NCBI GenBank assembly: GCA_947503155.1
Contig: CANNCL010000001.1
Coordinates: 744,001 to 808,000, forward strand
Length of the DNA: 64,000 nt
Origin: an uncultured Erythrobacter sp.
GTDB lineage: Bacteria > Pseudomonadota > Alphaproteobacteria > Sphingomonadales > Sphingomonadaceae
Reading direction: 5' to 3'
Each line of letters starts with the position of its first letter. Within the stretch, counting starts at the first letter, position 1. Of the stretch, positions 1 to 64,000 are shown piece after piece. The position numbers and the translations under genes were made by a program. Under the pieces are notes generated by a model. The model was not told where the DNA came from, made no database searches, and saw nothing but the letters and a program-made list of their open reading frames with translations.

Positions 1-138
1 GATGGGACCAAACCTCTCCCAAGAGTAGGCGGCGGAAATCCAACATCCTGAATAAAAACAAGAAAGGTGAAGCGAGAAACTCGCTAGCCAAAAGAATGCT
101 TGGATTTCAACCAAAATTTTGTGCGGGTTTTTGGTCTC

Positions 139-390
139 CTAGAGTGCAAGAGTCCCGAGGGCATCGACTGCCGCATCGTTGGCAAAATGCCCATAATGGC
201 GCTCGATCATCTCGGCACTAGTCCCTGATATTTGTGCGATGGTGAGCAAAGGCAAGCCAGCTTTCACAAGATCGGTGATCGTACTGTGACGTAAAGTGTA
301 GGCAGTCGCTTCTCGTGGCAGGCTTGCCGCTTTGACGGCGACGGCAATAGGCCGCTTCCAAGTATGGCGCGTCCAGTCGCCTCCTAGCTT
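139..390 (-). pseudogene. C-terminal fragment of a tyrosine recombinase/integrase (truncated paralog of the 2596..3771 integrase)
   Basis: Reverse-strand translation ending at TAG (139-141) reads GGDWTRHTWKRPIAVAVKAASLPREATAYTLRHSTITDLVKAGLPLLTIAQISGTSAEMIERHYGHFANDAAVDALGTLAL*. By hand alignment 65 of the last 75 residues match the C-terminus of the intact integrase. Similarity fades upstream of ~390 and an in-frame stop lies near 470. Confidence 0.85.
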
Positions 391-746
391 AGTCCGCAGT
401 CGTTTGTTACGCCCTAGCTGGCTTGCAGCGCAGCAAGCCTCAAGGTCGCAGAATGAGACATCTTGCTTGAGCGCTTACTCAATCGGATCATCAATCAACG
501 TATTTCACGAAAGCAAGCGCAACAGCTTGTGCCAGCCTTCAACAAGCTGTGCAATTTGTTGCCAGGCTGGCCAGTTGGCTCCCGTTTGCGCTCTGCGGTC
601 ATTCTTGCCTGCTAGGCACCGGAATCTGGCTCAATCTTTTGTGAACTCGCGTTTGGACAGATGCTCTGCTCCAAGGGGCTCAAACTTCGGATTATAGGTG
701 GTCCCGAACAGACTGTGCGACTTGCTTCCGGGTTGATCTTTGAACC

Positions 747-790
747 AAACAAAGAAGGGACGCAGCCTCGGCGCGTCCCTTCTTTTGTTT
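747..790. terminator. Long stem-loop, likely (bidirectional) terminator downstream of the 908..2263 gene
   Basis: aaacaaagaagggacgc (747-763) pairs with gcgtcccttcttttgttt (773-790), ~17 bp with one bulged base and a 9-nt loop; A/T-rich flanks. Confidence 0.6.
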
Positions 791-907
791 GATCTGAAAA
801 ACGAGACTTTTCAGTCTCTTGTGAAATGTCACTCGGTACCGTCTTTGACGCCACGCATAAATATTCCCTTTCAAAGCTACATTAGCGATTGCAGCCTGAA
901 CTTCCGG

Positions 908-2263
908 TTACTCGGGTTCGAAGGTTATATCAACCTTGGAGTTTGCCGAGAGATTCTCGATTCGGAACGCTTTGCGCACCTCATCGCCCGGTAGCAGTTT
1001 GATTTGCCTGCTTTCCCTACCAGAGATGGCTATTGCCACAGTCCTGTTCAAGCTGTTTCGAACATGGAATTGGGTATCATCCCAGTGCTTCGAAATCGTT
1101 AACTCCAAGCTATCGAGCTCGTCCTTTGGGCCATTAATTCCACCCTTATAGATCGACTGCCACGCCTTAAAGCGAGAGCGAAACTCACGCACTTCACCCG
1201 GTGCAATTTCTAAATGCTTCGTTTCCGAAATGAGGTCCTCACCTTTGGACAAGTCTACTCCGGGCTCAAGAATCTCATCGTCTCCGGAGCGATTCCACTC
1301 TCCATCTCTCATAAACACACCGTTAGTGAGAGTAGGAAAGACCTTTATTGCCGGGTTTCGGTCAACTGCGTCGTCAGACCAAATTTTGATCTCAAAAGGA
1401 TACACCGCAGAATCTTTGTCGAGATAGTTGCCGACATAAAAGCGACGCGTCACATCCAATCTGATAAGGTTCTGAGCCTCGTCTACTTCCAACACATCGA
1501 CCGCTGTAACCATCGAGATACAGTCATATGAAATCCCCTTAAGTTTATCCCGCAAATAAGAGGTTTCTCCGCTTCTCAGTTTCTTAGCGCTGAATAGGAG
1601 CTCAATTTTGTCATCTACACTTCTGCCTCGGTCCGCGTCTCGCCGCTGGAAAAAGAGGATGAGAAAACCAAGCAGGGAGAAGAAGACGAGATCTTCGATG
1701 AATGATGCTGAAAGGCTTTGGAGGAATGGAGCTCGAAAACCGTCATTTTCACTCGCATATTGAGCGGCAAAAAATATTATTGTGGCGACTATCCCAAAGA
1801 CGAGCAAACTTGCGACGATTGGGAGATAATCACGCAACGTAGAGCTGAGGCTAATTCCACCAGATTTTGAGGTAATCCTCAAAATAGTGGCAAATGAAGA
1901 TATTAGAACAATGACCGCCGTCACGATCAAAAGTGTTACGGTGTCAGAGATCTGTCGACTTGCTAGTGCAATCAAGATGACGGCCGACGCAATCGTGATA
2001 GTCGAGAAAAGTCCTGAGCCAACGTTCTCATGAAACGGCCTCCGGCTTGCAAAGCCGTAGATAAGTGCACCAGCGACTATGACTATCAGAAACGAAGCCA
2101 AACCTTTTGTCCAAAGATCTGCAAGTGCGAAAGCAATGAAAACGAATAGCCCAGCGGAAACAACGGCGCTTATAAGGGCGGAAGATCCATCTGAAAAATC
2201 CCTATCCGGTGCCATCAATGGAGCATTTTGTTCCCGCTCCTCATCATCTTCAATATCAGACAT
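908..2263 (-). CDS. Hypothetical membrane protein: ~6 N-terminal TM helices plus a ~230-aa soluble C-terminal domain; integrative-element cargo
   Basis: 462-aa ORF (908..2296); MSDIEDDEE start at 2263 preferred. Hydrophobic runs such as ALISAVVSAGLFVFIAFALADLW, FLIVIVAGALIYGFA, ITIASAVILIALA, TVTLLIVTAVIVLISSFATIL and YLPIVASLLVFGIVATIIFFAA. No family recognised. Confidence 0.75.
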   Translation of the reverse strand: MSDIEDDEEREQNAPLMAPDRDFSDGSSALISAVVSAGLFVFIAFALADLWTKGLASFLIVIVAGALIYGFASRRPFHENVGSGLFSTITIASAVILIALASRQISDTVTLLIVTAVIVLISSFATILRITSKSGGISLSSTLRDYLPIVASLLVFGIVATIIFFAAQYASENDGFRAPFLQSLSASFIEDLVFFSLLGFLILFFQRRDADRGRSVDDKIELLFSAKKLRSGETSYLRDKLKGISYDCISMVTAVDVLEVDEAQNLIRLDVTRRFYVGNYLDKDSAVYPFEIKIWSDDAVDRNPAIKVFPTLTNGVFMRDGEWNRSGDDEILEPGVDLSKGEDLISETKHLEIAPGEVREFRSRFKAWQSIYKGGINGPKDELDSLELTISKHWDDTQFHVRNSLNRTVAIAISGRESRQIKLLPGDEVRKAFRIENLSANSKVDITFEPE

Positions 2264-2595
2264 AATGCCCCACCCCAATTGAATTACCCGACGCATATTG
2301 CCTTAGTCCGATTCAATGGCAAGTATTGTGCTCATGTGATCTTTAGCTTCGAAAGTAATTTTGTAGGGGTGGCCGCGTATTCTGGCTTTACTGGTCGAAA
2401 GGTCTGCCCGACGTGAATATGCCACCTCAATCGTACGGCAAGAGACCAAAAAAATTTCGCTGGACCAAAACGAGATTGAGGCAAGAGGTTCGGCCAATAA
2501 GACTCTGAATAATATCAGATAAAATGAAGAATTCTGGGTGTGGATAGTTCAATTGTCGGTATTTTAACCAAAATTCCATACGGGCTTTTGGCTGT

Positions 2596-3759
2596 CTAAA
2601 GTGCCAATGTTCCGAGAGCCTCAACTGCCGCGTCGTTTGCGAGATGGCCGTAGTGGCGTTCAATCATCTCAACACTGGTTCCAGAGATTTGCGCTATCGT
2701 AAGCAGTGGCAGTCTTGCTTTAACGAGGTCGGTAATTGTGCTGTGCCGCAGTGTGTAGGCTGTTGTGGCCTCAGGTAGTTCAGCAGCTTTGACAGCCTTG
2801 GAAATTGGCCGCTTCCAAGTATGGCGGTTCCACCTGCTTCCATCTTTCCCCATAAAGAGCGGAGCTGAAGGAAGCTTGTCGGACATTTGCTGATTCAACA
2901 AGTTGGCGACTTCGACCGGCACTTCAATGCGTCGCGCTTCACCGGCCTTATCTTTGGAGATGGTCAACTCCAATGTTTGAGGATCGAAATCCTTCACGGA
3001 GAGTGAGGCCAACGCGCCCACGCGAATGGGCAGAAGGCATAATGCCCGGACGAAAGGTTCAGCCTCTTTGTCAATGTGCTTGAGCAACCTCGAGCGCTCT
3101 TCACGGGAAAGATAGGTTCTGCGTCTGCCGTCGGCATTTTTGATTGCGGTAAGGGCCTCTTGCCATGCGGAGGGAGTGTTGGGAGCGCCTTTAGGGAGTA
3201 CCTTGCTTAGCGCGGCACGCAATACAGCCATATCTCGATTGACCGTTGAGGGGGCCCGGTTCCGTGTTCTTAAGGCCCCAGTGTTTGAGCGACTGACCTT
3301 GGCGGGGCGGTTCTCCAGCCAATCGCGCCACTCTTGAAGATGCCTCTTGCGAAGTTTGTCCAGCCGCACCTTAGATATCGACTGGGTATAGATGTACCGA
3401 CCAAAACGAGCCTCGGCTTCCTCTCTAGTTGCTGCATACTCACGGCAAGCATCGCCAACAGTTATTACTTTCGGTGCAGTATCACCCCCCGCATCTACGA
3501 CCTGCTTGAACTGCTCTGCGTCTGTCTTAGCGGCAGCGAACCGCTTGTTTCCGTCGAGATGTCCAAAATCACCGAGCGGCTTACGCTGATAGATCTTCTT
3601 GTCTTCGTCATAGGCCCGCGCTTGCCACTTCCCGTGCCGATCTTTCAACGAGGGCCGATAGCCGACAAAGCAACCGGATTGCACACGGTGCCAATATGGC
3701 TCGTTTCCCTTTCGGGGTCTCAGCCGTTCACGCACGCTTACTTTCGAGAGATCAACCAT
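2596..3759 (-). CDS. Site-specific tyrosine recombinase / phage-type integrase
   Basis: 391-aa ORF (2596..3771) with catalytic R-H-x-x-Y pattern (TLRHSTIT ... MIERHYGHL) and an integrase-like N-terminus; located next to a tRNA 3' fragment. Confidence 0.93.
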   Translation of the reverse strand: MVDLSKVSVRERLRPRKGNEPYWHRVQSGCFVGYRPSLKDRHGKWQARAYDEDKKIYQRKPLGDFGHLDGNKRFAAAKTDAEQFKQVVDAGGDTAPKVITVGDACREYAATREEAEARFGRYIYTQSISKVRLDKLRKRHLQEWRDWLENRPAKVSRSNTGALRTRNRAPSTVNRDMAVLRAALSKVLPKGAPNTPSAWQEALTAIKNADGRRRTYLSREERSRLLKHIDKEAEPFVRALCLLPIRVGALASLSVKDFDPQTLELTISKDKAGEARRIEVPVEVANLLNQQMSDKLPSAPLFMGKDGSRWNRHTWKRPISKAVKAAELPEATTAYTLRHSTITDLVKARLPLLTIAQISGTSVEMIERHYGHLANDAAVEALGTLAL

Positions 3760-3887
3760 CCTTACCGCCAACTTGTTATGAAAAAATTATGAAAAACTTA
3801 GAGGGACAAATGGACACAAGTATGGATGAAAGTCTACTAATAACAGTAGTGCCCTGCTCCCTCAAAAGCCCCAACTCTCCCATTTTG

Positions 3888-3937
3888 CTGCCCTCCGAAG
3901 GCAGAGGCCAGAGGTTCGAATCCTCTCGGGTGCACCA
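3888..3937 (+). other. 3' fragment of tRNA-Arg(CCG): putative right attachment site (att) of the integrative element
   Basis: ctgcc-ctccgaa-ggcag anticodon arm (anticodon CCG), variable aggcc, T arm agagg-ttcgaat-cctct, acceptor cgggtgc-a-cca. The 5' acceptor strand and D arm are absent immediately upstream. Confidence 0.85.
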
Positions 3938-4127
3938 CCAATTCTCTCGCAAGGCTTCTGCTTCTTCCGCCTTGCTGAGTCGTAATTTCTTGTAATTTTT
4001 ACCCTGAATGCGCCACATTTCCTTGCCGATTGGGCACTTCGCGAGTTTATCAGGATACAAGTTGCTTTTGGCCGGGGACTGCCGTGAGCATAAGATCGCA
4101 ATAGCGGCAGCTAAGAGGGCAGCAATA

Positions 4128-4829
4128 ATGAGAATCGCAATAGCGGATGATGATCCCGAGCTGCTCGAACAGCTTGGCAATGCGATCGATGGCACGGTGC
4201 ATCAGTGTGAGCGGTTTCGCTCTGGCACCGAGCTGACGACGTTTCTTAAACGCGAAACATGCGACGTTGTTTTGGTGGATTGGAATATGCCGGGCCGCAC
4301 CGGGCTTGATCTGGTAAAATGGGCGACCTCCAGCCTGCAAAACCCGCCCGCCTTTATTATTCTCACCAGCCGTTCTGACAAAAGCGATGTGGTGCTGGGC
4401 CTCGAAGCGGGCGCGGTTGATTATGTCGTAAAGCCGGAAAGTGAAGAGGTCATCCTCGCCCGGATTGAGGCGGCACACCGGCGCCTTAACAAGGCCGGGC
4501 CGGAACGGTTTGGCAAATTTGGCACCTATGAGGTGGACCGCGTTACCAAACAGATCACCCGCGCAGGCGAATCGTTGAACCTCACCAATAAAGAGGCCGA
4601 TTTGGCGATCCTGTTTTTCGACAACCTCAACCGGCCGCTGTCGCGGGCGTATATTTTCGGTGAGGTTTGGGGCAGCGTCCCTGAGGTCGAGAGCCGGACG
4701 CTCGATCTGCATGTCTCGCGCATCCGGTCCAAGCTGGAGCTTCGGCCAAAGCATGGATTTGCCATTCAAACAGTCTTCGGTTTCGGCTATCGCATGGATA
4801 AGTCTGTCGAAGCCGGTGAGGATATGTGA
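4128..4829 (+). CDS. Two-component response regulator, OmpR/PhoB-type (REC + winged helix)
   Basis: MRIAIADDDPELLEQL..VVLVDWNMPGRTG..VVKPES receiver signature and C-terminal SRTLDLHVSRIRSKL..IQTVFGFGYRM winged-helix signature. Start at 4128 preferred over the ORF-track start at 4008. Confidence 0.92.
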   Translation: MRIAIADDDPELLEQLGNAIDGTVHQCERFRSGTELTTFLKRETCDVVLVDWNMPGRTGLDLVKWATSSLQNPPAFIILTSRSDKSDVVLGLEAGAVDYVVKPESEEVILARIEAAHRRLNKAGPERFGKFGTYEVDRVTKQITRAGESLNLTNKEADLAILFFDNLNRPLSRAYIFGEVWGSVPEVESRTLDLHVSRIRSKLELRPKHGFAIQTVFGFGYRMDKSVEAGEDM

Positions 4830-5413
4830 GCCAATACCGCCCACGAAAATTTGGAAAATTCTTGCAGGCAGGCTCGGTTCTGGCTCAGGCGGGGGCTTGT
4901 GCATTCCTGTTATCGGCATGTGCGGTTTCATCGCCGCTGGCGGTGCAATCTACGCGCGCTGATATTGCTGCGCAGAACATGCAAATTGCGATCGCTTTGC
5001 CAGACGATGGTGAGCAGACGCTCAAAGCCCGCTTTGCCGCGGCGCTCATGGGGTCTGTGTCGAGCAGCCGACTGGCCATATCGCCGGACGGACAGCTGGT
5101 CGCTGACTATGCTATTTCGACGGGATCGGCAGAGCTTGGCGTACTGTCCTCGCAGGGTGTTCAATCCTCGCAGGGCGGGCAATCCTCAGAAAACGGGCAA
5201 GACGAACCGGTCTGGATTGCGCCGCCGCGTGAACCAAAGCGGTTTGACGAATGTGAGGCAATGGTGCTGCGCGGCAGCCTCCTGCTCATCGACCGTAACA
5301 CCGGCATTGCCGTCTATCGCGGGACAGGCACCATGACCGATTGCGATTTTGACGATGACGATTTGCGCGAGATGGCGGATGGTTTGATCGCGGATTACGC
5401 CGCTCGCCAATAG
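4826..5413 (+). CDS. Hypothetical exported/lipoprotein-like protein
   Basis: 195-aa ORF with lipobox-like LLSAC; overlaps the end of the response regulator gene by 4 nt. Confidence 0.7.
   Translation: MSQYRPRKFGKFLQAGSVLAQAGACAFLLSACAVSSPLAVQSTRADIAAQNMQIAIALPDDGEQTLKARFAAALMGSVSSSRLAISPDGQLVADYAISTGSAELGVLSSQGVQSSQGGQSSENGQDEPVWIAPPREPKRFDECEAMVLRGSLLLIDRNTGIAVYRGTGTMTDCDFDDDDLREMADGLIADYAARQ
5147..5200 (+). repeat. Three 18-bp tandem repeats inside the 4826..5413 CDS
   Basis: tcctcgcagggtgttcaa / tcctcgcagggcgggcaa / tcctcagaaaacgggcaa, encoding SSQGVQ-SSQGGQ-SSENGQ. Confidence 0.85.
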
Positions 5414-5442
5414 CTCAACAATAGCTCGCTAATAAACGCGCA

Positions 5443-7650
5443 TTACTTCGCCAAAGATATGGTGAAGCGCGTGCCTTGGCCGGGCCGCGATGCCACGTCG
5501 ATCGTCCCATCATGCGCATCGACGACTTTCTTCACAAGCGCCAACCCAAGCCCGGCGCTCGGCCCGGCATCTGTTGCATGGGCACCAAAGCGCGCAAAGG
5601 GGTCCTTGATCCGCGCCTCCGGCAGGCCGGCCCCTTCATCGGAAACGATGATCTGTTTTGCGCTGCCGGATGCACAATTAAGCGTCACGTCGATCCGCGA
5701 ATTTTCGGGTGAATATTTGACCGCATTGCCGATCAAATTGTCGAGCATCCGCGCGATGAGCGAGGCATCAACATCGCCAAAACATGGTTCTTCGGGCAAT
5801 TGCTGTTCGATGCGAATATGTTTGGCTTCTGCGAGGACATAGGCGCGGTCGCAAGCTTCCTCGATCAGGGCGCTGATATCGCTGTCTTCCAATTGAAGTT
5901 GAGGGCTTTCGAGCCGAGCCAATTGCACAAAGTCATCCGCGAGCTTCAAGGTTCGCTCCGCCTGTTTCTTGATCCGGTCCATTGTGTTGTCGGCGGCGGC
6001 TTTTGTGGGTTTACGCGTCAGGCCGATAATCGCGACCTGCGGTGTGCGCATATCGTGCGACAGGAATTCGAGCATTTGTTTGCGTTCTTGATCGAGCCTG
6101 CGCAGATCCGTGATTTCGCGCAGCGCCAACACTTCGCCCGACGCGCTGCCATCATTTGGGCCTTGATCAACCGGTCCAGAAAACCGGCCGAGCGGTGCCC
6201 GCGCGATCAGGAAAATGCGGCCATCTTCGGTTAGCATTTCGTCGCCGTCACGCTGTAGATTGACGCGGCCAAGCAGGAAAAGCTGCTCCAGCGATAATTC
6301 TTCTTGTGATTGCCAATCGGGGAAAAGCTGATCGGCTTTCGCATTGAGCATTTGCACTATGCCCTGATCGTTCAACACAATCATCGCATCGGGTGCGGTT
6401 TCGATCACTTGGCGCACGAATGTCAGCGATCCTTCGGTTGTCAGGATCAGCCCGCGCACACGCTCCACCTGGCGCGCGATATATTCCATGCCCCGATGTT
6501 GGATCGCCGCATCGCCGCCGTCCATCATCCGCGCGGCTTCTTTGTCGAGATAGCGGCTGACATGGCTAAGCCGCCGCCAGCTCCACAGCGGATAGGACAG
6601 CACGATCATGATAATCGCGGGCGCAATCGGCATCCACAAATGCCCCCATGCGAGCAAACCGGCACTGATCATGAGTAAGACCGCGACCAAACCAATTGCG
6701 ACATAGAGGCTGATGCGCGGGGGCAGATACCAAAAGGTCAAGAACAGCGCGAACAATGCGAGCGCCGCGGTCAAATTCTGCCACAAGCCGCCAACAGGAT
6801 TGATTAGCGCATCGGCCATCAATGCGTTCAGCAAATTGGCCTGAGTCTCAATCCCCGTCATCACCCCAATATCGCCCGCCGCGACCGAATACCGGTCGCC
6901 CATCCCTTGCGCTGTGGCACCGATCAGGACGATTTTGCCTTCGAAGAATTCGGGCAAGGCGCCGCTCGCTAGAATGTCGCTGGCGGAATGCGTGATGACT
7001 GATCCGGCCGGGTGAAACGGGATCAACGCTGTTCGCTGGGCCGTTTCCGCCGTTTCCGCCGTTTCCGCCGCGACATCTTCGCCTAAGAATTCCAGCACCC
7101 GGGTGGCAACATGCGGAAATTCGCCTTTGTCGGTCGAAAGGACGAGATCAAAACGGCGGAAAATGCCGTCGGGATCGGGTTCTGCGACGACATGGCCGAC
7201 CCCGGCAGACGCGCTGCCGAATTCGGGCAAAGGATAGAGCCGATCAATGCCGGTTTCGGAATTGATTCGCGCCGCAAATGTATGCGGCAACAGCACATTA
7301 TCGCCCCGGCGCATGGCCCGCTCCAGCGCGGCGTCATCTTGTGCGTTTGTGTTTTCCAGAAACAGAATATCGAGAACAATCGCGCGCGCGCCTGCGTCGT
7401 TCAGCCGGTCGATCAGTTCCCCATGCGCCGCGCGCGGCCAAGGCCATGCGCCAATCTCGCCTAAGCTTTGATCGTCAATCGCGACCAAGGTGATGTCGTC
7501 CGACATCGCCGGGCGCGCGAGTGGGGAAACAGTATCGAGCAATTGATTGTCGAGCCGCTGCGTCAGATCGCTCGACTGCAACAGCGCGGCACCCATGATC
7601 GCCGCAATGAGCAAGACCGCCCATTCAACAAGGAGCCGGGTTGCCTTCAT
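5443..7650 (-). CDS. CHASE2-domain membrane sensor histidine kinase
   Basis: N-terminal CHASE2-like periplasmic region (DDITLVAIDDQSLGEIGAWPWPR..), TM segments, H-box EFLSHDMRTP, N-box LIGNAVKYSPEN, G-boxes DEGAGLP and GLGLALVKKVVDAHDG. Confidence 0.9.
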   Translation of the reverse strand: MKATRLLVEWAVLLIAAIMGAALLQSSDLTQRLDNQLLDTVSPLARPAMSDDITLVAIDDQSLGEIGAWPWPRAAHGELIDRLNDAGARAIVLDILFLENTNAQDDAALERAMRRGDNVLLPHTFAARINSETGIDRLYPLPEFGSASAGVGHVVAEPDPDGIFRRFDLVLSTDKGEFPHVATRVLEFLGEDVAAETAETAETAQRTALIPFHPAGSVITHSASDILASGALPEFFEGKIVLIGATAQGMGDRYSVAAGDIGVMTGIETQANLLNALMADALINPVGGLWQNLTAALALFALFLTFWYLPPRISLYVAIGLVAVLLMISAGLLAWGHLWMPIAPAIIMIVLSYPLWSWRRLSHVSRYLDKEAARMMDGGDAAIQHRGMEYIARQVERVRGLILTTEGSLTFVRQVIETAPDAMIVLNDQGIVQMLNAKADQLFPDWQSQEELSLEQLFLLGRVNLQRDGDEMLTEDGRIFLIARAPLGRFSGPVDQGPNDGSASGEVLALREITDLRRLDQERKQMLEFLSHDMRTPQVAIIGLTRKPTKAAADNTMDRIKKQAERTLKLADDFVQLARLESPQLQLEDSDISALIEEACDRAYVLAEAKHIRIEQQLPEEPCFGDVDASLIARMLDNLIGNAVKYSPENSRIDVTLNCASGSAKQIIVSDEGAGLPEARIKDPFARFGAHATDAGPSAGLGLALVKKVVDAHDGTIDVASRPGQGTRFTISLAK
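7041..7067. repeat. Three perfect 9-bp tandem repeats (ccgtttccg) in the histidine kinase gene
   Basis: ccgtttccgccgtttccgccgtttccg; encodes AETAETAETA. Confidence 0.9.
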
Positions 7651-7672
7651 CGCTCAGCCCGCTTTGGGAGCA

Positions 7673-8986
7673 TTACTGCGAAACAATCAACGTCTGGGCT
7701 GGTCCCCAAACCTTGATGAGGCCCTCTTGCGGGTCGGTCTCGCTCGCGGCCACACGCCAGACATATTTGCCCGGCGCAAGATCGGTGAGGATGACTTGCC
7801 TGGTGTCCAAACCTATTTCGTCCACGAGCAACGTGCCGGAATCGGCCTCCAACCACATTTGAAATGCGAAACTGGCATTCTCGCCGCCCTCCGGGATCCA
7901 GCTGAAATTGAAGCCGTCATAATCGGGTGAACTGCCCGCCGCCGCAGCCACTCCCACGCGTTTGCGTAGGAAGGAATAGCTTTCCGAACTGCCCTCTAGA
8001 CCGCTCTGCGAAATCGACCGTGCGCGGACGAAATAGCGGCCATTCTCGATGCTGGGTATGGTGGCCGCTTCGGTGTTGATCATTTGTTCGGTGACCACAT
8101 CCAGAAACCCCGCATCGCGCGCGAGCTGTACCCGGTAGCCAGCGGCTCCGGCGACAGGCTCTATCGCGAAATTCAGCGTTTCTGAGGTTTGCACCGCACC
8201 CGGATCGCGAAATTCGGGTGAGGGGAGCAGTTCTTCTGGTTCGCTCACGCCGGATGCGCTGCTGGAAACACCGAAACCGGCGGGCGCGGCGCGCTCTTGG
8301 CCGCCTGCGGCAACTTGGACCTCACCCTCGGTCACTTCGGTAAGGCTGGAATCGCCGGTTTCTGGGTCATAGGCGACGCGAAACTGCGTCCCGCGAACCG
8401 CCGTCACCGCAACAGGTGTGCGCATTCGGAGGCGATCTTGCCCTTCGAGCGCGGGGGAGGTCGCATTGGCCCGTCCGCGCGAAACCGCGAAATCCACATC
8501 CAGCGTATCACCAAGCACATAACGCCGCGCCTTGATCAGCCGCGCCGTGGTGTTGGAGGGGAGGGAAATCCGTCCGCCAAACCCGCCGGCAAAACTGATA
8601 AAGCCGTTGCGCCCCGTCTCTACAATGGCTCCTTCGCTGAGGATGGAGCCGATAATTGGTGCGTTTCCGCCGATGGCCACCGGGCCAGAAAACGCCGCGA
8701 CCCGCAATTCGACCGGCTGGTGGCGGAGCAATTCACGCGGGATCAGGAGCGTCCGGTCGATGCTGAGGCGGCGCGGATTGCGGACCGCGTTGAAACGCTG
8801 AACCCGAAGCGCGCTTTCGTCGCTCACAAGGTATCGGCGCGCGATGTCATAGAGCGTGTCATTGGGCACAACGGTGTAGGAAATTGTGTCCGGCCCGCTG
8901 GCTGCGGCGGGAACCACCGGCAGGGCAAGGCTCGCAAGCGCTGCGAAAAATCCGCCAAATGTCAGAGCTTTTATGTGTGTTAGCAT
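7673..8986 (-). CDS. Secreted LysM + FecR-domain protein
   Basis: Signal peptide, LysM-like YTVVPNDTLYDIARRYLVSDESALRVQRFN, then FecR-like region (LRMRTPVAVTAVRGTQFRVAYDPETGDSSLTEVTEGEVQV). Confidence 0.85.
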   Translation of the reverse strand: MLTHIKALTFGGFFAALASLALPVVPAAASGPDTISYTVVPNDTLYDIARRYLVSDESALRVQRFNAVRNPRRLSIDRTLLIPRELLRHQPVELRVAAFSGPVAIGGNAPIIGSILSEGAIVETGRNGFISFAGGFGGRISLPSNTTARLIKARRYVLGDTLDVDFAVSRGRANATSPALEGQDRLRMRTPVAVTAVRGTQFRVAYDPETGDSSLTEVTEGEVQVAAGGQERAAPAGFGVSSSASGVSEPEELLPSPEFRDPGAVQTSETLNFAIEPVAGAAGYRVQLARDAGFLDVVTEQMINTEAATIPSIENGRYFVRARSISQSGLEGSSESYSFLRKRVGVAAAAGSSPDYDGFNFSWIPEGGENASFAFQMWLEADSGTLLVDEIGLDTRQVILTDLAPGKYVWRVAASETDPQEGLIKVWGPAQTLIVSQ

Positions 8987-9125
8987 CGCGCTTGCATCCT
9001 TTGCTTGGGCGCATGATCGCATAGGAATCGCGCCCTCGCCAGCTTTCGGATCGGCACCTTACAAGTAATTACCTGATGATCGGCAGCATGAAGCAGCGAG
9101 AAGCAGCGAGAAAAGGTGAGCAATC

Positions 9126-10334
9126 TCATGCAAACCCATTCTCGATGAATTCCAGCGCACATCCAACGAGCATCGCGGCGCCGCGCGGCAATGCGCTCTC
9201 ATCAACATGCATTCGCGGCGAATGGATGGCGCAGCATTGGCTCCAATTGTCGCCCTCCGGTGCCACGCCAAGGAAGAACATTGCGCCCGGCACTTTTTCA
9301 AGAATGTAAGAGAAATCCTCTGCCCCCATGATCGGGGCGGGCAGGTCGTGCCAACCTTCGGTCCCGTCCGCGATCCCGCGCGCGACTTTTTCGCCCAATG
9401 TGACCGCGCGTTCGTCGCACACGGTCACCGGGAAGCCTGGCACAATATCGCAAGTCGCCTCCACACCGTGCGCGCGGGCGGTGTCGGCGGCGGTTTGCGT
9501 GATCAGCGCATGGACTTTTTCGCGGTGTTCGGCCGAAAGCGTGCGAATTGTCCCTTGCAGCACGGCATCATCGGGAATGACGTTGAATGTCGTGCCTGCC
9601 GCGATGCGGGTTACGGTCACGACAACGGCGCTGGCGGCGTTGAAACGGCGTGTTACCATCGCCTGCACCGCCCCGATAATCGCAGCGGCGGCCGGTACAG
9701 GATCGGCGCAATCATGCGGCATAGAAGCATGACCGCCTCTGCCATTAACGGTAATGGTGAAATGATCCGCAGCCGCCATCAGCGGCCCGGCGCGTCCGGC
9801 GATCACGCCGAATTTGGCATTGGGCATGATGTGCAAAGCAAAGGCAGCATCAGGCAGCGGATCGATCAAGCCATCCTCCAGCATGAAACGCGCGCCGTGA
9901 TGGCCTTCTTCCCCCGGTTGAAACATGAAATCGACCGTCCCGGCGAGGTTTTCTTGCTGTGCGGCCAGCATCCGCGCTGCGCCTGCGAGCATCGCTGTGT
10001 GCGTGTCGTGACCGCAAGCATGCATCCGGCCCGGAATGGTCGAGGCAAAATCGAGATCGGTCTTCTCATCCATCGGCAGCGCATCCATATCGCCGCGCAG
10101 CAGCACGCGCGGGCTGTCACCGCTCGCCTTCGCTCCTTTCAGGGTCGCCACCGCCCCCGTTGTCGAAGGGCCGCTGCGCCATTCGAGCGGCAGATCGGCT
10201 AGCGCCTCTCGCACCTTCGCCATGGTCATGGGCGTGTGCAGGCCCAATTCCGGTTCTGCATGGATCGCGCGGCGAAGCGCAATAATTTCTGGAGCGAGCG
10301 CGCGCGCGGTTTCAAGGAGGGTGTCTGTCAGCAT
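9126..10334 (-). CDS. M20-family amidohydrolase/peptidase (hippurate hydrolase-like)
   Basis: RRAIHAEPELGLHTPMT, RGDMDALPMDEKT, MHACGHDTHTAMLAG, FMFQPGEEGHHGA, MGAEDFSYIL. Confidence 0.9.
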   Translation of the reverse strand: MLTDTLLETARALAPEIIALRRAIHAEPELGLHTPMTMAKVREALADLPLEWRSGPSTTGAVATLKGAKASGDSPRVLLRGDMDALPMDEKTDLDFASTIPGRMHACGHDTHTAMLAGAARMLAAQQENLAGTVDFMFQPGEEGHHGARFMLEDGLIDPLPDAAFALHIMPNAKFGVIAGRAGPLMAAADHFTITVNGRGGHASMPHDCADPVPAAAAIIGAVQAMVTRRFNAASAVVVTVTRIAAGTTFNVIPDDAVLQGTIRTLSAEHREKVHALITQTAADTARAHGVEATCDIVPGFPVTVCDERAVTLGEKVARGIADGTEGWHDLPAPIMGAEDFSYILEKVPGAMFFLGVAPEGDNWSQCCAIHSPRMHVDESALPRGAAMLVGCALEFIENGFA

Positions 10335-10561
10335 AGCGTCAGAGTAGCGCAGGCGCGCACGGATGCCAGAGGGAATACTTTTTCGGTCGGTCCGGCATAG
10401 CAAGCGTTCCAGCCAAAAAATACCATCTACGGACCCGAAAAATGGCGGAGCACCTTGTCAAATCGGTGCCAGTTGCGATGTAACCTTACGGGCGCACCGT
10501 GCGTATATTGCAACTGAGAGCCGATATGGCAGTGGCAATCACGCCGCGCAGCATTTAAGAG

Positions 10562-11605
10562 ATGGACATGTCCGCGCCGATCTACGAATTTTCTCAGCTC
10601 CCGCAAGCGGCGGAAAAAGCCGCGGGAAAAGCAGGCCCCCGTGCCCAGCGCGCGGCTGGCGAGGCGCCTAGCGTCGGCGTTATCTACAACCCACGAAGCC
10701 ATGGCAATCAGGGCGCTGATTTTGATTGCGGGATCACCCCGCAGGTCCATATCGCGCAGCCTGGCGACCGATCACAATTGCCCGAAGCATTGGCCGATCT
10801 GGCGGCGCGCGGGATTGATTTGCTGGTTATCAATGGTGGCGATGGGACGGTGCGCGATGTGCTGACCTGCGGCGCTAGTATCTTTGGTGACGATTGGCCT
10901 GCGATTGCGGTTCTGCCCAAGGGCAAGACGAATGCGTTGACGGTTGATCTGGGTGTGCCGGGTGATTGGTCATTGCAACATGCGATTGACGCCTTCGAAA
11001 ATGGCGGGCGCGTTCATCGCCGCCCCATTGCGGTGACATCGAAAAACGAAGAGGCCGGCAGCCAAGTGCTGGGTTTTATCCTAGGGGCTGGCGCATTCAC
11101 CACCGCGACAAAATCCGGGCAGGCCGCGCATAAATTGGGCGCGTTTAACTCGATGGCTGTGGGTGTGACGACCGCTTGGGGTGTGGTTCAGTGGTTCTTC
11201 GCCTCGCGCACAAATTCATGGCGGCGCGGTTCGCGCATGACCATTGCGCTTGGTCCACAAGAAGCCCCGATGGAGCATAGCGGCACGGGTGATCCGGCTT
11301 GGCGGCAGTTGCTGTTTTCGTCGACGCTGGAGACAATGCCGGCGGGGATCAAACCTTTTGGGCCGCTGCGTAAGGGGCTGAAACTGGTCGCTCTCGATCA
11401 AATTGCCCGGCGTTCTGCATTTCTAATCCCTGCGGTTTTGCGCGGCAAAACCCCGGCTAGACTGCGTGAACGCGGGATACATCAGCTGACGACGCCGCAA
11501 TATACGCTGAATATCGAAGACCAGTTTATCCTCGACGGCGAAGCCTTCCCCCCGGGCGAATATCGCATCGGTCAGGGACCAGAGCTTGAATTCGTAACCC
11601 CGTAA
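10562..11605 (+). CDS. Diacylglycerol kinase family (lipid kinase-like) protein
   Basis: VGVIYNPRSHGNQ and VINGGDGTVRDVLT DAGK catalytic signatures. Confidence 0.85.
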   Translation: MDMSAPIYEFSQLPQAAEKAAGKAGPRAQRAAGEAPSVGVIYNPRSHGNQGADFDCGITPQVHIAQPGDRSQLPEALADLAARGIDLLVINGGDGTVRDVLTCGASIFGDDWPAIAVLPKGKTNALTVDLGVPGDWSLQHAIDAFENGGRVHRRPIAVTSKNEEAGSQVLGFILGAGAFTTATKSGQAAHKLGAFNSMAVGVTTAWGVVQWFFASRTNSWRRGSRMTIALGPQEAPMEHSGTGDPAWRQLLFSSTLETMPAGIKPFGPLRKGLKLVALDQIARRSAFLIPAVLRGKTPARLRERGIHQLTTPQYTLNIEDQFILDGEAFPPGEYRIGQGPELEFVTP

Positions 11606-11622
11606 GGCGAAAAGCGCGGCCC

Positions 11623-12543
11623 ATGACCCGCAGCCCTCTAAACCTGTCAGATCGAATTGCTGAGCGCCTTGATGCGCCCATTGACCCTGCGGTGGCCGCA
11701 TTTGCGCGCGCGCTGGCTGAGGATGCCGGCGCGGATGCGGTGCTGTTTTATGGATCGAATTTGCGCACCGGATCGCTCAAGGGGGTGCTCGATTTCTATG
11801 TCCTATTGCCGGGCGCGGAGCAGTCGCGGATATGGCCGCGCGTCAGCTATCATGAGCGTGAGGATGACGCCGAAAAGGGCGATAATATGCTGCGCGCAAA
11901 GGTGGCGACTATGGCGCTATCAACCTTTGCGAAGGCGGCATCAGGCGACCTTGCCGACACCACAATTTGGGCGCGGTTCGTACAGCCCGCTGCTTTGGTC
12001 TGGCAGCGAAATGATGCGGCGCGCGGGCGGGTTACGGATGCCGTTCGATCCGCTGCGATAACGTCGGCGCGGCTGGCGGCGGCATTAGGCCCGGCCAGCG
12101 GCACGGCGGAGGATTATTGGCGCGCGCTGTTCCGCGCGACCTATAAAGCGGAATTCAGGGTCGAAAAAGCTGGGCGCGAAAATGACATTCTCAGTGTGAA
12201 TGCGGCGCATTTCGCGGGATTGCTCCCGCTCGCGCTGGACGCAGCGGGCATTGCCTGCACACTTAGCGGCGACCGGTTGACCCCGAGCTTTTCAGCCAGT
12301 GAGCGATCGCGTGTGCTGAGCTGGTGGAAGCGCCGCAAGCGGCTGGGCAAACCGCTCAATTTCACACGACTGATCAAAGCCAGCACAACTTTTGACGGGG
12401 CGGCAAAATATGCAGCTTGGAAGATTGAACGGCACACCGGGATGCCTGTCGAAGTGACGCCATTTCGTGAGCGGCACCCGCTGCTGTCAGCGCCCAGCGT
12501 GCTGTGGGCGCTGAGGAAGCACCGGAAGAACCGAAGCTCTTAG
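11623..12543 (+). CDS. Putative Tam41/Mmp37-like phosphatidate cytidylyltransferase (nucleotidyltransferase-fold protein)
   Basis: 306 aa; FYGSNLRTGSLKGVLDFYVLL (GS..D-F pattern), LRAKVATMALSTFAK..DTTIWARFVQPAALVW, RATYKAEFRVEKAGREND, RLIKASTTFDGAAKYAAWKIERH resemble the order of motifs I recall for eukaryotic Tam41. Adjacent to the DAG kinase-like gene. Confidence 0.5.
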   Translation: MTRSPLNLSDRIAERLDAPIDPAVAAFARALAEDAGADAVLFYGSNLRTGSLKGVLDFYVLLPGAEQSRIWPRVSYHEREDDAEKGDNMLRAKVATMALSTFAKAASGDLADTTIWARFVQPAALVWQRNDAARGRVTDAVRSAAITSARLAAALGPASGTAEDYWRALFRATYKAEFRVEKAGRENDILSVNAAHFAGLLPLALDAAGIACTLSGDRLTPSFSASERSRVLSWWKRRKRLGKPLNFTRLIKASTTFDGAAKYAAWKIERHTGMPVEVTPFRERHPLLSAPSVLWALRKHRKNRSS

Positions 12544-12581
12544 CCGAAATATTTCCCCTTCGGCCTTAGCCGAAATATTTC
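12539..12581. repeat. 17-bp direct repeat (cttagccgaaatatttc) with 26-bp period spanning both convergent gene ends
   Basis: Copies at 12539-12555 and 12565-12581; each includes a stop codon region. Confidence 0.9.
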
Positions 12582-13105
12582 ATCGTTATGGCGATTGAGT
12601 TGACCCCGCTGCCGACGCTAAAGCGCGTTTCATCAATGCCCGGCTTGCCGAGGTTGAAGATATTGATCGAGGGGTTGTTCGACATCGCGCCGCCATCGGT
12701 GCGGATATCGGTCGAGCCATTGCCATTGACGTCGTGACGCACAGCGACGGCGTAATTGCCGCTGGCGGGCACTGGCAAGCACACCGTCATCCGGCCGCGC
12801 CGGGCGGGCAATTCGATCCGGTTCAACCAGCGCCCGCTTTCCAGCCAGTCGGCGCGTGTGCCATTGTAAACCTGTGCCCGGATCGTGCCGCTTGAATTTT
12901 TGACGCCATTGATCGTGACCCGAACCGACGGACCGGCCCCCGGAGCGCAAGCGCGCATATTGTTGGAGATTGCGTTGCGATAATCGCTGCCGCTGGACGC
13001 CTGAGCCGAAGCGGGCGCGGTCGGCGCAGCGGTGCCCAGCACCAGCATAGCGGCAGCGGCAATGCCGCCAAACGTGGTTTTGATCACTGATTTCGAAACT
13101 GTCAT
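12566..13105 (-). CDS. DUF2141-like secreted protein
   Basis: Signal peptide then VRVTINGVKNSSGTIRAQVYN..YAVAVRHDVNGNGSTDIR..; start at MTVSKS (13105) preferred. Confidence 0.8.
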   Translation of the reverse strand: MTVSKSVIKTTFGGIAAAAMLVLGTAAPTAPASAQASSGSDYRNAISNNMRACAPGAGPSVRVTINGVKNSSGTIRAQVYNGTRADWLESGRWLNRIELPARRGRMTVCLPVPASGNYAVAVRHDVNGNGSTDIRTDGGAMSNNPSINIFNLGKPGIDETRFSVGSGVNSIAITMKYFG

Positions 13106-13394
13106 TTTCTGCCCGTTATATAATTGGATGCGGCTTGTTGGGAGGCCAAATGCCCCCAAGGCCGAGCGACAATTCGCCGCAAGAATATGACACGTTAATG
13201 GCATTTGCGTGCTGAATTGCGCCTGAACTGATCGCACATTGAGTGACTAACACAGGGCCCTAAATGCGATTCTGATGCCAAACGCTTATCTCGCACATGC
13301 AAAAAGGGCGGGGAAAAGCGGTTTACACCGGCTTGCTGCGCGATTCGCGGTGCGCGTAAGGCGGAGTGCAAACGAAAAGGCGCGTTTGTTAACA

Positions 13395-14057
13395 ATGCCA
13401 TCACCGCTTATCTCTCCCAGTATTCTGTCAGCTGACTTTGCGCGGTTGGGCGAAGAAGTGCGCGCCGTTGATGCGGCCGGTGCGGATTGGATTCATATTG
13501 ATGTGATGGACGGGCATTTCGTGCCCAATATCACGATCGGCCCAGATGTCGTGAAGGCATTGCGCCCGCATTCGGATAAAGTCTTCGACGTTCATCTGAT
13601 GATCTCTCCGGTTGATCCGTATCTGGAGGCGTTTGCGCAAGCAGGCGCGGATATCATCACGGTTCATCCAGAGGCAGGCCCGCATATCCACCGGACGCTT
13701 CAGGCGATCCGCGCTTTGGGTAAGAAAGCGGGCGTTGTCATCAACCCCGGTACGCCGGTGGAGGTGCTCGATAATGTCATGGACCTTGTCGATCTGGTTC
13801 TCGTCATGAGCGTCAATCCAGGCTTTGGCGGACAGAGTTTTATCCATTCGCAATTGGAAAAGGTCCGCCGCATTCGCGCGATGATCGTCGAAAGCGGCCG
13901 CGATATTCACCTTGAGGTTGATGGCGGGGTGAACCCGGAAACCGCAAAATTATGCGTCGAGGCCGGGGCCGATGTGCTGGTGGCGGGGTCCGCTACCTTT
14001 AAGGGTGGGCCGGATCATTATGCCGCCAATATCGCCGCGTTAAAGGGGGCGAGCTGA
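13395..14057 (+). CDS. rpe: Ribulose-phosphate 3-epimerase
   Basis: [55 protein letters not shown]. Confidence 0.96.
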
Positions 14058-15994
14058 TGGAAACGCTGTTTGGCGACCACAAAGCTGTGCAGGCGGAGGA
14101 GTTGGACGAAGCGGGTGAGCGTTCTGCGCTGGCTCTGGGCGCCGGTGAAGAATCGCTGCGCGAAGAGTCGCCTGAAGAACAAGCTGCCGGTGATGCGGCT
14201 CCCGCTTTCCCGCTCGACCCGGTTGAAACGTCACGCGCGCTCGCATTGACTGACGTCATTGCGCCGCGAACGCGCCCCGGCGAAGCGTTGATCCGCATGG
14301 CATACCGAATGGGTGTGCCCGGACATGCTCTCTCCGCCCCTTTCCGCCGGGCTTCGGCGATGCGGGTTCTGGGGACTGTCGACAGCCCAATTACAGGCGA
14401 CCGCATGGCAGGCACGGCTTTGCGGGCCGGTCATTTCCTAGTCCACGGCGTCAAGCAGCCCATCGGTCAGATCGATTTTGAAAGCAGTCCCCGCCTTGGG
14501 GCTCGGCTTGGCACAGGGCTTGAGCGGACGGTTCACAGTTTCTCATGGCTCGCCGATCTTGCGGCCAGCGCCCCGCGCGCCGATTGCATCGCTATTGCAG
14601 AACGGATCACGAGCAAATGGCTCGATGCCAATGCATCCGCGCCCAAGAAATCGGTGAAGAGCGCGGTTTGGGATGTGGAGAATGCCGGTCTGCGGCTGAT
14701 GGCCTGGTTGGTCCACGCGCCCATGTTGATGGGGCGGCAAGACAGCGAACTAAAATCGCGGTTGCTGGTCGCCATCGAAGAAACTGCCAATTGGCTCGAC
14801 CGTAAAGCTTTGCGCAGCGGCGCGGGTCTGGGGCAAGTTGCGGGCTGGGCCGCTGTCACGGCGGCGGGATTGCTGTTGCCAGATGGCAAAGCGCGGCGGC
14901 TTTATGGCGAGGCGGCTTTGATCCACGCACTGGGCGATCTGGTGGCAGAAGACGGCGGATCGCTGGCCCGCTGTCCGGCGGCGCAGATGGATGCGATCCG
15001 TGTGCTGACCGACCTGATTGCATGTTACGAAGCTGTGGACCGAGAAGCGCCTGATGCGATCTGGGTCATGCGAGAATTGTTGGTGCCGCCGCTGCTCGCT
15101 TTGCGGCACGGCGATGGGGCGCTTGGCAATTGGCAGGGACAGGGCGCGATCTCTGCGGACCGGGTTTCGGCTCTCATAGTGGCCACTGGCATTCGCACAC
15201 GCGCTTTGAATGAACCCCAACATTGGGGTTATCAGCGGATGCATGGTGGGCGCACCAATGTGCAATTCGACGCAGGGCCCCCGCCCCGTGCGCGGCACAC
15301 ACGCTGCGGCTGTGCATCGACACTGGCGTTCGAAATGTCTGATGGCCCCTCGCGTTTGATCGTAAATTGCGGCGGCGCGGCAATGGCGGGCGGGCAAGTT
15401 CCCGCGCGTATCGGGCAAGCTTTGCGCGCATCGGCGGCGCATTCCACGTTGGTGCTTGATGATGCCAACAGCACGGCCGTTCTGCTCCACGGTAAATTGG
15501 GCCGCGGCGCAGAGATGGTCGAGGTTGAACGCCGCGTAATCACACAAAATGACCGTGAAGCGACCAGGATAGAGGCCAGCCACGATGGCTATGCCGCCCG
15601 GTTTGGTTTGACCCATAACCGCATCCTAACGCTGCGCAGTGATGGGACCGAATTGTCGGGCGATGACATCCTCTTGCCCGCATCGCGCAAGGGTAAGCGC
15701 GGCAAAGTCGGCTTTGCGATCCGTTTCCACCTTGGACGCGGTGTAGAGGCGCATTTGTCGGATGATATGCGCGGCGCCAGCCTGCTGACGCCAGACGGAA
15801 GCTTGTGGCAATTCCGCCTGCGCGGACAGGCCGGAACTGATGCTGGCGACGAAGAAGTTATGAAACTGTCATGCGAAGACAGTCTGTGGGTTGATGGCGA
15901 AGGACGCCCTCATGCGACCGAGCAATTGGTGATAGAGGGCCTGACATCGCGCGGCGGGGGGCAATTTTCCTGGCTCCTCAAGAAAATGGGATAG
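14057..15994 (+). CDS. Heparinase II/III family protein
   Basis: 645 aa with heparinase-like [16 protein letters not shown] and C-terminal [41 protein letters not shown] motifs. Confidence 0.85.
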
Positions 15995-16002
15995 ATCCTA
16001 AA

Positions 16003-17625
16003 ATGGCTGAGTTGACTATCAAACGGGCGCTGCTTTCGGTGTCCGACAAATCCGGTTTGGCGGAACTGGGCGCGGCATTGGCGGCGCGCGGCGTGGAACT
16101 GGTCAGCACGGGCGGCACGGCTCGGACACTGCGTGAGGCGGGTTTGGACGTGCGCGATGTGTCGGATCTGACCGGTTTTCCTGAGATGATGGATGGGCGG
16201 GTGAAGACGCTGCATCCCACGGTTCACGGCGGCTTGCTGGCGCTGCGCGATAATGCGGAACATGTCGCCGCGATGGAGGCGCATGATATTGGTGCGATCG
16301 ATCTGGTTGTGGTCAATTTGTACCCATTTGAGGCCACGGTCGCGAAAGGTGCGGACCGCGCGGAGATAATCGAGAATATCGACATTGGCGGGCCAAGCAT
16401 GGTGCGCTCAGCCGCGAAAAATCACGGCTTTGTTACGATCCTGACCGATCCGGCAGATTACGGGGCTTTGGCAGAAGAGCTGGAGGCCAATAATGGCGCG
16501 ACCAGCGAAGCGTTCCGCATCCGCATGGCGGGCAAAGCCTATGCGCGCACCGCGTCATATGATGCTGCGATCGCCAATTGGTTCGCGTTTGGCGATGCCT
16601 ATACCCACCCGCTCGGCGCAGAAGCGTTGCAGGCGACCCCATTTGTAGAGACCATGCCGCTGGCATTTAAGCGCGATGACACTTTGCGTTACGGCGAGAA
16701 CCCGCATCAGGCGGCGGCGATTTACGTGCCCCAGATGACCGGCACTCAGGGCGTGCCGCAGGCGCAGCAATTGCAGGGCAAAGCGCTCAGCTACAACAAT
16801 TTGAACGACGCGGATGCGGCGCTCGAATTGGCAGCAGAATTCGCGGGCGGTGACCCAGCAGTGGTGATCGTCAAACACGCAAACCCATGCGGTGTCGCGC
16901 AAAGCGGCACCTTGTTGGATGCGTGGAACGATGCGCTGCAATGCGACAGCGTTTCGGCCTTTGGCGGGATCGTGGCGGTCAACACTGAACTCGACGGGGC
17001 AACCGCAGAGGCGATTGCGAGCATCTTCACCGAAGTCGTAATCGCACCCAAAGTCAGCGCCGAAGCGCGCGAAGTGTTTGCGCGCAAGAAGAATCTGCGC
17101 CTGCTTGAAACGGGCACTCTGCCTGACCCGCGCAGGGGCGGCTTTGCGATGAAGACCATCGCAGGCGGTATGCTGATTCAGTCGCGCGACAATGGCGCGG
17201 TGGCGCAGGCGGATCTCAAAGTGGTGACCAAGCGGGAGCCTACGCCGCAGGAACTCAAAGATTGCCTATTTGCGTGGACCGTCGCGCGGCACGTCAAATC
17301 GAACGCGATTGTCTATGCCAAGAATGGCGCAACCGCGGGTATCGGCGCCGGTCAGATGAATCGCCGCGATTCAGCGCGCATTGCGGCAATCAAAGCGCGC
17401 GAAGCAGCGGAAACCTATGAATGGAGCACGCCCAAAACCACCGGCAGCGCGGTTGCCTCCGATGCTTTCTTCCCCTTTGCCGACGGCCTGATTGCCGCCG
17501 CCGAAGCGGGCGCGGCGGCGGTGATCCAGCCCGGCGGGTCGATCCGCGATGATGAAGTGATCGCCGCTGCGGATGAAGCGGGCCTCGCGATGGTTTTCAC
17601 CGGGATGCGTCACTTTAGGCACTGA
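16003..17625 (+). CDS. purH: Bifunctional AICAR formyltransferase / IMP cyclohydrolase
   Basis: [78 protein letters not shown]-type signature. Confidence 0.97.
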
Positions 17626-17877
17626 TTTCGCTTCGTTCTTCCATCCGGGCGCCAAGATTGTGAGCCGCCCTCTGCACTGACCCCTTCGCTGCATTAGGGA
17701 GGCTCTTGCGCGCGCGTCTGTGCGTCCGGCCAACCCCAACTCATCTTTTTGTTGTCTCGCCGCGTAACTATTTCACGCAACCAAACGAACTGCCTGATGA
17801 AACAACCATTCATTTCGGCGCAATCGTGCCGTTTGTATTGGGTCGATCAGGCCCCCAAAGAACCCGCGAGACTGACC

Positions 17878-18069
17878 ATGACGCTATTCTCCTCAGACCT
17901 TTTTCGCAATTTCGGCGTGGGCTTTATGGCTGGCGCGGTGATTATGGCTGCGAGCACGATTGACCAATGGGGCCCTCAGCTTGAATCGCCAGCGCAGGCC
18001 GCTTCGCCGCTAGAAGCGCCTGCGCCTTCAGCTGAATTCCTAATCGAGCCCTTGGAGAACTCCGAATGA
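17878..18069 (+). CDS. Small hypothetical membrane-anchored protein
   Basis: MTLFSSDLFRNFGVGFMAGAVIMAASTIDQW..; 4-nt overlap with msrA start. Confidence 0.55.
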   Translation: MTLFSSDLFRNFGVGFMAGAVIMAASTIDQWGPQLESPAQAASPLEAPAPSAEFLIEPLENSE

Positions 18070-18752
18070 AGCGCGCTTTTCTATTGGCCGCGGCCTTAGC
18101 TACGGGCGTAACCTTCGCCAGCCAGCCTACTCCTGCGCTCGCGCTCGAAGAACCGGTTAACGCGCCAGCTCCTGCGCGTATCGCGAGAGAGGGTGCTGGC
18201 CTTAAGACCGCGATCTTTGCCGGCGGATGTTTCTGGGGCGTGGAGGGCGTGTTTAGCCACATTAACGGCGTGAGATCAGCCGAATCTGGCTATCACGGCG
18301 GCGTCGCTGGCAATGCGACCTATAGCCGCATCACATCGGGCGGGACCAATCACGCTGAATCCGTGCGCATCACCTATGACCCCTATGTCATTCGCTATGA
18401 TGAATTGCTGCGGATCTTCTTTTCGGTCGTTACCGATCCGACATTGCGCAATCGCCAAGGCCCCGATGTCGGCTCGCATTATCGCAGCGCATTGGTGCCA
18501 ACCAGCGCCGAACAACGCGCCGTGGCAGAGGCGTATCTTGCGCAAATGGGCCGATCCGGCACATGGAGCAGCCCGATCGTCACCCGCATTGAGCGCGAGC
18601 GGACATTCTACCCGGCTGAGGCATATCATCAGGACTTCATGGCGAAGAATCCGCGGCACGGATATATTCGGCGCTGGGACAAGCCCAAGGTCGACGCCCT
18701 GCGCGCGATGTTTCCAAGCGATTTCAGGGCCAGTTTCCTGCGCGACGGCTAA
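18066..18752 (+). CDS. msrA: Peptide-methionine (S)-S-oxide reductase MsrA, exported
   Basis: AIFAGGCFWGVEGVFSHINGVRSAESGYHGG; N-terminal signal peptide. Confidence 0.94.
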   Translation: MKRAFLLAAALATGVTFASQPTPALALEEPVNAPAPARIAREGAGLKTAIFAGGCFWGVEGVFSHINGVRSAESGYHGGVAGNATYSRITSGGTNHAESVRITYDPYVIRYDELLRIFFSVVTDPTLRNRQGPDVGSHYRSALVPTSAEQRAVAEAYLAQMGRSGTWSSPIVTRIERERTFYPAEAYHQDFMAKNPRHGYIRRWDKPKVDALRAMFPSDFRASFLRDG

Positions 18753-18793
18753 GCTGGCTGGCGTAACGGGCACAGCGACCCTATATTGCGCCA

Positions 18794-19261
18794 ATGGCAA
18801 GCCAACATCATCATGCCCATGAAGAACATTCGGGCGAAAACCTGATCGAAGCGGCGCGCGATGCCCTCAAGGCATCGGGCGAACAATGGACGAGTATGCG
18901 CGAGGCGGTGTTCGCCGAACTTGCCCGGCATGAACGGCCCGTATCGGCCTATGATATCGCCGACAATTTGTCGGCATCTCGCGGGAAACGGGTTGCTCCC
19001 AACAGTATTTACCGGATCCTCGACCTGTTCGTGGCGAAGAACCTCGCTCTGCGGGTCGAAAGCTCTAACGCCTTCCTCGCCAACACCCATCCCGGCTGTG
19101 AACATGATTGCATATTCCTCGTCTGTGATGAGTGCGGGGACGCGAAACATGTCGATGATGAAGAGGTAAGCCGCGCGGTTCGCGCGCTTGCGTCATCGCG
19201 AAATTTCAAAGCGGAACGACCCGTGCTTGAAATTCGCGGTCTTTGTCAGATGTGCGCCTGA
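18794..19261 (+). CDS. Fur-family transcriptional regulator (Zur-like)
   Basis: WTSMREAVFAELARHERPVSAYDIADNL..SIYRILDLFVAKNLALRVESSNAF..HDCIFLVCDECGDAKHVDD; His-rich N-terminus. Confidence 0.85.
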   Translation: MASQHHHAHEEHSGENLIEAARDALKASGEQWTSMREAVFAELARHERPVSAYDIADNLSASRGKRVAPNSIYRILDLFVAKNLALRVESSNAFLANTHPGCEHDCIFLVCDECGDAKHVDDEEVSRAVRALASSRNFKAERPVLEIRGLCQMCA

Positions 19262-19396
19262 CGCAACATCTGCCGCGTGGCCGTGAATTGACGGCCGCGA
19301 ATGTCACCAACCCTGACCATTCTGCCGATGAAACGTGCTTTGCGCACGGTAAAGCGTTTATCGACAGTTCAGTTCCAAGAGTGTAATGCCAATTTC

Positions 19397-21334
19397 ATGA
19401 GTCAAACGCCTGAAACTCCGCTGCTTGATCAAGTGCCTACGCCTGATGAGCTTCGCCAATTAAAGCCTGAACAGTTGCGGCAATTGTCCGATGAACTGCG
19501 CACAGAAATGATCGACGCGGTCAGCACGTCGGGCGGACATTTGGGGTCGGGTCTGGGCGTGGTCGAGTTGACCGTCGCTCTCCATTATGTGTTCAACACG
19601 CCGGACGATAAGCTGGTCTGGGACGTTGGCCACCAATGCTATCCGCACAAAATCCTGACGGGTCGGCGTGACCGTATTCGCACTCTGCGCCAAGGCGGCG
19701 GATTGTCCGGTTTCACGAAGCGTTCCGAAAGCGAATATGACCCGTTCGGCGCTGCTCACAGTTCCACGTCGATCTCTGCCGCGCTCGGCTTTGCCATGGC
19801 CAACAAGATGCAGGGGCAACCGGGCCGCGGCATCGCGGTCATTGGCGACGGCGCGATGAGCGCGGGCATGGCCTATGAGGCGATGAACAATGCCGAACAG
19901 GCGGGCAATCGTTTGGTCGTGATCCTCAATGATAACGACATGTCGATTGCACCGCCGGTTGGCGGCCTTTCGGCCTATCTCGCGCGGATGGTGTCCTCCA
20001 GCGAATATCTTGGCCTGCGCAGTCTGGCATCGAAAGCGGTCAAGAAAATGAGCCGCCGCGTGCATGAAGGCATCCGCAAGGCGGAAGAATATACGCGCGG
20101 TATGGTGACCGGCGGGACTTTGTTCGAAGAACTGGGTTTCTATTATGTCGGACCGATTGATGGCCACAATCTTGACCATCTGATCCCGGTTTTGGAAAAT
20201 GTCCGCGACACTTCCGAAGGGCCAGTCCTGATCCACGTCGTGACGACGAAGGGTAAGGGATATAAATTCGCCGAAGAAAGCGCCGATAAATATCACGGCG
20301 TGCCCAAATTCGATGTCATCACTGGTGAGAAGAAGAAGAGCGCCGCTGGCCCGCCAGCGTACCAAAATGTGTTTGGCGACACGCTGGCGAAACTGGCCGA
20401 AACCGACAGCCGCATTTGCGCGATTACCGCTGCAATGCCGTCGGGCACCGGTGTTGATCGCTTTGCGAAAGCGCACCCTGAGCGTAGCTTCGATGTCGGT
20501 ATTGCTGAACAGCACGGCGTCACTTTCGCCGCTGGTCTTGCGGCGCAGGGTATGCGGCCATTTGCGGCGATTTATTCAACCTTCCTTCAACGCGCTTATG
20601 ACCAAGTCGTCCACGACGTGGCGATCCAGAATTTGCCAGTTCGTTTCGCAATTGACCGTGCCGGCTTGGTTGGCGCCGATGGCTGTACCCATGCCGGTTC
20701 GTTCGACATCACCTATCTGGCGACCTTGCCCAATATGGTGGTAATGGCCGCTGCGGATGAGGCCGAACTGGCCAATATGACCTACACCGCCGCGGAATAT
20801 GACGACGGCCCGATTGCCCTGCGCTATCCGCGCGGCAACGGCACGGGCGTTGCCATTCCTGACGTGCTTGAGAAACTTGAGATCGGCAAAGGTCGGATCG
20901 TGCGCGAAGGGACCAAGGTTGCGATCCTATCGCTCGGCGCGCGGCTTGAAGAAGCTAAGAAGGCGGCTGACACGCTGGAGGCCAAAGGGCTGTCCACAAC
21001 GGTTGCCGATCTGCGCTTTGCCAAACCGCTCGACGAAGATCTGATCGCCAAGCTGATGCGCACGCATGAAGTTGTGGTGACGGTCGAAGAGGGTGCGATT
21101 GGCGGCCTGGGCGCGCATGTGCTGACCTATGCGAGCGATGAAGGGCTGACCGACGCCGATAGCGGCAATGCGGGCTTGAAAGTCCGCACGCTGCGCCTGC
21201 CAGACACTTTTATCGACCATGAAACGCCAGAAAAGCAATATGACGAAGCTGGGCTGAACGCGCCGCAAATCGTCGATTGCGTGCTGAAAGCGTTGAAGCA
21301 CAATTCCGCCAATGTCGAAGAGGCGCGGGCTTAA
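19397..21334 (+). CDS. dxs: 1-deoxy-D-xylulose-5-phosphate synthase
   Basis: [72 protein letters not shown]. Confidence 0.97.
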
Positions 21335-21341
21335 CCCTCCC

Positions 21342-21932
21342 ATGTCGGCGTTCGCTATTGTGTTGGCGCTCGCTTCACCGCCGATAGAACCGCCAATTGG
21401 CGCGGTTTCTCACAATGAGATGCGCGCGGCTTTGAACGATTGCGGATTGCATCATCTGCGCATCACCTATGAGAGCGACCTCCAATCCGACATGGTTTGG
21501 ATCAATGATACGCAGGTTACAGATGGCCAGCTGGAATGCGCATTCTTGGCGCAAGATGGCACGGGTTATTTGCTCGATTGGCATCAGACCATTCGGCCCC
21601 GTTATCATTCAATCAGTTCTGTTTTTTGGCAGGAACGCGAGATGGCGTCGGCCGAAACATACTTCGCTTACCGACCAGAACTGGGCACTGTCCCAATACG
21701 CGCGGCAGGCCAAAGCGAGCTAGACTTCGCCCGCGAAATTGAGCGGTTTTGCGGAGGCATAGCGGCTGGCTTCACCAGCTATGAGTATGGCACGATCACC
21801 ATTTCCGCAGATTGGCTCCTCGCTCATCCAATCGATGGCGATGAGACGTTCGGTTGCATGATGAATGCCTTTGCAATTCGAAATCTAAAATTCGGATTTA
21901 TCGGCAACGGCCTTGCAGCCCAAGAACCATGA
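21342..21932 (+). CDS. Hypothetical secreted protein
   Basis: Open ORF with short hydrophobic N-terminus; no family recognised. Confidence 0.55.
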   Translation: MSAFAIVLALASPPIEPPIGAVSHNEMRAALNDCGLHHLRITYESDLQSDMVWINDTQVTDGQLECAFLAQDGTGYLLDWHQTIRPRYHSISSVFWQEREMASAETYFAYRPELGTVPIRAAGQSELDFAREIERFCGGIAAGFTSYEYGTITISADWLLAHPIDGDETFGCMMNAFAIRNLKFGFIGNGLAAQEP

Positions 21933-21941
21933 TTTGCAATT

Positions 21942-23066
21942 TCACCGTGTGGTTGGCTGTGTGATCGTCACCGCGTCGGCAATGGGCGGCAATTCGCGTT
22001 GAAAACCTAGTGATAGGTTGGGCGCGCCCGGCGTTTCTGCGTCGCTGTCTGTTTGCAGGCCTTCGTCACAAACAACATCACCGCATTCCAACTCGTTTTC
22101 CAGCTCCTCCAGAATTGCAGGCGGTTCTGGCGGTTCCTCGCCGCGCAGCAGCGCAATCTCACGCTCGCGCCGCGCCAGATATGTATCCCGCCGCGCCGCG
22201 TATGGATCAACGGTGTTTCCGAGCAATTCCATCTCTTCATCGAACTCCAGCCGGGAATCCAACCCATTGATCACAAAATACGCCGCGCCATATTCAAACC
22301 GGTCAAACGGCGCGCCCACGGCGAATGGCAGGACCGCCTGATCCAGCGTGCTGCCGATCAGATCGCGCACTGTTGTTGCCCCTGTGATCGGCAAATAGAG
22401 ATAGGCCCCGGTATCAACGCCGTAATAGCCCAAAGTGTTGGCAAACCCATTGCGGCGATATGGCAATCCGATGCCCGGTTCCCCCGCAATATCGAACAAT
22501 CCGCCCACACCCAGTGTGGAATTGATCGCAAACCGGCCGAGCGTCTCAAATGCCTTGCCGATTTTAAACTGCAGCAGGAAATTGAGGAAATTGGCTGGTT
22601 CGCCCAAATTGCGCACCACATTCCCTAGACCGTCACGCAAAGGGTCGGGCAGGCCATCGCGGTAGGCATATGCGACAGGCTCAAGTAAAACCTCGTCCAG
22701 ATCCTGCGTTAGCCGATAGGTCGTTTCATTGATCGCGCCCATCGGATCACTTTCAGGCGGGCCGTAATCACCCTCAACGACAATTTCGTTCTCGGATTCT
22801 TCTGACGGCTCGCCGCCCGGTTGCGCGTCAGTTTGAGCGGCGGAGCTGGCGGTCGCAGATGTGTCCTGCGGCCCTTGATCTTGAGCTTGGTGCGATGCAG
22901 CTTCTGCGAGTGTCCACGCCAAAGGCAAGATCGACACGTCACGCCGATTCATGGTTTCTGCAGCAACAATAAGCGGCGAGGCGGCGCTTGTTTCGATCAA
23001 TCCCGCCGCTGGAACCGGGCCAAGCAGCAGGGGGGATGTCATCACAAGCAGGGAGGCAGTGGGCAT
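21942..23066 (-). CDS. MlaA/VacJ-like outer-membrane lipid asymmetry protein
   Basis: INETTYRLTQDLDEVLLEPVAYAYRDGLPDPLRDGLGNVVRNLGEPANFLNFLLQ..GDIAGEPGIGLPYRRNGFANTLGYYGVDTGAYLYLPITGATTVRDLIG. Confidence 0.9.
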   Translation of the reverse strand: MPTASLLVMTSPLLLGPVPAAGLIETSAASPLIVAAETMNRRDVSILPLAWTLAEAASHQAQDQGPQDTSATASSAAQTDAQPGGEPSEESENEIVVEGDYGPPESDPMGAINETTYRLTQDLDEVLLEPVAYAYRDGLPDPLRDGLGNVVRNLGEPANFLNFLLQFKIGKAFETLGRFAINSTLGVGGLFDIAGEPGIGLPYRRNGFANTLGYYGVDTGAYLYLPITGATTVRDLIGSTLDQAVLPFAVGAPFDRFEYGAAYFVINGLDSRLEFDEEMELLGNTVDPYAARRDTYLARREREIALLRGEEPPEPPAILEELENELECGDVVCDEGLQTDSDAETPGAPNLSLGFQRELPPIADAVTITQPTTR

Positions 23067-23310
23067 TCGGTTTCTCCGGCCTTTGGACTTTCAAAGGCTT
23101 AACATGATCGCGGCGCAATTCCCAAGAACAGCTTTCTTGATCATCGCTGCCAAGATTAGTCAGGTATATAGATGCTGATGGCGTTAATTTTATTGGGCAG
23201 GGCCCATAATATGACCAATCGAAGGCCGTTAGTGTCGGTTGTGCGACCAGTTGAACCAAATCGCCAAACCTAGCGGAAAAACACCTCGCCCGGCCTGATC
23301 ACACAAACAC

Positions 23311-23985
23311 TCAGAACCAGCGCCAGATCCCGGCGGGTATTCCGGCAATCGGCAAGTGTAGCCAGCTGAAGAATACAAAGAAAATGAGACCCAAAGCCCA
23401 AGGTAAGGCGCCAGCCGATGGCAAAGCACCCCAGCGCGGCCAAAAACTCGTCTTGCTTTCCCACTCGGCCCAAGCCTCGCCCATCAAGACCTGTTTCTTG
23501 CGATCTTGAAATTTTGCACCGATCAGCGCCAGCACCGCAATCGCAAAGGCGGTGATCATGGTTCGGACGCTCCAGAACAAGATCATGTGCGATAGCGCCC
23601 ATAGCGCAAAGCCCCACATCATCGGGTGGCGGGTTACTTTGAGGACGCCTTTTGGCTCGGCGCGCGCTTGCTCCTCCGCCTTGGGTGTCGGCAGCGCGGG
23701 ATTGCCCATCATTGAGCCCGCATAGAGAACCATGACCGGCAAAGTGATCAATGTCGCGATGGCCCAGCCGATTTGGCCAGTCCCCGGAAGGTCTGCTGGT
23801 GGCGCATCGGTAAAGGCGAAATAGACCCAAGCGAGAGTTGCGAGGCTGACCACCGAATAGGCGATTTGAAACCCGGCATTGCCCATGGCTTTCACCATGC
23901 TGGCTCGCAAAGGGTGTGACATGAGGAAATGCGTGCCAACAAAGGCGGCATTTGCCGCGATGAGTTCGATTATTGCCCCGTTCAT
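23311..23985 (-). CDS. NnrU-family membrane protein
   Basis: Multi-TM; RHPMMWGFALWALSHM and NPALPTPKAEEQARAEPKGVLKVTRHP typical of NnrU-like proteins. Confidence 0.85.
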   Translation of the reverse strand: MNGAIIELIAANAAFVGTHFLMSHPLRASMVKAMGNAGFQIAYSVVSLATLAWVYFAFTDAPPADLPGTGQIGWAIATLITLPVMVLYAGSMMGNPALPTPKAEEQARAEPKGVLKVTRHPMMWGFALWALSHMILFWSVRTMITAFAIAVLALIGAKFQDRKKQVLMGEAWAEWESKTSFWPRWGALPSAGALPWALGLIFFVFFSWLHLPIAGIPAGIWRWF

Positions 23986-24046
23986 GGCCGAGGGTAATAC
24001 CACCAGTGTCGCGATTGACCTAACCGACACGTGGAGAAGTTCGCGC

Positions 24047-24490
24047 CTATTGCGTCAGCCCGGTGGGAATAATCGTCGCCTGCGCCGAGGCAACATGGAC
24101 CGGTACGTTCGCATCATCCTCTGCCCACACATCGGCGCGCACAACGACTTGCCGCTTGCCTGGTTTGATGACTTCGCCTTTCGACCGCAGCCGCAAGCCT
24201 TTGGCAGGGCGCAGGAAATTGATCGTATAGCTACCGGTTACCACGTCCCCCGCAACCGACGCTGCCGCCCAAGCGCAGGCATTATCAGCCATCAATCCAA
24301 CGATTGCACCATGCGCAAATCCGTGGTGCTGGGTCATTTCCGGGCGCAGTGCGAGCAGCAATTCGCTCTTACCCTGCCAAACAATTAAAGGCTCCACCGA
24401 TAGCCAATTGGAGAAACCAGACCGCCCGACGGCAACGCGCCGCATATATTCGATAGAGGCTTCGGGGCTGTCGAAACGGGTCTGGGTCAT
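24047..24490 (-). CDS. PaaI-family hotdog-fold thioesterase
   Basis: HGFAHGAIVGLMADNACAWAAASV..VVTGSYTINFLRPAKG. Confidence 0.85.
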   Translation of the reverse strand: MTQTRFDSPEASIEYMRRVAVGRSGFSNWLSVEPLIVWQGKSELLLALRPEMTQHHGFAHGAIVGLMADNACAWAAASVAGDVVTGSYTINFLRPAKGLRLRSKGEVIKPGKRQVVVRADVWAEDDANVPVHVASAQATIIPTGLTQ

Positions 24491-24581
24491 CGGGGATACT
24501 CCAAAAGTCTGATTCGCAGATGTTATGAAGCTTGCCAGACGGTTACACAAGTCTGATATGTAGACCTCTGAAGGAAGCCGT

Positions 24582-24935
24582 ATGAAAACCTATCAAGCCT
24601 CGCACTCCCCATGCCCGATCGGGCGCGCATCGCGCGTGCTCGGTGACCGGTGGATTTTGCTAATCCTGCGGGAAGCGTTTTTGGGGGTTGAGCGTTTTGA
24701 GGAATTTGTTGATCGTTTGGCCATCAACCGCGCCGCGCTGACCTCACGGCTCGCAATCATGCAAGAAGCCGGTTTGATGACGCGCGAACCGCCTGAGGGA
24801 AAGCGCGCGCATTACCAACTAACGGATCGCGCCTGGGCGCTCGTCCCGCTTTACCGTGAAATGGCCGATTGGGGCAGCGAGCACCTCTTCACTGAGGGAG
24901 AGAAGCGCACCGATTGGGGTTCTTCGCCCGAATAA
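24582..24935 (+). CDS. HxlR-family transcriptional regulator
   Basis: CPIGRASRVLGDRWILLILREAFLGVERFEEFVDRLAINRAALTSRL. Confidence 0.92.
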   Translation: MKTYQASHSPCPIGRASRVLGDRWILLILREAFLGVERFEEFVDRLAINRAALTSRLAIMQEAGLMTREPPEGKRAHYQLTDRAWALVPLYREMADWGSEHLFTEGEKRTDWGSSPE

Positions 24936-24945
24936 AACGCGCAGA

Positions 24946-25491
24946 TCAGCGCCCAGCGATGCTGATCAATTGAACCGTAAACAGCAATGTCGCCCCGCCC
25001 GGAATTGTCCGCCGCCCACGCGGGCCATAGGCAAGCGTGGCGGGTGCGGCGATTTCAATCGTATCGCCAACACCCATTTGCGGAATAGCCATTTCCCATG
25101 CCGGGATCAGACCGCTCAACGGGAATGTTGCCGGCGTACCGCGATCAAAGGAACTGTCGAATTGTTCCCCATCAATAAAGGTGCCCGCATAATGGACCGT
25201 TACGGTGTCGGACGCTGTGGGTTTCTCGCCGGTCCCCACATAATCGGTGTAACGCCAGCGCAGACCGCCTTCCATCGTGTACCAACCATCGGTCGCCATC
25301 AGCCCGGATAGGTAAATCTGTTGAGCGCTGTGATAGGCAATTTCGGCGGCCTCTGCTGCTGCGATAGCCTCCGCCGAAGGTTCAGTCGCGGCGTCTTCCA
25401 TATGCCCGTCGGCAAGGGCTGGCGACCCGGCGGTCGCCGCCAATAGAGGCGCACAAGCAGAAAATGCAGAAAATGCAGTCAGAAATTTCAC
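24946..25491 (-). CDS. FKBP-type peptidyl-prolyl isomerase, exported
   Basis: VTVHYAGTFIDGEQFDSSFDRGTPATFPLSGLIPAWEMAIPQM..LAYGPRGRRTIPGGATLLFTVQLISI. Confidence 0.92.
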   Translation of the reverse strand: MKFLTAFSAFSACAPLLAATAGSPALADGHMEDAATEPSAEAIAAAEAAEIAYHSAQQIYLSGLMATDGWYTMEGGLRWRYTDYVGTGEKPTASDTVTVHYAGTFIDGEQFDSSFDRGTPATFPLSGLIPAWEMAIPQMGVGDTIEIAAPATLAYGPRGRRTIPGGATLLFTVQLISIAGR

Positions 25492-26801
25492 CAGTCATAC
25501 GCCTTTGGTAGAGTGCTTTCATCGAGATCACGGTACCGCTCACGCAAGCGGCTTTGATGGCTCTCAAGCGATTGTTCGACCCCGCCGATAAATACGCGCG
25601 TTGGGACCGAGCCAACTTCAAGCGGGTCACCGTCCCACATCACGACATCACCCACCGCTCCGGGGGCAAGCACGCCTGCTTCGCCATCATATCCGCTGAT
25701 CGCGGCGGGGACGGAGCTGATCGCGGCGAAAGCCTGACCCCAGCTTAGCCCTGCTGCGCCGGGAATACGGCTGAGTGCGACAAGGTTGCCTGCCGCCTGC
25801 GGCATATTGCGCGGATTGTTGCCAGAACTGGCGCTGATCGCGACTTGCACACCGGCGCGCATCATCCGGCCAATATTGCTTTGTGTCGCGGCCAGCACTT
25901 CGAAGCTTTCCGGCAAATCATCGAGCGCATCGGCAATTACCGGCACGCCCGCCGCCGCAATCGCATCGGCGACCAACCACCCTTCGCCTGCCCCGACCAG
26001 CACCATATCGAGCCGAGGAAAATCATCCCGCAAAGCCAGCACCGCGCGAATATCAGAGGCGCGATCGACTGCGACATAAAGCGGCTGCGCTCCGGTTACG
26101 ACCGGGATCAAAGCCTCCGCATCGAACCGGCCCAGCATGACCTCATCATCGATCACAATCTCTGTGGTTTGCGGCGTTCCGCCTGCACCGGCCAATGCTT
26201 GAGCTTCGCGCAATGCCGCACGGAAGAGCACATGCGCAGAAGCGCGGCTGCCGCCCGATAGCCGCGCGCCGCCTTCGCCAAGCGCGACCATTTGAAACGC
26301 GCGTTCGCGCATCACTGGGTTGCTGTCGCCGTCCAAATCGATGATCGCGCCTTGGCCTGCGAAGATTGAACCCGATGGCATAGTCGTGGTCGCCGCCCGG
26401 GTGATCCCGGCGGCGCGGTGAACCAGAATATGTTGAGAATTGGGGTTCACGATTGGCGCAGCATCCAGCGCCGCACTGAACGGTGATCCGCCCGCGCGTT
26501 GATCGTTCGATTGGCTAACCGCGCCCACATCCCACAGGCCAAGCGTAGTGACTGTGGCAAACAGGCCGGGCGTTACCCAAGCTCCGCCTGCATCAACAAC
26601 CATATCGGTTTCGTAGGATCGGCCATCGGACGCACCGGCATAAACGACCTTTCCATCTTCAACTTGGACAACGCCGTTTTCAATCGGTTCACTGCCATCA
26701 CCCAATGCGACAGTCGCATTGGCGATCACAAAATCCTGCGCCGTAGCCGGAGCCGCGACAAGAGCGATGGCCGAAGCCGCTAGTCCTAGGAGGCGTTTCA
26801 T
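25488..26801 (-). CDS. Amidohydrolase family protein (imidazolonepropionase-like), exported
   Basis: Signal peptide; VVDAGGAWVTPGLFATVTTLGL..GAVGDVVMWDGDPLEVGSVPTRVFIGG. Confidence 0.85.
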   Translation of the reverse strand: MKRLLGLAASAIALVAAPATAQDFVIANATVALGDGSEPIENGVVQVEDGKVVYAGASDGRSYETDMVVDAGGAWVTPGLFATVTTLGLWDVGAVSQSNDQRAGGSPFSAALDAAPIVNPNSQHILVHRAAGITRAATTTMPSGSIFAGQGAIIDLDGDSNPVMRERAFQMVALGEGGARLSGGSRASAHVLFRAALREAQALAGAGGTPQTTEIVIDDEVMLGRFDAEALIPVVTGAQPLYVAVDRASDIRAVLALRDDFPRLDMVLVGAGEGWLVADAIAAAGVPVIADALDDLPESFEVLAATQSNIGRMMRAGVQVAISASSGNNPRNMPQAAGNLVALSRIPGAAGLSWGQAFAAISSVPAAISGYDGEAGVLAPGAVGDVVMWDGDPLEVGSVPTRVFIGGVEQSLESHQSRLRERYRDLDESTLPKAYDW

Positions 26802-28267
26802 TTCACATCTCCTTCACCCGGTTGACCCAGCTCAAAATCGCTCACCGGACGCCTGCTGCGATCCATCGCATCATACATCAATGCGCCGTCGATCCAGACC
26901 CTTTCAGGCCGTGAATACACGCTCAGCGGATCGCCGTTCCACAGCACCACATCGGCCATCTTACCAGCCTCCAGGCTGCCGGTCATTTCATCAATGCCCA
27001 TCGCTTTGGCGGCATTCAAAGTGATCCAGCTGATCACGTCAGCATCGGACAATTCGATCCCCAAACGCTGACCCGCGGCCTGCGCTTTCGCGGCCTCTTG
27101 GTTGAGCCGTTGAATATCGCCATCGCTGTCGGAATGGATCACAACGCAGGCGCCCTGTTGTTGCAGCAGCGCCGCATTTTCGAGGATGCCGTCATAGGCT
27201 TCCATCTTGAACCCATACCAATCGGCCCAGATCGCGCTGCACACGCCGTTTTCGCGCAGCAAATCGCCGATTTTATACGCTTCAACCGCGTGGTGGAACG
27301 CGGTTACGCGGTATCCCATCTCTTTCGCCATATCCATGACGAGCGCCATTTCATCGGCGCGGTAACAATGGTTGTGGACCAGAATGTCGCCTTCGAGCAC
27401 GCCGACCAAAGTTTCCATGCCCAGATCGCGGTCCGCGTCTTCATTGTTGGCGTAATCAATTGCGTCGAGCCATGTCTGACGGTTGTAAGCAAAATTGCCC
27501 ATCCGTGTGGACGGCGCGCGTCCACGTCCGCCGTAAACCCGTTTGGGATTCTCGCCGCAAGCCATTTTGAACCCGTAAGGCGCGCCGGGGAATTTCATCC
27601 CCTGAACTGTGCGGCTCGGCACATTTTTGAGCGTTACCGAACGCCCGCCCATCAGGTTCGCTGAACCGGGCAGGATTTGCAGGCTGGTGATCCCGCCATT
27701 GGCGAGCGCCCGGCTGAAACCGGGATCTTGCGGCCAGACCGAATGTTCGGCCCATACTTCTGGCGTGGTCGGGCTGGTCGCTTCGTTTCCGTCGCTATGC
27801 GCGTCGACAGATGGCGTGGCGTAATCGCCGAGATGCGAGTGGATGTCGATGATACCGGGGGTGACGAATTTTCCAGTGGCATCGATCACGTCATAGCCAT
27901 CGGTGGCAAGGTCGCTGCCGCCAATTGCGACAACTTCGCCATCGCGGAAGAGGACTGTGCCGCTTTCGATCATCCCGCCTGCGCCGTCAAAAATGGTCGC
28001 GCCGACAAGCGCGGTGGGCCGTCCGGGATAGCGCGAATAGGTGGAGGCGAAGGGGCCTTCTTCCGGTGTCATCGCGGCAAAGCGCGGCGCGTCATCATCG
28101 CTGCCAGAGGAGGCATCTGAAGATCCGCTGGCGGACCCTGTCGTAGCGCAGGCCGCAAGCGCCAAAGAACTGGCGAGAGCGGCGAATGCTGCGCCTCTCA
28201 ACTTGCCTTTAGAATTCATCCGCGAAGTGGTTGTCATCGCTGGTCCCCTGATTACCCGTAAAGCCAA
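26798..28267 (-). CDS. Amidohydrolase family protein, exported lipoprotein-like
   Basis: VIDATGKFVTPGIIDIHSHLGDYATP..AGKMADVVLWNGDPLSVYSRPERVWIDG; 4-nt overlap with the downstream amidohydrolase; start possibly 28237. Confidence 0.88.
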   Translation of the reverse strand: MALRVIRGPAMTTTSRMNSKGKLRGAAFAALASSLALAACATTGSASGSSDASSGSDDDAPRFAAMTPEEGPFASTYSRYPGRPTALVGATIFDGAGGMIESGTVLFRDGEVVAIGGSDLATDGYDVIDATGKFVTPGIIDIHSHLGDYATPSVDAHSDGNEATSPTTPEVWAEHSVWPQDPGFSRALANGGITSLQILPGSANLMGGRSVTLKNVPSRTVQGMKFPGAPYGFKMACGENPKRVYGGRGRAPSTRMGNFAYNRQTWLDAIDYANNEDADRDLGMETLVGVLEGDILVHNHCYRADEMALVMDMAKEMGYRVTAFHHAVEAYKIGDLLRENGVCSAIWADWYGFKMEAYDGILENAALLQQQGACVVIHSDSDGDIQRLNQEAAKAQAAGQRLGIELSDADVISWITLNAAKAMGIDEMTGSLEAGKMADVVLWNGDPLSVYSRPERVWIDGALMYDAMDRSRRPVSDFELGQPGEGDVK

Positions 28268-28345
28268 TATTTAGGCCGTTACTTGGCGGGTAATCAGGGG
28301 CTTGTCCAGCCAACTGAGACAGCGTTTTTACGCTGCCGTTTGTTC

Positions 28346-30010
28346 TTACGAACGGGTCGCCGGTTTGATACCAGCGGCTTGCGGTTCGCCGACTTCGCCT
28401 TGGCCAAGAAGATCATCGTCGATGGTGTCATCTTCGAGCGTGTCGAGATGCATCAACTTCTTGATCAGCGGGCTGACGACCATCACGGCAACGCCGATAC
28501 CAACCGCATACCAACCCACGGTTGAATAGACGCCAAGCACCAGTTCTTTGCCCGCCTCTTCGCCGACACCTTCGCCGCCGGTTGCCGATGCGATCAGGCC
28601 TGCTGCAAAGTTACCGGTCGCCGAAGCGAAGAACCATGTGCCCATGATGAGCGATGCCATGTGGGCCGGGCTCAAACGGTTCATGGCCGATAGGCCAACC
28701 GGGCTGAGGCAAAGCTCGCCGGTTGTGTGCAGCAGATAGATCAGGAAGATGAAGATCACCGGTGTCGGCACATTCACGCCGGCGCTTTGTGAACCCCAAA
28801 CCAGAACCAAGAAACCCAAACCAACCTGAATAACGGCGAGGCCGAATTTCATCGGAGTGGACGGTTCGGCATTCTTGGCCGCCAGCCCTTGCCACAACAT
28901 GGCAAAGATCGGTGCTAGCATCACGATGTAGATCGCATTGACCGACTGGAACATCGAAGAGTTCACACCGGCAGTGTCGACGTGGTTCTCCGTGAACACG
29001 TTGAGCGACGAACCGGCTTGCTCAAACAAGGCCCAGAAAACGATCGAAACGAGGATCAAGAACATCGCCGCAAAAATCCGGTCCCGTTCTTCTGGCGCAA
29101 GTTTGGTGACCGCTGTGAACAGCACGAACAGCACCAAGCCGCCGCCGAATGCGCCAAGCACATATCCAACCAGCTCTTGGTATTGGATCGCCGCCCAGCA
29201 GAGTACGACCATGCCAAGGCCAACGCCGTAAATCAGCCATTCGCGGGCGCCGGCGATCTTTGCGGGGTCTTTTGGTTCGCCTTTGCCAAGCAGCAGCGGC
29301 TTACCAACCACGAAGAAGATGAGACCAAGCAACATGCCTGCACCAGCAAGACCGAAGCCCCAGCTCCAGCCCCATTCAGGGCTCTGGCCAAGATAGCCGC
29401 AGATGATCGCCGCTGTCGCAGCGCCGACATTAATGCCCATGTAAAAGATTGTGTAAGCCGGATCGCGGCGAATATCGGTGCGCTCATACAATTGACCGAC
29501 AAGGACCGAAATATTGGCTTTCAAGAAGCCCGAACCAACAATGATCAATGCCAGCGCAAGCCAGAATACATCAATCATAGGATTGTCTTGGCCCAGCGAA
29601 GCGTCCCCTTCGAACGCCATGCAGAAGTGACCAATGGTCAACAGCACCGCGCCAAACAAAACGGCTTTACGTTGGCCGAGATACCGATCAGCGAGATAGC
29701 CGCCGATCACCGGAGCAATGTAAACCAGAGCGGTGTAAGCGCCATAGATGACGTAGGCTTTGCTCTCTTCGAACATCCAATGTTGGATGAGGTAGAAGAT
29801 CAGCAGCGCGCGCATGCCGTAATAGGAGAAACGCTCCCACATTTCCGCCATGAACAGGAGAAACAGCCCCTTAGGGTGTCCGATCACTTCCGCTTGCGGG
29901 CGAGTGACCAAAAATAGGCCGCCGAGCAGGAACCCGGCCAAAGCGACAACGGCAATCCAAAACGCCCATAATTCATAGAGCGAATCGAATTTGAAAATGA
30001 ATTCGTACAT
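28346..30010 (-). CDS. POT/PTR-family peptide MFS transporter
   Basis: FLLFMAEMWERFSYYGMRALLIFYL..GGYLADRYLGQRKAVLFGA..FYMGINVGA. Confidence 0.95.
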   Translation of the reverse strand: MYEFIFKFDSLYELWAFWIAVVALAGFLLGGLFLVTRPQAEVIGHPKGLFLLFMAEMWERFSYYGMRALLIFYLIQHWMFEESKAYVIYGAYTALVYIAPVIGGYLADRYLGQRKAVLFGAVLLTIGHFCMAFEGDASLGQDNPMIDVFWLALALIIVGSGFLKANISVLVGQLYERTDIRRDPAYTIFYMGINVGAATAAIICGYLGQSPEWGWSWGFGLAGAGMLLGLIFFVVGKPLLLGKGEPKDPAKIAGAREWLIYGVGLGMVVLCWAAIQYQELVGYVLGAFGGGLVLFVLFTAVTKLAPEERDRIFAAMFLILVSIVFWALFEQAGSSLNVFTENHVDTAGVNSSMFQSVNAIYIVMLAPIFAMLWQGLAAKNAEPSTPMKFGLAVIQVGLGFLVLVWGSQSAGVNVPTPVIFIFLIYLLHTTGELCLSPVGLSAMNRLSPAHMASLIMGTWFFASATGNFAAGLIASATGGEGVGEEAGKELVLGVYSTVGWYAVGIGVAVMVVSPLIKKLMHLDTLEDDTIDDDLLGQGEVGEPQAAGIKPATRS

Positions 30011-30223
30011 TGGCGCGCGGCCCTCCAGTCTATTTCTTCAGGCCTGCTATCCCCAAGCGGCCCGTTTAAGCGGCGCACCGTAGCGTCCAATCTGGCCGTG
30101 TGAAGCTTTTGTTTCGCGGCGCATGTGCAATCTTACCCAGGCCTCTATCTGTCGTCATGGGTGATGCTCGCAACTTGACGCGCATGGCTGTATTATGGCA
30201 CTGATGCACCTATAGACATTGAT

Positions 30224-30562
30224 ATGACCCAATCCAGACCCGTATACCTTAAACTGCGCGACCAAATCGCGGCGGCTATTATCCAAGGGGATTACCCCGA
30301 AGGAGCAATGTTGCCGTCTGTGCGCGCGCTTGCTGCGCAGCAGGGGGCCAACCCGCTCACTGTGGCGAAAGCTTACCAGCAATTCCAGAATGATGGCCTG
30401 GTGGAGGTTCAGCGCGGGGTTGGCATGTATGTCGTGACCGGCGCAGCAGAATTGCTGCGCAAGCGTGAGCGGGATCAGTTCTTGAGCGAGGAATGGCCAG
30501 AGATCCGTGCGCGGATGAAGCGCCTCGGCCTGACGCCTGCTGATCTGGTAGAAGCAGGCTGA
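30224..30562 (+). CDS. GntR-family transcriptional regulator (short, YtrA-like)
   Basis: PVYLKLRDQIAAAIIQGDYPEGAMLPSVRALAAQQGANPLTVAKAYQQFQNDGLVEVQRGVGMYV. Confidence 0.92.
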   Translation: MTQSRPVYLKLRDQIAAAIIQGDYPEGAMLPSVRALAAQQGANPLTVAKAYQQFQNDGLVEVQRGVGMYVVTGAAELLRKRERDQFLSEEWPEIRARMKRLGLTPADLVEAG

Positions 30563-30772
30563 AAAACCGCCTCGTGCCGGCGCCCGAGCGGGTTTGGTCA
30601 ATTTGCAACTAACAATTTTTCGCACAATCCTTGCGGGGTGTGCATGATTCTGGCAATCACCCGGGCTTAGAGCGCCCGTCGGGTCCGGGCAATTTATGTT
30701 AATAGCGAGCAAAAAGACTCGCATTGGCCGCGACGCGGCAGCAGGGGCCGCGAAGTTTGCCGGGAGGGCACT

Positions 30773-31054
30773 ATGATACGATCCGAATTGTTGCACGAGC
30801 TGCACAAGGACAATCCAGAATTGCGCGCAGAAGAAATCGAACAAGTTGTCGATGTCTTCTTTGATGAGATTTCACAGCGGCTGGCCGAAGGCGGCCGGGT
30901 CGAATTGCGCGGATTTGGCGCGTTTTCGACGCGCGAACGCGAAGCGCGCACGGGCCGCAACCCGCGCACCGGCGAAGCGGTCCCCGTGCCAGCGAAACGT
31001 GTGCCCTATTTCAAGGCAGGCAAGGAAATCCGAAAGCGCCTTAACGGCGGTTAG
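30773..31054 (+). CDS. ihfB: Integration host factor subunit beta
   Basis: MIRSELLHELHKDNPELRAEEIEQVVDVFFDEISQRLAEGGRVELRGFGAFSTREREARTGRNPRTGEAVPVPAKRVPYFKAGKEIRKRL. Confidence 0.93.
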   Translation: MIRSELLHELHKDNPELRAEEIEQVVDVFFDEISQRLAEGGRVELRGFGAFSTREREARTGRNPRTGEAVPVPAKRVPYFKAGKEIRKRLNGG

Positions 31055-31102
31055 GTTTCAGCTTTCGAAGTTTGCGTTGCGATGGGTTTGCTTGCCGAAT
31101 CC

Positions 31103-32851
31103 TCACGCATATTCGAGCGCATGCTCTTCATCTGTTCGGTTTGACGCCTTGGAGGCGGGCAGTTTGCGCTCGCGGTTCAATGCTTGAAACACCATTTCGA
31201 TGATGCGTTCGGTCCCGCGCGGGGCCTTTACGTCAACGGGTATCATGCCAAGATCGGTAAATTCCTGAAGCCCCTCAGGCCCAGGTAACGCGATCACGCG
31301 TTCAATATCAGGCAAACGCTCTTCTACCAGCGGCGTCAGCTCGCGTGAGATGGAGAGATTGCCTGTCGCGATCACGACCACCTCTCGGTTGCTCATCCCC
31401 AACGCGTCCCAGCTGCGCGGATCGGCTGGGTTGGCCTGATGGACGTGGTAACCATCGGCCAGCGCAGTTTCAAACCGCTCCGCATTGGCTTCGACCGCCA
31501 GATACCCGATTTCATTGTAGGTCAGCGCATCGGCAACCCCGCGCCCCGCCGGTCCCAGACCGATGATCACCACAGGCGCATCGTCGCCGGCCAGTTTTTT
31601 GTCGGCTGGTCCCTGCCTGAGTTTACCCGCAAGCTTTCGCCCAAGATTGGAAATGACCGGTGTCACCGCAAGGCTGATCGCGATGGCGGTTACAAGGATC
31701 GAAGCAAGGCGCGGCTCAATCAGGCCCGCAACCGCTGGCAATGCAAAGATGACCAGCGCAAATTCGCTGCCCTGACCCAGTAAGAAACCCAATTGAATGG
31801 AGCCGGGGACAGACCAGCGATTGGCGAGACCCGCCAGCACATTGAACACGCATTTCAGCACGATCAAGCCGGCCGCCGCTGCGACCGCGAACAACCAATT
31901 GTCTGCGAGGATCGCTGGATCAATCGACAGGCCGACGGATATAAAGAAGAAGCTGAGAAACAGGCCGCGAAACGCATCAATTTCGGTCTGGACCATGATT
32001 TTATATCGCGAATCGGCCACCGCCATTCCGCCAAGAAACGCTCCGAGAGTTAGCGACAGCCCCGCCATCCCGGTCGCCCAACCAGCGGCCAGCGCGATAA
32101 ACAATGCGGTTGCGGTGTACACTTCGCTGCTGCCCGCGCGCGCGATCAGGCGGAATAAAGGGCGGGTTAGATAGCGTGAAAACAACACAGCGATGACGAA
32201 GGCGGCCAACGCTTTTAACCCGGCAATTCCCAATTCGGGTGCAATCGCGCCGCCAGTACTCAAGGCCCCCGCCGCGACCAGCAATAGGATCGCAGCGATA
32301 TCTTGAAAAATCAGAATTGATTGCGCCGCGCGCCCAACGGGGCAATCTTCTTGGTCGCGCTCTCTAACCAAGCCGATCACAACGGCGGTCGAGGACAACC
32401 CCATTGCAAACCCGCCAATAATTGCGAACTCAGTCGGCAATCCAAAGGCGAAGAACAGCGCGGAGAACCCGCCGCCTGCGACCAGCATTTGCAAAGTGCC
32501 AAACCCGAAAATGTTAGCGGCCTCGTCCCGGATTCTGCCGAGCGAGAAATGCAGGCCCAGATTGAACAGCAGGAACATGACGCCCGCTTCTGCCATTGCG
32601 GCGACCACAGGCCCGCTGAAATCATCGGCAAAACCAAGTGCCGCAATACCAAGGCCTAACCCGAGATAACCGACAATGGGATTGAGGCGGCAAGCGCGCG
32701 ATGCCAGAGCAGCGCCAATCCCCAAGCCAAGCAACATAATGGCCGGTTGGATCGTCGCCACCACCGAATGCGCGTCGTGAACACTCTCGCCCGCCATAAA
32801 GTCTCCGCTGCTCGGCCTAATGCTGGCGTGGAAATGGGGCTTTGCGGGCAA
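31103..32851 (-). CDS. CPA2-family cation:proton antiporter with TrkA-N domain (KefB/YbaL-like)
   Basis: Multi-TM region with FLLFNLGLHFSLGRI..GFAMGLSSTAVVIGL, then VVIIGLGPAGRGVADALTYNEIGYLAVEANAERFE. Confidence 0.92.
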   Translation of the reverse strand: MPAKPHFHASIRPSSGDFMAGESVHDAHSVVATIQPAIMLLGLGIGAALASRACRLNPIVGYLGLGLGIAALGFADDFSGPVVAAMAEAGVMFLLFNLGLHFSLGRIRDEAANIFGFGTLQMLVAGGGFSALFFAFGLPTEFAIIGGFAMGLSSTAVVIGLVRERDQEDCPVGRAAQSILIFQDIAAILLLVAAGALSTGGAIAPELGIAGLKALAAFVIAVLFSRYLTRPLFRLIARAGSSEVYTATALFIALAAGWATGMAGLSLTLGAFLGGMAVADSRYKIMVQTEIDAFRGLFLSFFFISVGLSIDPAILADNWLFAVAAAAGLIVLKCVFNVLAGLANRWSVPGSIQLGFLLGQGSEFALVIFALPAVAGLIEPRLASILVTAIAISLAVTPVISNLGRKLAGKLRQGPADKKLAGDDAPVVIIGLGPAGRGVADALTYNEIGYLAVEANAERFETALADGYHVHQANPADPRSWDALGMSNREVVVIATGNLSISRELTPLVEERLPDIERVIALPGPEGLQEFTDLGMIPVDVKAPRGTERIIEMVFQALNRERKLPASKASNRTDEEHALEYA

Positions 32852-32956
32852 TCGCGCAAGGCTGAAGGGTTTGACCGTGTCAGGCGAGTTGCTACTGGCC
32901 GCGCGTCTGGCTATCGCGCGTGTCTGGCCCGAAAGGGTTCGCAGGCCAAACCAAGT

Positions 32957-33041
32957 GCGGGTGTGGCGGAATGGTAGACGCCGGGGACTTAAAATCCCCT
33001 GATCTTTGATCGTGTGGGTTCGATTCCCACCACCCGCACCA
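32957..33041 (+). tRNA. tRNA-Leu(UAA), CCA encoded
   Basis: gcgggtg...cacccgc acceptor stem, gggga-cttaaaa-tcccc anticodon arm (TAA), gtggg-ttcgatt-cccac T arm, long variable arm. Confidence 0.97.
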
Positions 33042-33141
33042 TTATCCCGGTCTTAACCCCTTATCCTCTAGAGCCACGGTTCGAAATCAGGAATTCCGGC
33101 CATCCGCATTATCTATCTTTGGGCTGTGCCGGCCAAGCGAT

Positions 33142-33834
33142 GTGAATATGGAAAACGCAGCAATCGTATCTCAGGCGAAAGATGACCCGGCCCGCGACGT
33201 CGCAGATGGCCCCACGCTAGAATCTGGCGGCGATGTTGCTGAGCCAGCGCAAGAGACGCGCGCCGCGCCGCGTTTCACCTTGCTCATCCGGGCTGCAAAG
33301 ATCATTTCGTCTCACGGAGAATTCGTTTGCGTCGTCCGCGATGTCTCCGAAACAGGGGTCGCCGTGCGCCTCTTTCATGCCGCTCCGACAGGCGGATTGT
33401 TGGAATTGCACATGCCAGGCGGCGGCATTTATGAGCTGCGCATGGTTTGGGAACGCGAGAATGAGGTCGGGTTCGAATTCACCAAACCTGTCGATGTTGC
33501 GCGTTTGATCAATGAAGCCAGCGAATATCCAAAGCGTGGACTGCGATTGGGCCTGTGCTTTCCCATCAGGATCAAAACCTTAACAGGGCAAAGCGAGGCG
33601 ATTGTCGAAAACCTGTCGCAGCAAGGTGCTCGATTTGAAACTGATGGCCAATACGCGATTGACCAAAATTTGCGCCTCGAAAGCGCAGATGGCGGCGGTG
33701 CATTGAAGGACGTGCGTGCCAAGGTGCGTTGGCGCCGTGACGAACAATATGGCGTGGTTTTCGATGACACTTTGACCTTGGGCGATTTCGCGCGGCTCGC
33801 CGCTCGTTTGCAATGCCCAGCATTGCTCGACTGA
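33142..33834 (+). CDS. PilZ-domain protein (probably two PilZ-like domains)
   Basis: RFTLLIRAAKI..VRDVSETGVAVRLFHAAP and second RLGLCFPIRIKTLTGQSEAIVENLSQQGARFET. Confidence 0.75.
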   Translation: MNMENAAIVSQAKDDPARDVADGPTLESGGDVAEPAQETRAAPRFTLLIRAAKIISSHGEFVCVVRDVSETGVAVRLFHAAPTGGLLELHMPGGGIYELRMVWERENEVGFEFTKPVDVARLINEASEYPKRGLRLGLCFPIRIKTLTGQSEAIVENLSQQGARFETDGQYAIDQNLRLESADGGGALKDVRAKVRWRRDEQYGVVFDDTLTLGDFARLAARLQCPALLD

Positions 33835-34004
33835 CAACAGTTCGCCGCATCTGAACCCGTGATTTCACTTAGGCATGCGCAACTTTTTGACAATCTAACC
33901 TGCAATTAAGCGCCCGCGTTTACTTCTCGCTAACCAATTTCCTTCACTTCCCAAGGTGAGCTTGCCGCACAATTGCGGCCAGAGCGATCAAATGGGGGCT
34001 GTTC

Positions 34005-35654
34005 ATGATCAAACATGACGGTGAAGCAAATATGACTGCAGGTATCATTGACGTTGACGTAGCCATTATCGGAGCAGGGCCCGCTGGCCTGACCGCCGGA
34101 TATTTGCTGACCAAACAGGGCAAAAGCGTCGCAATCATCGAGAAAGATGAGACCTATGTCGGCGGCATCAGCCGCACGGTCGAACATGAAGGGTACCGCT
34201 TTGATATTGGCGGACACCGGTTCTTTTCAAAATCCCAACAGGTCGTTGATCTTTGGAACGAGATTTTGCCTGACGATTTCATTCAGCGCCCGCGGATGAG
34301 CCGCATCTATTATGAGGGTAAGTTCTATTCTTACCCGCTGCGTGCCTTTGAGGCGCTCGGCAATCTCGGCATTCTGCGGTCCACCGCTTGCATGGCGAGT
34401 TACCTATGGCGGCGCGCTTTCCCGATCAAAGACGTGCGCAGTTTTGAGGATTGGACCACCAACCAGTTTGGCGAAAAACTCTATTCGATCTTTTTCAAGA
34501 CCTACACAGAAAAGGTCTGGGGGATGCCTTGCGACGAAATGAGCGCAGATTGGGCGGCGCAGCGGATCAAGGGCCTCTCGCTCATGAGCGCGGTGATTGA
34601 CGGGGTGAAGCGGTCGCTTGGCCTCAACAAGAAACCCAATGACGGTATGGCGACCAAAACGCTGCTGGAGACCTTTCGCTATCCGCGGCTCGGTCCCGGC
34701 ATGATGTGGGATGCGGCGCGCGATAAAATTTTGGCGACGGGTAAGGGCCAGGTTCTGATGGGCCATGCACTTGACCGCGTGGCGGCGATTGGGCCGAATG
34801 ATGAAGGGTTTGGCTGGTCAATGACGACCACGAGCAAGGCTGGCACCGCACAAATCCGCGCGAAAGATGTGATCAGTTCTGCGCCGATGCGCGAGCTGTC
34901 CAAACGTTTGCATCCGCTGCCGCAATCAACGTTGCAGGCCGATAATCTGCGGTACCGCGATTTCCTGACCGTGGCGTTGATGGTGAAATCAAAGGATCTG
35001 TTCCCCGACAATTGGATCTATATCCATGATGACCGCGTGCAAGTTGGCCGCGTGCAGAATTTCCGCAGTTGGTCACCGGAAATGGTGCCAGACGAAGATA
35101 TGGCTTGCGTCGGTCTTGAATATTTCTGTTTCGAAGGGGATGGGCTGTGGTCCTCTTCCGACGAAGATCTCGTTGAGCTTGCTAAGCGCGAAATGGAAAC
35201 ACTGGGCCTGTGCGATCCGTCACAAGTGACCGGCGGCGCGGTTGTTCGTCAGGAAAAAGCCTATCCGGTTTATGACGACAATTACGAATCCAATGTCGAT
35301 GCGATGCGGATCGAACTCGAAGAAAAACACCCCAGTCTGCACCTTGTCGGTCGCAATGGGATGCACCGCTATAACAACCAAGATCACGCGATGATGACCG
35401 CCATGCTGACGGTTGAGAATATTCTCGCTGGGCAGCGTGTGTACGATACGTGGTGCGTCAATGAAGACGCAGAATATCACGAAGCGGGCGACGAAGGCGC
35501 GGAAGCGGCCCTGCCAAGCCGGGCCGAGGCCGAAACCAAGCCTTCTCAACCTCTGAACGAGGATCAAGTCGCCGCGCTCACATCCTTGCGCGGTGTTCCG
35601 GAACGGATCAGCGCAGAGCCCGATTTCAAAGACGATATTCGCAAGTCAGCCTGA
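34005..35654 (+). CDS. NAD(P)/FAD-dependent oxidoreductase (UDP-galactopyranose mutase/protoporphyrinogen oxidase-like)
   Basis: DVDVAIIGAGPAGLTAGYLLTKQGKSVAIIEKDETYVGGISRTVEHEGYRFDIGGHRFFSK Rossmann FAD signature. Confidence 0.88.
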   Translation: MIKHDGEANMTAGIIDVDVAIIGAGPAGLTAGYLLTKQGKSVAIIEKDETYVGGISRTVEHEGYRFDIGGHRFFSKSQQVVDLWNEILPDDFIQRPRMSRIYYEGKFYSYPLRAFEALGNLGILRSTACMASYLWRRAFPIKDVRSFEDWTTNQFGEKLYSIFFKTYTEKVWGMPCDEMSADWAAQRIKGLSLMSAVIDGVKRSLGLNKKPNDGMATKTLLETFRYPRLGPGMMWDAARDKILATGKGQVLMGHALDRVAAIGPNDEGFGWSMTTTSKAGTAQIRAKDVISSAPMRELSKRLHPLPQSTLQADNLRYRDFLTVALMVKSKDLFPDNWIYIHDDRVQVGRVQNFRSWSPEMVPDEDMACVGLEYFCFEGDGLWSSSDEDLVELAKREMETLGLCDPSQVTGGAVVRQEKAYPVYDDNYESNVDAMRIELEEKHPSLHLVGRNGMHRYNNQDHAMMTAMLTVENILAGQRVYDTWCVNEDAEYHEAGDEGAEAALPSRAEAETKPSQPLNEDQVAALTSLRGVPERISAEPDFKDDIRKSA

Positions 35655-35673
35655 CGTGACGACAGCGAATTCC

Positions 35674-36108
35674 ATGACGGCTTCAACGATCCTGGCCAAG
35701 CTGCGCGATATTCGATTCTTGCGCTATGTGCTGGCGAGTGTTGGTGCATTGGCAGTGGATGTTGGCAGCTTTCTAGCGCTGCTTTCCTTGGGAGTGGCCG
35801 CTGCGCCGGCTTCTGCGGTGGGGTATTCGCTGGGTATTTTGGCGCATTGGCTGATGTCGAGCCGCGCGGTGTTTCAAGACAGCGTTGCGGCGGGCGGAGC
35901 GGCACGGACGCGGCAAAAGGCGCTGTTCGTGATCTCTGCTCTGATCGGATTGGCGCTGACGACTGCGATTGTTGGTGTTGGTGATTGGTCAGGGGTTCAT
36001 CCGCTAATTGCCAAAGGCGGCGCAATTGTCGTTAGCTTCACCGCCACATGGCTAATCCGCAGTCGCATCGTGTTCCGCGGTGATATCCCCATAGAAACAA
36101 GCGCCTAA
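35674..36108 (+). CDS. GtrA-family membrane protein
   Basis: FLRYVLASVGALAVDVGSFLALLSLG..SAVGYSLGILAHWLMSSRAVFQ..WLIRSRIVFRG. Confidence 0.88.
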   Translation: MTASTILAKLRDIRFLRYVLASVGALAVDVGSFLALLSLGVAAAPASAVGYSLGILAHWLMSSRAVFQDSVAAGGAARTRQKALFVISALIGLALTTAIVGVGDWSGVHPLIAKGGAIVVSFTATWLIRSRIVFRGDIPIETSA

Positions 36109-36111
36109 CCC

Positions 36112-37917
36112 GTGCTGGTCGATCGCCGCCGCTCCGCTTTCCCGCGCGAATTTCTCGGCAGGGTCGCGGCCGCATGGGCAATCGTCAGCGCATTATTGCT
36201 GCTGATCAATTGGAGCGCGATTTCGGCGGGACGTTTCCCCGATCCTGACGACATCATGCGGCTTGTCCAAGTGCGCGACTTGATCGGCGGGCAGGGCTGG
36301 TTCGACATTAGCCAAGCCCGCGTTGATGCGCCGCATGGCGGGGTGGCAATGCATTGGTCGCGGCTGGTCGATATGCCGCTTGCCCTGATTATCCTGATAC
36401 TGACGCCTTTGGTAGGCGAGAGCGCCGCAGAAACCGCCGCTCTTGTTGCGGTGCCGCTCATCACCCTCGGCATAGCTATGTTGCTCGCCGCACGGATTGC
36501 GTGGCGGTTGATGGGGGACGAGGAAACGACGTTCACCTCGCTGCTCGTAGCGATTTCGGTTCCAGTTCTGTTTCAACTTGGTCCGATGCGGATTGACCAT
36601 CACGGGTGGCAAATTGTGTGCGCGCTGGCAGCGGTCAACGGGTTGATGGCGCGTTCGCCCAAGGTTGGCGGATGGGTCATTGGGGGCGCGCTTGCCACAT
36701 GGCTGTCAATCTCAATTGAAGGGCTGCCACTGGCGGCTGTGTTCTTCGCAGTGCTCGCGCTGCGCTGGCTCAGAGCACGCGATGCGCGGATATGGTTGGT
36801 TAGCGCAATCCAATCGCTCGCGCTTATTGGTGCGGGATTGTTCTTGCTGACGCGCGGCATTGCGGATTTCGCGGCGCATTGCGACGCAATCAGCCCGCTG
36901 CATCTGGCGATGTTCGCTTGGGGCGCGCTGGTGCTCACAGCGCTTGCCCGGATTCAGCCGATGCCGATCGGAATATTGATTGGCGGGTTCGCTGTTGCTG
37001 GCGGAGGCGCTTTGGCAATGCTGTTCTACGTTGCGCCGCAATGTGCGACCGGCGGAGGGTTTTCCGAACTTGATCCCGTTGTTGCGAGATATTGGCACGC
37101 CAATGTCCTTGAAGGGATGCCGATCTGGCGTCAGTCGCTCACGACCGCGCTCCAATATGCGGTCACGCCGCTGATTGCGTTGATTGCGGCGATTAATCTG
37201 GCCAGCCAGTCCCGCGATTGGCTGCGCCGGTTTTGGGGTGATTATGCAATCATTCTGGGCGCGGCGTTGCTTGTTTCAATATTCGTTTCGCGTGCCGGAG
37301 CGGTCGCATGTGTTCTCGCCGCGCCGCCATTGGCGTGGCAGCTTCGGCAATGGCTTCGTGCTATTCGCCTGATGGACAGCCCGGTGCCGCGTGTTGCCGC
37401 GATGATCGGGGTTGCCTTTGCGTTGCTGCCCGCCTTTCCAGCGATGCTTTTGACCAGCACAATATCCGCTCGCGCATCTACCGGCGATGCGGGTCAGCCC
37501 CTATCCAGAGCAGCCACATGCAGCGTGTACGGCGCAGGAGAAGCGCTGAGCGCGCTGCCTCAGGGCGAGTTTTATGCGCCGCTCGATATCGCGCCTGAAT
37601 TGTTACTCGTCAGCGATCACTCAGTGCTCGCCACGGGTCATCACCGGGGGCATGAGGCGATGAAAGTTCTGTTAGAAACCGCGCTCGGTTCAGAGGCGGA
37701 TGCGCGCGCCGCGTTGCAAATACGCGGCACACGCTATGTCGCACTTTGCCCATCGCTGGCTGAGGCGCGGATGTATGCTCGGATTGCTCCAAACGGATTT
37801 GTCGCAGATTTGGTGAGCGGCGACGCACCCAGTTGGTTAGAGCCCGTGGGCGCTGGAGCCGGAGCCGAAGCCGGAGCGGAAAACGGGCTCAAACTTTGGC
37901 GGATTAAGCCGGAATGA
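36112..37917 (+). CDS. Multi-TM membrane protein, GT-C glycosyltransferase/oligosaccharyltransferase-like
   Basis: DPDDIMRLVQVRDLIGGQGWFDISQARVDAPHGGVAMHWSRLVD acidic loop after TM1, ~12 TM segments, RIDHHGWQI. Confidence 0.55.
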   Translation: MLVDRRRSAFPREFLGRVAAAWAIVSALLLLINWSAISAGRFPDPDDIMRLVQVRDLIGGQGWFDISQARVDAPHGGVAMHWSRLVDMPLALIILILTPLVGESAAETAALVAVPLITLGIAMLLAARIAWRLMGDEETTFTSLLVAISVPVLFQLGPMRIDHHGWQIVCALAAVNGLMARSPKVGGWVIGGALATWLSISIEGLPLAAVFFAVLALRWLRARDARIWLVSAIQSLALIGAGLFLLTRGIADFAAHCDAISPLHLAMFAWGALVLTALARIQPMPIGILIGGFAVAGGGALAMLFYVAPQCATGGGFSELDPVVARYWHANVLEGMPIWRQSLTTALQYAVTPLIALIAAINLASQSRDWLRRFWGDYAIILGAALLVSIFVSRAGAVACVLAAPPLAWQLRQWLRAIRLMDSPVPRVAAMIGVAFALLPAFPAMLLTSTISARASTGDAGQPLSRAATCSVYGAGEALSALPQGEFYAPLDIAPELLLVSDHSVLATGHHRGHEAMKVLLETALGSEADARAALQIRGTRYVALCPSLAEARMYARIAPNGFVADLVSGDAPSWLEPVGAGAGAEAGAENGLKLWRIKPE

Positions 37918-38410
37918 AGTCCATAGCCACGCCGTTGATGCAGTGGCGCTTGCCCGTAGGCTGAGGCCCATCGCCGAAAATGTGACCCAAATGCCCGCCG
38001 CAATCGGCGCAGTGCACTTCGGTGCGCGGATAACCGATATTGTAGTCGGTCGAGGTCTCGACCGCGCCGCTATCAATTGAGCGCCAAAAACTCGGCCACC
38101 CTGTGCCGCTGTCATATTTATGGGCCGAGGAATAGAGGCGGTTGTTACAGCCTGCGCAGGTAAAGGTGCCCGCGCGTTTTTCGTTGTCGAGCGGCGAAGA
38201 ATAAGCCCGCTCTGTCCCCGCTTCCCGCAAAATCCGGTATTCGCTGCGGCTGAGTTCGCGCCGCCATTGCGCATCGGTTTTGCTGACCCGAAAGGTCCGT
38301 TCTTTACGCGCCTCAACCACTCCGCCGCCGCAACTCGCGAGCAGCGGCATAGCCGCGGCAAGACCGGCGCCAGCGACAAAGGTTCGGCGGGTGGACAGGT
38401 TGAACGGCAT
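37904..38410 (-). CDS. msrB: Peptide-methionine (R)-S-oxide reductase MsrB, exported (Tat-like signal)
   Basis: [88 protein letters not shown] N-terminus. Confidence 0.95.
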   Translation of the reverse strand: [168 protein letters not shown]

Positions 38411-38482
38411 GACAGTTCCTCACGAAAACAAGTAGCGCTTCACCTGTTCTTACGTTGGAAACCCGCAAAAGGTTTCACTGGA

Positions 38483-39841
38483 TCAAAACTCGGTAACCTC
38501 GACCTCAAGCTTGCGGAAGCCATGGACGAAGTTCGCGCGGACCCGCTCCACATCGCCAGCAACATGAACGCGCATCCGGCGTTTGTGCATTTCTTCAAGC
38601 AGGATCTTGAGCTGCATTTCGGCCAAGCGCGCGCCTACACAACGGTGAATGCCATAGCCAAAAGCGATGTGCCGCCGCGCATTTTCGCGAGTGAGGTCGA
38701 GCTTATGCGGGTCCGGGAACACACTCTCTTCGTGGTTGGCGGCAAGATACCAGAGCACCACTTTCTCGCCCTTTTTGATTGTCTTGCCAAAAACCTCGGT
38801 GTCCTCGGTGCAGGTCCGGCGCATGTGGGCGAGCGGAGTCTGCACGCGCAGCATTTCTTGCACTGCATTGGGGATGATGTCGGGGTTTTCCTCGAACAGC
38901 TTGCGCTGGTCGGGAAACTTGTCGAGCGCATGGATGAAACCGCTCATCGAATTGCGGGTGGTGTCGTTTCCGCCCACAATCAACAGCACGAGATTGCCGA
39001 TAAACTCTTCTGGGCGCATTTGATTCATCGCCTCGGAATGGATCATCATCGAAATGAGATCATTGCCGGGCTCTTTATCATGCGTCCGTTCAATCCAGAT
39101 TGATTGGAAATAGGCTGCCATTTCGTGCAGGAATTCCCAGCGCAATTCATCCAATTCGCGCACGCCCGCCAGTTCTGTGTCGCCCGACCAATCCGACCAG
39201 AAAGTCAGCATCCGGCGGTCCTCCCATGGGAAGCCGAACAGAATCGCAAGCATGCCGGTCGTCAGTTCAATCGAAACCGTATCGACCCAATCGAACACTT
39301 CGCCGCGTGGCAGCGAATCGAGCAATTCGCCGGTGCGCGCGCGAATTTCGGCGTCCATATCGGCCATTGCGGACGGGGTGAATTTTGGCGCAACCGTGCG
39401 GCGTTGTCCGGTGTGTTCAGGGCGGTCCATAGCGATGAACATCGGCAATTCACGAGTGGTGCCGCTTTCTTCGTGCACATTGAGCTCGTCCGTCTCTTCG
39501 AGCCGCTCTAGGATGGTGATCCCGCCATGCTCCCAGCTGGAGGAAAATATCTCTGGCTGCGCCTCGATATGCTGGATCGCCTTGTGCCCGACGACCGCCC
39601 AATAGGGGCCGTAAGGACTTTCAGGGATGTAATGGAGCGGACCGGCATCCTGCATCTCTTTGAAGATCGGTTGCCATTTGTCTTCGAAATAAATGTCGCT
39701 GCGGCTGACATCCCATTTGTGGGGATGGTCAGGGCGTTCACCCGGATGTTTCGCGTAATGCTCCTTGATCGCTTCATAAGCGGTCGGGGAAGTGCGAACT
39801 TTCGGACGTTCGGGTGCTACAGTTGCCATGACTCTCTCCAT
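38483..39841 (-). CDS. Cytochrome P450 (CYP153-like)
   Basis: GGNDTTRNSMSGF I-helix, ENARRHIAFGYGIHRCVGARLAEMQL heme-binding loop. Confidence 0.92.
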   Translation of the reverse strand: MERVMATVAPERPKVRTSPTAYEAIKEHYAKHPGERPDHPHKWDVSRSDIYFEDKWQPIFKEMQDAGPLHYIPESPYGPYWAVVGHKAIQHIEAQPEIFSSSWEHGGITILERLEETDELNVHEESGTTRELPMFIAMDRPEHTGQRRTVAPKFTPSAMADMDAEIRARTGELLDSLPRGEVFDWVDTVSIELTTGMLAILFGFPWEDRRMLTFWSDWSGDTELAGVRELDELRWEFLHEMAAYFQSIWIERTHDKEPGNDLISMMIHSEAMNQMRPEEFIGNLVLLIVGGNDTTRNSMSGFIHALDKFPDQRKLFEENPDIIPNAVQEMLRVQTPLAHMRRTCTEDTEVFGKTIKKGEKVVLWYLAANHEESVFPDPHKLDLTRENARRHIAFGYGIHRCVGARLAEMQLKILLEEMHKRRMRVHVAGDVERVRANFVHGFRKLEVEVTEF

Positions 39842-39941
39842 AAATGGAGTGGCCGCGGCCTTGCGCCGTCTCGTGACCTCTCCCGTTATCTGCATCCTGC
39901 CCTAACTGACAGTGATGTCAATACGGGTTGCGATTGGCTAC

Positions 39942-41288
39942 CTATTCGGCTGGTTCCAGCTGAGGTTCGCGCGCCTCAGGTCCGCGACCCCCGCGACCCC
40001 CGCGAGATCCAAGACCCCAGCGCCGCTTTTTCTTCTCGCGCCCCGCTCCGCCCGATTTCATCACGCGTTTTCGGAACAGCATCGACCCGCCTTTGACGAG
40101 CAACGCCACCCACATTGCCTGCCAAGCAAGCGCCGCCGCATGAATCCACAAGGTTTCCTCCAACGCCGCGCGTGCCAGCAAGGCAAAGGGAGAGGATAGC
40201 GGGAAGATAACCGCGACCATCTCCAACCCGGAACCTGCATCGGTCAGCGTCGCCGCCGCGAGGAAGAACACCATCAATTGCAGCATGGTCACTGGCATCG
40301 ACAAGGTTTGCACCTCGCGCACCGTGTCTGCCATCGCACCAATGGTCAGGAACAGCGAACCGAGCAGCAGATAGGCCATCGAGAAATAGGCGATCCCCAG
40401 CGCGATAAATAACGGCCAGCCTACGGCGGGGCCGGGCAGGTTGCGGAAATCGGTGTTGGTGACCGTGATGATCGCATCCTCAGCAATCGCCCAAAATCCC
40501 CAGCCCAGCATCCCCCAGACGAAGATCCCGACAAACGAGACGCCAAGCATCGCAAACAGCTTACCCATAAACACCGCATCCATCGGGATCGCGGCGGCGA
40601 GGATTTCGATGATCTTGTTGCCCTTTTCTTCTGCGAGATTTGACAGCACCATTCCGGCGAGGAGCATGGTCAGCAAGAACATCACCATTTGCGCCGCCTG
40701 AGCGGTGCGGATGCGGTTCTTGCGCTCCGATGCGGCGCTGGAGGCGACCGTTTGCCGCGTGGATTGGGGAAAGACCAAAGGCGCATCGGCGGCGGTGCTT
40801 GCGGCGATCAATTCAATTGGTCCCTGCCAGCGGCGGACCTGTCCTTCGGTACCGATCAGTTCCGGCTTATCGACGGTACCGGTGACGATGGCGGCAAAAT
40901 TGCCTTTGCGGGCCTCCATAAAGGCGCGGGCGTCAAAGTCGGCATTGCCAGCGGCTTCTTCTACCGCGCGCAGGGCGGGGATTGCACCGCGCAATTTGGG
41001 GGCAAGCTGATCGCGCGCGGCGATCATTGCTGCATTGTCCTCAGCGCTCATGGCGAGGCCCACCTCGATCACGGTGGTTTCTTTTGAGACCTGGCTGCCG
41101 ATACTGCCGGCCAGTCCGCCAACGAGCACTGGGAACAGTGGCCCGATCAGAAAGAAGAGAAAGGCGCGGCTGAACAGTACCGCGACAAAATCACGCCGGG
41201 CGATAACCCATGCGGCCTCTAATCGGGTGAGGCGCGGTTTCGCGTCTAGGTCGGCGCGATGCGCGTCATTTGTGTGCTGAGCGTTCAT
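39942..41288 (-). CDS. ABC-2-type transporter permease (NatB-like)
   Basis: Multi-TM protein overlapping the ATPase gene by 4 nt; AEEKGNKIIEILAAAIPMDAVFMGKLFAMLGVSFVG. Confidence 0.88.
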   Translation of the reverse strand: MNAQHTNDAHRADLDAKPRLTRLEAAWVIARRDFVAVLFSRAFLFFLIGPLFPVLVGGLAGSIGSQVSKETTVIEVGLAMSAEDNAAMIAARDQLAPKLRGAIPALRAVEEAAGNADFDARAFMEARKGNFAAIVTGTVDKPELIGTEGQVRRWQGPIELIAASTAADAPLVFPQSTRQTVASSAASERKNRIRTAQAAQMVMFLLTMLLAGMVLSNLAEEKGNKIIEILAAAIPMDAVFMGKLFAMLGVSFVGIFVWGMLGWGFWAIAEDAIITVTNTDFRNLPGPAVGWPLFIALGIAYFSMAYLLLGSLFLTIGAMADTVREVQTLSMPVTMLQLMVFFLAAATLTDAGSGLEMVAVIFPLSSPFALLARAALEETLWIHAAALAWQAMWVALLVKGGSMLFRKRVMKSGGAGREKKKRRWGLGSRGGRGGRGPEAREPQLEPAE

Positions 41289-42307
41289 GCCTGACCTCCA
41301 GCTGCGTCCGCCTCTAGCTGGCGGGCGGCGGCCTCTCCGGCGATCGACACGAAGGCATCGTGCAGTCCTGCGCGTTCAATTGAGAGCGACAGAATGCCTG
41401 CCTCGCCTTCTATTAACTGGCGCAGCAAAGGTTCGACTCCGTCTTCGGGAAGCGGGAAGTAAAAGAAATCGCCTTCGCGGCGCGTGTCTTCGGGCAGGGC
41501 CGCGGTCCAATCACCGTCACGCGCGCGGGTCTCGAGGCGCACTTGCGCCGGGATGCGGTCGCGGGCGGCTTCGACGCTTCCGGCATAGGGCACCTTGCCC
41601 CCAGCGATGATAGCCACGCCTTCGCAAAGGCGTTCTGCGTGGTGGATGACGTGGGTTGAGAAGATCACCGTCACGCCTTCTTCGGCGAGGCTGCGGATCA
41701 TCCTTTCTAGCTTGCCCTGATTGATCGCATCGAGGCCTGAAAACGGCTCATCCAGAACCACCAGACGCGGGCGGTGAACCAGCGTGCCGAGCAATTGGAC
41801 GGTTTGCGCCATACCTTTGGAAAGTTGGCGTATTTGGCGGTCCGCCGCGTAAGCCAGGTCATGGCGTTCGAGCAATTCCAGTCCGCGCCTGCGCCCTTCG
41901 GCCAGCGACAATCCGCGCAATGCGCCCATGAAGGCGATGGCTTCGATTGATTTCATCGCAGGGTAAAGGCCGCGTTCTTCGGGTAGATAACCAATGAGCC
42001 GGCCAATATCATGCGGACGGTCATGGCCGAACACCCGGCGGATACCTTCGTCTGGATCGATAATGCCCAGCAACATCCGCAAAGTCGTGGTTTTGCCCGC
42101 GCCATTCGGGCCAAGAATGCCGTAAATCGCCCCTTCGGGAACGGAAATATCAACACCGTCCACTGCGCGGGTTCCATCAAAACTCTTGACCAGTCCGCGT
42201 GCTTCAATAGCCAAGGCGCGCGGGTCGGGAGGCGAAAGAGTTAGTCCTTCGTCTTCGCTTGCTGCACTGCTGTTGCTCATCATTCGGGTGTTTGACGCCA
42301 TATCCAT
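41285..42307 (-). CDS. ABC transporter ATP-binding protein (NatA-like)
   Basis: GILGPNGAGKTTTLRMLLG Walker A, QLSKGMAQTVQLLGTLVHRPRLVVLDEPFSGLD. Confidence 0.95.
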   Translation of the reverse strand: MDMASNTRMMSNSSAASEDEGLTLSPPDPRALAIEARGLVKSFDGTRAVDGVDISVPEGAIYGILGPNGAGKTTTLRMLLGIIDPDEGIRRVFGHDRPHDIGRLIGYLPEERGLYPAMKSIEAIAFMGALRGLSLAEGRRRGLELLERHDLAYAADRQIRQLSKGMAQTVQLLGTLVHRPRLVVLDEPFSGLDAINQGKLERMIRSLAEEGVTVIFSTHVIHHAERLCEGVAIIAGGKVPYAGSVEAARDRIPAQVRLETRARDGDWTAALPEDTRREGDFFYFPLPEDGVEPLLRQLIEGEAGILSLSIERAGLHDAFVSIAGEAAARQLEADAAGGQA

Positions 42308-42352
42308 GCCGGGACGGTTAACTCATGAGGCTAAACGGGAGGTGCTCCAAAC

Positions 42353-43426
42353 GTGGTTAACGCTGCTGTTACCAACGGACTAGGCGATCCGCTCAATGGG
42401 CGCATCGAACGAGAAGCGCGCTCGCTTGGTTTCGCCGCCTGCGGTTTTGCTAGCGCGGCCGGGGATCCGGTGCGCGCGCAGCGGCTGGAGCAATGGCTTG
42501 GCGAAGGCAATCACGGTTCGATGGAGTGGATGGAGGCGCGCGAGCATCACCGCCGGTCGCCGCAAGGCCTATGGCCCGAAGCGCGAAGCGTGATCGCGCT
42601 GGGCATGAGCTATGCACCGGCGCTTGATCCGATGGCGCTGGAGGATGCGGGCGACCGGGCGCGAATATCTGTCTATGCGCAGGGGCGCGACTATCACGAT
42701 GTGGTGAAAAAGCGGCTGAAAGCGCTTGCGCGCTGGCTGGTGGCGCAGGAACCGGGGGCCGAGGTCAAAGTCTTCGTAGATACGGCGCCGGTGATGGAAA
42801 AACCTCTGGGCGAGGCGGCTGGGATCGGGTGGCAGGGCAAGCACACAAACCTCGTCAGCCCCGATCACGGCAGCTGGCTGTTCCTCGGCGCGATCTATAC
42901 GACTTTGGACCTCGCACCGGCTGACCCGCACCGCGATCAATGCGGGTCATGCCGGGCATGTCTCGATATTTGTCCGACCAATGCGTTTCCCGCCCCGTAT
43001 CAGCTCGATGCGCGGCGCTGTATTTCGTACCTCACGATTGAGCATAAGGGCCCGATTGCAGAGGAATTTCGCGAAGGGTTAGGCAACCGCATTTATGGCT
43101 GCGACGATTGTCTTGCGGTATGCCCGTGGAACAAATTTGCCAATCAAGCTCATGCAGCGCGTGAATTCCTGCCTCGCGCTGAACTGACTGCGCCGCGTCT
43201 GGCCGAGTTGCTCGCACTGGACGATGCCGGATTTCGGGCGCTGTTTTCAGGATCTCCGATAAAGCGGATTGGGCGGGACCGGTTCGTCCGAAACTGCCTT
43301 TATGCGGCAGGCAATAGCGGCGATCCGGCGTTGAAACCGCCCGTGAGCAAGCTCACACAAGACACAGACACGGCGATCTCAGAGGCGGCGCATTGGGCGC
43401 TCGGCCGGCTTAAAGCAGTTCCTTGA
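42353..43426 (+). CDS. queG: Epoxyqueuosine reductase
   Basis: [90 protein letters not shown]. Confidence 0.95.
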
Positions 43427-44663
43427 GCGGAATGTCGCTATCGGCGAGCAGAGCGGGATCGATCTTGCTCGCTCCGGCTTCCAACATTTTGCGGCCCTGC
43501 ACGTAATCCTTCATCATGTTGACGCAGTCGAACGCGATGGGGCGGCCTTCTTTCAAATAAACCACAGTGAATTTGCGCGCCGCAGGATCACCGCGCAGCA
43601 CCGTCTCATCATAGCCGATACTTAGGCCCGCAGTTTGCAGTTTCAGATCATATTGGTTGGACCAGAACCACGGCAGCGCATGATATGGTTCTTTGTCGCC
43701 CATGATCGCACGAGCGGCCGTGTTCGCCATATCATTGGCATTCTGCACGGATTCCAGCCGGATGACGGCGCTGTCTGCAAAAGCATTGGCATGTGCGGCG
43801 CAATCGCCAATCGCGTAAATATCATCCAACGTGGTGCGGCAGAACATGTCGACATCGACACCATTCGATCCGGCTGCACCCGCAGCAATCAAAGGTGCAA
43901 CGGCGGGCACAATTCCAATACCGGCGATAACCATGTCGCAATCCAGCGTGCTATCATCAACTAGCCTGACGCCGGTCACAACGCCGCCCTCTTCGCCAAG
44001 AATTTCTGCGACGCCTTGTGAAAGCTTGATATCGACACCTTGGCGGCGATGTTCAGCCTCATAGAAGCGCGACATGTCTTCTCCGGCGACCCGTGCGAGC
44101 ACGCGGTCCTGCATTTCCAGCACGGTTACGTCGCAGCCAAGCTTGCGCAGCACTGCCGCCGCCTCAAGGCCAATATAGCCGCCCCCGATCACGACGGCGC
44201 GCTTTGCGCCCGCCTTCAGCGCGGCCATCATGGCATCGGCGTCGCGTTTATCCCGGACGTAATGGATGCCCTTCAGGTTGGCCCCTGGAATACCCAGCCG
44301 CCGCGGGTCCGCACCGCCAGCCCAGATCAATTTGCGATAGCTGATCACATTGCCATCGGAGAGGGTTACGGTATGCGCCAACGCGTCAATCGCGCCGACA
44401 CCGCTGCCGAGCCGCAATTCGATGCCCTTGTCTGCCCAGAATTTCTCTGGCCGGATCATGATCCGTTCAAAGGCTTTGTCCCCGGCGAGATATTCTTTCG
44501 ACAAAGGCGGGCGTTCATATGGCGGAACGCTGTCGCGCCCGACCATCATGATCGTGCCTTCGTGACCCCTTTGCCGAAGCGCGATGGCCGCCTGTGCGCC
44601 GCCGTGCCCGGTGCCAACGATTACCACATCAGCCGAAGCCAATCCTATTTCCTGTGCGCTCAT
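43410..44663 (-). CDS. FAD-dependent ferredoxin/rubredoxin-type reductase
   Basis: [74 protein letters not shown]. Confidence 0.92.
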
Positions 44664-44725
44664 GACGAGATGGGTTCACCAAAATTTGGGCCCGCGTCAA
44701 GCGTGATGCTTAGACTTGAGCGCCT

Positions 44726-47700
44726 TTACCGGTCGAGCAGATTGCGCGCTTGGCTTGCGATTTGCGCGAGCACGGCGGGTGCAATTGGCGGCCGGGACTG
44801 CGCGCGGGCAATCATCGCTTTGAATTGCGTGACTGCATCTTCGTTGCGCTTTGCCCATTCCGCAATGGCCCCTTGCGGATCGTCTTTCCCAGTTTTGCGG
44901 CGCATCAACCTGCGCAGGAAATCGAGCCGCATGTGCTGAAAATCGCGCGCCAGACCATCAACCAATAGGCGTTCCCAAATATCCGACGGCGACATATGCG
45001 CCGCAGTGCCCTGTGCCCAATCAAGCCCGATACGTTCGCCAATATCGGTGAAGGCGCGGGTGAGTAAGGCTGAGTCTAGCTCTGTATTCAGCGCAAGCTG
45101 AGCCAGACCAATGGACCCATCGAAATCGAACAGATCAGCGACCCTGCTGGCCAGTTTTTCGGGCGCACCCAGATCCACGAATTGCGCCCGCAACAAGTCT
45201 GAACGCTCGCGTGTATCGCCAGAAATCAGCTCTTCACGGCCCGAGGTTAGCGTCGTGACGCCGGCTTGTAGCCCTGCGATCATCGCGCTTGTTTCCACGT
45301 GACCAGCGGCGGTTCTGAGCACGTCGGACATCAAATTGCCCACCGCAGCGGCCAAGCGATCAAGCAGTGATAGCCGCGCCGTTTCGCTCATCTTTTGATT
45401 GTCGATATCGCGCCACAATGTTTTGAGGTCGAACAATCGCTCCACCACGATGAACGCTGCCGCGACATCGGCCAGGCCGACGCCTTCTTCTTCGGGCAAT
45501 TCGAATGCGTGGAGCAGGCCGATCCGGTTCACGATCCGATTGGCCAGATCAGTGGCGACCAATTCGCGCCGCAGCCGGTGATCGAGAATTTGGCTTTCGC
45601 ATTTTTTCTGCATCGGACCGGGGAACATCGCGACCAGATTGCTGACCAGCATCGGATCATCGGGCAGATCGCTGGCCTCAATCGCGTCTTGCAATGCGAG
45701 TTTCGCAGAGGACAAAAGCACCGCCAATTCTGGCCGTGTCAGCCCGCGTCCATCGGCAGCGCGCCGCGTATAGGTTTCGGCATCAGCCAGACTTTCGGTC
45801 CGCCGATCCAGCGCGCCCATTTCCTCTAGCTGTTCGATTAGGCGAATACACGACGCGGTCGCATCTGGTCCGCCGGTTTCAGCGATTGACAGCGCGAGCG
45901 CTTGCAGGCGGTTATCCTCCAACACAATCTCGGCGACTTCATCAGTCATCTTCGCTAGCAGATTGTTGCGTTTGACCTGTGTCAGCGCGCCTTCCCGGGT
46001 CGCAGTCGCCAGCGCGATCTTGATATTCACTTCATTATCTGAACAGTCCACGCCAGCTGAATTGTCGATGAAATCGGTGTTGATCCGCCCGCCTTTGAGC
46101 GAATAGGCGATGCGCGCGGCTTGAGTGATGCCCAGATTGGCGCCCTCGCCTATAACTTTCGCGCCGACCTGCGATGCATTCACCCGCAGCGCATCGTTCG
46201 CGGGATCGCCAACGTCGAGATGGCTTTCGGTTTCGGCCTTGATATAGGTCCCGATCCCGCCAAACCAGATCAGATCGACCTGTGCTTTTAGGATCGCGCT
46301 CACCAGAGCATCCGGCTCGATTTCTTTGTCTTCAATGCCCAGTAGATCGCGCGCCTTTTTGGGCAATTTGATACTTTTCAGGTCGCGGGAGAACACTCCG
46401 CCACCCTTTGAAATCAGCGCCGCGTCATAATCTTCCCAACTGGACCGCGGCAGGTCGAACAGACGCTTTCGCTCTTTCCAACTGGCGGCGGGATCGGGAT
46501 CAGGATCGATAAAGATATGACGGTGATCATACGCCGCGACCAACCTGACGGCTTTCGAAAGCAGCATACCGTTGCCGAACACATCGCCAGACATATCGCC
46601 GCAGCCCGCTACGCTAATACTGTCGCTTTGGACGTCGACGCCCATCTCAAGGAAATGCCGCTGAACGCTGACCCAAGCACCGCGAGCGGTGATGCCCATT
46701 GCCTTGTGATCGTAACCGTTCGAACCGCCGCTGGCGAAGGCATCATCTAACCAGAAGCCATGCGCCTCTGCGATGCCATTGGCGACATCGGAGAAACGCG
46801 CTGTGCCTTTATCGGCGGCAACCACGAAATACGGGTCTTCGCCGTCATGGACACGCACGCTTTCAGGGTGGACGACTTTGCCGTCCACGATGTTGTCTGT
46901 GATGGACAGCAATGTTCGAATGAACACTTCATAGCTGCCCTGCCCCTCTGCCGCCCACGCATCGCGGTCAATTGCAGGCGAGGGCAGTTGTTTGGGGTAG
47001 AACCCGCCCTTCGCACCGCTTGGAACGATGACGGCGTTTTTGACCTTCTGCGCTTTCATCAGGCCAAGCACTTCGGTGCGGAAATCATCGCGCCGATCGG
47101 ACCAACGCAGCCCCCCGCGTGCAACGGCGCCGGAGCGCAAATGAATGCCTTCCACCCGGCGCGAATAAACGAAAATTTCGCGCCACGGCACAGGCTTTGG
47201 CAGGTTGGGCACGAGCGCAGAATCAATCTTAAATGCCAGCGCCTCTTCGGCTGCGGGCGCAAACGCATTGCTGCGCAGAACCGCATCAATCACCGCGCGG
47301 TAAAGCCGCAGCAGCCGGTCATCATTGATCGCTGTGACCTTGGCCAGACCGCGCTGATAAGCGCTCAGAGCGGCTGTGATTGCCGCGTCGCGATTGCCCG
47401 TAAATGCGGGGTCATGGCGCGCGACAAACAAGTCAATAATCGCCTGCGTCACACTGGGCGCTCGGCGCAGGGCATCGACCACGGTGTAGATCGTAAAGCT
47501 CATGCCCGTTTGACGCAGATATCGGTAAATTGCGCGAAGCCAGATCGCTTGCTGCGCGCCTAGGCCGGTAACCACCACAAGCCGGTTGAACGGATCATCT
47601 TCGGATTGCCCATTCAGCACTTCGGCGATCGCGGTTTCGATGATGTCTGCGCGCGCAAGCAAGGCGTCAACATCACAGCCTTGTGGCAATTCCAGCGTAA

Positions 47701-49480
47701 ATTCGTGGATTGTTCCAAGCGCGCCATCGTCAAGCCGGGTGGGCATCTCTGCCAGAACACGGAACCCGAAATTTTCGAGCGCAGGCACCGCGTCAGACAG
47801 CGGCAATTCACCGGTCGCATGATAGATTTTGAGCCGCAAATCACCCGTGGGATCATGCGCCAACTTATAGAGCCGGCACGCTCTCGCGGCAGGATCATCG
47901 CTCATCGCGACGCTGCGCATTTCAATGATGTCGAGTGCCGCCTCCGACGCGCCATAGCGGACACGGTATCCGGGCGGGAAAGCACCCGCATAACGCAGCG
48001 CGATGGAGGGAACGCGCGAACTTTCATCGGCTTCGGCGAGATGCGCCTCAACCGCTTCGTTCCAACCTTTGAGAAGGTCGATCAATTCGCCTTCAATCTT
48101 GGCTGCATCGGGCATTTCGCCGGTCGCACGGGAATCGAGCAGGAATTGCAGCATCGCCAAAGTGCTGCCTTCGACCTCCAAGCTCCAGCTCAGCAGGTCA
48201 ACGCCGGTGGTCTGCGTAAGAAGGCCTTGAATTTGCAAGCGAACATCGGTCGATAAGTAGTCACGCGGCAACCATACAAAGGCGAAAACGTGCCTTTCCA
48301 ACGCCGATTGTACCAACACAAGGCGCGGGCGTGGGCGGTCAACCAGGCTCATCATTGCCGTCGCAAGCCGTTCGATATCGGTGGCGGTGAACGCTGTCAG
48401 CAGATCATGCGGCAATGACGAAAAGGCGTGGACCAAAGCTTTCCCCGCATGGCCAGCGGGGTCGAATCCCAACGTGCCCGTAATATCGCTCAAAGCTTTG
48501 CGCAGCATCGGAACTTCGCCCGGAGGGGTGGCGAGTGCGGCACTGGTCCAAACCCCGGCATGGACCGAAAGCGCCGTGACTTTCTTCCCGTCGCGGACCG
48601 GCACGATAAACAGATCGAGCGGCGAACGGCGGTGGACATTGGAAAGGCGGTTGGCCTTAATCACCAGCAATTCGCGCGCTGAACCTTTCTCATCAAACCA
48701 ATCAAATGCGCGGTCATACGATGCATCGGCCAAGATTTGCCGCGCGCTTTTGCGGCAAATGCCCAGCGCGCCGCTTTCTTCGCCGCCGCGCGCGCGGGTG
48801 ACATGACCAAGCTGGGTCAGCATACCGCCATTCAGCCATGTGAGCAGCGCGCCGCTTTCGCCGTCTCGCGCCTCAACCCCATGCGCATCATCCGCCATTG
48901 CGCTGCGCATTTTGGGCCAATCGGTTACAGCCGCGCGAACGTCGCCCAGCGTCTCTCGCAATGCGGCAATCAAATCCCGGCGTTGCCGCGCGTCGATCCG
49001 CGGGGTTTCGACATAGATGAGGGACTCATTTGCGCCCGCGCCGCCTTTTTTCGAAAGGCCGGTAAGCGCGCCGGATGCATCGCGTTCAATCGCGACAACC
49101 GGGTGGATCAATTGGTCAATGCTCAGCCCTGCTCCGGTAAGCGTCGCAGCAATGGAATCGACCAGAAACGGCATGTCATCATTGACGATTGCAATGCGCA
49201 AACGTCGCTCACCTGTGTCGGATTCTAATTTGAGCGCCGACCGGGATGCTGGCCGTTTCGCCGCCGCATCGAGCAGAAATTCAGCCGCATCATTCAGGGC
49301 AGATGCCGGCAAAGGCTGATCACCGGGCAAGATCGCCGCTTTAAGGTGCGTTGTTAGCTCTTTCAGCAGCGGTTCGGCGACCGCGCTTTTGGCTGTGGTG
49401 CCCTTGGCAACGCCCTTTGGGCTCGTCTTACCGGTCATCGCTCTTATGCTCCTGGCATCCTGCACCCGGCTAAAGCTCAT
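44726..49480 (-). CDS. Large (180-kDa class) NAD-specific glutamate dehydrogenase
   Basis: 1584-aa ORF; [113 protein letters not shown]. Confidence 0.95.
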   Translation of the reverse strand: [1584 protein letters not shown]

Positions 49481-49581
49481 GTAATTTTATTATGCCGAGT
49501 TATTTTTATCGTGCCGTGTGCAATACATGCATTGGGTGGAGAGGTGCAAGCGCGATCGCCGCGTAAAAACGCTTAACGGCG

Positions 49582-50574
49582 TCAGGCAGCAATGCTTTGG
49601 CATGCCGCAAGCGTTAGCTCCAGCGATTGCAGCCGCGCTTCGGATTCAAATGTCGATCCGCAAAGGATGATCTCATCGGCCCGGGTTCGGTCTAGAAAGG
49701 CGGCTATATCGGCGCGCACTTTGCCGGGCGTTCCCACTGCCGCCGCCTGACCCAGATGATCGAGCATAGCTTTAGCCGGTGCCGGAAGACTTTCGGCATA
49801 GGCACAGATGGGCGGAGGAAGTTTGCCGGGATTGCCCGTGCGTAAGGCGACAAAGCTTTGTTGCTGGCTTGAGGCAAGCGTTTGCGCCGCTTCGTCCGTA
49901 TCGGCAGCGAAGACATTCATCGCCACCATCACATATGGTTTTTCAAACGCCTCGGACGGCTGAAAATCGCGGCGGTACAAGGTGAGTGCAGCATCGAGGT
50001 GATCGGGAGCGAAATGTGCTGCAAAAGCATAGGGCATCCCCAGTTTCGCCGCGAGCTGTGCCCCGAATAGGCTTGAGCCGAGCATCCAAAATTCCACATT
50101 TGAACCATGGCCCGGTGTCGCTTTTACCGGCAATTCAACGTCGCCGGTTAGCAATGCGCGCAGCTCAATGACGTCTTGCGGGAAATATTCGGAAGCTTGC
50201 TGTAAATTCTTACGCAATGCGCGTTGCAGTTCGGGCCCCGCTCCCGGCGCGCGGCCAAGCCCCAGATCGATCCGTCCCGGAAACAGCGCGTCGAGCGTTC
50301 CGAATTGTTCGGCAATTTGAAACGGTGTGTGATTGGGCAGCATGATCCCGCCTGACCCAATCCGAATGCGGCTGGTGGCATTGCCGATATGCGCCAGCAC
50401 AACCGATGTTGCGCCGCCTGCAATCCCCTCCATCGCGTGATGTTCCGCGACCCAGAACCGGTTGCAGCCAAGCTCGTCCGCCTTGACCGCGAGCGCCGTG
50501 CTGGCGGCAAGGGCTTCGCCTACGCTGCCGCCTTCGCGCACGGGTACAAGGTCGAGAACGGAGAATTTGGTCAT
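49582..50574 (-). CDS. LLM-class flavin-dependent oxidoreductase
   Basis: CNRFWVAEHHAMEGIAGGATSVVLAHIGNATSRIRIGSGGIMLPNHTPFQIAEQFGTLDALFPGRIDLGLGRAPG. Confidence 0.93.
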   Translation of the reverse strand: MTKFSVLDLVPVREGGSVGEALAASTALAVKADELGCNRFWVAEHHAMEGIAGGATSVVLAHIGNATSRIRIGSGGIMLPNHTPFQIAEQFGTLDALFPGRIDLGLGRAPGAGPELQRALRKNLQQASEYFPQDVIELRALLTGDVELPVKATPGHGSNVEFWMLGSSLFGAQLAAKLGMPYAFAAHFAPDHLDAALTLYRRDFQPSEAFEKPYVMVAMNVFAADTDEAAQTLASSQQQSFVALRTGNPGKLPPPICAYAESLPAPAKAMLDHLGQAAAVGTPGKVRADIAAFLDRTRADEIILCGSTFESEARLQSLELTLAACQSIAA

Positions 50575-51431
50575 GAGGTTTCCTCAGGAAGCGGTGTTGG
50601 TTCGCCAAGCTGCGTCAGATAATCCTGCGCGATCTGAGCGGCCAGACTGCCGGGTTGAATTTCGACCACAGACTGCCAGCTTTCGCGCGCCGCGTCGTCG
50701 CGTCCGGACAGCACGGCTATGACCCCTGCTTCTAAGCCAACTTGCACATCCATCGGCGCCAATTCGCCAGCGCGCTCGATCGCGGTTTGTGCCTCATCGA
50801 GCCGTTCAAGCCGGCGCAATAAGGTGGCTTTCAACAGCCATCCTTCCGGGTCGCTCGGGGCAAGCCGTGTGGCATCATCGAGGGCGGAAAGGGCGTCATC
50901 GGGCGCATTCATGCTGACCAAAGCGCGGGCCAAATCGACCGACGCTATTGCCTCAAGCGTTGCCGACGCCGCCTGCTGCGCATCCATTTTGGCCAGTTGG
51001 AATGACAAAGCGGCACTCGCCGCATCACCGCCCGCAAGATGGGCGTTGCCAGACATTGTTGCGAACCGGGCGCGTGCGCGGGGGTCAGTTTCGGGAATTT
51101 CATCGCGGGCATCGGAGAAAGCTTGGACCGCTTCTGCCCAGCGTCCCAATTCTGTGGCTGCCAGCCCGAGGCAATGATTGGCGAGCACGCGCGCATCGCC
51201 GCTTACGCTGTTGCGCTGAATTTGCGCCATCGTATGCGCCCGCGACGCGTCCTCAGAAAGTTGCTCCAAACATTCGGCAAGCCAAGCGCTTTCAGGGTTC
51301 GCCAAGGCATCCGCTTCGCTCTGGCGCCGCGGGCGGTCGCGCAATTCTGCATGGCCGTCTGTGGCGGGGATAGCGCTTGGATTGGGACCGACTTGAAGGG
51401 CGATCGCGAGAAGAGAGGAGGTTAGGAGCAC
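50571..51431 (-). CDS. TPR-repeat exported protein
   Basis: Signal peptide plus TPR-like repeats (DALSALDDATRLAPSDPEGWLLKATLLRRLERLDEAQTAIERAGELAP). Confidence 0.8.
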   Translation of the reverse strand: MLLTSSLLAIALQVGPNPSAIPATDGHAELRDRPRRQSEADALANPESAWLAECLEQLSEDASRAHTMAQIQRNSVSGDARVLANHCLGLAATELGRWAEAVQAFSDARDEIPETDPRARARFATMSGNAHLAGGDAASAALSFQLAKMDAQQAASATLEAIASVDLARALVSMNAPDDALSALDDATRLAPSDPEGWLLKATLLRRLERLDEAQTAIERAGELAPMDVQVGLEAGVIAVLSGRDDAARESWQSVVEIQPGSLAAQIAQDYLTQLGEPTPLPEETS

Positions 51432-51444
51432 AGGGGAGTTTCCA

Positions 51445-52176
51445 TCAGTAAAAGCCGTCCACCAAGCCTAGTAGCAATGCGATATCGGCATCACGAGAGA
51501 GGCGGTGATCGCCGTCCTTTATCAGCGACACCTGTACATCGTCCGAACGCAGAGCTGCCGCGAGTTTGACACTAATGTCCCAAGGCACATCTTCATCATG
51601 CTGACCATGCAGCAGGCGGACGGGGCAATGCACCGCAATTTCGGTCTTGAGGCGCATAAGCCGCACTGAATCAGAGTAAAAGCCGGGGTGGGTCGGTGTC
51701 GGTTCCGGGCCATAGGGGTTGTCTTGATAGAGGATGTCACCCCGCGCCAGCGTCTCTTGCTGATCTGCTGAATATCCCCAACGGGTAAAATCGGGTGCAG
51801 CAGCGATCCCGATCATGCCGGCGAGGCGGTTGCCCAATTTCTCCGCAACCAGCAGCATCAGCCATCCGCCCATAGAAGACCCCGCCAAGAGGACCGGGCC
51901 GTCCACATAGGCATCGATCAGCGCTAGCACTTCATCGCGCCACCGGGACAATGTGCCATCGGCGAAATCTCCCGAGCTTTGCCCGCAGCCCGAATAATCG
52001 AGCAGCAAGCAAGCGCGTCCCTTTGCCCGCGCCGTCTCAAAGATTGAGGTCGCTTTGCCGCCTTCCATATCCGACATGTAGCCGGGTAGAAAAACGAGCG
52101 TAGGCCCAAATCCAGCAATATGACGAAAGGCGATTTTGCGGCCATCGGCCAATTTGTGAAAGCGGGTTTCTGCCAT
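51445..52176 (-). CDS. Alpha/beta-fold hydrolase
   Basis: LVFLPGYMSDMEGGKA..LLDYSGCGQSSGDF..VLLAGSSMGGWLML..LHGQHDEDVPW..DGDHRLS. Confidence 0.9.
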   Translation of the reverse strand: MAETRFHKLADGRKIAFRHIAGFGPTLVFLPGYMSDMEGGKATSIFETARAKGRACLLLDYSGCGQSSGDFADGTLSRWRDEVLALIDAYVDGPVLLAGSSMGGWLMLLVAEKLGNRLAGMIGIAAAPDFTRWGYSADQQETLARGDILYQDNPYGPEPTPTHPGFYSDSVRLMRLKTEIAVHCPVRLLHGQHDEDVPWDISVKLAAALRSDDVQVSLIKDGDHRLSRDADIALLLGLVDGFY

Positions 52177-52276
52177 GGCGCTCTTGTGCCCGTTTCGAGC
52201 GGGGGTGCGCAAGGGTGCCTTTGTCAGCAATCTAACCGGCTTGTAATTGCAGCACATTGCATGCGATCACGCAGCG

Positions 52277-53977
52277 ATGATCAAAACAGACATAGCGGCG
52301 CAGACGCCGCAACAGCCCGGCGCATCCGCATCGAACTCCGGCTCAAATTCCGCCAGCGCGATCTCGCGCCGCGGTGTTTTTGCGCTTGCGGGCGCTTCTG
52401 CTGCGATTGCCGCTACTCCCGCTGCCGCACACAGTTTCGGCATTGGGTTCACCCACAGCGTGGCCAGCGGGGAACCTCACGCGGACAATGTGTTGCTATG
52501 GACGCGCTATGCCGGGGACGGGGAAACCACGCTGGGATGGCAGGTCAGCGAAAGCGCGGAATTTACAAGCATCGTTTCTGATGGCGAAGTCACAGCATCC
52601 CCGGCCCGCGATTTTTGCGCCAAAGCCATTGCCAGCGGCCTCGCGCCAAATCGCTGGTATTTCTTCCGCTTTATTGCTCCCGATGGCACGGTCTCACCGG
52701 TCGGCCGCACCCGCACATTGCCGCGTGGTTCCGCACATAAATTCCGCCTTGCGGTGTTCTCCTGCGCGAATTTCGGGTTCGGTTATTTCAACGCTTATGC
52801 TCATGCGGCTGAGGCGAATGATGTCGATCTTGCCGTGCATCTGGGCGATTATATTTACGAATATGGCGGCGGCACCTACCCATCCGAAGGGCAACGCCAC
52901 CCGGATCGCACGCTAGAGCCAGCAACGGAAATTCTCGCGGTCGCTGATTACCGGCTGCGCTATGCGACCTACCGGGCTGACACCGATCTTCAGCGGCTGC
53001 ATCAAGTGCTCCCCATGATCGCCGTGTGGGACGATCACGAAACGGCCAATGATAGCTGGAAAGACGGCGCGCAAAATCACCAGAGCGAAACCGAAGGCGA
53101 TTGGGAAGTGCGCAAGGCCGCCGCAAAACAGGTGTACCGCGAATGGATGCCGGTTTCGGACGAACCTTACGCAGCTTATGATGTTGGTGATCTGGCGACC
53201 TTGTTCCGGATTGATACGCGCATAGAGGGCCGCGAAGAACAATTCAGCCTATCAAAGTTGCTTGAAGGCAAAGAGAGCCCAGAGGCGATGGTTTCCGCGC
53301 TGACTGCGTTCCGCGATGGTGACTATGCTGACCCTCAGCGCCAATTGCTGGGCGAGGCGCAGGAGGCGTGGCTAACCCAGGGGCTATCCGCCTCGACCGC
53401 GCGCGGGGCAACGTGGCAAGTGCTGGTGCAACAAGTGTTGATGGGCAAGCTAGCCTCTCCGCCTGCGTTGCTCGATTTGCTTGGCGGCAATGTGCCCGAA
53501 TTTATCCGCAGACGTTTGCAGGCTAGCGCGATGGCGAGCAGGGCGGGATTGCCGCTCAATATGGATGCGTGGGATGGTTACCCCGCCGCGCGTGACCGAA
53601 CTTTCAAAGGTGCGCTTGAAGCGGATGCAAATCTGCTCGTCCTCGCGGGTGACACGCATAATGCTTGGGCATTCAACTTGGCTCATGAGGGCGAGAAAGT
53701 CGGCGTTGAATTTGGGGTTTCTTCTGTCAGTTCACCGGGGTTTGAGACCTATTTGGCGATGGTCCCGCCGCCACAGATGGCTCAGCTCGTCGTGGACGCC
53801 AATGAAGAATTGCAATGGGCGGACACGTCGCAGCGCGGCTACATGACGATTGAATTGACGCCCGAACGTGCGACGACCGAATACCGTTTCCTTGCAGGAA
53901 TTCGTCAGCGATCGACCCAGCTCGCCGGGACCAAGGTGATCACGGTAGAGGCTGGGTCGAACATGTTGACGGCCTGA
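52277..53977 (+). CDS. PhoD-like alkaline phosphatase D family protein (Tat-exported)
   Basis: SRRGVFALAGASA Tat-like signal; GFTHSVASGEPHADNVLLWTRYAG..VHLGDYIYEYGGGTYP..IAVWDDHETANDSWKDGAQNH..VLAGDTHNAWAF. Confidence 0.93.
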   Translation: MIKTDIAAQTPQQPGASASNSGSNSASAISRRGVFALAGASAAIAATPAAAHSFGIGFTHSVASGEPHADNVLLWTRYAGDGETTLGWQVSESAEFTSIVSDGEVTASPARDFCAKAIASGLAPNRWYFFRFIAPDGTVSPVGRTRTLPRGSAHKFRLAVFSCANFGFGYFNAYAHAAEANDVDLAVHLGDYIYEYGGGTYPSEGQRHPDRTLEPATEILAVADYRLRYATYRADTDLQRLHQVLPMIAVWDDHETANDSWKDGAQNHQSETEGDWEVRKAAAKQVYREWMPVSDEPYAAYDVGDLATLFRIDTRIEGREEQFSLSKLLEGKESPEAMVSALTAFRDGDYADPQRQLLGEAQEAWLTQGLSASTARGATWQVLVQQVLMGKLASPPALLDLLGGNVPEFIRRRLQASAMASRAGLPLNMDAWDGYPAARDRTFKGALEADANLLVLAGDTHNAWAFNLAHEGEKVGVEFGVSSVSSPGFETYLAMVPPPQMAQLVVDANEELQWADTSQRGYMTIELTPERATTEYRFLAGIRQRSTQLAGTKVITVEAGSNMLTA

Positions 53978-53981
53978 GCCA

Positions 53982-54173
53982 TCAGTCGCGGCTGAAAATC
54001 TCTTCAATCGGAAGCGCGAACACTTCTGAGATGGTGAAGGCGAGGGGCAGCGAAGGATCGTAGCGCCCCTTCTCAATCGCATTCACGCTTTGGCGGCTGA
54101 CCCCGAGGCGTTCGGCAAGGTCTTGCTGCGACCAATCGCGCATGGCGCGCAGGACTTTGAGGCGATTGTTCAT
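53982..54173 (-). CDS. XRE-family helix-turn-helix regulator (short)
   Basis: MNNRLKVLRAMRDWSQQDLAERLGVSRQSVNAIEKGRYDPSLPLAFTISEVFALPIEEIFSRD. Confidence 0.92.
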   Translation of the reverse strand: MNNRLKVLRAMRDWSQQDLAERLGVSRQSVNAIEKGRYDPSLPLAFTISEVFALPIEEIFSRD

Positions 54174-54784
54174 CAAAGCTCTCCAACGGTGCCGTATTGG
54201 ACCTTGTTGAAGATTGCACCGATACCGGTCCCAAAGAACCAAACGATAGGCCACCAATACGCATCGACATGCGGGGCTTGGTCAAAGCTTTCGAGGAAGC
54301 CCCAGATGGCCGCAGCTGAGAAGGCGATGGCGGTCGCGATCAAGGCTTGGCGCACCATCAGCATTCGCAGAAACTCGTCCTGTTGTTCTTGCAGATATTT
54401 GCCCATCGCCCAGAAATACAGGGCAATCGCGACGCCGGGTATCAGTGCGATAATCACACTTAGAGCCGTAATCGGATCGCCATCATCGATGAGCTGGCTC
54501 GCGGCAAAGACCGAGCCAATATATGCCACACTCACCACGAGCATACGGATAAGGTAATTGCGCGTGGCTTTCCCCATCTCGCCGCGCGCTGCGGCATTGG
54601 CGGATGCATTTAACCCCGCCTTTGCAACGAACAGCATTGAAGTGAGGACCAAGCCATTCGCGAGCAAAGGGTCCCTGATATCGAAAATGTCGATGGCGAA
54701 GAGCGATCCGATCAGAAAGGCGAAGAAAATGCCAAACCAAGGAAGCACGGGCTTGCGAAGCAATTGGGCGTCGGCGGAGCTCAT
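54173..54784 (-). CDS. Hypothetical multi-TM membrane protein in XRE operon
   Basis: Overlaps the XRE start by 1 nt; hydrophobic segments WFGIFFAFLIGSLFAIDIF, ITALSVIIALIPGVAIALYFW, ATAIAFSAAAIWGFL. Confidence 0.75.
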   Translation of the reverse strand: MSSADAQLLRKPVLPWFGIFFAFLIGSLFAIDIFDIRDPLLANGLVLTSMLFVAKAGLNASANAAARGEMGKATRNYLIRMLVVSVAYIGSVFAASQLIDDGDPITALSVIIALIPGVAIALYFWAMGKYLQEQQDEFLRMLMVRQALIATAIAFSAAAIWGFLESFDQAPHVDAYWWPIVWFFGTGIGAIFNKVQYGTVGEL

Positions 54785-54957
54785 TGAAGGCACTCCCGCC
54801 CGCAGGCTCCGTCTGCCTGAAGCGAACCCCAAGCCGCGCCCGAAAGCCCGCCAATGATGCCTATTGAGGCGCCATCATTCAGGCCGATTGCAACCGATGC
54901 GATGGCCGCTGCAATTATCAGCGCGGCCCATAAGAGTGATTTGTTTCTACGTGTCAT
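54781..54957 (-). CDS. Small hypothetical membrane protein, first gene of the XRE operon
   Basis: MTRRNKSLLWAALIIAAAIASVAIGLNDGASIGIIGGLSGAAWGSL; 4-nt overlap with the next gene. Confidence 0.65.
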   Translation of the reverse strand: MTRRNKSLLWAALIIAAAIASVAIGLNDGASIGIIGGLSGAAWGSLQADGACGRECLQ

Positions 54958-54998
54958 TGGTCGAACCACCATTGGTCAAGCTCCCTTGAAACTATGGA

Positions 54999-55040
54999 AA
55001 GCACACTTGTCATTGATTCGACGAAATGTCAAGTACACTT
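54999..55040. promoter_or_regulatory. Tandem operator-like motif AAGYACACTT upstream of the XRE/membrane operon
   Basis: aagcacactt (54999-55008) and aagtacactt (55031-55040), 9/10 identical, 32 bp apart. Confidence 0.4.
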
Positions 55041-55238
55041 TCCAAAATGAATGGCTCCCTTTCCGTTTGGGCGCTTGGGCCGTTGGGGGAATGATGACAT
55101 TGGGCCAAGCGAACCCTACATCTCCCCGGTCAAGGCTTTGCTTTGAAATCGGGTAACTCCCCAACACTTCTCTTCCGCCGCGCGCCTGCTTATGCCAAGG
55201 CGCCGACGAAACACCCGCGTGATTAGACGGATGAAACG

Positions 55239-57260
55239 ATGACCGAACTGCTTAAGATCAGCCTGCCCGATGGCTCCGTGCGTGAAATGGAGCGCGGCAG
55301 CTCACCTGCCGATGTCGCAGCTGCGATTGGACCGGGCCTTGCGAAGGCGGCTTTGGCCGCACGCGTGGACGGCGAAGTGCGCGATTTGGGCCGCCCATTC
55401 GACGGCGATGCGCAGCTGGAATTGATCACCGCGCGCGATGAGGCCGACGCGCTCGAATTGGCGCGGCACGATTTTGCCCACGTCCTCGCCGAAGCGGTGC
55501 AGGCGTTGTATCCCGGTACACAGATCACCTTTGGCCCGGCGACCGATGATGGCTTTTATTATGACGTGATGGCCCCGGCATCGCGCGAACCGTTCAGCAG
55601 CGAAGATCTGCCTGCGATCGAAGAACAGATGCGCGCGATTATCAAAGCGGACAAACCGCTGCGGCGCGAGGCATGGTCACGCCAAAAGCTGATCGACAAA
55701 TGGGAAGCAGATGGCGAGGCGTTTAAGGCGGAATGGGCCAAAGAGCTGCCCGAGAATGAAGAACTGACGGTCTATTGGTCGGGCGATGATTGGCTAGATA
55801 TGTGCCGCGGTCCGCACCTGCCTTCCACCGGGAAACTCGATCCGCAGGCGTTCAAATTGATGCGCGTTGCCGGTGCCTATTGGCGCGGCGATCAAAACAA
55901 TGCGCAGCTGACGCGTATTTACGGCACGGGTTGGCTGAACAAGAAACAGCTGAACTTGCATCTGCATAATCTCGAAGAAGCGGCCAAGCGCGACCACCGC
56001 AAATTGGGCCGCGAGATGGACTTGTTCCACCTGCAAGAAGAGGCCCATGGCAGCGTTTTCTGGCATCCTAAAGGGTACCGGATCTGGCGCGAACTTGAGG
56101 CCTATATGCGGCGCAAGATGGATTCGACCGGATATCGCGAGATCAAAACGCCGCAGCTGATGGATGTGCGCCAGTGGGAGCAATCCGGCCACTGGGGCAA
56201 ATATGCAGAGAATATGTTTGCCGTGCCTGACATGGTGCCAGAAGTCTCGGAAGATGAAGGCAATGCCGCGCCTACAGTAGCGGCCGATGCCGATTGGCTT
56301 GCGATCAAACCGATGAACTGCCCCGCGCATGTTATCGTGTTTAAGCAAGGTATCACGTCCTACCGCGATTTGCCGATCCGGCTTGGCGAAATGGGCTGCT
56401 GTCACCGCAATGAACCGCATGGCGCGCTGCATGGTCTGATGCGTGTGCGTCAGTTCACTCAGGATGACGCGCATATCTTTTGCACCGAGGCGCAAGTCGT
56501 CGAAGAAGTGCGCGCCTTTTGTGAGCTCGCCAACAGCGTCTATCAGGATTTCGGTTTCACCTATCACGTCAAACTCGCACTTCGCCCTGAAAAGCGGTTC
56601 GGGTCCGAAGCAGATTGGGACAAAGCCGAACAGGAATTGCGCGATGCCGTTGCCGAAGCTGGCATGGCGAACGAAGAATATGGTTGGGAAGAATTGCCGG
56701 GAGAGGGTGCATTTTATGCGCCGAAGCTCGAATGGCACCTGACCGATGCGATTGGCCGGACGTGGCAAGTTGGGACGATTCAGGGTGACCGGGTACTGCC
56801 CGATCGTCTTGATGCGACCTATGTGGGCGAGGATGGCGGGCGTCATCGTCCCGTTATGCTGCACCGCGCGATTTTTGGATCGTATGAGCGGTTTATCGGC
56901 ATTTTGATCGAACATTATGCGGGCCGTCTGCCGGTCTGGCTTGCACCTGTTCAGGCCGTGGTTGCACCGATTGTCTCGGACATTGATGGCTATGCGCAAG
57001 AGGTCGAGGCGAAGCTGAAAGCGGCGGGCATTCGGGTCGAGGCCGATCTGCGTAATGAGAAGATCAACTATAAGGTTCGCGAACATTCCCTGGCGAAAGT
57101 TCCGCATCTCTTGGTCGTCGGTAAGCGCGAGGCCGAGGAAGGTTCTGTCGCGATCCGCACCTTGGGGGAGAAGGATCAACGGGTGATGTCGCTTGACGAT
57201 GCGGTCGCAATGCTGACGGCGGCGGCGACCCCGCCTGATCTTCGTCCCGAAGCCGTCTAA
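55239..57260 (+). CDS. thrS: Threonyl-tRNA synthetase
   Basis: TGS domain start; [64 protein letters not shown]. Confidence 0.97.
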
Positions 57261-57269
57261 GCCGGATTC

Positions 57270-58013
57270 GTGGAATTTCTCGCTGGATTTACGGCCGAGC
57301 AAGTTGCGGCTGCGGTCATAGCGACGTTTCTGTCCGCTTTCGTCCGCGGGTTAACCGGGTTCGGGATGGCGATCCTGCTGGTGCCGGTTCTCGCGCTGGC
57401 ATTGTTGCCAGTGGAGGCGGTGCTGGTGACCAACTTTCTAGCGCTCTTGATCGGCCTTAGTGAGATTCGCAGATTGGTCCGTGATGCGGAAAAGTCGGCT
57501 TGGATCATCTCCGCCTTGGTTGTGATTGCCACCCCGCCGGGCCTTTGGTTATTGACCGTTACGGGCGCAGATCTTGCGCGGCTAATCATTGCGCTTGTGG
57601 CGCTGTCCGCCTTCGCGATTATCCTAATGCCCTCGCGCGGGGAGATGACGCATGGCCCTGTCACCACAGGCGGCGTCGGCATTTTGAGCGGCTTGTTAAC
57701 GGGGTTTGCCGGGATGCCGGGGCCGCCGGTGGTGCCCTATTATGTCGGACGCACACTACCGCGTGCAGTCGTGACAGCGTCGATGCTGTTCATCTTCACA
57801 GTCGCCGCCGCCACTGGATTGGGCGCGGGCATAGTGCTGGGCGAATTTGGGTGGGAGCAATTTGTGCTCGCCTTGGCGCTATTCCCGGCGGTTTTGTTGG
57901 GCAATTGGACCGGCGCGCGCGCGTCAGGCCGCGTTAGCGATAAGGTTTGGCGTGTCTGTGTAGGGCTTGTTCTGGGCGGCGCGGCGCTGGCGGCGCTTTA
58001 CCGGCTCATCTGA
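57270..58013 (+). CDS. TauE/SafE-family sulfite exporter-like membrane protein
   Basis: FLSAFVRGLTGFGMAILLVPVLAL..GGVGILSGLLTGFAGMPGPPVVPYYVGR. Confidence 0.88.
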   Translation: MEFLAGFTAEQVAAAVIATFLSAFVRGLTGFGMAILLVPVLALALLPVEAVLVTNFLALLIGLSEIRRLVRDAEKSAWIISALVVIATPPGLWLLTVTGADLARLIIALVALSAFAIILMPSRGEMTHGPVTTGGVGILSGLLTGFAGMPGPPVVPYYVGRTLPRAVVTASMLFIFTVAAATGLGAGIVLGEFGWEQFVLALALFPAVLLGNWTGARASGRVSDKVWRVCVGLVLGGAALAALYRLI

Positions 58014-58148
58014 TCAAAGCGGTAGCGCTTGACCGGCCAGAATTAGAGCAGCGCCGCAAGCCAGAACGATAACGCTTTGCGCGGCTTCCAACTGAAATTG
58101 GCGCGTTTCGGCGAAAAGGTCGCGGGATCGGGCGATGGCTTTGCTCAT
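58014..58148 (-). CDS. Candidate 44-aa small membrane protein (not in the supplied ORF track)
   Basis: Reverse-strand reading frame MSKAIARSRDLFAETRQFQLEAAQSVIVLACGAALILAGQALPL*, hydrophilic N-terminus followed by one TM-like segment. Confidence 0.45.
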   Translation of the reverse strand: MSKAIARSRDLFAETRQFQLEAAQSVIVLACGAALILAGQALPL

Positions 58149-58183
58149 GCAGCGATCCTTCGCGGCAAAACCCTAACGGATCG

Positions 58184-59185
58184 TTAATCTTTGGCCCATT
58201 GCCTTGAGAATGCAGCGGGCATTTGCTGGCTGGCACAGTGAAATCCGCCTCCGCCCGCTAGCACCGCACCCGCTGGCAGGCCGATGGTCGCACGGTCTGG
58301 GAACAGCTTTGAGATTGCGGCAACGCCTGCATCGTCGTGAGGCGAGCCGAAGATTGGCACGACCACGATATGTGTTGTGATAGCAAAGTTCACATAACTA
58401 GCCGGTTCAACCAATCCATCGCGGGTGATGAGACCGGGCGATGGTATTGCGACGACTTCGATCCCGAAACCTTCCGCGCGGCTTCTGGCATCGGCGTAAA
58501 TCGCGGCATTGGGATCGTCGCTGCCGCTTGCCTGCGGCACAGCCATGCGGCCCGGCCCGACAAAGCGGGCCAAATTATCGACGTGGCCGTCAGTGTGATC
58601 ATTCACCAAGCCATCACCAAGCCATAAGAAGCGGTCGAAACCAAGCATCCGGTGAAGCTCTGCCTCAATGTCTGCGCGCGACATGTCAGGATTGCGGTTC
58701 GAATTGAGCAGGCATTGTTCCGTTACCGCGACCAGGCCGGTTCCGTCGCCGTCCACTGCGCCGCCTTCGAGGATCATGGATGATGTTAGAGTGGGCAATC
58801 GCGCATCTCGCGCCAATTCTGCGCCGATGGTTTGATCGCCGTCCATCAGATATTTGCCGCCCCATCCGTTAAAGGCGAACCGGCGCGCCGAACGCTCGGT
58901 GCCGCCCGTTACCACAAGTGGTCCGGTGTCGCGCAGCCAGATATCTCCAAAGGAGCGGCGTTCTAACGTGACCGTCTCGCTGACTAGGGCCCGCGCCCGC
59001 GCTTCGTTGGCGCCGTCGCGGACTAGCAGGCGTACATCCTGCCCGCTGTCTGCCACAGCATTGGCGAATGCGGCGATTTGCTCTTGAGCAGCCTCAAGAA
59101 ATCCCGGCCATTCCTCTGCCAAATGCGGAAAGCCGATCCACAGATAATCCTGAGGCGCCCATTCTGGCGGCATCACGATTCCCAC
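58184..59185 (-). CDS. Agmatine deiminase family protein
   Basis: MPPEWAPQDYLWIGFPHLAEEWPG..DIWLRDTGPLVV..FNGWGGKY..ILEGGAVDGDGTGLVAVTEQCLLNSNRNP..HTDGHVDNLARFV. Confidence 0.93.
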   Translation of the reverse strand: MGIVMPPEWAPQDYLWIGFPHLAEEWPGFLEAAQEQIAAFANAVADSGQDVRLLVRDGANEARARALVSETVTLERRSFGDIWLRDTGPLVVTGGTERSARRFAFNGWGGKYLMDGDQTIGAELARDARLPTLTSSMILEGGAVDGDGTGLVAVTEQCLLNSNRNPDMSRADIEAELHRMLGFDRFLWLGDGLVNDHTDGHVDNLARFVGPGRMAVPQASGSDDPNAAIYADARSRAEGFGIEVVAIPSPGLITRDGLVEPASYVNFAITTHIVVVPIFGSPHDDAGVAAISKLFPDRATIGLPAGAVLAGGGGFHCASQQMPAAFSRQWAKD

Positions 59186-59237
59186 GGACCGGCTTCCTTA
59201 TGTTCGGTTTTCTTGTCTTCGGCTTTTTCGGCGGTGT

Positions 59238-60944
59238 TCAGCAGCCGCCTTCTGAGCTCGCGCAGCTTTCATCGCGCGTGCCGCGGAACTCGTCGCCTTC
59301 GTTCCAATTCGGCCAGCTCGTGCTCATCGCCATCATCCGGCCCAAACGGTACATCAATTGCAAATCGGCCATTACGCCGGACCAGCCCCAGTTCTCGTCA
59401 AACTCGTCCTTTGGCCCGTGATAGCGGTTTTCGCGGTAATCGGTCGCCACAGCAGCGCCTGCTTCGGTGCCGCCTTCGATCAGGTCTTCGCCGCCATCGA
59501 CATAGAGCATCGGCACGCCCTGTTTGGCGAATGCGAAGTGATCAGAGCGATAGTAATACCCGGCCTCCGGGCTTGGGTTCGGAGTGGCAACGCGGCCATC
59601 GGCTGAAAGCGCCGCCTCTAGGAATAGGTCGAGCTGAGATTTGCCCGGCCCCACAACGGTCACGTCATTAGATGGTCCCGCGACAAGAAACGCGTCCATA
59701 TTGACCCCGCCAACCGTCTGATCGAGCGGGAAGACCGGGTTCGAGGCGTAGTAATATGCGCCAAGTAGGCCGGATTCTTCGGCTGTCACAGCAAGGAATA
59801 CGAGGCTCCGGCGCGGTGCGCCTGCTTTGCCATGCGCTTCGGCGAGGGCGACCAATGCCGCTGTGCCTGTCGCATTATCGACCGCGCCGTTGCAAATGTC
59901 ATCGCCATCATCAGCGGGCGGGTTGCATGTGCCAAGGTGATCCCAATGCGCGGTGTGAAGCACATATTCATCCGGCGCTTCGCTACCCGGCAACACGCCA
60001 ATGACGTTTTGTGAGCTGAAGCTACGGAATGTGTTTTGGAAACTGGTCGATGCGGTCATGCCCAATTCGACCGCCGCAAATTCTTCGGTCTTGGCGGCGG
60101 CGGTTAGATCATCGAGGTCTTGTCCAGCAGCGGCAAGAATCTCGCGCGCCACTTCTTTTTGAACCCAGCCATTCAGCAGCGTCATTTCCGGTGCATTTTC
60201 GCCGCGCTGAGGATAGGCTTGCGGCCCGCCCCAAGAGCTTTCAACCACGTTCCAGCCGTAACTGGCAGGTGCAGTATCATGCACAATGATCGCGCCAGCT
60301 GCGCCTTGGCGAGCGGCTTCTTCATATTTGTAGGTCCAGCGGCCATAAAATGTCATGGCTCTGCCGTTAAATGTGCCGTCCAGACCTTCGGTTTCCCAAT
60401 CTGGATCGTTGACTAAGATGACCACGGTTTTGCCGGTAACATCGACGCCTTCGTAATCGTTCCAGTCACGTTCTGGCGCGTTGATGCCGTATCCCACAAA
60501 CACCAATTCGCTGTTCGCGATCTGTGTGCTGGCGTCTTCGCGGTAAGTAACGCCGGTCCATTCACTGCCGTAATCATAGACCAGATCGGTCTCGCCATTG
60601 GTGATGGTCAGCGGCGCAAAATTGTTGCCTGTGATCTCGACCAGGGGCACTTCTTGAATCCAGCTGTCGCCATTGCCCGGCTGCAATCCTGCGGCTTCGA
60701 AACGCTCCGTCAGCAATGCGACGGTCATTTCTTCGCCTTCGGTGCCCGGCATACGGCCGCCAAACTCATCGCTAGACAAGGTGCGGGTGATGTCGATCAT
60801 CGTCGCTTCTGAGATATCGCCTGCTTCCACTTCAGGGATGTCGAGCGTCGGTTCTGCTTCGCCAAACCCCGGCATGGCATCACAGCCAGCGAGTGTCAGC
60901 GCGCCGGCGGCGAGTGCGCCAAATGCAACCTTGCGTTTGATCAT
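59238..60944 (-). CDS. M28-family metallopeptidase, lipoprotein
   Basis: Lipobox-like LTLAGCDAMPG; TAHWDHLGTCN..AVDNATGTAALVALAEA..FLAVTAEESGLLGAYYYASNP..YYRSDHFAFAKQGVPMLYVDGG. Confidence 0.92.
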   Translation of the reverse strand: MIKRKVAFGALAAGALTLAGCDAMPGFGEAEPTLDIPEVEAGDISEATMIDITRTLSSDEFGGRMPGTEGEEMTVALLTERFEAAGLQPGNGDSWIQEVPLVEITGNNFAPLTITNGETDLVYDYGSEWTGVTYREDASTQIANSELVFVGYGINAPERDWNDYEGVDVTGKTVVILVNDPDWETEGLDGTFNGRAMTFYGRWTYKYEEAARQGAAGAIIVHDTAPASYGWNVVESSWGGPQAYPQRGENAPEMTLLNGWVQKEVAREILAAAGQDLDDLTAAAKTEEFAAVELGMTASTSFQNTFRSFSSQNVIGVLPGSEAPDEYVLHTAHWDHLGTCNPPADDGDDICNGAVDNATGTAALVALAEAHGKAGAPRRSLVFLAVTAEESGLLGAYYYASNPVFPLDQTVGGVNMDAFLVAGPSNDVTVVGPGKSQLDLFLEAALSADGRVATPNPSPEAGYYYRSDHFAFAKQGVPMLYVDGGEDLIEGGTEAGAAVATDYRENRYHGPKDEFDENWGWSGVMADLQLMYRLGRMMAMSTSWPNWNEGDEFRGTRDESCASSEGGC

Positions 60945-61050
60945 CGTACTATCCTTATTACGATCCAAGTTGAATGCGTCTTCGCAGAGCTTACCTCTCC
61001 CCGCAAGCGGCATGGCTTGCAGCCTTGCAGGCAGACGGCCAAAGAACGAG

Positions 61051-63795
61051 ATGATGGCTATGGCAAGCATTCATGATTGGACCGGCGCGCTTAGAAGGGC
61101 GCGTGCGCATGCGCCGTTTTTGGCGCGGGCGCTGGACCGCCAACCTGAACTGGCCGCTTTGTTGGCAGAGGGCAGCGGCGATGCTGCGCTGGCTTGGGCG
61201 ACGGCGCAGGGTGCGCATGAGGATGCGGGAGTAGGTCTCAGGCGTCACCGGCTCGCATTGGCCACAGCGCTTGGTATCGGCGATTTGTCTGGGGCGTTTG
61301 ATCTTTCCAAAGTGCTGAGTGAACTGAGCAGCTTTGCAGATTATGCGCTGGATACGGCGATCCGCACCGCCATTACTGAGCGTGTTGGCGAGGAATGCAC
61401 AGACGGTTTCATCGCGCTGGCGCTTGGCAAGCAAGGTGCGGGCGAGCTTAACTATTCATCCGATATCGATCCGATCTTGCTCTATGATCCAGAGGCCCTG
61501 CCCCGGCGCGCAAATGATGATCCGGGCGAGGCGGCGCAGCGTTATGCGCGGCGCATTATTAAACTGCTCTCGGAGACGACCGCCGACGGGTATGTCCTGC
61601 GCGTTGACCTGCGGCTGCGTCCAGCAGCAGAGATCAGCCCGCTAGTGGTTCCGCGCGGATCGGCGCTTGCGCATTATCAAGGGCAAGCTTTGGCGTGGGA
61701 GCGCGCCGCGTTCATCCGCGCGCGTGCCGCTTCTGGCGACATTGCTGCAGGTGAGCAATTCCTGACCGAGATCGCGCCCTTTGTGTGGCGACAGGCGCTC
61801 GATTTCGGCGCGATTGAAGAAATTCGCGCACTCACTTTGCGGATCAGAGAAAGCTATGATGGACCGGTCGGCCCCGGACCGGGTTTCGATGTCAAACGCG
61901 GGCGAGGCGGGATCCGTGAGATTGAATTTTATGCGCAAACTCATCAACTGATCCATGGCGGCCGCGACCCATCGCTAAGGGTTCGCGGGACGCGCGCGGC
62001 TCTTGATGCGCTGGCTAAAGCTGGGCGAATTGAAGCGGATCATGCCCGCATTTTGGGCGAGGGTTATGACCGATTGCGCGTGATCGAGCACCGATTGCAG
62101 ATGGTGAATGATCGCCAAACACACAGCCTGCCCGAAGGCGCGGCATTGGACGGTGCCGCACAGCTTGACGGTTTGGCAGATGGCGCGGCTCTGGTCGCAG
62201 AACTGACCGAGCTGACCGACTGCACAGGGAGCATTTACGAAAGCCTGATCGGGGAGGAGAAGCGCGTCCTTCCCGCGGCGCCGCCGCCCAATGAACGGGC
62301 TGAGGCGCTAAGGGCGCTTGGTTTCAAAAAACCCACTGCGCTCGCTACGCGCATCGAAGAATGGCGCGACGGACGCTTTTCTGCCATTCGATCGCCGCAG
62401 GCACTTGAAGTATTCGACCGTTTGCTCCCGGCCTTGCTCAGGGCGTTTGCACAAAGCGATGATCCCGCGCGGGCGGTTATTCGCTGGCAGAATGTGATTG
62501 AGCGCAGCCAGTCAGCAATCACGCTTTTCCATTTGCTCGCGGCGCAGCCTGAATTGTTAGAGCGGCTGGTTGCTGCCCTCACACTTTCGCCGATCCTCGC
62601 GGATGAGCTTGGCCGTCGGCCTGAATTGTTAGATGCATTGATCGACCGCCAGCCGATTGACCCGCAGTCACTCGGCCCGCAATCACTTGGCAATCAAACC
62701 GCCGACCAAATGCGCAGCGGCGCCGCGCGCGATGATTATGAGGCACAGCTCGATGCCATTCGCCATGTGACAAGTGAACAGCGCTTCACTTTGGGTATCA
62801 GCCTGATCGAAGCCGAATACCCCCCGGCGATCATTGGCGCGGCGCTTTCCTCCACCGCAGAAGCAGCAATCTCAGTTGCAGCAGAGGCGGCGACCAAAGA
62901 ATTCGCCAAGGCCCACGGTGTTATACAAGGCAGCGAGCTGGTGATTTTAGGCCTAGGGCGCTTGGGCGGCGGTGCGCTGACACATGCGTCTGACCTCGAT
63001 ATTATCTACCTTTTCACTGGTGATTTCGCGGCGCAATCTGATGGCGCGCGTCCACTGGGCGCGACGCTATATTTCAACCGCCTCTCCAGCCGGGTTAGCG
63101 CCGCACTTTCCGTCCCGACCGCTCAGGGCGCGCTTTATGAGGTCGACACCCGATTGAGACCGCAGGGCAAGCAAGGGCCGCTCGCTGTTTCGACCGAAGC
63201 CTTCGCCAAATATCAGCGTGAAAGTGCGTGGACATGGGAACATATGGCGCTGACGAGAGGGCGCGTTCTGGTCGGGTCTGATACCGCCCGAAAAGAGGTG
63301 CAGGCCGCCATCTCAGATGTCCTTTTGAAACCCCGCGATCACGCTAAGCTGCGCAATGCAGTTTTGGAAATGCGCGGCGAGATGGCGCAGCACAAGAACC
63401 CGCGCGGGCCGCTGGATGTGAAATTGTTGCGCGGCGGATTGGTGGACATGGAATTCCTCGTCCACTTCCTTCAATTGCGCCATGCGGCCGAATTTGCTGA
63501 AGAAATACCCAATGCGTTCAATCCCGATTTGATGACCGCAATTGAGGCTATGACAGAGCACGGCGTGCTGAGCGCGGAAATGCCCGCCGCCTATCGCTTA
63601 ATGACCGATATGCTGGTCGCAGGAAGATTGCTGGCACCGGATTGCACAAAGCCGCCGCCTGCCGCTGCAAGAGCTCTTGCGCGTGCGTGCGAGCGGGCTA
63701 GCTATGCGGACTTGACGCGCGACCTTGCCGTTTGCCGGCAGAGTGTCGCGGCGAGTTGGGCCGACATATTTGAACAGCAATTGGAGTTAGAATGA
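61051..63795 (+). CDS. glnE: Bifunctional [glutamine synthetase] adenylyltransferase/deadenylyltransferase
   Basis: LGKQGAGELNYSSDIDPILLYD..VDLRLRPAAEISPLV..KRGRGGIREIEFYAQTHQLIHGG..LGRLGGGALTHASDLDIIYLF..VDTRLRPQGKQGPLAVS. Start chosen among ATGs at 61051/61054/61060. Confidence 0.95.
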   Translation: MMAMASIHDWTGALRRARAHAPFLARALDRQPELAALLAEGSGDAALAWATAQGAHEDAGVGLRRHRLALATALGIGDLSGAFDLSKVLSELSSFADYALDTAIRTAITERVGEECTDGFIALALGKQGAGELNYSSDIDPILLYDPEALPRRANDDPGEAAQRYARRIIKLLSETTADGYVLRVDLRLRPAAEISPLVVPRGSALAHYQGQALAWERAAFIRARAASGDIAAGEQFLTEIAPFVWRQALDFGAIEEIRALTLRIRESYDGPVGPGPGFDVKRGRGGIREIEFYAQTHQLIHGGRDPSLRVRGTRAALDALAKAGRIEADHARILGEGYDRLRVIEHRLQMVNDRQTHSLPEGAALDGAAQLDGLADGAALVAELTELTDCTGSIYESLIGEEKRVLPAAPPPNERAEALRALGFKKPTALATRIEEWRDGRFSAIRSPQALEVFDRLLPALLRAFAQSDDPARAVIRWQNVIERSQSAITLFHLLAAQPELLERLVAALTLSPILADELGRRPELLDALIDRQPIDPQSLGPQSLGNQTADQMRSGAARDDYEAQLDAIRHVTSEQRFTLGISLIEAEYPPAIIGAALSSTAEAAISVAAEAATKEFAKAHGVIQGSELVILGLGRLGGGALTHASDLDIIYLFTGDFAAQSDGARPLGATLYFNRLSSRVSAALSVPTAQGALYEVDTRLRPQGKQGPLAVSTEAFAKYQRESAWTWEHMALTRGRVLVGSDTARKEVQAAISDVLLKPRDHAKLRNAVLEMRGEMAQHKNPRGPLDVKLLRGGLVDMEFLVHFLQLRHAAEFAEEIPNAFNPDLMTAIEAMTEHGVLSAEMPAAYRLMTDMLVAGRLLAPDCTKPPPAAARALARACERASYADLTRDLAVCRQSVAASWADIFEQQLELE

Positions 63796-64000
63796 TGAGT
63801 GATTTTGCCGGGGCTGGCGATGTGATGCCTGATATTGCAATGGGCACGCCCGATGGCGGCTTGGTCAAACCGTCCGACTTCAAAGGCCGCAAACTGGTCG
63901 TATTTTTCTACCCGAAGGACAACACGCCCGGCTGTACCACCGAAGCCAAAGACTTCACCGCGATGAAGAGCGATTTTGATGCGGCGGGCACCGATTTGCT
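63792..64000 (+). CDS. bcp: Peroxiredoxin (bcp/thiol-peroxidase-like), truncated by window end
   Basis: MMSDFAGAGDVMPDIAMGTPDGGLVKPSDFKGRKLVVFFYPKDNTPGCTTEAKDFTAMKSDF; continues past 64000. Confidence 0.9.
   Translation, partial: MMSDFAGAGDVMPDIAMGTPDGGLVKPSDFKGRKLVVFFYPKDNTPGCTTEAKDFTAMKSDFDAAGTDL

Follow-up and report, generated by a model that had tools for sequence, protein, structure and literature searches.

A putative ceramide kinase gene and the gene of a remote Tam41 relative form a candidate cpgB-cpgC pair in an Erythrobacter genome

A lipid kinase gene and its downstream neighbour

The window, that is, the whole stretch of 64,000 nt that was analysed, belongs to a 3.14 Mb genome whose nearest named relatives are Erythrobacter/Porphyrobacter (Erythrobacteraceae). 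The original prediction had placed two ORFs within positions 10562-12543, a diacylglycerol (DAG)-kinase-like gene followed by a gene for a possible Tam41-type CDP-DAG synthase. Both ORFs are present and intact, with 17 nt between the kinase stop and the start of the second gene (Table 1), and the description as a gene of the DAG kinase family followed by one for a remote Tam41 relative agrees with the PF00781 match of the former and the best fold match of the latter, which is Tam41.

Table 1 Features of the kinase/Tam41-like gene pair and its downstream neighbour (positions in the window)
Feature	Position	Strand	Remarks
DAGK_cat lipid kinase gene, cpgB-like, predicted ceramide kinase	10562..11605	+	347 aa, GGDGT motif; PF00781
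Tam41-fold cytidylyltransferase-like gene, cpgC-like, predicted CTP:ceramide-1-phosphate cytidylyltransferase	11623..12543	+	306 aa; AF2, Foldseek, hhalign, gene context
YGS motif (Y43-S45), nucleotidyltransferase core	11749..11757	+	invariant in 35 sequences; aligned with Tam41 GYGS
D57 of LDFY	11791..11793	+	D57 invariant; Tam41 IDFIF
K93	11899..11901	+	aligned with invariant Lys of Tam41 (KYG)
R118-F119-V-Q121-P122	11974..11988	+	aligned with Tam41 R-F-Q-K-P
Y174-x-x-E177-x-R179	12142..12159	+	aligned with Tam41 S-Y-x-G-D-x-R
Terminator-like hairpin between convergent genes	12559..12574	+	consensus match only
DUF2141 gene	12566..13237	-	PF09912 E=1.9e-20; neighbour of the pair

In a Pfam scan, the kinase matched DAGK_cat with E=1.1e-12 and 48.1 bits against a cut-off of 23.6. 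Its translation contains GGDGT, which is found in 67 of 71 kinase homologues from the clusters described below, and lacks the eukaryotic CxxxCxxC motif, so that it presents the combination by which bacterial ceramide kinases are recognized (DAGK_cat and GGDG without CxxxCxxC). The 306 aa protein encoded by the second gene matched no Pfam or NCBIfam family in single-sequence scans, and an NCBIfam scan of its homologue family also yielded nothing. It has no clear transmembrane segment: the maximum 19-residue hydropathy of 1.6 is borderline by the usual transmembrane threshold and is reached in one place only, and this region is modelled inside a soluble helical domain. The C-terminal region is basic (20 K/R versus 5 D/E in residues 225-306), which, together with the lack of a clear transmembrane helix, would suit an enzyme that, like Tam41, attaches peripherally to the membrane.

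The pair is followed by a convergent DUF2141 gene, the true start of which is likely near 13105 and whose product has a signal-peptide-like N-terminus. In 60 of 73 loci, a DUF2141 gene accompanies the kinase/Tam41-like pair, in varying orientation; it may have a role in phosphosphingolipid handling. Terminator-like hairpins such as the one between the convergent genes were found six times in the region, compared with 3.9 in shuffles.

A remote relationship to Tam41

We modelled the structure of the second protein with AF2, using the window protein and 33 relatives as input (pLDDT 89.8, pTM 0.88). In a Foldseek comparison with the PDB, all five matches at E<=0.001 were chains of Tam41, namely 6ig4, 6ig2 and 7ecd (the Firmicutes Tam41-CTP-Mg structure), with E values of 2.5e-7 to 7.7e-6, a probability of 1.00 and moderate TM scores of 0.46-0.56, and the modelled protein thus appears to have the Tam41 fold. 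The next matches were ANT(4') aminoglycoside nucleotidyltransferases (E 2.7e-3). Sequence profiles gave fainter signals. In hhalign, a broad alignment of the family (A4) aligned with Tam41 over 176 columns with E=3.2e-4, a probability of 39% and ~15% identity, and a narrower alignment (A1) did so weakly (E=0.047); the Tam41 profile used here was shallow and consisted of three sequences, two from PDB alignments and one yeast row entered by hand, the same yeast sequence also having served as a search query. Tam41 was not found when HMM profiles of the family were searched against PDB sequences, and a distant homologue (G200) alone reached it in a PDB sequence search, with E=1.6. With regard to the Pfam family PF09139, none of the sequences exceeded the curated cut-off of 24 bits: the window protein gave no match and one of 35 family members, again G200 (locus L084), a sub-threshold one (E=1.4e-4, 21.8 bits).

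The GS-x(11)-D motif that the original prediction had pointed out in the second ORF turned out to be real and corresponds to Y43 G44 S45 ... D57 F58 Y59. Likewise, the further segments that it had listed as following in the same order as in Tam41 agree with the hhalign profile alignment, in which YGS, Asp, Lys, RF..P and Y..[D/E].R of alignment A4 are in register with Tam41. In two alignments of 32 and 35 homologues gathered from genomes, the larger of which spans the Pseudomonadota, YGS 43-45, D57, Y59, K93, R118-F119, Q121-P122, E177, R179 and E181 are invariant. Where usual nucleotidyltransferases have DxD, Tam41 and the window family share a single acid (D-F-x), the place of the second acid being occupied by the invariant Y59 in the window family and by the last residue of D-F-I in Tam41. 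This agrees with the report that, of the three acids of the nucleotidyltransferase fold, Tam41 retains only one (PMC11646218). The window protein therefore has the set of features that marks the Tam41 site, GYGS-type motif, single-acid nucleotidyltransferase site and conserved Lys and Arg.

Judged by sequence profiles and the predicted model, the window protein is a remote homologue of Tam41 that lies outside the Pfam family as curated. Of the Tam41-type assignment, the fold, the YGS and Asp residues and a remote relationship are thus retained, and membership in PF09139 is not, as its cut-off was not reached. The original prediction was to be given up if HMM and structural matches or the catalytic residues were missing, and this applies only in part, with the fold and YGS/Asp present and PF09139 sub-threshold.

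Its suggestion that the gene is relevant to the origin of the mitochondrial enzyme did not find support. The Firmicutes Tam41 (7ecd) and yeast Tam41 are close relatives (E=2.3e-29) compared with the ~15% identity observed here, and because the Firmicutes protein is far closer to the mitochondrial enzyme, the window gene says nothing about an alphaproteobacterial origin of the latter. Among 399 Pseudomonadota genomes, none had a PF09139 match above the cut-off. Canonical Tam41 thus seems to be rare or missing in this sample, which revealed no alphaproteobacterial ancestor of the mitochondrial protein. A bacterial Tam41 with CDP-DAG synthase activity has already been reported (Kimura et al. 2022, as cited in PMC11646218).

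Pairing and sphingolipid gene context

Of 101 evenly sampled Sphingomonadaceae genomes, 77 have the Tam41-like gene, and in every one of these the kinase gene was located immediately upstream on the same strand, with a gap of -27 to 510 nt; no kinase of comparable strength was found in the 24 genomes without the Tam41-like gene. A serine-palmitoyltransferase-like gene (spt) was detected in all 101 genomes and lies within 15 kb of the pair in 25 of the 77. One genome of the same genus as the window genome (G043) lacks both genes of the pair and has kept spt, showing a recent loss or a patchy gain.

We further fetched 73 loci, among which the kinase gene was beside the Tam41-like gene in 71, and assigned the neighbours by Pfam-verified reference searches; automatic ORF clustering, noisy in high-GC DNA, was set aside. 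LptF/LptG-like permeases were found in 33-35 of these loci, serine palmitoyltransferase (SPT) in 27, a CDP-alcohol transferase in 20, CerR in 18 and AasR in 14. Among close kin of the window clade, Novosphingobium has the pair bordered by genes for a cytidylyltransferase, a CDP-alcohol transferase and a second nucleotidyltransferase. In the tree, the window clade is nested in a larger clade whose homologues adjoin cpgA, or spt plus cpgA, and in two outer members of this clade (L116 and L120) genes for a CDP-alcohol transferase, the kinase, the Tam41-like protein, SPT, CerR and AasR stand in a row. On plasmid p546-2 of Roseomonas haemaphysalidis the order is cytidylyltransferase, nucleotidyltransferase, two LptF/G, HIT, metallophosphoesterase, CDP-alcohol transferase, DAGK, Tam41-like protein (labelled 'hypothetical protein', as in the other named records inspected), PLP aminotransferase and ACP, a series that matches CC_1152-CC_1163 as described for Caulobacter (PMC11324152). 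Overall, the gene order in the relatives equals that of the Caulobacter cluster CC_1152-CC_1165 (PMC11324152).

Comparable clusters are also carried by Diaphorobacter and Pseudomonas plasmids. The conjugative IncP plasmid of Diaphorobacter sp. JS3051 (L155/L156, NZ_CP065408.1, about 41-69 kb) has a large cluster of the sphingolipid/phosphosphingolipid type with genes for an SPT-like aminotransferase, ACP, a fatty acyl-AMP ligase, NRPS, P450, LptF/G, two CDP-alcohol transferases, a CpgC-like protein and the kinase. On the IncP plasmid of Pseudomonas sp. JS425 (L158, NZ_CP073662.1), a comparable cluster is located near a class 1 integron with sul1.

In the window genome, DUF2141 is the only one of these neighbours beside the pair, and spt is located ~296 kb away on the same contig. 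A search of the genome itself found no close CpgA or CpgD, only distant matches. Genes for phosphosphingolipid synthesis have been described as scattered in Sphingomonadales (PMC11324152), and the window genome fits this pattern, with the pair present, spt far off and CpgA/CpgD-like proteins distant. The position characteristic of cpgC, after cpgB and beside spt or cpgA, was found in the relatives, and in the window genome it is reduced to the adjacency to cpgB. Elsewhere in the same genome, a cluster at 7328-12750 of L144 (G000:C2) encodes an inositol-1-phosphate synthase together with an NTP transferase and two CDP-alcohol phosphatidyltransferases; these could form a route to inositol phospholipids or inositol phosphosphingolipids.

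A candidate CDP-ceramide route and its comparison with known systems

In Caulobacter, CC_1160 (CpgB) is a proven ceramide kinase (PMC10331486), and CC_1161 (CpgC) is needed for ceramide phosphoglycerate (CPG), at the step from ceramide-1-phosphate (C1P); the latter carries an InterPro domain that points to a CDP-DAG synthase, and an NDP-activated ceramide has been proposed as its product (PMC11324152). As of May 2026, the conversion of C1P to CPG by CpgC was still described as proceeding 'via an unidentified mechanism' (PMC13228409). In Zymomonas, which is without CC_1159, CPG but not CPG2 is expected (PMC11324152). From gene order and the published InterPro domain note we infer that the window gene is orthologous to CpgC, and the sphingolipid context supports ceramide rather than DAG as the presumptive substrate of the kinase.

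By analogy with these counterparts, the pair is probably a cpgB-cpgC module of phosphosphingolipid synthesis in which the Tam41-like protein makes CDP-ceramide. The kinase would convert ceramide and ATP to ceramide-1-phosphate, as its orthology suggests, and the Tam41-fold protein, in view of its fold, residues and position, may convert CTP and ceramide-1-phosphate to CDP-ceramide and PPi with Mg2+, as Tam41 does with phosphatidic acid. The latter protein, with its basic C-terminal region, would be soluble and probably be located at the inner membrane. A transferase would then swap CMP for the head group, which could be glycerate by analogy with Caulobacter ceramide phosphoglycerate. The Tam41-like shape of the model suggests how the CpgC step may work, and the proposed substrate follows from gene context and the literature on the Caulobacter counterparts, as it is not readable from the fold; Tam41 itself uses phosphatidic acid. 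We also consider it moderately likely that the CpgC family forms a branch of its own within the Tam41 fold and produces CDP-ceramide, so that bacteria would build phosphosphingolipids by a CDP-ceramide pathway alongside the CDP-DAG pathway that leads to glycerophospholipids. No report of CDP-ceramide in bacteria was found in the literature searched.

The reading offered by the original prediction was that the kinase makes phosphatidic acid from DAG and the Tam41-like protein CDP-DAG, which would add a salvage or branch route to glycerophospholipid synthesis. The fold match to a phosphatidic acid cytidylyltransferase and the DAGK_cat domain of the kinase speak for it, but an ordinary cdsA-type gene (PF01148) is already present elsewhere in the window genome, members of the family can do without the pair (missing from 24 of 101 genomes, all of which have spt), the pair is embedded in ceramide/phosphosphingolipid gene clusters in other lineages, and the corresponding Caulobacter kinase acts on ceramide (PMC10331486). 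For these reasons such a route was not borne out, and we regard it as quite unlikely. Alternatively, the Tam41-like protein could be CpgC but transfer phosphoglycerate or glycerate directly to ceramide-1-phosphate, or from a CDP-linked donor, without CDP-ceramide. Caulobacter genetics, which place CpgC between C1P and CPG, would suit this as well, and a direct attachment was proposed by earlier authors, as far as they are cited in PMC11324152 and PMC12275187; yet the Tam41-type fold with its YGS, Asp, Lys and Arg residues argues for nucleotidyl transfer from CTP, and direct attachment has been judged energetically not very favourable (PMC11324152). We therefore consider it unlikely.

It is very improbable that the protein is some other nucleotidyltransferase, e.g., an ANT-like enzyme modifying small molecules, with the match to Tam41 reflecting a general resemblance of the nucleotidyltransferase fold. 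The ANT(4') structures were indeed next in Foldseek and the profile identity to Tam41 is low, but more than two orders of magnitude separate the two groups of matches, the alignment extends beyond the nucleotidyltransferase core (K93, R118-P122, Y174-R179), and the gene is strictly paired with a lipid kinase gene.

If the protein acts as a CTP:ceramide-1-phosphate cytidylyltransferase, the Tam41 fold and the matching residues reduce the CpgC step to one simple reaction to assay, CTP + ceramide-1-phosphate -> CDP-ceramide + PPi. In Caulobacter, anionic phosphosphingolipids make life without LPS possible and influence polymyxin sensitivity. Sphingomonads commonly carry the kinase/Tam41-like pair, the second gene of which escapes all Pfam and NCBIfam models at their cut-offs; caution is needed before such pairs are taken for a CDP-DAG route or for forerunners of the mitochondrial enzyme.

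The best structural match of the window protein, Tam41/Mmp37 (PF09139; mitochondrial 6ig2 and 6ig4, Firmicutes 7ecd), shares with it YGS, the single Asp replacing DxD, Lys, RF..P, Y..[D/E].R and the lack of clear transmembrane segments. Unlike Tam41, the window protein stays under the PF09139 cut-off at ~15% identity and has Glu177 in place of the second conserved Asp (Asp188 in the numbering of the Tam41 fragment); the gene context of its family differs, and the lipid substrate probably differs too. CdsA is a multi-pass membrane protein unrelated to the Tam41-like protein. The window protein, which has neither a PF01148 nor any other Pfam match nor multiple transmembrane segments, does not belong to the CdsA family, and the type of chemistry proposed for it (CTP plus a lipid phosphate) is the same. 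A close parallel is the arrangement of CpgB-CpgC in Caulobacter crescentus (CCNA_01218-01219, i.e., CC_1160-CC_1161). In contrast to Caulobacter, the window pair stands apart without a close cpgA or cpgD and is likened to it by gene order and the published domain. In both, a DAGK_cat kinase gene adjoins a gene whose product has a domain of the CDP-DAG synthase type, and the relatives of the window pair have in common with the Caulobacter cluster the neighbouring genes for CDP-alcohol transferase, SPT, ACP, CerR, AasR, LptF/G, metallophosphoesterase, HIT and cytidylyltransferases.
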